From Candidatus Gastranaerophilales bacterium (lineage in GTDB: Bacteria; Cyanobacteriota; Vampirovibrionia; Gastranaerophilales; Gastranaerophilaceae): a stretch of 34,059 nt of DNA. Both the position numbers and the translations under genes were made by a program. The stretch is taken from assembly GCA_944323675.1 (NCBI GenBank), contig CALUTK010000017.1, forward strand, positions 1 through 34,059, written 5' to 3'. Positions 1-34,059 of this stretch are shown piece after piece (the stretch's first letter is position 1; every line of letters starts with the position of its first letter). A model generated the notes under the pieces. It saw nothing but the letters and a program-made list of their open reading frames with translations. It did no database searches and was not told where the DNA came from.

Positions 1-683
1 TCCGGAAGAATTCTTTTTGCAAGTTTATTCCCTTTTATCGTTGCAATTTCTTCTTCAAGAAGGATTGGTAATGATGAGGCTAATGCAAGTTTCCACGCAT
101 GATTGTGTATGAAGTTTTTAAATTTGTCTGTTTTTGAAAGTTCTTGACCCTCTGCAGGCTTTTTTATGCTTGTGCAAATCCCGATAATTCCTAAGAATAC
201 AGGAAGGGTTTTAAAGATTGGCCCTAAATACTGCATCACTTTTAGTAAAGGATTAAAGTTCCTGTTCATTGCATGTCCCATTTCATGAAAAAAAGAAGCT
301 TCAAGTTGTTTGTACGGCACAAACATCATATTAAAAACAGGAAGGTAGACTGCATTTCTTCCAAGTCTGGCTCCATAGACAGGATCAAGTAATGAATTTA
401 ATTTTTGAAAATAAGTAGGGCTGTTGTTATATACTTGAGCAGCTTTAACTTTAAGGTTTGTTTTATCTAATCCTGATTCTTTGAATGCTTTATCTATATA
501 ATTACCTATTTCCGGTGCACTATTTGCTGTTTTTATAAATTTATCCTGCATCGCTACTGTTGCAGGATTTGTCAGTACATCTTCAAAAAGTATTAAACTT
601 GTTGCAAGACCTGCCGCGTTTTGAAGATAGTTGTCTTTTTTATACTCTTTTGGCGTCTGTGTTGCGTGAGAATTTATTTGCAT
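1..683 (-). CDS. Putative zinc metallopeptidase (HExxH), 3' end outside window
   Basis: An open frame on the minus strand starts at the ATG at 683-681 (MQINSHATQ) and runs off the window edge, so the C-terminus is missing after about 227 residues. AAGGGA just upstream is a plausible ribosome binding site. HEMGH at about residues 133-137 is a HExxH zinc motif, and an acidic EEEIAT stretch near residue 205 could supply a third ligand. A hydrophobic segment (about 152-173, GPIFKTLPVFLGIIGI) may be membrane-embedded or lie against the membrane. There is no N-terminal signal peptide. The gene starts 50 bases after the histidine kinase stop and may share its transcript. I do not recognise the family; the peptidase role is inferred from the motif alone. 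Confidence 0.7.
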   Translation of the reverse strand, partial: MQINSHATQTPKEYKKDNYLQNAAGLATSLILFEDVLTNPATVAMQDKFIKTANSAPEIGNYIDKAFKESGLDKTNLKVKAAQVYNNSPTYFQKLNSLLDPVYGARLGRNAVYLPVFNMMFVPYKQLEASFFHEMGHAMNRNFNPLLKVMQYLGPIFKTLPVFLGIIGICTSIKKPAEGQELSKTDKFKNFIHNHAWKLALASSLPILLEEEIATIKGNKLAKRILP

Positions 684-733
684 GATTATCCCTTATATTA
701 TGCTCATACAAAATTCGTGAATATTTATTTTTG

Positions 734-2515
734 CTACTTAACAGAAATTTCAACCGGCGCTGTTGGCAAAATAAATCCAAAAGTAGAACCCTTGCCGACT
801 TCAGAATGCACAAATACGCGGCCGCCGTGGTGTTTTTCGATTGTTGTTTTTACGAGATTCAAACCTAAACCGGTTCCTTTTATCGTATGAGTGTTGTTTT
901 CAACTCTGTAAAATCTGTCAAAAATTTTCTTCTGATGTTCTGGTGCAATCCCGCATCCCTGATCCGTTACTGCAACTTCAACCTCTTTATTTTCAGGAGA
1001 ATAATTCAGCGTAATTTTAATTTCTCCGTTTTCCGGCGAATATTTGATAGCATTAGAAAGGTAATTCGTCAGAGCTCTTTCTATGCTGTCGTAATTAAAC
1101 ATAAATTCCGGCGGAAGTGATTTTTTATCTATTGTGATATGAAGGTTGTGTTCTTTTGTCAGAACCTCTACCTGTTTGGCACATTCTTCTATTAAGTGTT
1201 CTATATTATTCGGCTCTTTTTCAAGTTCCGTATCCGCCTCAAGACGTGAAAAATCAAGGATATCATTTACCATTCTATTAAGCCTAATGATTTCCTGATT
1301 AATCGTTCCGATAAATTCTTTTTGTGTTTCGTAGTCAAATTCGTTACCGTAGTTATAAAGTGTATCAATATAGCTTCTCAAAACAGTGACCGGCGTTCTT
1401 AATTCGTGGGAAACATTTGAGATAAATCCTGCTCTCATCTGTTCCATTTCCGCTTCTTTTGTCATGTCAATAAGAACAATTATATAACCGACATAATCCT
1501 TGTTTCTTGTGAACATCGGCGATATAATTGATTTAATAACTTTTTTATCAACATTAATGTTAAATTCAATCGGTTTTTTCTCAATAATTTCAAGCGGAGT
1601 ATCTTTAAACTGTTCGATTTTTTCTTTGAAGCAATAGTTCCCAGATGTATCAATATATTGCTGAATAGGTTTATTGAGTACCTGCTCTTCAGTAACTTCA
1701 AGGAGCGTTTGAGCGTGGTTATTTACAAGAACTACATTATCGTTGTCATCGCATACTACAACTCCGTTTGCAATACTCATAAGAACCGATTCAAATTTAT
1801 TTCTCTCAAGCATTATTCTATCTATATTCTGTTCTTCATAAATGTGGAGGCGTGTTGACATATCATTAAATGCGTTGAAAAGTTCTTCAATTTCGGAACT
1901 TACATCTTTTGTTTGAATTTTATAGCCGAATTCCCCGGAGGATATTTTTTTTACTCCGTTTTGCAAAATTCTTAGTTCTCTTGTTATGAGATAGGTGTTA
2001 ATGAGAATAACAAAGGCAAACACAAGCCAGGCCACCGAAAATACAAATAAAAGCGAAGCTCTGGTTGTTGAAGATATCTGGCTTATAATATCACCTGAGA
2101 GGCCGACAGTTACAGAACCGACAGGATTTGACTCACCTATTGCCGTGAGCGGTGAGGTTACTCTTATATTTGTGTTACTTTGGACTGCATGTGGGTTTTT
2201 CCCGGAATATATAAGCTTTCCGTTTTTATCTCTGAATTCAATAAACACAATATCATTGTGGCTTTTTAGAATACTCTCGGAATGAGTCTGCAGAGTATCA
2301 ATAATTTTATCAGCAGGTAAATTTTTTGTAATTTCTACACTTTCGATTGCGAGGGTTTTAGAGATAACTTGTCCGAAATTCTGGTAGCCTTCATTCAGCT
2401 TTTTTTGAATATTAAAAATGGCAAAAACAGCAATTGCAACTATTAAAACCGTGCTCAAAAGGAGCCCGAAAATAATCAACCTGTTCTGTGTTGTCAAGCT
2501 AACCTTATTATTCAT
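734..2515 (-). CDS. Membrane sensor histidine kinase (HAMP-PAS-HisKA-HATPase)
   Basis: A 593-residue two-pass sensor kinase that should autophosphorylate and pass phosphate to an unlinked response regulator. Domains in order: TM1 (about 12-34), extracytoplasmic sensor (35-150), TM2 (about 153-177), HAMP (178-230), PAS (about 240-355), HisKA with phospho-acceptor His370 in SNVSHELRTP, and an HATPase with N-box NYLSNAIKYS (Asn488), G1 box DQGCGI (Asp518) and G2 box GTGLGLNL. This is the WalK/VicK architecture, also that of cyanobacterial NblS/Hik33; I cannot tell these apart here. No regulator gene is adjacent. The start is unusual: the promoter places +1 on the A of the ATG, and no Shine-Dalgarno precedes it. 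A TTG at codon 7 with AAGG just before it is an alternative start. Confidence 0.95.
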   Translation of the reverse strand: MNNKVSLTTQNRLIIFGLLLSTVLIVAIAVFAIFNIQKKLNEGYQNFGQVISKTLAIESVEITKNLPADKIIDTLQTHSESILKSHNDIVFIEFRDKNGKLIYSGKNPHAVQSNTNIRVTSPLTAIGESNPVGSVTVGLSGDIISQISSTTRASLLFVFSVAWLVFAFVILINTYLITRELRILQNGVKKISSGEFGYKIQTKDVSSEIEELFNAFNDMSTRLHIYEEQNIDRIMLERNKFESVLMSIANGVVVCDDNDNVVLVNNHAQTLLEVTEEQVLNKPIQQYIDTSGNYCFKEKIEQFKDTPLEIIEKKPIEFNINVDKKVIKSIISPMFTRNKDYVGYIIVLIDMTKEAEMEQMRAGFISNVSHELRTPVTVLRSYIDTLYNYGNEFDYETQKEFIGTINQEIIRLNRMVNDILDFSRLEADTELEKEPNNIEHLIEECAKQVEVLTKEHNLHITIDKKSLPPEFMFNYDSIERALTNYLSNAIKYSPENGEIKITLNYSPENKEVEVAVTDQGCGIAPEHQKKIFDRFYRVENNTHTIKGTGLGLNLVKTTIEKHHGGRVFVHSEVGKGSTFGFILPTAPVEISVK

Positions 2516-2521
2516 AATTTA

Positions 2522-2550
2522 ATTATACCACTCCGAATTTGTGTAATCAA
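2522..2550 (-). promoter_or_regulatory. Sigma70-type promoter of the histidine kinase
   Basis: Read on the minus strand: TTGATT (2550-2545), a 17-base spacer, then TATAAT (2527-2522). Only six bases separate the -10 box from the ATG, so predicted +1 is position 2515, the first base of the start codon. Confidence 0.7.
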
Positions 2551-2574
2551 TAAAATTTGCAAATTTAAATGCAC

Positions 2575-2690
2575 AAAAACCGGATTATTTGCTGTCTATG
2601 GGATTACAAAACAAATGCTGCAGATGTTCACGTCGTTTCGCTGTCTCATAACACGTGATTGTCTGAAAACTACGCAAGTATCCGGTTTTT
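2575..2690 (-). ncRNA. Possible structured RNA or intergenic repeat closed by an 11-bp stem
   Basis: Perfect 11-base arms AAAAACCGGAT (2575-2585) and ATCCGGTTTTT (2680-2690) enclose 94 bases. Inside is a second dyad, TCACGT/ACGTGA, around a 19-base loop. On the minus strand the closing stem runs into a T tract, so it could act as a terminator for the upstream FAD gene or end a small RNA of about 110 nt. No coding frame is evident. It matches no RNA family I recognise. Confidence 0.35.
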
Positions 2691-2703
2691 ATGTATTTGT
2701 AAA

Positions 2704-4077
2704 TTATCGTGCGCAAATAGTTCTTGCAACATGAACCCCCGAGGCAGAAGCCTGAATGAGCCCGCGGGTTACACCTGCGCCGTCGCCGATTGTGAATAGA
2801 TTTTTGACGCCTTCGGTTTCAAGTTCATTTGTCAGTTTTACTCTTGCTGAATAGAATTTAACTTCTATACCGTAAAGAAGAGTGTATCTTGAGGCTGTTC
2901 CAGGACAAATTTTATCCAGCGCATAGAGCATTTCTATAATGCTTGTCATTTGTCTGTACGGTATAACTAGGCTTAAATCCCCCGGAGTTGCACAGGTCAG
3001 GGTAGGTGTCAGAACGCTCGATTTAATTCTTTCCGGAGTCGAACGGCGTCCGTCGAGTAAATCGCCGAAACGCTGAACTAAAATTCCGCCGCCTAACATG
3101 TTGGCTAACCTTGCAATATGTTGGCCGTACTGAATAGGTTCTTTAAACGGTTCAGTGAATTTTTCACTCACAAGAAGCGCGAAGTTTGTATTGTTGGTCG
3201 TTTTTTCAGCGTAGCTGTGTCCGTTTACTGTTGAAATTCCGTTGTAGTTTTCCTGAACAACTTCTCCGTTCGGGTTCATACAGAAAGTTCTCACCTCATC
3301 TCCGAAAGTAGGTGAATGATAGATTAACTTTGATTCATATAATTTATCTGTCAGCGGTTCAAATACAGGGGCCGGAAGTTCTACTCTGACACCTATATCA
3401 ACGGCATTATTTACCATACCGATTTTGTTTTTGGCAAATTCCTGAGTGAGCCAATCCGCTCCCTCTCTTCCCGGAGCGATAATTGTATATTCTGCTGTGA
3501 TAGTCTCTCCGTTATCAAGAACGATACCTTTTACCTGCTCGCATTCAACAATTAGGCTTTTTGCTGAAACGTTATTTAAAATGGTAATTCTTTCAGCAAG
3601 ATAATCCTGCATATTCTTTAAAACATTCAAACTTCTTTCGGTTCCGAGGTGTCTTACAGGTGAATAGACAAGTTTTAATTCAGCAAGAACAGCCTGTCTT
3701 TCGAGTTCTCTATATGTTTTTAAGTCCGTTCCGAAAACTTCTTCTGTTGCTCCGAAATCAAGGTACAATTGATCCGAGTAGCTGATTAAATCTTCAACTT
3801 TTTCTCTTGACATGTAATCAACGAGGTGTCCGCCAACATCAGGCGTAAGGGTTAATTTCCCGTCAGAAAAAGCTCCTGCTCCGCCCCAGCCGCAGAGAAG
3901 CCCGCATTTTTTACAGGTAGGACATTTTTCATATCCTTCTCTTAAAAGACATTTTCTTTTTTCAATTTTTTCGCCTTTTTCTATTAAAACTACTTTCCAG
4001 TCCGGTTTTAATTTTGTTATTTCAAGAGCCGCAAAAATTCCTGCAGGGCCTGCACCGATTATCGCAACATTATACAT
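2704..4077 (-). CDS. FAD-dependent dehydrogenase (COG2509-like)
   Basis: A 457-residue cytoplasmic flavoprotein. The N-terminal dinucleotide-binding fold shows GAGPAG at 8-13 and an acidic end of the second strand (LIEKGE). The C-terminus has the second FAD-contacting motif FTIGDGAGVTRGLIQASASG. A cysteine cluster (Cys43, Cys52, Cys55, Cys58, Cys62) precedes GWGGAGAFSDGKLTLTP, an arrangement I associate with the uncharacterised COG2509 dehydrogenases. The substrate is unknown. The cysteines might bind metal or be redox-active, which is inference. ATGAGGAAAT seven to ten bases upstream provides the ribosome binding site. It lies 93 bases after the metzincin gene and may have its own promoter. 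Confidence 0.85.
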   Translation of the reverse strand: MYNVAIIGAGPAGIFAALEITKLKPDWKVVLIEKGEKIEKRKCLLREGYEKCPTCKKCGLLCGWGGAGAFSDGKLTLTPDVGGHLVDYMSREKVEDLISYSDQLYLDFGATEEVFGTDLKTYRELERQAVLAELKLVYSPVRHLGTERSLNVLKNMQDYLAERITILNNVSAKSLIVECEQVKGIVLDNGETITAEYTIIAPGREGADWLTQEFAKNKIGMVNNAVDIGVRVELPAPVFEPLTDKLYESKLIYHSPTFGDEVRTFCMNPNGEVVQENYNGISTVNGHSYAEKTTNNTNFALLVSEKFTEPFKEPIQYGQHIARLANMLGGGILVQRFGDLLDGRRSTPERIKSSVLTPTLTCATPGDLSLVIPYRQMTSIIEMLYALDKICPGTASRYTLLYGIEVKFYSARVKLTNELETEGVKNLFTIGDGAGVTRGLIQASASGVHVARTICAR

Positions 4078-4134
4078 TTCATTTCCTCATTTGTTTTACT
4101 GCCAACTTATTAAACATATAATAAAAATTTTTAT

Positions 4135-4163
4135 ATTAAAAGGTTTTGTGAAGAATTTGTAAA
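4135..4163 (-). promoter_or_regulatory. Candidate promoter of the FAD dehydrogenase
   Basis: Minus strand TTTACA (4163-4158), 17-base spacer, TTTAAT (4140-4135), each 5/6 to consensus. It would give a leader of roughly 50 nt and would separate this gene from the smc operon. Confidence 0.45.
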
Positions 4164-4170
4164 TCTAATT

Positions 4171-5508
4171 CTATTCAGAAATTAAATCACTTTTAAAGGG
4201 TTTTTTCTTAGTTGACATTGCATGTTCAATATTACTGATTAAATCAGCGACTTCATCAGTGTCTGCAATTTGCTGAGCTTGATGTGCATATTCTAATGCT
4301 TTTGAGAGATTTTTGGAATTCATTTCCAGAACAGCAAAATTATAATAGACAATATATTTATCATCTTTTGTCTTTGATAGCATAAGAGCCTTTCTCAAGG
4401 CGCTTAAGGCTTTCGTTTTTTGTCCGAGAGTTGCATATGCTATTGCAAGATCAATATATCCGCCGGGTAAATCAGGTGCATTTTTAATATAATTTTGTGC
4501 CTCTTTAACTTTCCAATTTTGCATATCCTCTAATGAACCAAGGAGTATCGGAGGATAAATAAGTTTTTCTTTTTTTATTTTTGAGCGCGATATGTTTGTA
4601 ATATCCGGTACAAGGTTATAAAGCAGAGTTACAGTGTTTATGTCTTTTGCTGAAATATATTGAAAGTCGCTCCGGAACCTTGTATAAATGTTTTTACCTT
4701 CCTCTGCTCTGGACATATACATCAGGTCATCAGTGCTGAAACTGTGACCCATAATTCCGAGCGCGTGTCCGATTTCATGCAGAATTGTATTATAGATTTC
4801 TTTGTCAGAAAAATAATTTCCGTATGCATCTTTATCATACATTGTAATTGTCATTTTTTTTAGAGAATTCCCTCTTATCAGGGGTTCTGTATATGCAACT
4901 ACGTATTTGCAGACGCCCTGCTTGCAGTTATTTTTTGGCAGCGGCAAAAATTTGACAGCAATTTGCGCATCTTTTTTATTATCTGTAAAATCAAATTTTA
5001 AAAATCCGCTTGAACTCTGCCACTGTGCAAACGCATTTGAAATTTCCGATTCATAGTACTCAGGCAGCTTGTCACCCTCAGGAAAGTCAATATATACACG
5101 GAGCGGGAACGTTGCCCATCTTAACACTTTTCCGTCATAAGGAGTTTGTTCAATATAATTATCGCCGTATGTTTTATTAATCTTACTTTTCCAGAAGTTG
5201 ATCTGCACCTGTGCTAATTGAGAAGCGCTGTCGTTTGACTTATCCTGAGAAAGTTGAAACATTTCTTTTTGTATGTTATAAACCGGTCTAAGGCTTGAAA
5301 GAGCATACACATAATTGTACTGGTATTCTTTATTTTTAGGTTTTAAATTTTTAGCTATTTTCAGATACTTATGAGCTTTTACAAAATGTTTATTTTGCAG
5401 CTCAGATAGTCCTTTATGGAAAAACAATCCTGGAAGTACAACTAAAATAATAATAATACCGGCAATTAAAACTGCACCAAGAGCATAGATTATTTTTTTA
5501 TTGCGCAT
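4171..5508 (-). CDS. Membrane-anchored metzincin-type protease with TPR-like repeats
   Basis: I place the start at ATG 5508-5506 (MRNKKIIYALG; 445 residues) rather than the longer frame. The 26 residues before it overlap scpB and are not signal-like, and AAGGG lies upstream. Residues about 5-28 form a signal anchor, so the protein should face the outside of the membrane. TPR-like helices follow at about 35-75. HEIGHALGIMGH at 244-255 is the HExxHxxGxxH metzincin zinc site, and LMYM soon after fits the Met-turn, as in matrixin-like peptidases. Two or three more TPR-like helix pairs occupy about 340-435. The gene overlaps scpB by 11 bases and ends the smc-scpA-scpB cluster. A secreted protease is not a known part of condensin, so the linkage may be only transcriptional. 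Confidence 0.88.
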   Translation of the reverse strand: MRNKKIIYALGAVLIAGIIIILVVLPGLFFHKGLSELQNKHFVKAHKYLKIAKNLKPKNKEYQYNYVYALSSLRPVYNIQKEMFQLSQDKSNDSASQLAQVQINFWKSKINKTYGDNYIEQTPYDGKVLRWATFPLRVYIDFPEGDKLPEYYESEISNAFAQWQSSSGFLKFDFTDNKKDAQIAVKFLPLPKNNCKQGVCKYVVAYTEPLIRGNSLKKMTITMYDKDAYGNYFSDKEIYNTILHEIGHALGIMGHSFSTDDLMYMSRAEEGKNIYTRFRSDFQYISAKDINTVTLLYNLVPDITNISRSKIKKEKLIYPPILLGSLEDMQNWKVKEAQNYIKNAPDLPGGYIDLAIAYATLGQKTKALSALRKALMLSKTKDDKYIVYYNFAVLEMNSKNLSKALEYAHQAQQIADTDEVADLISNIEHAMSTKKKPFKSDLISE

Positions 5509-6016
5509 TATCTTTAATCCCTTTATCGACTTCCAAAAGTTTAGCAAGGGAGCGGGTGTCACCTTTAAGTTTAAAGTACTCTGCAAATTTTGGCGTAGTT
5601 TTGAGGTTATAGCTTCTTCCGTTTTTATCTCTTGTTCTGCTGATTAATCCTTTTTCAAGAAGCTCCTGAACATGTTCATAGGCGTTAGAGCCGCGCAATT
5701 CCTTTAAATCAGTCTGACGGATAGGTTCTTTTAGAGCTATAACGGAAAGGGTCCTTAAAACCCCGGGTTTTAATTCTACCGGACAGAGTTTTTCAACTAT
5801 ATCCATGTGTTCTTCTTTAACCTGAAGAATGTAGCCGTTTTCGTCGTCAATTTCAAGAGCGCCCGAGCGTGAGGAGTAATCCATAATCAAATCCAGCATG
5901 GCTTCTTCTACTTTATCAACATCTTCTTCATTTAAAATTTCTGCAATATCTTTTATGGAAAGAGCCTGTGCCGTTGTGAATAAAACAGCCTCAATCCGCG
6001 CTTTCAACTGTTCCAT
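5498..6016 (-). CDS. scpB: Segregation and condensation protein B
   Basis: ScpB is the winged-helix kleisin partner that binds ScpA in the bacterial SMC complex at the nucleoid. The 172-residue product starts MEQLKARIEAVLFTTAQALS and contains the expected PIRQTDLKELRGSNA winged-helix stretch near 110-125. I choose ATG 6016-6014, with AGAGGTG directly upstream, over an in-frame GTG two codons earlier that would lie inside that ribosome binding site. The start overlaps the end of scpA by 26 bases and the stop overlaps the following protease gene, so translation is probably coupled. The C-terminus (LAKLLEVDKGIKDNAQ) is short but normal. Confidence 0.95.
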   Translation of the reverse strand: MEQLKARIEAVLFTTAQALSIKDIAEILNEEDVDKVEEAMLDLIMDYSSRSGALEIDDENGYILQVKEEHMDIVEKLCPVELKPGVLRTLSVIALKEPIRQTDLKELRGSNAYEHVQELLEKGLISRTRDKNGRSYNLKTTPKFAEYFKLKGDTRSLAKLLEVDKGIKDNAQ

Positions 6017-6791
6017 GTTCACCTCTTACCACGTATAAATCGGAATAGAATTTTTCCTGCACTAAATCGTAGTCAGATTCAGCTGAAAGAAAAAGCAAGG
6101 CAATATATGCGCTGATTTTATCCATTCCCAGAAGCGTAAGTTCATTTAATTCTACTTTATCCTGATGATCAAAAATCTGCCCGAGATTTTCTTTGAGCCT
6201 TAGTACGCAATCTTCGATGTATTCTTCATGCGCAAGGTTAATGATATCGTCAGGCGTGAATCTTGCATAGGAGCGCACTCTGTTTTTAGCGCGTTCGTGA
6301 GCCTGTTTTAGAGATTGTTTTTTCTCTAATTTTTCATAGAATTCTAACTGGCGGATTAAGTCTCGCAGGGTTACAACGCGGTTTCTGTTGAGCCTTACGC
6401 TTGTACGGCGCTGCAGAACATCGTCAATCGTCATTGCATTTGCTGTCGGAACATAATCTTCTTCCGGATATTCAACAATAAAACCGTCGTCGTCAAATTC
6501 AAGATTGTTTTCAGGTTCATCCTGAAACTGCAAAACATCGACCCCGTCCAGAACACGGGATTTCATATTCAAAAGAACTGATGCAAATAAAAGCGCACGA
6601 CCGGTTAATCTAAGGTTCTGGGATTTCATCTCGCAAAGGTGCGCAAGATATTTGTCTGTGATATCAACAATATTGATGTTCCACGGGTCAATTTTGCCGG
6701 CTTTTGCCATGTTTACAAGAAAACCTATGCCTTCATTATCAACATGTTTTTCTATTTCAGGTAAATCTATATTGTTATACTGTACTGCCAT
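5991..6791 (-). CDS. scpA: Segregation and condensation protein A (kleisin)
   Basis: ScpA bridges the SMC ATPase heads and holds the ScpB dimer. The 266-residue protein has the N-terminal FLVNMAKAGKIDPWNINIVD kleisin signature near 24-43 and LTGRALLFASVLLNMKSRVL near 81-100. An acidic linker follows, then a C-terminal winged helix (LTLLGMDKISAYIALLFL) that should contact the SMC head. The start codon shares one base with the smc stop (TAATG), with AAGAGA upstream, which points to coupled translation. Length is normal for the family. Confidence 0.97.
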   Translation of the reverse strand: MAVQYNNIDLPEIEKHVDNEGIGFLVNMAKAGKIDPWNINIVDITDKYLAHLCEMKSQNLRLTGRALLFASVLLNMKSRVLDGVDVLQFQDEPENNLEFDDDGFIVEYPEEDYVPTANAMTIDDVLQRRTSVRLNRNRVVTLRDLIRQLEFYEKLEKKQSLKQAHERAKNRVRSYARFTPDDIINLAHEEYIEDCVLRLKENLGQIFDHQDKVELNELTLLGMDKISAYIALLFLSAESDYDLVQEKFYSDLYVVRGEHGTVESAD

Positions 6792-9700
6792 TAATCTCTT
6801 AATTTAACTCCCGTTACTCTTGTGATACCTTTTTCTTTTTGAGTGACACCAATTGTTCTATTAGCTGATTCTATCATAGGTTTTCTGTGACTAACTACTA
6901 TAAATTGCGTATCTTTTGACTGGTTCTGCACCATTTGGGCGATACGTTCAACATTCATTGTATCTAAACTTGCATCAACTTCGTCAAATGCATAGAATGG
7001 CGACGGCATATAGCGCTGGATTGCAAACACGAAAGCTAGTGCCGTGAGGGCTTTTTCGCCGCCTGACATACTTTCAAGACGCTGTAATTTTTTATCTCTC
7101 GGCTGTGCTTCAATTGTCAGTCCGCCGTTCAGAGGGTCATCTGGAAATTCAAGTTTTAATTCCCCTTCGCCTTCTGATAATTGATGGAACACTGTTTTAA
7201 AGTTTTCGTTTATGTTGTTGAATGTTTTCATAAATGTTTCTTTTTTCAGTTGTTCGTAGCCGTTCATTCTGTCTAAGATTTCTTTGCGTTCTTTTGTGAG
7301 AACTTCTATTTGTTCTTTAATCTCTGTCTGGCGTGCAAGTTTTTCATCGTAAGTCGTGAGGGCGCGCATGTTTACGTCCCCGAGTTCTTGCATTTTTTTA
7401 TCAAGGCGCTGTATTTTTGAAGTTATTTCATCAACCGACATCTCGACAGGTTCAAGTTTATTAATTTCGACGCCTGAATCTTCAAGTTCTTTTTTTGCGT
7501 TATCTAACTGCGGTTCAAGTTCTCGGCGGCGGGCTTTGAAGGATTCTATCTGCTCTGCAATCCTATCAATGTCGCTCATTCTAATGTGTTTTTGTTTTTC
7601 CATCTCTATGAGTTCTGAGTTAATCTCATCGCGCTGTTTGAGAAGTTCGCCGAGTTTTTCTTCAATTACCGCAATCTCTTCTTTCAATACTTCCGCTTTT
7701 TTGTTTAATTCTTCTATTTCTTTTTTAAAGGTTTCTTTGTCTTGCTCAAGTTTTATATTTGCTTCATTTTTAGCGGTAATTTCTTCTTCTTTTGTATTGA
7801 TTAAACTCTGATTGAAGGCAATTTCGCGCTCAAATTCGCTCTTATCGTTTTGAGTTTGCATTAATTGAGCCTCAAGACGTTTTATTTCATGTTCAACGCC
7901 TTCGGTTTTTTCTTGCAAATCTTTTAAATCTTTATCATTAATTAATTTTTCAATTTCTTCTATTTGAGATTTTGTCTCAAGAATTTTATCGTAGACTTCG
8001 ACATTTTTTTCTTCAAGTTTGTCGAGCTTTTTATTAATTTCAGCAATCTGCGGTTCTGTAGTCTGGATAAAATCAGCTTTTTCTTTGAGAACGTTTTCGC
8101 TGTTCTCGTAATTTCGCTGCATGTTATCAAGCTCTACTTTTGCCTTAGAGTGTTCGCTCACAGCATCGGAGTAATTTTGTCTGATTGTCTGAAGCTTGCC
8201 TTCAAGAGATGATTTTTTGCTTTCTAATGACGCGAGGCGTTCTTCTAATTCTTTTACTTTATTTTTGAATTCTTCAAGCTGTTCATCATCGTTTTGAGAG
8301 AAACTCAGACCGCTTTTTCTAATTGAACCGCCTGTAATTGCGCCGGATTTTTCAAAAAGTTCTCCGGCAAGCGTAACCATTCTGTAGCGTCCGATGAGTT
8401 TTTTTGCGCATTCCATATCTTCAACGACAATTGTGTCTCCGACGGCATAGTAAAACGCATTAATATATTCATCATCAAAATCTACAAGGTTAATCGCAAA
8501 ATCTATTACCCCTTTATCTTTTGGAAGCGAGAGGCGAGTCGGTGCTTTTTGAACCTTATTCAGCGGAATAAAAGTTGTTCTTCCGCCGCCTGATGACTTC
8601 AAAAGTTCAATCGCAACGGATGCAACGTGCTCATCATCAACAACGATATGCGCCATTCTGCCGCCGAATGCAACTTCCATTGCGGTTGAATACTCTTTAT
8701 CAACCGTACCTAATTTGACAAGCGGTGCGTGAACACCCTTTAGCTTAGCGTTCATAACAGTATCTATGGCATTTCCCATACTCTGGTTTGCGTACTGCTT
8801 TTTAGCCTGCAGATTTGAGAGTTTATTGTAAGCCATTCTGATATTGTAATTCAGGTCATTAATTTCATTATTGGTTCTGTCTAAATCCTGCAACGTATTC
8901 TGCTGGATTGATTTAAAATCCTGCAATTCTTTCGATAATTCTTCCACCTGCTGTTTTTTAAGGTCAAAGTTTGAAGTGAAATTTGCTTTTAATTCTTCAA
9001 GTTCTGCCAGTTTGGTTTTTGCAAGCGAAAGCTGTGCGGTCAGATTTTTTAAGTCGTTTTCCAGCGGCAGTTTTTCTTTTATAAGATTATTTTCTTTATC
9101 CTGAAGGTTTTCGAGTTCTTTTCTCAAATTGTTGCGGCGTTCTATATGCTGTTCTGCCGTGCTGCTTAAGCCTGTCATATCTTCAAGAATTTTCTTTAAT
9201 TCGTTACGCTTTTCAACAATATCAAGTTCAATTTTTGCGATATTTTCTTCTTTTAATTTGATATTGAGTTTTGTATTTTCAATTTTTTGCTTGAAGTTAT
9301 CAATACCGTTTTTGGCGTTTTCAACGGTTTTCATATTTTCTAAGATTTGTTTATCAGAAAAATTAATGGCATTGTGCTTGCGGTCAATTTCACCTTTCAG
9401 CGCTTCTTCCTGACGTTTAAGTTCAAGCTGCTGCGCTTCGCCTTTTTCTTTGACAAGTTCCGAAATCTCTTGATATTTTGATTTAATCAGATTTAAACGT
9501 TCATCAAGGTCTTTATTTTTTAATTCTTCTTCCTTTTTCTTTTTGGTGAATTCGAGAATATTTGTATGCGCCTGTTCAAGGTTTCTTTTCAGGTCAAAGA
9601 AGCGGACTTTTGTAATCTGGCTCTCAAGTCCTGTTTTTTCTTCGCGTAATTTCTGGTATTTTATAGCGACTTCTCGTTCTTCTTTCAGTTGTTCAAGCAT

Positions 9701-10282
9701 TGCATCAATTTCGGTTAAAATAACTGATGAACGCTCTACTCTTTGTTCAACGTCTGTTAATTCATTGGTTGCCTGTTCTATTCGGCGGTCAAAGTCAGCA
9801 ATACCTGCTATCTCATCTATAATTTTGCGGCGGTTTTTCGGGGTGCAGTTGGTAATCCCCTGAACATCACCCTGCATCATGACATTATAGCTGTTCGGGG
9901 TGACGTTATATTTTTCAAGCAGCGCATGGACATTAGTGAGAGTTGTAACACTGTCATTGAGATAATATGTGCTTGCATACCCTTGCGAAGATTTTCTGAT
10001 ACGACGGGCAATGCTTAAATCCTGACCGTCCTCCATCTCCCCGAATGTTACTTTTACAAAGGCTTCATTCCTTTTTGTATAAGTAGAGATAAAGTGTGAC
10101 AGGTTTTCCGCGCGGAGTTCGCTTGCGTTCGCAAGCCCCAGCGCAAAAAGTACGCTGTCTATAATATTACTTTTTCCTGAGCCGTTTGGCCCTGATACTG
10201 TCGTAAATCCTTTTAATAAAGGTATTTCCGAACGGTTGGCAAATGATTTGAAATTATCTATCTCTAACTGTTTTATGTACAT
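6791..10282 (-). CDS. smc: Chromosome segregation ATPase SMC
   Basis: The 1163-residue condensin ATPase organises and segregates the chromosome. Walker A GPNGSGKSN lies at 31-39 (Lys37) and the Q-loop region is MQGDVQG. Two long heptad-rich coiled-coil arms flank a hinge at about 500-655 (GVHAPLVKLG to GAITGGSIRK). The ABC signature MSGGEKALTALAF starts at residue 1072 and the Walker B region FYAFDEVDASLD has Asp1100/Glu1101. I start at ATG 10282-10280 (MYIKQLEIDNFKSF) with AGGG eight bases upstream; a longer frame adds 17 residues that run into the promoter. It leads an operon with scpA, scpB and a protease gene. The many antisense open frames inside it reflect its repetitive coiled-coil codons. 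Confidence 0.98.
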   Translation of the reverse strand: MYIKQLEIDNFKSFANRSEIPLLKGFTTVSGPNGSGKSNIIDSVLFALGLANASELRAENLSHFISTYTKRNEAFVKVTFGEMEDGQDLSIARRIRKSSQGYASTYYLNDSVTTLTNVHALLEKYNVTPNSYNVMMQGDVQGITNCTPKNRRKIIDEIAGIADFDRRIEQATNELTDVEQRVERSSVILTEIDAMLEQLKEEREVAIKYQKLREEKTGLESQITKVRFFDLKRNLEQAHTNILEFTKKKKEEELKNKDLDERLNLIKSKYQEISELVKEKGEAQQLELKRQEEALKGEIDRKHNAINFSDKQILENMKTVENAKNGIDNFKQKIENTKLNIKLKEENIAKIELDIVEKRNELKKILEDMTGLSSTAEQHIERRNNLRKELENLQDKENNLIKEKLPLENDLKNLTAQLSLAKTKLAELEELKANFTSNFDLKKQQVEELSKELQDFKSIQQNTLQDLDRTNNEINDLNYNIRMAYNKLSNLQAKKQYANQSMGNAIDTVMNAKLKGVHAPLVKLGTVDKEYSTAMEVAFGGRMAHIVVDDEHVASVAIELLKSSGGGRTTFIPLNKVQKAPTRLSLPKDKGVIDFAINLVDFDDEYINAFYYAVGDTIVVEDMECAKKLIGRYRMVTLAGELFEKSGAITGGSIRKSGLSFSQNDDEQLEEFKNKVKELEERLASLESKKSSLEGKLQTIRQNYSDAVSEHSKAKVELDNMQRNYENSENVLKEKADFIQTTEPQIAEINKKLDKLEEKNVEVYDKILETKSQIEEIEKLINDKDLKDLQEKTEGVEHEIKRLEAQLMQTQNDKSEFEREIAFNQSLINTKEEEITAKNEANIKLEQDKETFKKEIEELNKKAEVLKEEIAVIEEKLGELLKQRDEINSELIEMEKQKHIRMSDIDRIAEQIESFKARRRELEPQLDNAKKELEDSGVEINKLEPVEMSVDEITSKIQRLDKKMQELGDVNMRALTTYDEKLARQTEIKEQIEVLTKERKEILDRMNGYEQLKKETFMKTFNNINENFKTVFHQLSEGEGELKLEFPDDPLNGGLTIEAQPRDKKLQRLESMSGGEKALTALAFVFAIQRYMPSPFYAFDEVDASLDTMNVERIAQMVQNQSKDTQFIVVSHRKPMIESANRTIGVTQKEKGITRVTGVKLRD

Positions 10283-10304
10283 AATTATCCCTAGTCTTAT
10301 TACT

Positions 10305-10333
10305 ATTAGACTATACTTATAAATAATTGTCAA
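10305..10333 (-). promoter_or_regulatory. smc operon promoter
   Basis: Minus strand TTGACA (10333-10328, perfect), 17-base spacer, TCTAAT (10310-10305, 5/6). Predicted +1 near 10298 leaves a leader of about 16 nt containing AGGG, which supports the chosen smc start. Confidence 0.75.
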
Positions 10334-10352
10334 AATGTTAAACCGTTCTTAA

Positions 10353-10358
10353 TATAAT
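10353..10358 (+). promoter_or_regulatory. Possible -10 element for the VWA gene
   Basis: TATAAT on the plus strand, 57 bases before the ATG. The nearest -35-like hexamer (TTGTCA, 10327-10332) is 20 bases away, which is too far for a good sigma70 promoter and overlaps the smc -35 box on the other strand. Confidence 0.3.
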
Positions 10359-10414
10359 ATTCCGGCAGTTTTTTGGAGATGGTGAGGGCTGTTTTTTTGT
10401 AAAAATGTTATTGT

Positions 10415-11125
10415 ATGAAAAAATTGATTGTATTTATTTGTTTAATATGTCTGCCGGTTCTCGCAAGTGACTACGGAGTTTTCAGACCTGATAATTATAA
10501 ATATTCTGCTGAAAACGGAGAAATGACACTTTTTATTCTTGATTTTTCAAACAGTATGACCGAATACCTTGACGGGGTCACAAAGGTACAGCTTATGCTG
10601 GATACAATGCGGCAGATATTACCGTCAATTAGTAAAAATAGCAGAGTCGGATTAAGAGTGTACGGGCACAGAATGGGGTTTACTCCTATTGAAGCCTGCA
10701 GGGCTTCTTCTTTGATTGTTCCGATTACTCCGAATAACAGCGCAAATATTGCAGGAGCTTTAGGCTCAGTTGAACCGCGCGGAATGACTCCAATTACGTT
10801 TTCACTAAAACAGGCTGTTAAAAATGATTTTATCGGATATACAGGGAAAAAACACATTATCCTTTTGACTGACGGCGGTGAAAATTGTGATGAAAGTCCA
10901 TGCAAATATGTCATGGAACTTATAAAGGTTAGAAAAGATGTTACGATTGACGTGATTGCATTTAATATTGATAACCCCGATGACTTAGACCAGCTTGAAT
11001 GCACGGCACTTGTCACAAGCGGCAAATTCTATACCGCCAATACAGCCGCCGAACTTGCCAGAAGCCTTAATAATTCACTGAATGTTCATAAGGAAGTGGA
11101 TGCAAAAATTATCCCGAATTATTAG
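10415..11125 (+). CDS. Exported von Willebrand factor A domain protein
   Basis: The 236-residue product has a signal peptide (MKKLIVFICLICLPVLAS, probable cleavage near residue 17-18), followed by one VWA domain. The metal-ion-dependent adhesion site is complete: DFSNS at 43-47, Thr125 in GMTPIT and Asp153 in LLTDGGENC. Such domains bind proteins or ligands through Mg2+; the partner is unknown. Cysteines at about 95, 158 and 162 could form disulfides outside the cytoplasm. No Shine-Dalgarno is visible before the ATG. The stop codon overlaps the stop of the converging phospholipase-D-like gene, so no terminator fits between them. Confidence 0.9.
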   Translation: MKKLIVFICLICLPVLASDYGVFRPDNYKYSAENGEMTLFILDFSNSMTEYLDGVTKVQLMLDTMRQILPSISKNSRVGLRVYGHRMGFTPIEACRASSLIVPITPNNSANIAGALGSVEPRGMTPITFSLKQAVKNDFIGYTGKKHIILLTDGGENCDESPCKYVMELIKVRKDVTIDVIAFNIDNPDDLDQLECTALVTSGKFYTANTAAELARSLNNSLNVHKEVDAKIIPNY

Positions 11126-12906
11126 CGGCAGCCTTCGTCTGCAAAGTCAATTTTCCCGTCGTAATCATTATCAATTCCGTCAGAGCACGAACCTATTGAA
11201 TATTTACTCTCGGCAGGAGGATTGAATTTGAGGTATTTATCAGGAATTTTTTCCCAGAGATATTTAAAGAAATCTGAATAAAATCTCGCGATTTTAGGGC
11301 TTTCTATAATAATCATATTCTCATCGTTTTTATTCTCGCCGCTGTTGGAAAAGTTCGTTGAACCTGTCACGACGTATTTATCATCAATAATCACAACTTT
11401 TGAGTGCATTTTACCGGCGTAATTTTCAACCTTAACCGGAATTCCGCTCTGTCTTAATAAATTCATTGTGGAATGCCGTGTCGTTGTACTTGTCGCATCA
11501 AGAATTATTTTTACATCAACGCCGCGCCTGTAGGAGTTAATCAGAGCATAAGTGAGCGGTTTGTGTGTAATTAAAAATGCGGGCATATAGATGTATTCAT
11601 TAGCCGAATTTACAAGCGGCAGAAGGTTATTCGTAATAACTTTGTCCTGAGGGGAAAACGCTATTGTCATTTTTGTGCCGTCAGATAAATTAAATTTTTG
11701 TATAGCCGTCTTTGTTTTTGTTGTGTGAAATTTTCCTTCAAACATCTGTTCAAATTCTTTTTCATAGACTTCCGCGGCAGATTTTGAATTTATTATCACA
11801 ACACTGTTTTGATTAAATCCCGAAAATCCTGTGTGAGAAAAATTCATGGAGCCTGTAAAAACTTTCTCTCTGTCAAAGATTGCAAATTTATTATGCATAA
11901 GCGCATTTGTAAGCTGAGCGCTGCCTTCAATCCTGTCTGAACGTTTATTAGTAAATAATTTTACAAAATTTTCCGTATCGGGATAATAATTGCTGCCGGA
12001 AGTTTTTGTATCGTACACAACTCTTATGCTGACCCCTCGTGTTATTGCATTTTGAATTGAGGTTCTTACTTTCGGAATATCCGTCCATCCGTATAGTGCT
12101 ATATCTATTGAAGATTTAGAACTATCTATCAGGTTTACAAATTCGCGGCAGACACTATGTGTGCAATTCTTATCAGGTTTTGAAATTCCGGTAAAATCAG
12201 TAAGTAGTACCTTTATATTTCCGCTTGTCATAATATCAGGAGTTTTTTGCATGTATGTAGATTGACGGCTCTGATACACTCTTTTCTGTTTCTTTATATG
12301 ACAAAAACCGCATGGAGTTGATTTATCCGGCAAATCTTTTACTGATAATACAACTGCATCGTGCGCAATCTGTCCGTATTTGCAGTTGAGTTTATGATAT
12401 TTGGAACTTTTGTGGTTGTAGATGACTAGCCTCAGTTTTTCGGAGTCTTTTATGTTTTCATTAAATTTGTTTTCATTAACCGGTTTCCCCTTCAATATTG
12501 CAAAACCCGAAGATTTTAAAATTTCGGAATAGTTTTTGTTATCAACGTAGATTTCAGCAAACTTACATTGAGGCGTTGCTTGTCCTGTAAATTTTACTTT
12601 AACCTCTTTACCGTCGAGTATCTTGTGAGCAAATTCATCCGCCAGATACCCGGCCGCAATTCCTTTTTCAAAGGGCAAATCTTTAATTTCTTCTCTGTAC
12701 TCAGTAAGGTTTGAGGTGTAACTTTTAATCTCCGGCAGACATATTGTTTCCCCGTCATCAACTGTACGGTTTCCGTTCAGGTCAATTTCAAACATGACCG
12801 GCGTGATTATATTCAAAACTTCCTTTTTATTTGCGCTTACAAAATTATAGGCAGCAAAAGCGCAGAATAAAATTATTATGAAAAGTGCAGAGAGTTTTTC
12901 TTTCAT
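11122..12906 (-). CDS. Exported phospholipase D-like protein with nuclease-like N-terminus
   Basis: The 594-residue protein has an N-terminal signal or anchor (about 4-25). Residues about 60-165 resemble a staphylococcal-nuclease-like fold region (weak, from pattern only). An Ada-type metal-binding motif follows: YHKLNC (His171, Cys175) and PCGFC (Cys199, Cys202). Two PLD repeats carry HKD motifs: HNKFAIFD (His338, Lys340, Asp345) and HSKVVIID (His501, Lys503, Asp508), each followed by GS-NFS. The tail DGIDNDYDGKIDFADEGC is a calcium-binding thrombospondin-3-like loop with a possible Cys574-Cys593 bridge. It could cleave phospholipid or nucleic acid outside the cell; substrate undetermined. 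Its ATG overlaps the stop of the YdjC gene (ATGA), so the two are co-translated. Confidence 0.9.
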   Translation of the reverse strand: MKEKLSALFIIILFCAFAAYNFVSANKKEVLNIITPVMFEIDLNGNRTVDDGETICLPEIKSYTSNLTEYREEIKDLPFEKGIAAGYLADEFAHKILDGKEVKVKFTGQATPQCKFAEIYVDNKNYSEILKSSGFAILKGKPVNENKFNENIKDSEKLRLVIYNHKSSKYHKLNCKYGQIAHDAVVLSVKDLPDKSTPCGFCHIKKQKRVYQSRQSTYMQKTPDIMTSGNIKVLLTDFTGISKPDKNCTHSVCREFVNLIDSSKSSIDIALYGWTDIPKVRTSIQNAITRGVSIRVVYDTKTSGSNYYPDTENFVKLFTNKRSDRIEGSAQLTNALMHNKFAIFDREKVFTGSMNFSHTGFSGFNQNSVVIINSKSAAEVYEKEFEQMFEGKFHTTKTKTAIQKFNLSDGTKMTIAFSPQDKVITNNLLPLVNSANEYIYMPAFLITHKPLTYALINSYRRGVDVKIILDATSTTTRHSTMNLLRQSGIPVKVENYAGKMHSKVVIIDDKYVVTGSTNFSNSGENKNDENMIIIESPKIARFYSDFFKYLWEKIPDKYLKFNPPAESKYSIGSCSDGIDNDYDGKIDFADEGCR

Positions 12907-13748
12907 AGATTTTTAAGACTTATTATTTCATACCCCATCCGGTAAATTGTATCTTTTAACATACTGTCAGTTGTAATCTCAAATTCTGTCAAATGTTTGT
13001 CCTGCTTTGGTATTTCATATTTACACGGATGAATAAGACATTCTGTAATTACAGCATTATCAGATTCAATAGCGCTCAGTCCGTGTTCAACCGTTTTAGA
13101 GTCCATCATACCTGTATAGCCGACGCCTATCAGGTAATCATTTGTCTTTAGTCCGAATTCTTCTGCTGTTTTTTTATTTTTTTTAGTGAATATATTAAGG
13201 AGTATTATTTTAATTATGTTGATTAAAAAAGCAGGCTTATAGTTTTTCTTAGAGCCCGGTACAACGTAAAATTCTTCTCCCTGAGTTCTGATATACGGAA
13301 TATTGTATTCTTTTGCAAGTCTTGCCGTAAGTCTGAAGATTTCCGGAATTGCATGGGTATGCACGTGTGAATCTATATGGGATACTTTTGATGCTCTTTG
13401 CACTTTTTCAATCTGAGCCCGAAACTCTTTTTCAATCTCTTTTAAAACCTCTTTTCTGCGGCAATTCAGTATAAACCACAGGTATCCCCTTTTAAAAATT
13501 CCTCTATTATCTGTCAAATATTCGCAGTGAGTTAATGATTTACCCTCAATAATATTTAGATGCACCCCCAGTCCTAAATCCTGACACTCCGGAAGAATTT
13601 CATTTATAGCACTTTCAAAAGCCTCTCCGTTTGCACAGATACTTGCATTTCTTAAATAACCGAAGTTATACCCCTCAAGAACGGCTCTGTTAAAATCCGC
13701 ATTCATCCCGAAATCATCAGCATTCAAAACAAATTTTTTACTACTCAT
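12903..13748 (-). CDS. YdjC/ChbG-family carbohydrate deacetylase
   Basis: The 281-residue cytoplasmic protein of the YdjC family removes N-acetyl groups from sugars. NADDFGMN at 9-16 carries the conserved Asp11-Asp12 pair, and SHIDSHVHTHAIPEI carries the metal-binding histidines. Related enzymes act on chitobiose or on membrane-linked glycans. With a dolichol-phosphate-type glycosyltransferase divergently adjacent, modification of a lipid-linked sugar is plausible (inference). It is the first gene of a two-gene operon with the phospholipase-D-like gene. Confidence 0.9.
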   Translation of the reverse strand: MSSKKFVLNADDFGMNADFNRAVLEGYNFGYLRNASICANGEAFESAINEILPECQDLGLGVHLNIIEGKSLTHCEYLTDNRGIFKRGYLWFILNCRRKEVLKEIEKEFRAQIEKVQRASKVSHIDSHVHTHAIPEIFRLTARLAKEYNIPYIRTQGEEFYVVPGSKKNYKPAFLINIIKIILLNIFTKKNKKTAEEFGLKTNDYLIGVGYTGMMDSKTVEHGLSAIESDNAVITECLIHPCKYEIPKQDKHLTEFEITTDSMLKDTIYRMGYEIISLKNL

Positions 13749-13760
13749 CTTATAATTCTA

Positions 13761-13789
13761 TTGCACTCCATCTCTAATTATTATATTAT
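13761..13789 (+). promoter_or_regulatory. Candidate promoter of the glycosyltransferase
   Basis: TTGCAC (13761-13766), 17-base spacer, TATTAT (13784-13789, 5/6). The AT-rich core also contains TATAAT read on the minus strand, so the same region may fire toward the deacetylase gene. Confidence 0.45.
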
Positions 13790-13834
13790 AAGGGTGTCCT
13801 GCGGGGCAAGTTGTTACAGAAATGAGGATTGGAT

Positions 13835-14788
13835 ATGAATAAGCCGGTTTTAGCAGTTGTTATTCCTTGTTTTAATGAAGAATTGTGTATTGAAAGGACA
13901 GTTAGAGCTCTTTTTGAAGTTCTAAATGTGCTTATTGAAAAAAATAAAATTAATCCGAATAGTTATCTTTACCTTGTGGATGACGGTTCAGCCGACAATA
14001 CGTGGGAGATAATCAAAAAGCTTCACTCAGAAAATAACCTCGTAAAGGCTCAGAAGTTTATAAGAAACTATGGCAACCAGAAGGCTCTTCTTGCAGGGTT
14101 GGAAGCTGTAAGAGAAATCGGCTGTGACTGTGTTGTCTCTATTGACGCAGACCTCCAGCAAGATGAATGGGCAATTGAAAAATTTATTGATGAATATATG
14201 AAAGGGTTTGATATTGTATCTGGCATAAGAAATGACAGAAAAACTGACTCTTTATTTAAGAAAACGACAGCGCTGTTATTTTATAAGATAATGAACCTGC
14301 TTGGCGTAAAAATCCCGGTGAATCACTCGGATTACCGATTGATAAGCCGCCGTGCACTTGAACTAATGTCGCAGTACCACGAAAATTCTCTATTTTTGCG
14401 CGGATTTTTTCATGAATTAGGCTTGAAAACAGCTTATGTCCATTTTGACGTAAAGCAGAGATTCGCAGGAAATTCAAAGTTTAGTTTAGTTAAATTAATC
14501 GAACTTTCTTTGAGCGGAATCACCTCTTTCAGTATAGTTCCATTGAGAATAATCACAGCTTTAGGGTTTTTGATGGCGCTATTCGGGTTTGTTGTCGGGG
14601 TTGAATCAGTTATTGAAAAGATTTTTTATAACAATTCCCCTAACGGAATGACAACAACAATTATATTGCTGTGCGTATTCGGGGGAATTCAGCTTTTCTG
14701 TGTAGGCATAATAGGCGAATATGTCGGTCAGGTTTATCGGGAAGTAAAAGCACGCCCGAGATATATAAAAGAGACTGAATTGAAATAA
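13835..14788 (+). CDS. Family 2 glycosyltransferase, polyprenyl-phosphate type (DPM1/GtrB-like)
   Basis: The 317-residue membrane enzyme probably moves a sugar from a nucleotide donor to polyprenyl phosphate at the inner face of the membrane. VVIPCFNEE near the start, VDDGSADNT, and SIDADLQQDE with the DxD-type metal site make up the GT-A domain. RFAGNSKFS precedes two C-terminal membrane helices (about 230-255 and 270-297), as in GtrB, ArnC and DPM1 relatives. I start at ATG 13835, seven bases after GAGG; a TTG two codons earlier overlaps the ribosome binding site. The sugar cannot be told from sequence. It faces the deacetylase/PLD operon across a shared promoter region. Confidence 0.92.
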   Translation: MNKPVLAVVIPCFNEELCIERTVRALFEVLNVLIEKNKINPNSYLYLVDDGSADNTWEIIKKLHSENNLVKAQKFIRNYGNQKALLAGLEAVREIGCDCVVSIDADLQQDEWAIEKFIDEYMKGFDIVSGIRNDRKTDSLFKKTTALLFYKIMNLLGVKIPVNHSDYRLISRRALELMSQYHENSLFLRGFFHELGLKTAYVHFDVKQRFAGNSKFSLVKLIELSLSGITSFSIVPLRIITALGFLMALFGFVVGVESVIEKIFYNNSPNGMTTTIILLCVFGGIQLFCVGIIGEYVGQVYREVKARPRYIKETELK

Positions 14789-14854
14789 AGTCACATCACG
14801 GCGGGCTGTGTCCGCAAGCTCATAGGCGTAAACATTTCACATTTCTACGTTTAA

Positions 14855-15116
14855 AAAAAGCCGTGCCTTCTGTCTATCGAATTTAACAAATAATATCTAC
14901 GACTAAATTATCTCTTTTTAAAAACAGAACACCCGCAAGGATTGTCTTAGTGCTGCTGTGTTTCCACCCTGACACGGTTCGACAGCTTACGCCATCCTGC
15001 CCTTAAACGTCATCAATAATTCAATTTTCAAAATTATCCGCCAAACCCTCACAACAGACTCTGCACCCCGCATACACTTCGGGTCAAGGGATTGCAATTC
15101 CCCGTGGAGCACGGCT
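14855..15116 (-). ncRNA. ffs: Signal recognition particle RNA, large (Alu-containing) type
   Basis: On the minus strand the ends pair (AGCCGTGC at about 15116 with GCACGGCT at about 14866-14859), followed by a T7 tract that serves as terminator. The apical domain contains GTGTCAGG, GGTGGAAAC, AGCAGCA and CTAAG in the order and spacing of the Ffh-binding SRP hairpin (compare GTCAGG...GGAAG.AGCAGC..TAAG). The 5' start GCCGTGCTCCACGGGG and the length of about 262 nt match the Bacillus-type RNA with an Alu domain, not the short 4.5S form. A well-spaced promoter ends just before the predicted 5' end. The converging strand carries no gene here. Confidence 0.88.
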
Positions 15117-15121
15117 TTAAT

Positions 15122-15150
15122 ATTATACCATAAAATTGTTTTTTAGTCCA
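15122..15150 (-). promoter_or_regulatory. SRP RNA promoter
   Basis: Minus strand TGGACT (15150-15145), 17-base spacer, TATAAT (15127-15122). Predicted +1 is about 15115, agreeing with the 5' end of the terminal stem. The -35 box overlaps the end of the upstream hypothetical gene. Confidence 0.65.
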
Positions 15151-15877
15151 CAAGTTTTGTGACCAGAACCGGCAGATTGTTATAATACATCGGTATTGAT
15201 TTCGTGTTGTTTGTCCATGCTGCCCAGACTATTCCGGAATAAACATTCTTGTTTATTTCAATCAACTTATCTTCAATTGCGCTGTTTTTTGATTTAACTA
15301 TTTTTAAGTCAATCAGGTTATCCAGATTACCGATATTAATTATTGTATACTGATTTGTATTTTTATAATGTTCTTTGGCCTCTTCAATTGTATTAAATAC
15401 CCATTTCCGTCTATCAGCTTTTGACAGTTTTTCAGGAAGTTCTTTTGTCCTTATGTCAAGTTCGTAGGCGTGATCACAGAAGGCTGAAAGAACTTCTTTC
15501 AACGGTTTATCTTTTGTGTCAGAGAGGATTAATCCTGAATTAAAATCTTTCTTTTTATGTGTAATGCCTGCTTTTATAGGGTAAAGTATCTTTTTCTTAA
15601 GTTCTTTTGCTGTTCTTCTGTAATTTATTTGATTAAGCCCCATTGTTTTGCCCGGAATATCTACAATGCTCAGCGGCTGTTTATTTCGTTTTAGGTTAAA
15701 AAGAGTCACTCCGACAGCAATTGCAGCCAGAGACCCGAGCGTTTTCCAGATGATTGATTTAATTTTCTTTTCTTCTTTAATCTTGGGATAATACAAATAT
15801 TCATTTCCGGCACGTGCGGAAGTGTGCTGATGATTAGAATTGTTATTTGAACCAAAAGAAACGCGTTGAACTTTCAT
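15143..15877 (-). CDS. Hypothetical protein with one membrane segment
   Basis: The 244-residue protein is of unrecognised function. It begins MKVQRVSFGS, a short N-terminal pattern ending in Phe-Gly that I associate with many lineage-specific proteins of gut Melainabacteria (from memory, not checked). A single hydrophobic helix at about 43-61 (SIIWKTLGSLAAIAVGVTLF) follows a basic stretch. The C-terminal part is a soluble alpha/beta mix with a possible small domain at 120-215. No catalytic motif is evident. No clear Shine-Dalgarno precedes the ATG. It shares its upstream region with the divergent desulfoferrodoxin gene. Confidence 0.75.
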   Translation of the reverse strand: MKVQRVSFGSNNNSNHQHTSARAGNEYLYYPKIKEEKKIKSIIWKTLGSLAAIAVGVTLFNLKRNKQPLSIVDIPGKTMGLNQINYRRTAKELKKKILYPIKAGITHKKKDFNSGLILSDTKDKPLKEVLSAFCDHAYELDIRTKELPEKLSKADRRKWVFNTIEEAKEHYKNTNQYTIINIGNLDNLIDLKIVKSKNSAIEDKLIEINKNVYSGIVWAAWTNNTKSIPMYYNNLPVLVTKLVD

Positions 15878-15922
15878 AATAATATTTTAAGGTTAAACAA
15901 AATATTTTTTGCGAGTATATGA

Positions 15923-15940
15923 AGAATTATTAATCATTCT
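15923..15940. promoter_or_regulatory. Near-perfect 18-bp palindrome, candidate Fur/PerR-type operator
   Basis: AGAATTATTAATCATTCT reads the same as its reverse complement at 16 of 18 positions. It sits in the divergent region between the hypothetical gene and dfx, about 40 bases upstream of the dfx -10 box. AT-rich palindromes of this form are typical targets of Fur-family repressors, and the downstream genes concern superoxide and iron. Confidence 0.5.
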
Positions 15941-15979
15941 GATTAGCCGGTGTTAGTAATGCGTTTTTTCTCAAAAGAA

Positions 15980-15985
15980 TATAAT
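15980..15985 (+). promoter_or_regulatory. Candidate -10 box of the dfx-ftn operon
   Basis: TATAAT 24 bases before the dfx ATG. No good -35 hexamer lies at the right distance, which suits a regulated promoter. Confidence 0.45.
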
Positions 15986-16008
15986 CTTTTTTTGAAAAGG
16001 AGAAATTT

Positions 16009-16404
16009 ATGACTGAAAGATTAGAAATGTACCGCTGCAGTGTCTGCGGGAATTTGGTTCAGGTAATACTCTCAGGCGGCGGTGAACTCGTTTGCTGCGG
16101 ACAGCCTATGGAACTTATTAAACCAAATACCTCGGAAGACGGCGCGACAGAAAAACATATTCCTATTTATGCACATCTTAGTAACGGTGATGAAATAATT
16201 ATTGGTTCAATCCCTCATCCTATGACGGATGAGCATTATATTATGTTCATTGAATCAATTTCCGCTGATAAAAACAGAGTGACACTTCAATATTTGCACC
16301 CCGGAGAGGAACCGAAAATGTTTCTGGGGGAAAACAACGGAAATGAAACTGCTCTGGAATATTGTAACATACACGGTTTATGGGAGGGTAAAAGTGATAA
16401 ATAA
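16009..16404 (+). CDS. dfx: Desulfoferrodoxin (superoxide reductase)
   Basis: The 131-residue cytoplasmic enzyme reduces superoxide to hydrogen peroxide without making oxygen, a typical defence of anaerobes. The N-terminal desulforedoxin-like centre has Cys10, Cys13, Cys29 and Cys30. The catalytic centre II ligands are present: His50 in EKHIPIY, His70 and His76 in IPHPMTDEH, and Cys119 and His122 in YCNIHG, with Glu48-Lys49 at the active-site loop. It is therefore the two-iron form. AAAAGGAGAAATTT gives a strong ribosome binding site. The stop overlaps the start of ferritin, so peroxide-generating and iron-storing functions are made together. Confidence 0.97.
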   Translation: MTERLEMYRCSVCGNLVQVILSGGGELVCCGQPMELIKPNTSEDGATEKHIPIYAHLSNGDEIIIGSIPHPMTDEHYIMFIESISADKNRVTLQYLHPGEEPKMFLGENNGNETALEYCNIHGLWEGKSDK

Positions 16405-16906
16405 AAAAATAGAGGAAGTTTTAAATGCACAAATTAATAAGGAATTCTATTCCGCTTATTTGTATCTTGCTATGTCTGCTTATTTTGACGAAATTGGTCT
16501 TAAAGGATTTTCTAATTGGACAAAGGTTCAGGCTCGCGAAGAAGTAGACCACGGTATGATTCTTTTTGATTATCTGATTGCAAGGAACGGAAATGTAGAA
16601 CTGAAACAAATTGAAGCTCCTGAATACGGTTTTAATGACCCGCTGCAGGTATTTGAAAAAATCTATAACCACGAAAAATTTGTAACTGAAAGCATTAATT
16701 GTGTTGCAGAAATGACGGATGACGAATGCGATCTTGCGACAAGAAACTTTATTGACTGGTATATCGCGGAACAGGTTGAAGAAGAAGCTAACGTTTATGA
16801 AATCATTAAAAAGATGAAAATGTTCGGTTCGGAAAAATCTGTTCTTTACCATCTGGATAAAGACCTTGGCGGCCGTGAATACAAACAACACAAGTATGAA
16901 GGATAA
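16394..16906 (+). CDS. ftn: Non-heme ferritin
   Basis: The 170-residue bacterial ferritin oxidises Fe2+ and stores it inside a 24-mer shell. I take GTG 16394 as start (read as Met, then INKKIEEVL) because GGAGG lies six bases upstream; a longer open frame would start inside dfx. With this numbering the ferroxidase residues fall at Glu17, Glu50, His53, Glu94 and Gln127, with Glu129/Glu130 beside them, the pattern of FtnA-type ferritins. The start lies inside the last codons of dfx, so expression is coupled and likely responds to the same iron or oxidative signal. Confidence 0.95.
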   Translation: MINKKIEEVLNAQINKEFYSAYLYLAMSAYFDEIGLKGFSNWTKVQAREEVDHGMILFDYLIARNGNVELKQIEAPEYGFNDPLQVFEKIYNHEKFVTESINCVAEMTDDECDLATRNFIDWYIAEQVEEEANVYEIIKKMKMFGSEKSVLYHLDKDLGGREYKQHKYEG

Positions 16907-16935
16907 GCCATTGTGAGGTGTCAGCCGAAGCAATT

Positions 16936-17032
16936 AGCTTTTTTAAGTGATGGGTGAGGAGTGAGGGGTGAGTAGTTCTACAAAATTACTCACTTCACTC
17001 TTCACGCATCACACTTCACCTTTCTAAAAGCT
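16936..17032. repeat. Long imperfect hairpin, GTGAG/CTCAC-rich intergenic element
   Basis: The left arm (AGCTTTT, then GTGATGGGTGAGGAGTGA, then GTGAGTAGTT) pairs with the right arm, whose reverse complement contains AGCTTTT, GTGATGCGTGAAGAGTGA and GTGAGTAATTTT. The element is 97 bases long with a small loop near 16980. Its form is that of an intergenic palindromic repeat (REP/MITE-like). It may also end the ftn transcript. Confidence 0.55.
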
Positions 17033-17103
17033 GTATTCTTTAGTGCCTTCCCACATACTGACGTAAATTTTTCCATCGATATTATTTCAACTTTGTAAAG
17101 AAT

Positions 17104-17132
17104 TTGTCTCAATCCCTAAAATAGCGTATGAT
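17104..17132 (+). promoter_or_regulatory. Promoter of the receiver-kinase operon
   Basis: TTGTCT (17104-17109), 17-base spacer, TATGAT (17127-17132). Predicted +1 is about 17139, three bases before the ATG. Confidence 0.55.
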
Positions 17133-17141
17133 TATGTTGTT

Positions 17142-18719
17142 ATGATAAAAGGGAAAATTGTAATTGTTGATGATGAAAAAATGGTGACTTCATCCTTTAA
17201 AACACTTTTGAAGGTCGAAGGCTATTCTGACGTTCATTGTTTTAACAATCCAGTTGAGGCTGTTGAATTTTTAAAATCCAATATGCCTGATATAATTATT
17301 TCCGATTTTATCATGCCTGAGATGAACGGGCTTGAATTCCTGACTGAGGCAAAAAAGCTTTATCCGGAAGTCAGCATGATATTACTTACAGGATATGCGG
17401 ATAAAGAAAATGCTATAAGAGCAATAAACGAAATAGGACTTTATAAATACATAGAAAAACCGTGGGATAATGACGATTTACTCTTTAATATAAGAAACGG
17501 GATTGAAAGAAGCCATATCCTGAGCGATTTGCGTGATAAAATTAACGAACTTGAAAAAGCTAAAAAACAGCTTGAAATTTATTCAAATCATTTGGAAGAA
17601 CTGGTCTCGGAGCGTACTAAAGATTTAACAATTGCAAACAGCAAATTATCAGGAATCATCAACTACTGTGCGGACGGAATTATAATAATTGATTCAAAAG
17701 GCAATATTGAGCAGGCAAATCCTGCGTGCGAGAACATGACAGGTTTAAGCGAAGCTTCTCTTTGTAAAAAGAAATTTCAGGAAATTGCGTTTATGGGTAA
17801 ATTCGCTGATAATTTCAGAGAGAATTCAAATGGGGTTATCATGGGACTGACACACGAAAGCGGCGAACTTCTTTTAAAAGACTGCTATATAAGAAATTCT
17901 CTTGGCGAAGGTAAAATTCCTGTGGAGATTAATTTTGCAGCGATTAATGATGAAGATAAGTTTGTCGGAGTAATTCGGGATGTCAGCAAGCATAAAGAAA
18001 CAGAGCGCCTCAGAGATGACTTTATTGCAACATTAACTCATGATCTGCGGACTCCGCTGCTTGCAGCTATTCAGACTCTGAAATTCTTTCTTGACGGTTC
18101 ATTGGGACCTGTTGAGGAAAAACAATCGGTACTTTTATCGACTATGTTAAAGAGTAATGAGGATTTGCTCGGACTTGTCAATGCATTATTGGAAGTCTAC
18201 AGATTTGAAAGCGGCAAACTGGAACTCTGTAAAACTGTTTTCCCGGTAAAAGATTTAATTGAGCAGTGCTATCAGGAATTGAAACCGCTTGCTGAAAAGA
18301 AAAACATAGATTTCAAACTGGAACTCGGTGATATTACTGATAAAACAGAAATTATAGCAGATAAAGCTGAAATTAAGCGGGTTATTATAAATCTTTGCGG
18401 AAACGCAGTTAATTATACCAATAAAAACGGTGAAATCGAGATATTGGCGAAAGTTCAATCGGGTGATTTTATCTTTTCTGTGACCGACAATGGTAACGGA
18501 ATTCCGAAAGAAGACATCCCGAACCTCTTCAATAGATTTTCGCAGGGAACAAGTAAAAAACGTTCAACCGGAACAGGCTTGGGACTTTATCTTTCAAGAC
18601 AGATTATTGAAGCCCACGGCGGCAAAATCTGGCTTGAAAGTAAATTAAATAAAGGAAGTGAATTTACCTTCCTTCTGACAGATGTTGTAAATGAAGAAAG
18701 ACAGGTAATAAATGGTTAA
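17142..18719 (+). CDS. Response regulator-PAS-histidine kinase hybrid
   Basis: The 525-residue soluble signalling protein has no membrane segment. The N-terminal receiver (1-120) is complete: Asp10-Asp11, phospho-acceptor Asp55 in IIISDFIMPE, Thr83 and Lys106 in EKPW. A coiled-coil linker (130-170) joins a PAS domain (about 170-285) to HisKA with His300 in TLTHDLRTP and an HATPase (N-box CGNAVNYT, G1 DNGNGIP, G2 GTGLGLYLS). A receiver at the N-terminus suggests that kinase activity is set by phosphorylation from another kinase. Its stop overlaps the start of a NarL-type regulator by eight bases, the obvious output partner. No ribosome binding site is visible and the predicted mRNA start is almost at the ATG. 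Confidence 0.95.
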   Translation: MIKGKIVIVDDEKMVTSSFKTLLKVEGYSDVHCFNNPVEAVEFLKSNMPDIIISDFIMPEMNGLEFLTEAKKLYPEVSMILLTGYADKENAIRAINEIGLYKYIEKPWDNDDLLFNIRNGIERSHILSDLRDKINELEKAKKQLEIYSNHLEELVSERTKDLTIANSKLSGIINYCADGIIIIDSKGNIEQANPACENMTGLSEASLCKKKFQEIAFMGKFADNFRENSNGVIMGLTHESGELLLKDCYIRNSLGEGKIPVEINFAAINDEDKFVGVIRDVSKHKETERLRDDFIATLTHDLRTPLLAAIQTLKFFLDGSLGPVEEKQSVLLSTMLKSNEDLLGLVNALLEVYRFESGKLELCKTVFPVKDLIEQCYQELKPLAEKKNIDFKLELGDITDKTEIIADKAEIKRVIINLCGNAVNYTNKNGEIEILAKVQSGDFIFSVTDNGNGIPKEDIPNLFNRFSQGTSKKRSTGTGLGLYLSRQIIEAHGGKIWLESKLNKGSEFTFLLTDVVNEERQVING

Positions 18720-19377
18720 GGTGCTTATAATTGAGGATCAGGATATGGCAAGGGTTGCACTTTCTGTTGTGTTGAGCAAGAACCCTAATATTGAAATTCT
18801 GGATATGGCAGTCGACGGTCAGGAGGGTGTTGATAAGGCGCTTGCATTAAAGCCTGATCTTGTGATTATGGATATCGGGCTTCCGACTATTGATGGAATT
18901 GAGGCAACACGTTTGATTAAAGAAGGCAATCCGGATATTAGAATTTTGATGTACACGTCAAGAGAAGATGAAGACGATATTTTTGACGCGTTTAAAGCCG
19001 GTGCTGACGGATATATTACAAAAGGGGCAACCGTTGACCAAACACTTTCAGCTGTGCTTGCCGTAAGCGAAGGAACAGGCTGGCTTGACCCTGCTATTGC
19101 TAAAGTTGTTCTGACAAATATTAGAAGAACTAATGTAACTGAAAGCAGACGCGGCGAAATTAACTATAAACTCGGGAAAAATCTCTACGGGCTCACAGAG
19201 CGTGAAATGGACGTTCTGGCGCTTATAGTCGACGGGCTTACTAACCCTCAGATTGCTGATAAATTGTGTATTACAATATCAACTACAAAAACCCACGTTC
19301 ACAGCATTTTGCAAAAACTTTATGTAAGAACACGCGCCAAAGCGACGGCTATGGCAATGAAAGAGGGACTTGTCTAG
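18712..19377 (+). CDS. NarL/FixJ-family response regulator
   Basis: The 221-residue DNA-binding regulator has a receiver with Glu8-Asp9, phospho-acceptor Asp54 in VIMDIGLP, Thr82/Ser83 and Lys104 in ITKG. A linker follows, then a LuxR-type helix-turn-helix (about 160-218): LTEREMDVLALIVDGLTNPQ and THVHSILQKL. AGG lies six bases before the ATG, which overlaps the 3' end of the kinase gene. It should be phosphorylated by that kinase and act as a dimer on promoters. The third gene of the operon starts right after its stop codon. Confidence 0.95.
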   Translation: MVKVLIIEDQDMARVALSVVLSKNPNIEILDMAVDGQEGVDKALALKPDLVIMDIGLPTIDGIEATRLIKEGNPDIRILMYTSREDEDDIFDAFKAGADGYITKGATVDQTLSAVLAVSEGTGWLDPAIAKVVLTNIRRTNVTESRRGEINYKLGKNLYGLTEREMDVLALIVDGLTNPQIADKLCITISTTKTHVHSILQKLYVRTRAKATAMAMKEGLV

Positions 19378-20901
19378 ATGAAGAAGGCTTTCCCGTTTCT
19401 TTTTGCTGTCCTTTTTTGTGCTCAACCATGCTTTGCATTGGAAATGCCTGATTGGGAATGGCCGGACTACGATACTGTCAAAAAAAAAGTTACGGCTCCG
19501 TTTAAAGGTGATGCCCGCCAGCAGGAAATGCGCTATATTCATAACCTTCAAAAGCAGGAGGTAAAAGAAAAACACGAAAAACGTGTTATGGATAGGGAAC
19601 CTTCTGGATTTATGACGGTTGAGGAATATGAACTTCTTTCAGCACCTAAAGATAAGGCCACTCAGGAAATTGAAATTCCGAAAGTTGAAAAAGGAACGGA
19701 TATGAAGTATGTTCCGCAGCCCACTTATAAAATTGTCCGCTACAATAATCCCCCGGGAAGTCCCGAGCTTTCTATTAAACGAAAAATTTATGGTAAGCGC
19801 CAGCAGAATGCGCAGGGGATAGCATCTCCTGATTTTTCAATACTCGTTTATCCGTCGGTTTATTATTATCCCTCAAGTGCCGGTGTCGCGTGCGATTTAT
19901 TTGTAATTCCGCTTGAAAAGAATGAAACTAACTTAAATAAAATTATGAAGGCAAACGTAATGCACCGTCTGCCTGAGCCTATTATATCAACGGATAAGTC
20001 AGTTTCCGATATGTATACATTCAGAACTCTCACCCCCATAGATTTTTCTCCGGACGGCTCAAAGCTCCTTGTAAAAGAAAAAATCGGCTATTCATACGAC
20101 GGTATCTGGCAGACTAATGCAATTGTGTATGATTTTCAGACCAAAACTTCATACGATTTAAAAGAACTCCGCGCGGCAATTGTCTATTACTGGAAACAGT
20201 ATAAAAACCTTAATCTTGACGATAAACGCTGGGATATTTACCCGTTAGGTTTTGACATAAATGATCCGAACAGAGTCATTGCCTACGCTTATGCCTATAC
20301 AGGTGACGTTCCTGTATTTTTAGGTTCATGGAGTATTGACAGCCATGGCGAACAAACCAGATTAATTTCCTTCACAAATAAAGATGTTCAGGTCAGTATT
20401 AACGGATTTAAAATAATTCAGGATGGTGTTGTTCCTCCTGATATTTTGAATAACGAAGAAAAAATGACTAAAAAATTTGAAAAAGCGGAGGAAAAACGCA
20501 AAAAAGCGGAAGACAAGGCAGAAGTCAAAAAAATGACAGAAGAATACGAGGCAACTATTAAAGAAATGGAGGCCTCCTATAAAAAAGACGCTAAAGAATA
20601 CAAATATCAGCAAAAGGTTAAGGGTTCAACAACGCGCAACGATACGGTAAAAATATACGAAGAACAAAAAGCCATTCGCGATCAAAAAGAGGCTGAACGT
20701 TTGGAAAAGAAAAAGCAGCGTGAGGAAGCTAAAGCTCAGAAAAAACTTGAAAAAGAAAAGCAGCAGGCTGAAAAAGAACGTATAAAGAAGGAACAAGAAC
20801 AAGCTAAGCGTGAAGCAGAAGAACAGGCTGAGCTTGATAAACTCGTTCCTGTAGGGAATTCACAGCCTGAAATGGATTTGAATAAATTTTTGAATGAATA
20901 A
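19378..20901 (+). CDS. Exported protein with long charged coiled-coil tail
   Basis: The 507-residue product has a signal peptide (MKKAFPFLFAVLFCAQPCFA, cleavage near 20) and a Trp-rich mature start (EMPDWEWPDYD). A central region (about 105-355) of beta-strand character contains IDFSPDGSKLLVKEK, reminiscent of TolB/WD-type beta-propeller repeats. A Lys/Glu/Gln-rich coiled coil (about 360-490) follows, then a short conserved-looking end. I do not recognise a family. The ATG directly follows the stop of the NarL regulator (TAGATG), so it belongs to that operon and may be an envelope sensor or an effector of the same pathway (inference). No terminator is visible in the 44 bases before the converging gene. 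Confidence 0.8.
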   Translation: MKKAFPFLFAVLFCAQPCFALEMPDWEWPDYDTVKKKVTAPFKGDARQQEMRYIHNLQKQEVKEKHEKRVMDREPSGFMTVEEYELLSAPKDKATQEIEIPKVEKGTDMKYVPQPTYKIVRYNNPPGSPELSIKRKIYGKRQQNAQGIASPDFSILVYPSVYYYPSSAGVACDLFVIPLEKNETNLNKIMKANVMHRLPEPIISTDKSVSDMYTFRTLTPIDFSPDGSKLLVKEKIGYSYDGIWQTNAIVYDFQTKTSYDLKELRAAIVYYWKQYKNLNLDDKRWDIYPLGFDINDPNRVIAYAYAYTGDVPVFLGSWSIDSHGEQTRLISFTNKDVQVSINGFKIIQDGVVPPDILNNEEKMTKKFEKAEEKRKKAEDKAEVKKMTEEYEATIKEMEASYKKDAKEYKYQQKVKGSTTRNDTVKIYEEQKAIRDQKEAERLEKKKQREEAKAQKKLEKEKQQAEKERIKKEQEQAKREAEEQAELDKLVPVGNSQPEMDLNKFLNE

Positions 20902-20945
20902 CTCTTACGGTTTTTCATGCTGCAATTAAGGATTAATAAATCTTA

Positions 20946-22199
20946 TTATGCCAAAAAGTTTTTCAATTCACCTTCTGCGATGTCCTGCGTAACTCCAGGC
21001 ATATACGCATCAAATGCTTCTTTATTCCCGTCAGGAGCAGGTAGTGACATCTGTTTCCATGCAAATGCGATCACATCACTATAGGTGTCAAAGTCATGCG
21101 TAACGCCGACAGATTCATAAGTGACACCGTTTTCAAATCCGTTGAAGTATGTTTTCAATACTGCTAAGGTTTCATAGGAAACTCCTTCAACCAGTTGTTT
21201 TGCGAAATCATCTTCCATTGTATCTGTTGAATAGTATGTGACACATTCATTATAAATATGTGTTGAATGGATAAGTTCATGCCAGAGTGTCTGGGCAAGG
21301 TTTACTTTGCAATAGTTGTAAAATGCCTCATCGTCAACAAGCAGATCTGGGTAGTTAAATTCAGTATTGCCTGAAAGTATAGCTGCTTCTATTTCATCAG
21401 CGCTTGAATATTTGCGTTCCGGCATGAAGTAGCTAGGGTTAAGCAGAATATTTCTGGATGGTGCATTCAGGTGGTACGTGTCATATCCGACCAGTGAACC
21501 ATCATTAGTGTAATACTGTAGATTTGGTGTATAAGCGCCCATTGCAGTATCTGTAGGGGTAAAATTATCATCTGCGCCGTTGCCGACCGTACCAAAACCG
21601 ACCTTAAAATCACAATTTTCAATTGCTTTTCTGATTTCAAGCAAGAATGAAAGTTTAAGCTCCGACTGACCTGCGGCTTTTCCTTGTGCAACCCTTACAT
21701 TATAATTTGCTATGTAATCATCAAGCCACTCAGCCATTACATCAATTGCATCGTAAAGCAATTGTTTTTCTTCTTCATTATTGGCAACTATTGAGTTTTT
21801 AATAGATGTAGTATCTGTTGTTGCATTAATTTTTGATTTTGCAGTATATTCAACAAATCCAATTGTTTTTGCTGTGTTTGCCCTTAGTGTCTCTGTTAAG
21901 GTATCCATTGCTTCAGCATTTAAAGCATTGGTATTTTCTTTCAATATAGAAGCAATCTGGTCTTCTTCACTTAAGATATTATCAATCTCCTTTTCGACAG
22001 CGCCTGAATAAACATCTTCTGCTGTCATAATACGTTCAACCTGAGAAAGACCATTTTTGGCAAAACGTGAAGTTAAAGAAAGCAGCCATGCGTCATCTGT
22101 TGTCTCAGTTTCAGTTGGCACAGGCAGACTGGAATCTTTCTTCTTGTATTCCTCGGTGATTACAGTATTCAATTGTGGATTTGTAATATCTATTGCCAT
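20946..22199 (-). CDS. Putative HExxH metallopeptidase, no signal peptide
   Basis: The 417-residue protein is of unrecognised family. The N-terminal half (about 35-190) is helical. The C-terminal half has TLWHELIHSTHIYNE with His307, Glu308 and His311 as a zinc site, and Glu338 in QLVEGVSYET as a likely third ligand (gluzincin-like spacing). No signal peptide or membrane helix is present. AAGG eight bases before the ATG supports the start, 15 bases after the stop of the MSASQARLL protein, so the two form an operon. Activity is inferred from the motif only. It could process its operon partner. Confidence 0.75.
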   Translation of the reverse strand: MAIDITNPQLNTVITEEYKKKDSSLPVPTETETTDDAWLLSLTSRFAKNGLSQVERIMTAEDVYSGAVEKEIDNILSEEDQIASILKENTNALNAEAMDTLTETLRANTAKTIGFVEYTAKSKINATTDTTSIKNSIVANNEEEKQLLYDAIDVMAEWLDDYIANYNVRVAQGKAAGQSELKLSFLLEIRKAIENCDFKVGFGTVGNGADDNFTPTDTAMGAYTPNLQYYTNDGSLVGYDTYHLNAPSRNILLNPSYFMPERKYSSADEIEAAILSGNTEFNYPDLLVDDEAFYNYCKVNLAQTLWHELIHSTHIYNECVTYYSTDTMEDDFAKQLVEGVSYETLAVLKTYFNGFENGVTYESVGVTHDFDTYSDVIAFAWKQMSLPAPDGNKEAFDAYMPGVTQDIAEGELKNFLA

Positions 22200-22214
22200 A
22201 TTTAATACCTTAGA

Positions 22215-24245
22215 TTAACCGAATGTTTTGAATGATCTTTCTACGTTTTTGTTAAGTACGTTTTTGATACTTTCTTCTTCTGCTAATAATGCATCGTATT
22301 GTGTATCAATCTTTTTCTGATCCATTTCATAACGCTTATCCTGTGCCTGAATTGCTTCCATGCCTTTCTGGTATTCAGCTTCTGCTAAGGCTAAAGCGTT
22401 ATCATCTTGTTTATCAACGATTGCTGTACAGCTGTCAAGTGAAACAAGTTCATAATCTGTTCCGTTGATATTGAATCCTTGAGTTGAATCTGCATCTGCC
22501 GGAGATACAAGCTGATATCTTCCGTTTCTGATACCGGTTTCGAGTTCGAGGCTTGAAAGTCCGCCGAAGTTTTCATCTTCAACCAGAACTGTTTCATATA
22601 CAGGAACTTCTTCGTAAACTGGTTTTTGTTCGTAACCGATAGGCGGCTGCGTTGTATCAGGAGTTTCTTTAGTTTCTTCTTTTACAAGCGCATCTTCCTG
22701 AAGTTCTGTAAGGTTAATTACAGGAAGCTTGTTTGCCTGAGAGGTAGCCTGATTTTGGTCTCTGTAGCCGTCATCGCCTTCTGTAAGCCATACATCAGCT
22801 TTTGTTCCGTCAGAAAGTGTTTCTTGAACTGATGTTCCTAAAACACCTTTGTTTGTGTTGCCGCTGTCATATGTAGGAGATGTTGAATTGCTCCAGTATA
22901 AAACGTTGTTATTATTTCTTGTATCAAGCGCCACCATATTAGTAACGTCAGATTCGAGAACCGGACCGCGGCAGGCAAGGTCGGAGGCATTAATATTTGC
23001 GCCGCTTGCTGTTGTAATTGCACCCATTGCAACGCAGTTCTTAATTGTTGTTTCGTGTGAGTCATCACCGATAAAGTTGTTTATTGAGTTTGAATAATCA
23101 GTTCCAGAGCCGAGTCTGATATCAACATCTGAATAGCAGTTCTTAATTGTGCTGTCGCCTTTTACAAGATTCCAGTTAGCACCGATAAAGCCGCCGATAA
23201 ACCCGAAGCTGTCATCAGCATTTGGAATGTTAATTGTACCTGTTGCACTTGAATTGCTTACGTTACCGTTGCTTAACCCGACAAGACCTCCGACAGATGC
23301 TCTTTCCGGTACGTAACCTTCCGGATATGTTGTGTCAGGTTTGAGGTTACATGTAATATTTACATCTGTTGCGTTACAGTTTTCAATTGAGGCGCCGTCT
23401 GCAAGATAGTTTGACATAGCACCCAGTGCATCAGTTTCTGCTGAAACATTTGCACCTACAAGGTTGATACTTTTTGCAACACCGTATAATGAATTAAAGA
23501 AGCCGGAATCACCGTTTAAACCTTGAATAGTTTCACCGTTGCCGTCAAATACGCCCTGGAAGCCTGAGATACCATGCCAGTTATATCCGCTCAAATCAAT
23601 TACTTCACCGTCATCAAGGTCAAGTACATAGTTTTGCGAAGCAGCATCAGGATTATTAGCCAGCTGATCCATAATTGCATCAAAGCCAGCTTGAGATTTA
23701 ATTGAAATAGAGTTGATATCTCTTTCCTGACCGCCTATCATTGTTGTGTAAGAAACTACTTCAATATCGTCTTCACCCAAACCTGTTGCGGCTGCAATTT
23801 CATTCATCTTATTAAGACTTTCCGGTCCGTATGCAGGAATTGTAGGATCTGCTTCTCTGAATGTGTCAGTTTCAGTTTTTGTAGGATAAATAGGTTTTGT
23901 AAGGTCATCTTCATAACCTACAATAACCTGTTCTGTTTTACCAGTGTCAACTTTTTCATAAGTGTAACCAAGAATTTTAGAGCCGTCATATACGAATAAA
24001 TTCTGTGATTTTAAATTTTCAAGGGTAATGAGTTCACTTTTAGCAGCAGCACCGTCTACTGTAAAGATATTCGGATTAATATACAAACGGCTGTTAGAAA
24101 GAGCACGTGTGTATTTTTCCTGAATTCTTTCTGAATCCATTGCCAGTCTGATTTTTGCATCAGAAACATTCTGGCCCTGTAGTGAAAGATTGTTCAATTG
24201 TGCCGTGATGTACAATAATCTTGCTTGTGATGCTGACATTCCCAT
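22215..24245 (-). CDS. Large GLUG-repeat protein of the MSASQARLL type
   Basis: I start at ATG 24245-24243 (MGMSASQARLLYITAQLNNL, 676 residues); AAGGGAAT upstream supports this over a start 21 codons earlier. The N-terminal helix pattern has no signal peptide and recurs, to my memory, in many proteins of gut Melainabacteria. A central region (about 205-450) carries GLUG-type beta repeats (GGLVGLSNGN, GGFIGANWN, IKNCVAMGAI) as in surface adhesins. A Pro/Glu/Tyr-rich segment (KPVYEEVPVYETV) and a C-terminal helical coiled coil ending SFKTFG follow. It is probably a secreted or surface structural protein; the export route and function are unknown. The HExxH gene follows in the same operon. Confidence 0.8.
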   Translation of the reverse strand: MGMSASQARLLYITAQLNNLSLQGQNVSDAKIRLAMDSERIQEKYTRALSNSRLYINPNIFTVDGAAAKSELITLENLKSQNLFVYDGSKILGYTYEKVDTGKTEQVIVGYEDDLTKPIYPTKTETDTFREADPTIPAYGPESLNKMNEIAAATGLGEDDIEVVSYTTMIGGQERDINSISIKSQAGFDAIMDQLANNPDAASQNYVLDLDDGEVIDLSGYNWHGISGFQGVFDGNGETIQGLNGDSGFFNSLYGVAKSINLVGANVSAETDALGAMSNYLADGASIENCNATDVNITCNLKPDTTYPEGYVPERASVGGLVGLSNGNVSNSSATGTINIPNADDSFGFIGGFIGANWNLVKGDSTIKNCYSDVDIRLGSGTDYSNSINNFIGDDSHETTIKNCVAMGAITTASGANINASDLACRGPVLESDVTNMVALDTRNNNNVLYWSNSTSPTYDSGNTNKGVLGTSVQETLSDGTKADVWLTEGDDGYRDQNQATSQANKLPVINLTELQEDALVKEETKETPDTTQPPIGYEQKPVYEEVPVYETVLVEDENFGGLSSLELETGIRNGRYQLVSPADADSTQGFNINGTDYELVSLDSCTAIVDKQDDNALALAEAEYQKGMEAIQAQDKRYEMDQKKIDTQYDALLAEEESIKNVLNKNVERSFKTFG

Positions 24246-24335
24246 AATGTATTCCCTTTTATTAATTTCCTTAATTGGTATGTCGGCATTTATTACTGTA
24301 ATCTTCAATAATTTGGGGCATTTGTTACAAATTTG

Positions 24336-24584
24336 TTACATATTTATTAATTTTAATTTTTCACTCCTCGGCAGATGTTTAATCCTGTATTCTTCTTTCA
24401 TTGCTTCGGATTTTGTATTAAATTCTTTTGTATAAACAATTTTTACAGGTTTATGAGCTCTGGTAAATTTAGCACCTTTGCCCACCATATGCGCCTGAAA
24501 TCGCCTTTCAACATCATCTGTGTAGCCGCAATACAGAGAATTATCTTCAATTAGAAGTATATAGGTATAGTACTTTTTCTCCAT
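24336..24584 (-). CDS. GIY-YIG nuclease family protein
   Basis: The 82-residue single-domain protein is of the YhbQ/UPF0213 type. The YTYILLIEDNSLYCGYTDDV segment carries the GIY-YIG equivalents (YIL, CGY), and the following ERR supplies the catalytic arginine. A Glu in SEAMKEEYRIK may be the metal ligand. Such small proteins cut or nick DNA in some bacteria; most have no assigned role. No Shine-Dalgarno is obvious. It sits alone between a strong terminator upstream and the MSASQARLL operon downstream. Confidence 0.88.
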   Translation of the reverse strand: MEKKYYTYILLIEDNSLYCGYTDDVERRFQAHMVGKGAKFTRAHKPVKIVYTKEFNTKSEAMKEEYRIKHLPRSEKLKLINM

Positions 24585-24600
24585 ATAAAAAATTTACAAT

Positions 24601-24628
24601 AAAAAAGGCGGTTTGAAATCAACCGCCT
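24601..24628 (-). terminator. Rho-independent terminator of the Cys-tail gene
   Basis: On the minus strand AGGCGGTT and AACCGCCT form a perfect 8-bp stem with a 7-base loop, followed by six T. It lies 44 bases after the stop of the small Gly/Ser/Cys gene. Confidence 0.9.
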
Positions 24629-24672
24629 ATATTAATCCATTTTCATTTATTTCTTTACGTTTCAACCTAATA

Positions 24673-25032
24673 TTAGCAGAAGGATGAAAATCCACCACCG
24701 CCGCCTGATGAACAGGAGCCTGCACTGCATCCTCCGCCTGAAAAACTTGCTGCTGCACCGCCGCTAAAACTTCCGCTGCTGATAGTAGATACAGCGCTTG
24801 AGAAACTTGCTAAAAATCCGGTGCTTGCTATTGTTGTACCTTCTGAACCTGAATATGCTGAATAATCAGGAGTTGAAGGATTTGATGATGTAAATGAATC
24901 ATACATCGGAGTTGCAAGCCAGCTTTTTCCGGTATTGAATGCAAGCGAACCTGCTGTTTCAACCGATTCAACCGGTTTCTGGTTAACACCTGTGTTAAGA
25001 TTGTTAGAAGCTTTAGCGTTGATAGAATTCAT
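24673..25032 (-). CDS. Small protein with Gly/Ser/Cys-rich C-terminus
   Basis: The 119-residue protein has no signal peptide. The first 80 residues are polar, Ser/Thr/Asn-rich and low in charge. The tail is almost pure Gly, Ser, Ala and Cys (SGGGCSAGSCSSGGGGGFSS) and ends in Cys, with three cysteines in the last 19 residues. AAGGAG eight bases before the ATG and a strong terminator show a dedicated, probably well-expressed gene. The tail could be a modified-peptide core, a disulfide cross-linking tail, or a substrate for surface attachment; none can be shown from sequence. No radical SAM or cyclodehydratase gene lies beside it. Confidence 0.75.
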   Translation of the reverse strand: MNSINAKASNNLNTGVNQKPVESVETAGSLAFNTGKSWLATPMYDSFTSSNPSTPDYSAYSGSEGTTIASTGFLASFSSAVSTISSGSFSGGAAASFSGGGCSAGSCSSGGGGGFSSFC

Positions 25033-25340
25033 ATATCTTACTCCTTAATATCTGATTAACATTCTCGTGACATATATATAAAAAAAATTTAATTTATCCG
25101 ATTTCAGCATGGCTATTTTCTCGTAACATTCCTTAACATTAATGGCAAAATTTTATTTTACCTGTTTTATTATGAGTAATCATAACACGATATTTTCATA
25201 TATAGCGGGACCTCCGGTGTTGTCCGGAGGTCTTTTGCCGTAAATATAAATCTTTGGATGGAGAAATTGTAACCTTTTGATTGATGTCTAATTACCTGAA
25301 AACATCTATTCTTAAAATGTAAAGATTAGGGAAAGGAACC
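25033..25340. other. 308-base gap between divergent genes
   Basis: AT-rich region holding the ribosome binding sites of both flanking genes and, at 25209-25236, a GC-rich hairpin with a T tract that points toward the plus-strand gene. No further conserved gene is visible. A 23-codon frame at 25172-25243 overlaps the hairpin and lacks a ribosome binding site. Confidence 0.6.
25209..25236 (+). terminator. Orphan terminator or attenuator hairpin
   Basis: GACCTCCGG and CCGGAGGTC form a perfect 9-bp stem around TGTTGT, followed by TTTT. No plus-strand gene lies upstream, so it ends either a small RNA or an attenuated leader of the downstream AMIN/SPFH operon. Confidence 0.6.
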
Positions 25341-25988
25341 ATGAAAAAGTTATTTTTAATCTTAACGTTATTAATATTTTCAATAACCTCTGCACGGGCG
25401 GCGGACAATTACTTGAATACAGTTATTCTTGAAGGTGCGGAGAGCGGATATAACGTTATACTTCGCTCGGATTCACTTGCAGCTGTAAAAAGAATTCCGG
25501 AAGGACAGAATAAGCTTACTCTGGAGGTGAAGGGGGCAACTGCTTCTAATTCATTAAGCACAATATATAAAAATACATCCGATGCCAACAGTGTTATTGT
25601 TGAAAATGCAGGTGCGAATGCGGTAAAGGTACATATTAACGCAAAAGATGCAGTAAATTCAAATATCATATTTGATATTCCAGGCTCATCTCCTGTTGTT
25701 GTCTCAGACACAGTTTCAAAAAACATGCTGTTGTGGAGTGCTTTAGCATTTGTAATGCTCTCAGGCTTATTCTTTATGAGTAAAAATATAAAAGAAGATC
25801 CGCATGCTGAAATTGCAGAGGCTCTCCAGAAAAATATGAGAGACAGAGAAATTGAGATGTACAGGAATTACAGAAAAGAACTTTTGACAATACCGAGTAT
25901 AGATTACAAGATAAAAAATCCGCGTGTACAGAATGTTATAAGACGAGCAGATACCATAAGACATCTGCAAAGAACGGCTAAAAGATAG
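25341..25988 (+). CDS. AMIN-like domain protein, single-pass membrane anchored
   Basis: The 215-residue product has a signal peptide (MKKLFLILTLLIFSITSARA). Residues about 24-112 form a beta-rich domain resembling AMIN (TVILEGAESGYNVILRSDS, GQNKLTLEVKG, VKVHINAKDA), the peptidoglycan-binding module of AmiC and PilQ. A single membrane helix follows at about 127-146 (KNMLLWSALAFVMLSGLFFM), then a basic cytoplasmic tail of about 70 residues with possible helices. GGGAAAGGAACC is the ribosome binding site. It leads a three-gene run with eight- and zero-base gaps. It could link the cell wall to the SPFH assembly encoded two genes later (inference). Confidence 0.8.
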   Translation: MKKLFLILTLLIFSITSARAADNYLNTVILEGAESGYNVILRSDSLAAVKRIPEGQNKLTLEVKGATASNSLSTIYKNTSDANSVIVENAGANAVKVHINAKDAVNSNIIFDIPGSSPVVVSDTVSKNMLLWSALAFVMLSGLFFMSKNIKEDPHAEIAEALQKNMRDREIEMYRNYRKELLTIPSIDYKIKNPRVQNVIRRADTIRHLQRTAKR

Positions 25989-25996
25989 GAAGTAAA

Positions 25997-26188
25997 ATGG
26001 CAGTCAGAGTTTTATTATTATTACTTGCACTGGTTATAATTACAAACATTATAATTATAATATGCAGTTATCTATTTAATGTTAACCTTTACGAAAAGCA
26101 CGGGAAAGCAATACTGGGCGGTTTCGGGATACTTGCTATATTTATTGTCGCCGTGTATGTTGTGCTTGCAGTATTAGGGATGGTGTAA
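25997..26188 (+). CDS. 63-residue two-helix membrane protein
   Basis: Two hydrophobic segments (about 4-29 and 40-62) are separated by a short polar loop (NVNLYEKHGKA). There is no known motif. GGAAG lies five bases before the ATG, eight bases after the AMIN-like gene. The stop codon abuts the ATG of the SPFH gene. Its placement in a tight operon and clean ribosome binding site support a real gene despite its size. Function unknown; it is likely a partner of one of its neighbours. Confidence 0.75.
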   Translation: MAVRVLLLLLALVIITNIIIIICSYLFNVNLYEKHGKAILGGFGILAIFIVAVYVVLAVLGMV

Positions 26189-27181
26189 ATGAAAATTGAA
26201 TTGATTTTCTGGCTGCTAATTATAATATTACTTTTGTTGTGCCAGTTCGGAGAGCTAATTAATAAAATATATAAAAATAAATCCCGCCGTAAGCAAACAT
26301 CTCAAAAAATCATTGATATACAGAATGTCACTACAAAAAGCTCATTATTAAATAATTATATAAAAGAAAGGATAAATACTATGGATAAGAAAAGTTTAGC
26401 AACACCGACGCTTGTAATACTGCTATTAATAGCATTTATAATAATATGCAATCCAATAGCAATTGTAGGTGTTGGAGAACGCGGAGTTAAGGTTACGCTC
26501 GGAAAAGTCTCCCCGCACAGCTACACAGAAGGGATTCATCTTATAACTCCTTTTATTTCAAAAATTAAAAATATGAATGTCAAAACCCAGAAAACATATA
26601 TTGAAACCGACTTATACACCAAAGATATTCAGCAGGCAAAAATATCTTATGTAATAAATTTCAACCTGCAGCCTCAAAATGCTCATAATATGTATAGGGA
26701 AGTAGGTACAGGCTACGTTGATATGGTGCTTATACCGGTGGCGGAAGGTACTATTAAAGATGTTATAGGCAAATGGAATGCGCAGGATCTGGTTGCAAAC
26801 CGTGAAACAGCAACAGTTGATATACTCCGTAAGCTTCAAAAGCAGCTTGCTCCAAGATATATTGACGTTACCGGATTTCAGATTACTGATATAAATTATT
26901 CAAATGTTTTTGAAAAATCTATTGAAAGCAAAGTAACTGCAGAACAGGATGCATTAAAAGCAAAAAACAGAACTGTCCAGATTCAGGAAGAGGCAAAGCA
27001 AAAAATAATTTCTGCTGAAGCTGAGGCAAAATCTATGGCAATCAGAGCAAATGCATTAACGCAGAACAAGGCGCTTGTTGAATATGAAGCAGTTCAAAAA
27101 TGGGACGGACACCTTCCTCAATATATGATGGGAAATACAGTACCGTTTTTGAACATGTCAACCGGAAATTTTAAACGATAA
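26189..27181 (+). CDS. SPFH/prohibitin-family membrane protein
   Basis: The 330-residue protein scaffolds membrane microdomains or regulates membrane proteases, as prohibitins and HflKC do. A first hydrophobic segment lies at about 7-20 and a second at about 74-90, followed by the SPFH domain (GVGERGVKVTLGKVSP, VAEGTIKDVIGKWNAQDLV), a coiled coil rich in Ala/Glu (EEAKQKIISAEAEAKSMAIR) and the family C-terminus KWDGHLPQYMMGNTVPFL. An internal ATG at 26381 (MDKKSLATP) has GAAAGGA upstream and would give the usual 266-residue form without the first helix. Both forms may be made. A strong terminator follows. Confidence 0.9.
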   Translation: MKIELIFWLLIIILLLLCQFGELINKIYKNKSRRKQTSQKIIDIQNVTTKSSLLNNYIKERINTMDKKSLATPTLVILLLIAFIIICNPIAIVGVGERGVKVTLGKVSPHSYTEGIHLITPFISKIKNMNVKTQKTYIETDLYTKDIQQAKISYVINFNLQPQNAHNMYREVGTGYVDMVLIPVAEGTIKDVIGKWNAQDLVANRETATVDILRKLQKQLAPRYIDVTGFQITDINYSNVFEKSIESKVTAEQDALKAKNRTVQIQEEAKQKIISAEAEAKSMAIRANALTQNKALVEYEAVQKWDGHLPQYMMGNTVPFLNMSTGNFKR

Positions 27182-27210
27182 ATTTGAACCTAAATAAATA
27201 ATCCTTAATC

Positions 27211-27239
27211 ATCCGCTTCATTAAGAGGCGGATTTTTTT
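27211..27239 (+). terminator. Rho-independent terminator of the AMIN-SPFH operon
   Basis: ATCCGCTT pairs with AGGCGGAT (one wobble pair) around a short loop, followed by seven T. It lies 30 bases after the SPFH stop. Confidence 0.9.
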
Positions 27240-27267
27240 ATTTAAACAAACAGAGGAATCATAAATT

Positions 27268-27378
27268 GCTCCCCACCCTAACCCTCCCCTGCTCGGGGAG
27301 GGAATAAGCATTCCTAAATTAATACATTTCACAAATTGGATGAGTATATCCCCATACCTTACGGGAGAGGGGTGAGAA
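27268..27378. repeat. REP/MITE-like palindromic element
   Basis: CCCTCCCC (27282-27289) and GGGGAGGG (27295-27302) form a perfect 8-bp hairpin. The outer ends CTCCCCACCC and GGGAGAGGGGTGAG are inverted relative to each other over about 110 bases. This composition is typical of dispersed intergenic palindromes. Confidence 0.55.
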
Positions 27379-27390
27379 ATTTTTTTCCCC

Positions 27391-27458
27391 TTATGCTAGA
27401 CCAAGTCACCAAAATATCCGATGACTATTTGGTTGCCGCTCACCAGGCAGAAGCATAA
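27391..27458. repeat. 68-base dyad, possible structured RNA
   Basis: Outer arms TTATGCT and AGCATAA are perfect; inner arms ACCAAAATA and TATTTGGT pair with one bulge. It does not fold as a tRNA and lacks a T tract. Confidence 0.4.
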
Positions 27459-27567
27459 AATTACGTTTCGACTCAGCTCAACGAATTTTTGCAGCCCCAC
27501 GCAATGATGTCTTGACAAGCCTCCAGCACTCTTATATATAGCAAATTTCACTAAAAATGTCTAGATA

Positions 27568-27595
27568 TGTCATACTGAACTTGTTTCAGGATCTC
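27568..27595. repeat. 28-base palindromic repeat, copy 1
   Basis: Pattern GTCATACTGAAC...TTTCAGGATCTC. It matches the reverse complement of 33068-33095 at 22 of 28 positions. It sits immediately downstream of the epimerase stop. Confidence 0.6.
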
Positions 27596-27598
27596 AAA

Positions 27599-28741
27599 CT
27601 ACCCGACAATGCGATCCGCCGGTTTGAAATATTCTTTTATAATGCTTGTAATTTTCTTTGCTGAGGTTCCGTCACCATAAGGGTTAGATGCTTTTAATCG
27701 GGTATTTTCTTTGGTATCTGAAAGAATTTTTTCGCTTAGTGATGTGATTTTGTCATAATCTGCCCCTACAAGAACAGAAACGCCTGCATCAATGCCTTCC
27801 TGACGCTCGGTTTCATATCTCATTACAAATGTCGGGCAGCCGAAGGATGGGGCTTCCTCTTGAATCCCTCCTGAATCAGTTAATATAAGCTTTGCATTCT
27901 TCATTAAATATACTAAATAAGGATAATCCAAAGGCTCTAACAGCTTAATATTTGCGAATTTGCCGAGGCGTTCATGTATTTTATTCTTAACGTTCGGATT
28001 CGGGTGAACAGGAATAACAAAGGTATGCTCGTTATATTTTTCAGCCAAATGTTTTATTGCTTCAATTATTCTGTCGATTCTTTCTCCGTGATTTTCTCTT
28101 CTGTGCGCTGTTATGAGAACAAGTTTATCGTCAACTTTAATATTTTTTTCTTTGAAAAATTTTGCCGCTTTAGAAAGGGTTTCCTCGGAAAGGCAGAATA
28201 GTGCATCAATTACTGTGTTTCCGACGACATGTATTTTTCTATCCGGAATATTTTCTTTTAAAAGCGCCTGACGATTTTTTTCAGTAGGCGCGAAATGAAG
28301 TTCTGCAACCCGTGATGTCATCTGCCGCATAACCTCTTCCGGAAACGGCTCATAAATGTCGTAGGAGCGGAGTCCTGCTTCCACATGGAATACCGGTATC
28401 TTATTATAAAAGCTTGCTAAAGCTCCGCAAAGAACTGTCATTGTGTCGCCCTGCACAATTGTCGCGTCAATCTTATTGCTGCTGTAGACATTATTTAATG
28501 CTGTTAATATTCTTGTCTGAACCTCTAAAAGCGATTGATTCTGCTTCATTACATCGAGATTAATATCTGCATTCAATCCGAAGTATGCAAGGGTCTGGTT
28601 TGAAAGCTCTTTTTGCTGCTCAGTATTACAGATAATAACATTAAAATATTCCGGAAATTTTTTCATCTCCAGAATTACCGGGGCAAGCTTAATTACCTCC
28701 GGTCGCGTTCCAAAAACCACCAATATATTTTTCTTATCCAT
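27599..28741 (-). CDS. wecB: UDP-N-acetylglucosamine 2-epimerase (non-hydrolysing)
   Basis: The 380-residue cytoplasmic enzyme interconverts UDP-GlcNAc and UDP-ManNAc, feeding envelope polysaccharide synthesis. Family motifs are all present: VVFGTRPEVIKLAP near the start, GDTMTV, FHVEAGLRS, EEVMRQMTSR, TAHRRENHGER, LTDSGGIQEEAP and MRYETERQEG. I start at ATG 28741 (MDKKNILVVFGTRPE), the usual family start; a TTG 12 codons earlier only adds an unrelated-looking stretch. The gene stands alone: the neighbour on one side is divergent (glutaredoxin) and the other side is repeats. Final length matches the family (about 375-380). Confidence 0.97.
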   Translation of the reverse strand: MDKKNILVVFGTRPEVIKLAPVILEMKKFPEYFNVIICNTEQQKELSNQTLAYFGLNADINLDVMKQNQSLLEVQTRILTALNNVYSSNKIDATIVQGDTMTVLCGALASFYNKIPVFHVEAGLRSYDIYEPFPEEVMRQMTSRVAELHFAPTEKNRQALLKENIPDRKIHVVGNTVIDALFCLSEETLSKAAKFFKEKNIKVDDKLVLITAHRRENHGERIDRIIEAIKHLAEKYNEHTFVIPVHPNPNVKNKIHERLGKFANIKLLEPLDYPYLVYLMKNAKLILTDSGGIQEEAPSFGCPTFVMRYETERQEGIDAGVSVLVGADYDKITSLSEKILSDTKENTRLKASNPYGDGTSAKKITSIIKEYFKPADRIVG

Positions 28742-28838
28742 ACCTAAAAGTTTAATATAAAAATTATTCCTGTGCAATTACATCAGAGGGATTAAAAATA
28801 TTAATAACAATAGATAATTATAGCAAAAGGAGAGAAAA

Positions 28839-29081
28839 ATGCTTGATTTATACTATTCAGAAACCTGCCCGTACTGCAGAAAAGTTCTTTCGTATCTTGA
28901 TGAAAATGATATTGAATTCAATCGTAAAGATGTACATGACACAAAAAATTACGACAAATTGATGACGCTCGGCGGTATGGCTCAGGTGCCATTCCTTATT
29001 GATACTGAGGCTGACAAATCAATGTATGAATCAGACATAATTATTGATTATATTAGAAAAAAGTTTAATTTAGCTATATAA
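28839..29081 (+). CDS. Glutaredoxin
   Basis: The 80-residue thiol-disulfide oxidoreductase has the dithiol active site CPYC (residues 10-13 in SETCPYCRK). MAQVPFLID supplies the cis-proline, and SDIIIDYI is the C-terminal helix start of the glutaredoxin fold. AAAGGAGAG is a strong ribosome binding site. It is 13 bases upstream of the HCP-like gene, so the two are likely co-transcribed, and it may keep that protein's thiols or cluster reduced (inference). Confidence 0.93.
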   Translation: MLDLYYSETCPYCRKVLSYLDENDIEFNRKDVHDTKNYDKLMTLGGMAQVPFLIDTEADKSMYESDIIIDYIRKKFNLAI

Positions 29082-29094
29082 CAGGATTTTTAAT

Positions 29095-30690
29095 ATGTTT
29101 TATAATTATTATAGAGATGAAAGTTCCGAATATGATGAATGCACCGCAAGAGGAGTATGTTCTATTGCGCCGAAAATATCTTCTCTGCAGGAAGTTTTGT
29201 TGATTTTTTTGCGTCAGCTTTCTTATTATGCGCTAAAACTTGCGGATATTGGAGAAGATATTTCAGCAGTTTCTGCAAATATTGTGGAGAGCCTTTCTAA
29301 TCTCGTTTCTACAACAGATTACACAGATGAACAGCTTCTTGGACTTGTGAGCAAGCAGTATGCATATCTCATTAAAACAAAAAGACAGTATATAAAGGTT
29401 TGTAAGGAAAAGGAAATTCCTTACAGCGAATTGAAATTCGCTCTTGATATAAATCCGCAAATAACTCTTTCTTCCGTTATATCTCAGGGAGAAAGAATCT
29501 TTCTTGATAAATATAATAAAATGTCAGTTTCTGAAAGAAATATGTATGAAATTCTGCTTACAGTGCTAAAATCAGTTTCTTCTAACATTGTTCAGCTGAG
29601 AGACTTTTCTGTTAGTGACAGCGGCTCTGAAATTGAAGTCTTAAGGGGACTTGATTTATTGAACAGCAGAAGATTTTCTTTATCAAAAGTAAAGAAAGGT
29701 ATTAGAATCCTTGCAGAAACTGATAGCAGAGTTATACGGCAAACCGCAAAAGCACAAAGAGAAAACTTTGGAAATGTTTCAGAAACAGAAGTGTCACACT
29801 CGACATCAAAGGGAAAATCCATACTTGTGTCGGGAGGTTCGCTAGATGAATTATATTCACTTTTAAAAGACACATCTAATAATAATATTGATATATATAC
29901 GCATGGCGACCTCTTAATCGCTCATGCGTTTGATGAATTTAAAAAATTCAATAATTTAAAAGGGCACTATGGCACATGTTCTGAAAACTGTATTCTTGAT
30001 TTTGCAACATTCCCCGGCGCAATTCTTCTGACACGGAATTCCTCTCAAAATCTTGAATATTTGTACAGAGGCAGACTTTTCTCAACAGAAATCTTTAAAC
30101 CAAAGGGCGTGATTCAAATTGTTAATAAAGATTTTAAACAGTTAATAGAATCAGCGCGTGAGGCAAAAGGGTTTGCAAAAGGGCAAATTAGAGAAAGTGA
30201 ACTTGTTGGGTATAATAGTGAAGAGCTTAAATCAAAGCTTGAAGATATATCCACAAAATTTAAAAATAGAGAAATTGAAAAACTTGTAATAGTCGGTATT
30301 TCCAACTATAGCAAGCAACAGGAATTTTATTTTAAAAATCTTTTTAAACATTTACCTGAAAAAACATATGTAATTAGCTTTTCGTATCAATTTGATTTTC
30401 TAAATGTGTTAAAAATAAATCTTGTAAATAATATGCCGCTTGTATATGAAGTTATGGAAAAGTTATTTGAAAAGATAGAGATTAATTCAGATAGAATAAG
30501 CTTTTTTCTGACAAAATGTGACACCGGTTCAATTTCAAAAATTATTTCACTCAAAAATAACGGCGCTAAAAAAGTTTTTCTATTCCAGTGCACCCCGAAT
30601 TTAATAAATCCTTCAGTTTTATCAACACTTGAAAAGACCTACGGAATTAAATCAACATCAACACCGGAAAAAGACGCAAAACTTATATAA
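29095..30690 (+). CDS. Hybrid-cluster-protein (hydroxylamine reductase) paralogue lacking cluster ligands
   Basis: The 531-residue protein follows the HCP fold from end to end. CTARGVCSIAPKISSLQEVL at 16-35 matches the HCP N-terminal cluster loop, ILVSGGSLDELYSLL and IDIYTHGDLLIAHAFDEFKK match the HCP core, FPGAILLTRN matches the TTNC strand, and the C-terminus NPSVLSTLEKTYGIK matches too. Key residues are changed: only two of four N-terminal cluster cysteines remain (Cys16, Cys22). The Glu of YTHGE is Asp272, the TTNC cysteine is Ser316, and the cysteines of the GCDG and ACGKYRFN regions are gone (GISNYSK, ISFSYQF). It is therefore unlikely to hold the normal hybrid cluster. It pairs with glutaredoxin in an operon. 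Role unknown. Confidence 0.82.
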   Translation: MFYNYYRDESSEYDECTARGVCSIAPKISSLQEVLLIFLRQLSYYALKLADIGEDISAVSANIVESLSNLVSTTDYTDEQLLGLVSKQYAYLIKTKRQYIKVCKEKEIPYSELKFALDINPQITLSSVISQGERIFLDKYNKMSVSERNMYEILLTVLKSVSSNIVQLRDFSVSDSGSEIEVLRGLDLLNSRRFSLSKVKKGIRILAETDSRVIRQTAKAQRENFGNVSETEVSHSTSKGKSILVSGGSLDELYSLLKDTSNNNIDIYTHGDLLIAHAFDEFKKFNNLKGHYGTCSENCILDFATFPGAILLTRNSSQNLEYLYRGRLFSTEIFKPKGVIQIVNKDFKQLIESAREAKGFAKGQIRESELVGYNSEELKSKLEDISTKFKNREIEKLVIVGISNYSKQQEFYFKNLFKHLPEKTYVISFSYQFDFLNVLKINLVNNMPLVYEVMEKLFEKIEINSDRISFFLTKCDTGSISKIISLKNNGAKKVFLFQCTPNLINPSVLSTLEKTYGIKSTSTPEKDAKLI

Positions 30691-30697
30691 ACAAAAA

Positions 30698-30727
30698 ATA
30701 AATCCCGCCTGACCAGACGGGATTTAT
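30698..30727. terminator. Bidirectional terminator between HCP-like gene and rpsG
   Basis: ATAAATCCCG (30698-30707) and CGGGATTTAT (30718-30727) form a perfect 10-bp stem. A/T-rich flanks on both sides let it end the converging HCP-like and rpsG transcripts. Confidence 0.85.
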
Positions 30728-30747
30728 TATATATATTAATAAAAATA

Positions 30748-31218
30748 TTAATATCTGTAGTGAGCAAAAGCTTTGTTAGCTTCAGCCATTTTGTGGGTAT
30801 CTTCACGTTTTTTGCAGGCAGAACCTGAACCGTTTGAAGCATCAATTAATTCATTCGTTAATTTGTCAATGAATGATTTTCCGCTGCGTTTTTTAGCAGC
30901 TTCGATTAACCAAGAAGAAGCGAGAGCGAAGCCTCTATCTGCTTTAACTTCAATAGGTACCTGATAAGTAGAACCACCGATACGTCTTGCTTTAACTTCC
31001 AACAGAGGAGTAGCATTAGTAAGAGCCTTCTGGAAGATTTCCATAGCTTTTTCATTGGTTCTTTCTTCAATTCTCTGCATAGTAGCGTAGAAGATTTTTT
31101 CAGCTAATGATTTTTTGCCGCGTCTCATGATACGGTTAATAAATTTAGATATATCAACACTGTTGTATACCGGATCTGCTAAAGGTATTCTTTTAGCTGG
31201 TTTAGAACGTCTAGACAT
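30748..31218 (-). CDS. rpsG: 30S ribosomal protein S7
   Basis: The 156-residue primary 16S rRNA-binding protein nucleates the 30S head. It starts [10 protein letters not shown] and carries the conserved DPVYNSVDISKFINRIMRRGKK and the C-terminal KKREDTHKMAEANKAFAHYR; length is exactly typical. GGAGGGAAG just upstream is a strong ribosome binding site, and its ATG shares one base with the rpsL stop (TAATG). It is the last gene of the transcript: a terminator lies 20 bases after the stop, so the usual fusA-tuf genes do not follow. Confidence 0.99.
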   Translation of the reverse strand: MSRRSKPAKRIPLADPVYNSVDISKFINRIMRRGKKSLAEKIFYATMQRIEERTNEKAMEIFQKALTNATPLLEVKARRIGGSTYQVPIEVKADRGFALASSWLIEAAKKRSGKSFIDKLTNELIDASNGSGSACKKREDTHKMAEANKAFAHYRY

Positions 31219-31604
31219 TATTTCTTCCCTCCTTTAGCATTTTTCTTAGCACCGTATTTAGATCTGCTCTGTGCACGGTTAGCAACACCTGCAGTATCTA
31301 AAGTACCGCGGATAATGTGGTAACGAACACCCGGAAGGTCTTTTACCCTGCCGCCTCTAATAAGAACAACACTGTGTTCCTGAAGGTTGTGGCCGATACC
31401 CGGAATATATGAAGTAACTTCAAATCCGTTAGTTAAACGAACCCTTGCAACTTTTCTTAAAGCTGAGTTAGGTTTTTTAGGGGTTGTAGTGTAAACCCTT
31501 GTGCAAACTCCGCGTCTTTGAGGACAATCCATCAAAGCAGGAGATTTTGTTTTGTCAGTAAGCTTTTTACGTTCCTGACGTACAAGCTGATTAATTGTAG
31601 GCAT
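31218..31604 (-). CDS. rpsL: 30S ribosomal protein S12
   Basis: The 128-residue decoding-centre protein. [18 protein letters not shown] and [13 protein letters not shown] are the two conserved loops. Lys43 and Lys88 are both present, the form associated with streptomycin sensitivity. AAAGGAG precedes the ATG. It is first in a two-gene operon with rpsG and has a leader of about 160 nt. Confidence 0.99.
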
Positions 31605-31768
31605 TTTTTTCTCCTTTATTAAGTAACATCATTTCGTGAAGATTGAAACCTGGAACCCTTACGCATTCCGGATCAACGAGCCATTCTTTCAATAGTGCCG
31701 AGGCTTCTTGGTTCGGCTCTGCTTCACTTCACCTTCCGTAATTTCAGCACGAAAACATACGGCCAGTG
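31605..31768 (-). promoter_or_regulatory. Long rpsL-rpsG leader, possibly structured
   Basis: The predicted transcript start near 31769 leaves about 165 untranslated bases. On the minus strand it holds GCCGA/TCGGC and GGAA/TTCC complementary pairs. Such leaders can bind a ribosomal protein, but no known leader motif is recognised. Confidence 0.4.
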
Positions 31769-31775
31769 TATTATT

Positions 31776-31804
31776 ATTTAACAACGGTAAATATGCATTG
31801 TCAA
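31776..31804 (-). promoter_or_regulatory. rpsL operon promoter
   Basis: Minus strand TTGACA (31804-31799, perfect), 17-base spacer, TTAAAT (31781-31776). The -35 box lies just upstream of the leuD stop codon. Confidence 0.6.
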
Positions 31805-31810
31805 CAGTAT

Positions 31811-32305
31811 TTAAACAAGTTTGAAGTCGCCGTTCTTTTTGATATGCTCAACTAACCCGCCGTCTTCCAGAAGTTTAATCATAACAGGCGGGAGTGGTTC
31901 AATCGGTATGATAGCACCGTTTGTCAGGTTTTTAAGAATACCTTTTTCAATATCAAGGTCAAGTTCATCCCCTGCATTTATCCCGTCAGTGTCGCATTCA
32001 ATAGCCAGAAGGCCTATATTTATAGCATTTCTATAAAATATACGTGCGAATGATTTTGCGATAACAGCCCCGACACCGGCAATTTTAATAATTTGAGGAG
32101 CATGTTCGCGGGAAGAACCAAGTCCAAAGTTGTTGCCTGCAACAACAAAATCCCCTTTATTCATCTTTGACGCAAATTCAGGGTCTGCATCTTCCAGAAC
32201 ATGTTTTGCGAATTCCGGCAGATTTGAACGTAAATGAAACAATCTCCCCGGTGCAATATGATCTGTTGATATGTTATCCCCGAATTTAAAAGCTTTTCCT
32301 CGCAT
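31811..32305 (-). CDS. leuD: 3-isopropylmalate dehydratase small subunit
   Basis: The 164-residue small (swivel-domain) subunit of the aconitase-type isomerase of leucine biosynthesis, or of a close relative such as homoaconitase. TDHIAPGRLF near the start and GNNFGLGSSREHAP at about 65-78 are the signature. I start at ATG 32305 (MRGKAFKFGDNI) because AGGAGAAATT lies directly before it; a frame seven codons longer contains that ribosome binding site. No large subunit (leuC) is in the window. The substrate class (isopropylmalate versus homocitrate) cannot be fixed from this subunit alone. Confidence 0.92.
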   Translation of the reverse strand: MRGKAFKFGDNISTDHIAPGRLFHLRSNLPEFAKHVLEDADPEFASKMNKGDFVVAGNNFGLGSSREHAPQIIKIAGVGAVIAKSFARIFYRNAINIGLLAIECDTDGINAGDELDLDIEKGILKNLTNGAIIPIEPLPPVMIKLLEDGGLVEHIKKNGDFKLV

Positions 32306-32368
32306 AATTTCTCCTATTTTTTTCATCTATTTGTTTGATATCAAGTTTACTACAAAATTGGAATTCTG

Positions 32369-32377
32369 TGTTATAAT
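32369..32377 (+). promoter_or_regulatory. Extended -10 promoter of the phosphatase-like gene
   Basis: TGTTATAAT, an extended -10 (TGnTATAAT), with no good -35 hexamer. Predicted +1 about 32384, 26 bases before the ATG; GATGAGG serves as ribosome binding site. Confidence 0.55.
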
Positions 32378-32409
32378 TTAGTTAAGAAAATTTAAGAGAT
32401 GAGGTTTCT

Positions 32410-33033
32410 ATGTATTTTAGCAGAAAATGTAAAATAACTTATATATGCCACGGGGCAACAATTTACTCGGATGAATTTATGTTTTCAGATGTTGATAATT
32501 ACCCGCCTATAACAGAAAACGGTTATGAAGAAATGGAAAAAATCTGTGATTACCTGAGACGCCGCGGGGTAAAAAATGACAGAATTTATTCATCACCTGC
32601 AACAAGGTGTCTTCAATCTGCAAAGATGGTTGCTAAGATTTATAAGAAAGATTTTGATATTATAGAAAGTTTAAAACCCAGAAAATGCGGAAGCTTTAAC
32701 GGCAAAACATTTGAGCAGATTGAAATAGAACAGCCGGATATGCTCCAAAGGTTAATAGCAGAGCCGGAAAAGGCAACTCCTGATGATGCTGAACCTATTT
32801 CTGATTTTATAACAAGAGTCGGTCAAACTATTGAAGAGATTGTAAATCAAAACGAGGGTAATAGAGTTATCATAGTAACCCATCCGGATGTAATAAAGGC
32901 TGTAATATGTGATGCGCTTAATATTCCGCATTCATCTCTTCAACACATATATATTAAAACCGGAAGTGCAACTCAGATAAGCTATTTTGAAAGCTGGAAG
33001 AGTCTTGTCTACAGCGACTATACACCTCTGTAA
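32410..33033 (+). CDS. Histidine-phosphatase-fold protein with altered RHG motif
   Basis: The 207-residue member of the phosphoglycerate-mutase/histidine-phosphatase superfamily. The N-terminal motif reads YICHGAT instead of the usual RHG: the nucleophilic His14 remains but the preceding Arg is Cys13. Other catalytic residues are in place: Arg66 in SSPATRCLQSA, Glu102 in GKTFEQIE, and His158 in IVTHPDVI. It may be a phosphatase with changed activity or a phosphate-binding protein. The substrate is unknown. It is a single gene divergent from leuD. Confidence 0.85.
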   Translation: MYFSRKCKITYICHGATIYSDEFMFSDVDNYPPITENGYEEMEKICDYLRRRGVKNDRIYSSPATRCLQSAKMVAKIYKKDFDIIESLKPRKCGSFNGKTFEQIEIEQPDMLQRLIAEPEKATPDDAEPISDFITRVGQTIEEIVNQNEGNRVIIVTHPDVIKAVICDALNIPHSSLQHIYIKTGSATQISYFESWKSLVYSDYTPL

Positions 33034-33067
33034 TGAATCGTCGCTATGCGTTTGCTATTTTTTGTAA

Positions 33068-33095
33068 GAGATTCTGAAAGTAGCTCAGAATGACG
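33068..33095. repeat. 28-base palindromic repeat, copy 2
   Basis: Contains ATTCTGA/TCAGAAT as a perfect 7-bp dyad. Its reverse complement aligns to 27568-27595 at 22 of 28 positions. It lies just after the stop of the converging radical SAM gene, as copy 1 lies after the epimerase stop. Confidence 0.6.
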
Positions 33096-33102
33096 CAATA
33101 AC

Positions 33103-34059
33103 TCAACCCGCCAAACGCGTTGATTCCTCAATAAGGAATGCTTTTCCGGGTCTTATATCTATAAAATCCCACGGCAATTCTTTTTCATAAGGATAATTTT
33201 CTAACGCGTAGTAATCAGCATTTATATTATATTTTTTAGAGGCAGATTTAAAGGCTCCGAGTTTTCCGCCATTTCGATACACATCAATCAGAAAATCTCC
33301 AAATGTATTATCCCCGCGCGAAAGCACAGCCTGCCAGTAATCCCATTTTGCACTTGAGACAGATATATCAATCCCTAGTTTATGCATTTCTTTTTTTAGA
33401 TAAGCTGCTTTTTGCTCTAAAGAAGCAGTCACTTCCCTGCCATACCATTGAAAAGGGGTGTTTGGTTTCGGAACAAACGTCGAAAACCCGAACGAGATAT
33501 TAAAGCTTTTGTATTTTTCTTTAATTCTTTTTGCAAGTGCAATCATCTCATCAATATCTTCCATAGTCTCTGTCGGAAGCCCTGTCATTCCGTAAAATTT
33601 AAACCCTTTTAGGCCGGCATTTACCGCCATATCAACAGCATTCATAATCTGCGATTCTTCCAGATGCTTATTTATAACTTTTCTGAGCCTTTCGCTGCCT
33701 GCCTCAATCGCTAGAGTAATATTCTTTTGACCCGTTGCGATAAGGGTTTTAAGGATTTCCGGAGTAATTGCATCAACTCTGAGTGAGGATACACTCATTT
33801 CAATTTTTCGTCCTTCCTGAACTTTTTTATATATATGTTCGCATATCTTGGCAAATTGCGGATGTGCGCTTAATTGTGCTCCTAAAAGCGCTATTTTATC
33901 AGTATGCAAAAGCCCTGTTTCAATTGCGTTTATTACATCCTCATAATGCATAAACCTTAAGGGCAGATTTAAATATGACGCAAGACAAAAACCGCAGCGG
34001 TTAGCACAGCCTCTTGCAACTTCTAAGATAAAAGTATTTTTAAAGAAGGCTCTTTCACT
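33103..34059 (-). CDS. Radical SAM protein, 5' end outside window
   Basis: The reading frame is open to the window edge, giving 318 visible residues without the start. Near the visible N-terminus, RGCANRCGFCLASY holds the CxxxCxxC motif that binds the [4Fe-4S] cluster and S-adenosylmethionine. AIEAGSERLRKVINKHL and GFKFYGMTGLPTETMEDIDE are typical of the radical SAM barrel in B12-binding-domain radical SAM proteins, where a cobalamin domain would precede the cluster; that part is off the edge. An internal ATG at 33951 would delete the cluster motif and is not the start. The substrate is unknown. Confidence 0.9.
   Translation of the reverse strand, partial: SERAFFKNTFILEVARGCANRCGFCLASYLNLPLRFMHYEDVINAIETGLLHTDKIALLGAQLSAHPQFAKICEHIYKKVQEGRKIEMSVSSLRVDAITPEILKTLIATGQKNITLAIEAGSERLRKVINKHLEESQIMNAVDMAVNAGLKGFKFYGMTGLPTETMEDIDEMIALAKRIKEKYKSFNISFGFSTFVPKPNTPFQWYGREVTASLEQKAAYLKKEMHKLGIDISVSSAKWDYWQAVLSRGDNTFGDFLIDVYRNGGKLGAFKSASKKYNINADYYALENYPYEKELPWDFIDIRPGKAFLIEESTRLAG

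Follow-up and report, generated by a model that had tools for sequence, protein, structure and literature searches.

Both prohibitins and HflKC are found in membrane-anchored assemblies that include FtsH-type proteases; NfeD proteins are the partners of other SPFH classes in bacteria. For the prohibitin-type SPFH proteins (SPFH4), no NfeD partner was reported in a 2009 survey (Hinderhofer et al., PMC2636767), in which conserved operon structure was described only for SPFH1, 2 and 5; according to that survey no bacterial SPFH4 member had been studied at that date, and no dedicated partner gene was then known. The locus described here lies in a stretch of 34,059 nt (the window) that is part of contig C17 of a 1.81-Mb genome, whose nearest named relatives, in a scan of named genomes, were Candidatus Scatousia and other gut Gastranaerophilales. 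In the literature, no paper was found that ties Gastranaerophilales to a prohibitin gene pair.

Organization of the locus and the prohibitin-type gene

Three forward-strand open reading frames, designated A (nt 25341–25988, 215 aa), B (nt 25997–26188, 63 aa, a two-TM membrane protein) and C (long form, nt 26189–27181, 330 aa, two TM helices), had been called in an earlier sequence-only reading, and all three were confirmed to the nucleotide. So was the 8-base spacing between A and B; the gap between these two genes was 2 to 45 bases in all 20 other loci with the trio, and the tight layout is therefore not due to chance. The 0-base spacing claimed for B and C holds if C starts at nt 26189, but becomes 192 bases if the main start is at nt 26381. 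A terminator-like hairpin followed by a T run, of the intrinsic type, was located at nt 27211–27233 (forward strand) and closes A-B-C. One such site in 2.6 kb, versus a shuffle mean of 1.6, is not above chance, but the same sequence recurs in relatives, after C in genome G010 and after A in genome G007, which supports the assignment. On the opposite strand, nt 27599–28777 encode a wecB-like UDP-GlcNAc 2-epimerase; since this gene adjoins A in genera lacking B+C at the locus, it identifies the distal flank of the insertion point.

The protein predicted for C matched Band_7 (PF01145) with an E value of 9.4e-29 and 101 bits (cut-off 23.6). Prohibitins led the sequence comparison with PDB (8.7e-19), followed by HflC (4e-7) and QmcA (2e-6), and the human prohibitin complex ranked first when the C model was searched with Foldseek. 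The predicted structure (mean pLDDT 76) comprised an SPFH domain and a long C-terminal helix (residues 239–303), and an N-terminal TM helix was found by hydropathy. By sequence and modelled fold, C is a prohibitin-type SPFH protein, and the SPFH/prohibitin label given to it earlier was borne out by the Band_7 match, the PDB ranking and the fold search alike.

A second ATG of C is situated at nt 26381, preceded by a strong purine-rich Shine-Dalgarno sequence; the conserved internal ribosome-binding site (AAAGAAAGG) and this short-form start codon together span nt 26360–26383 (forward strand), and the start was kept in 21 of 21 pair-bearing genomes compared. Initiation there would yield the core of C (nt 26381–27181, forward strand), a protein of 266 aa with one membrane helix, the SPFH/Band_7 domain, the long C-terminal helix and a C-terminal LPQYMMGNxVPF motif. 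Little or no coding was observed upstream of the equivalent ATG in several pair genomes (e.g. G009, G035 and G041). The 64 codons at nt 26189–26380 (forward strand) form an in-frame N-terminal extension with a TM helix and then a basic linker, which is missing from G009 and other genera. This extension is fast evolving, with 7 non-synonymous and 6 synonymous codon changes between the source genome (G000) and G011, versus 3 and 82, respectively, in the core. Because a hydrophobic helix stands at its start and it stays open and in frame in 11 of the 12 genomes of the genus that have the pair, the extension is probably translated, giving a long isoform of C; judging from these sequences, short C would be the ancestral product and long C an added isoform. 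Low divergence just upstream of nt 26381 had prompted the reading of an RNA element, and is at least in part accounted for by the conserved ribosome-binding site. A structured RNA at the B-C junction was rejected, its folding being no better than that of shuffles (z +1.06), and no RNA element was found at this junction in an Rfam scan, the sole match being a bacterial large SRP RNA elsewhere in the window (nt 14861–15114, reverse strand, E 3.7e-10).

Gene B encodes a protein with two predicted TM helices (residues 5–23 and 45–63) linked by an N-x-Y-x-K-x-G-K loop, as expected of the tiny two-helix membrane protein that had been recognized at this position. Residues N17, N30 and Y32 were invariant and R4 nearly so, the membrane topology was ambiguous by charge, and no family match was obtained in Pfam and NCBIfam.

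Like SPFH4 and mitochondrial PHB1/PHB2, C possesses Band_7, an N-terminal TM helix and a long C-terminal helix and has no NfeD gene beside it, its neighbours in the window being A/B and wecB. Unlike SPFH4 as surveyed (PMC2636767), it is strictly linked to the gene of a 63-aa two-TM partner, and in the window clade its N-terminal extension brings in a second TM helix. The combination of an SPFH protein with a dedicated membrane partner gene resembles the SPFH-NfeD pairs QmcA-YbbJ and YuaG-YuaF, although B is too small for the NfeD OB domain and falls outside Pfam families. Similar to HflK-HflC with FtsH, C would be a membrane-anchored SPFH protein, presumably facing the periplasm, which may modulate FtsH; in contrast to HflK-HflC, the locus has one SPFH gene and no paralogue pair, and the sequence of C is nearer to prohibitin. 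Elsewhere in the source genome, an NfeD-stomatin-type pair appears to be present at G000:C39, and a gene on contig C54 (L127:5364-6638) encodes a 424-aa protein with zinc-ribbon-like motifs and an SPFH domain, both being named from sequence and gene order.

Distribution of the B+C pair and its carriage by phage

When named genomes were scanned with C, 148 places matched, and the best 80 loci, from gut Gastranaerophilales, were fetched; in all 80 of these (best 80 of 148) B immediately preceded C, a strict conservation that agrees with the small partner suggested earlier for the SPFH protein. Among 59 relatives, B and close C occupied an identical set of 21 genomes, and in an independent sample of the phylum (244 genomes, C counted at E ≤ 1e-60) B was found in 41, C in 40 and both in 39. 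The pair was located in many unrelated gene neighbourhoods, mostly behind a gene on the opposite strand, and its presence was patchy inside genera; closer relatives (SMC identity 75–77%) without B+C were observed.

The identity shared by C homologues with the window protein was about 70% whether SMC identity was 46% or 74% (compared SMC range 46–80%), and C and SMC identity showed a correlation of -0.34 when all pairs in which SMC fell below 80% were taken together. This flat identity, together with the patchiness, suggests horizontal transfer of C. Vertical descent with losses was not rejected in AU tests (p 0.09–0.34), and tree conflict gives no proof of transfer because C is too short and too conserved.

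The viral contig IMGVR_UViG_3300029305_011762 (IMG/VR; L291/L306, 41.8 kb) carries B+C, with a C protein sharing 68% identity with that of the window, and also encodes an integrase (1e-61), a CI-like repressor and a terminase (8.5e-40). It shows that the pair is carried by a phage of this bacterial group, temperate as judged from its predicted genes. B+C was likewise found amid phage-type genes in the viral contig L278 and the MAG contigs L218 and L308. Of 288 genomes from the family, 10 contained a marker gene of the phage represented by the 41.8-kb contig; B+C lay beside the marker in only one of the ten (L308), and phage carriage is thus the minority state. The phage copies of C formed one supported clade, for which an origin older or younger than that of the chromosomal copies was not separated (p 0.47).

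Protein C also matched phrog_200, a family of phage-encoded SPFH 'lipoproteins', at 5.8e-48, and phage SPFH proteins outside the L278/L291 group shared less than 50% identity with it. Some phage copies of that family are preceded, as C is, by small membrane-protein genes; the members in L238 to L240 differ in their lipoprotein-like appearance and in that the small proteins before them have no profile similarity to B. These distant viral SPFH genes (L238:3781-4759, L239:3792-4762 and L240:3781-4786), with lipoprotein-like signals, are each directly preceded by a gene for a small membrane protein of 61–68 aa with a K-x-G-R-like end. Homology of B to these small proteins was considered and rejected for want of a profile match, and most of the annotated phage SPFH genes checked had no small two-helix neighbour.

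The pair might be chiefly phage-derived cargo that alters the host membrane or FtsH for lysogeny or superinfection block, the chromosomal copies being domesticated remnants. Such an origin would fit its presence in the contig of a temperate phage that also encodes terminase, integrase and repressor, the position of more distant phage SPFH genes behind small membrane-protein genes in several contigs, and the patchiness within genera. However, chromosomal copies are far more numerous and are under strong purifying selection (82 synonymous versus 3 non-synonymous changes, G000 versus G011), the pair in the window is not flanked by phage genes, and the close phage copies are not basal in the tree; we consider this origin unlikely.

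Gene A and its association with the pair

The protein predicted for A consists of a signal peptide (hydrophobic stretch at residues 4–22), an AMIN-related beta domain (about residues 24–122), a TM helix (residues 129–147) and a tail predicted to be helical, basic and cytoplasmic, with conserved REIEMY and ADTIRHLQR motifs; the single membrane pass and basic cytoplasmic tail proposed earlier agree with this layout. Homologues were present in 55 of the 59 relatives, nearly all of the same order, in a short (about 215 aa) and a long (350–480 aa) form. In the long homologues (e.g. L114:4507-5595), a C-terminal motif, DSxKFLExMxxIYEKSGRxDLAxGLKxN, is conserved that is missing from the short form at the wecB locus.

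No match of window A to Pfam AMIN (PF11741) reached the curated cut-off. Ten of 36 aligned members of the A family matched this model (best 7e-8), and when whole genomes were scanned blindly for AMIN, A homologues exceeded the curated cut-off in 11 of them, at the same coordinates. Compared with a profile of PilQ-type AMIN, the whole A family gave an E value of 5.6e-4 at a probability of only 30%, and the window clade of A alone gave no match. The model built for A (pLDDT 64, poor for a fold search) contained seven strands and had no PDB match below E 0.1. The AMIN-like strands ascribed to A find their support in a part of its relatives, and the comparisons support a relationship of A to AMIN through its family and not by its own sequence. 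In common with the AMIN envelope proteins AmiC, PilQ and AMIN-FliO (PMC12403147), the A family has a signal peptide and an AMIN-related N-terminal domain; unlike these proteins, A ends in a TM helix and a helical basic tail, has no amidase, secretin or FliO core, and in the window scores below the AMIN cut-off.

The order of AMIN domain, TM helix and cytoplasmic domain, as in AMIN-bearing FliO (PMC12403147), and the presence of a FliP-like gene in 57 of 59 genomes would be compatible with A being a divergent FliO of an export gate that is assisted by the pair. However, the tail of A was predicted as two helices with no FliO beta core (low-confidence model), A is not adjacent to fliP, the fliP-like gene being on contig C40, and a 136-aa single-TM protein is already encoded directly upstream of that gene. 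The helical tail and the location away from fliP led to the rejection of this assignment, which we regard as exceedingly improbable. No conserved flagellar or secretion genes were seen in the neighbourhoods of A in relatives. The region on contig C40 (L118:6405-8759) contains the FliP-like gene (213 aa), FliQ/FliR-like genes and, upstream, the 136-aa protein as a FliO-like candidate. Almost all of the genomes examined in the order had a short FliP-like gene of this kind, and only some had a longer flagellar-type FliP (about 250–289 aa); the sequences suggest that the short FliP-like set is a non-flagellar export gate. Two adjacent genes were also noted in the window at nt 20946–24308 (reverse strand), one with the N-terminus MGMSASQARLLxLTAxL, and proteins starting in this way turned up again near A in relatives.

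A adjoined B+C in only 20 of the 80 fetched loci (best 80 of 148), all belonging to one clade, and among the 59 relatives it was mostly found without the pair or far from it. Elsewhere in the same family A abuts wecB, in the same gene order and with no B+C between. In the C tree, the trio loci and the window required 2 label changes, a number reached in 0 of 500 shuffles, which indicates about one event joining A and B+C. Genome G007, of the same genus, has A at the locus and no B+C; the terminator sequence (AATAATCCTTAATCATCCGC) lies within about 40 bases of the A stop codon, where its sisters have the same sequence after C. It is a natural loss or an empty site in which A is retained without B+C, and loss is favoured as the simpler reading because the trio is present in the sister genus (G013) as well. 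The check set for the earlier reading, that the trio should recur among relatives, was passed inside one clade but not beyond it, and the low share of loci with an adjoining A and the state of G007 speak against the trio as a conserved system. Genome comparison shows A to be an order-wide, putative envelope gene of the AMIN family with its own history, behind which B+C was joined about once.

In line with the wall-linked microdomain suggested earlier, the three proteins might make up a single membrane scaffold whose C ring is tied to peptidoglycan by the AMIN domain of A, given the A-B gaps of 2 to 45 bases over 21 trio genomes from several genera, the terminator common to the unit and the AMIN relationship of the A family. 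Such a scaffold appears quite improbable, as 60 of 80 pair loci (best 80 of 148) have no adjoining A, in most genera A is found with no pair, G007 has retained A whether B+C was lost there or never arrived, and the linkage has a single origin.

Proposed role of the B+C module

The reading we prefer is that the functional unit is the two-gene B+C module, not the A-B-C trio; taken jointly with the mechanism outlined here, it is given a probability of roughly 0.6. The N-terminal helix of C would insert in the inner membrane, leaving the SPFH domain on the non-cytoplasmic side, and C would form a prohibitin- or HflKC-like ring or cage in this membrane. B would be the dedicated transmembrane partner of C, its two helices packing with those of C in the membrane base of the cage, and would fill the slot held by NfeD-type partners in stomatin- and flotillin-type SPFH systems. 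The complex may shield membrane proteins from FtsH or hand them to FtsH, in a form of quality control probably involving this protease, a standard gene for which is present in the source genome. In this scheme, B would partner, within the membrane, a C ring through which membrane proteolysis is regulated. In the window clade, B+C would use the promoter and terminator of A, and A need not belong to the complex. Phage carriage suggests that the module benefits its carrier, like a cargo gene pair, and it might do so by lysogeny control through FtsH or by membrane protection.

A bolder version, which we put forward tentatively and think rather unlikely, is that B+C constitutes a new two-component prohibitin machine, composed of a ring-forming SPFH protein and an obligate TM hairpin, which temperate phages would spread among gut Vampirovibrionia, which would retune FtsH-dependent proteolysis or membrane entry for its carrier, and which in the window clade would be wired to an AMIN envelope protein.

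The first reading of this locus is corrected in that the conserved unit is the pair, not the trio. In each of the bacterial loci fetched (best 80 of 148), and in a phage of the same bacteria, a prohibitin has a 63-residue protein at its side. B+C may therefore serve as a minimal system for asking how SPFH rings gain accessory membrane subunits, and it also bears on why phages carry SPFH genes.
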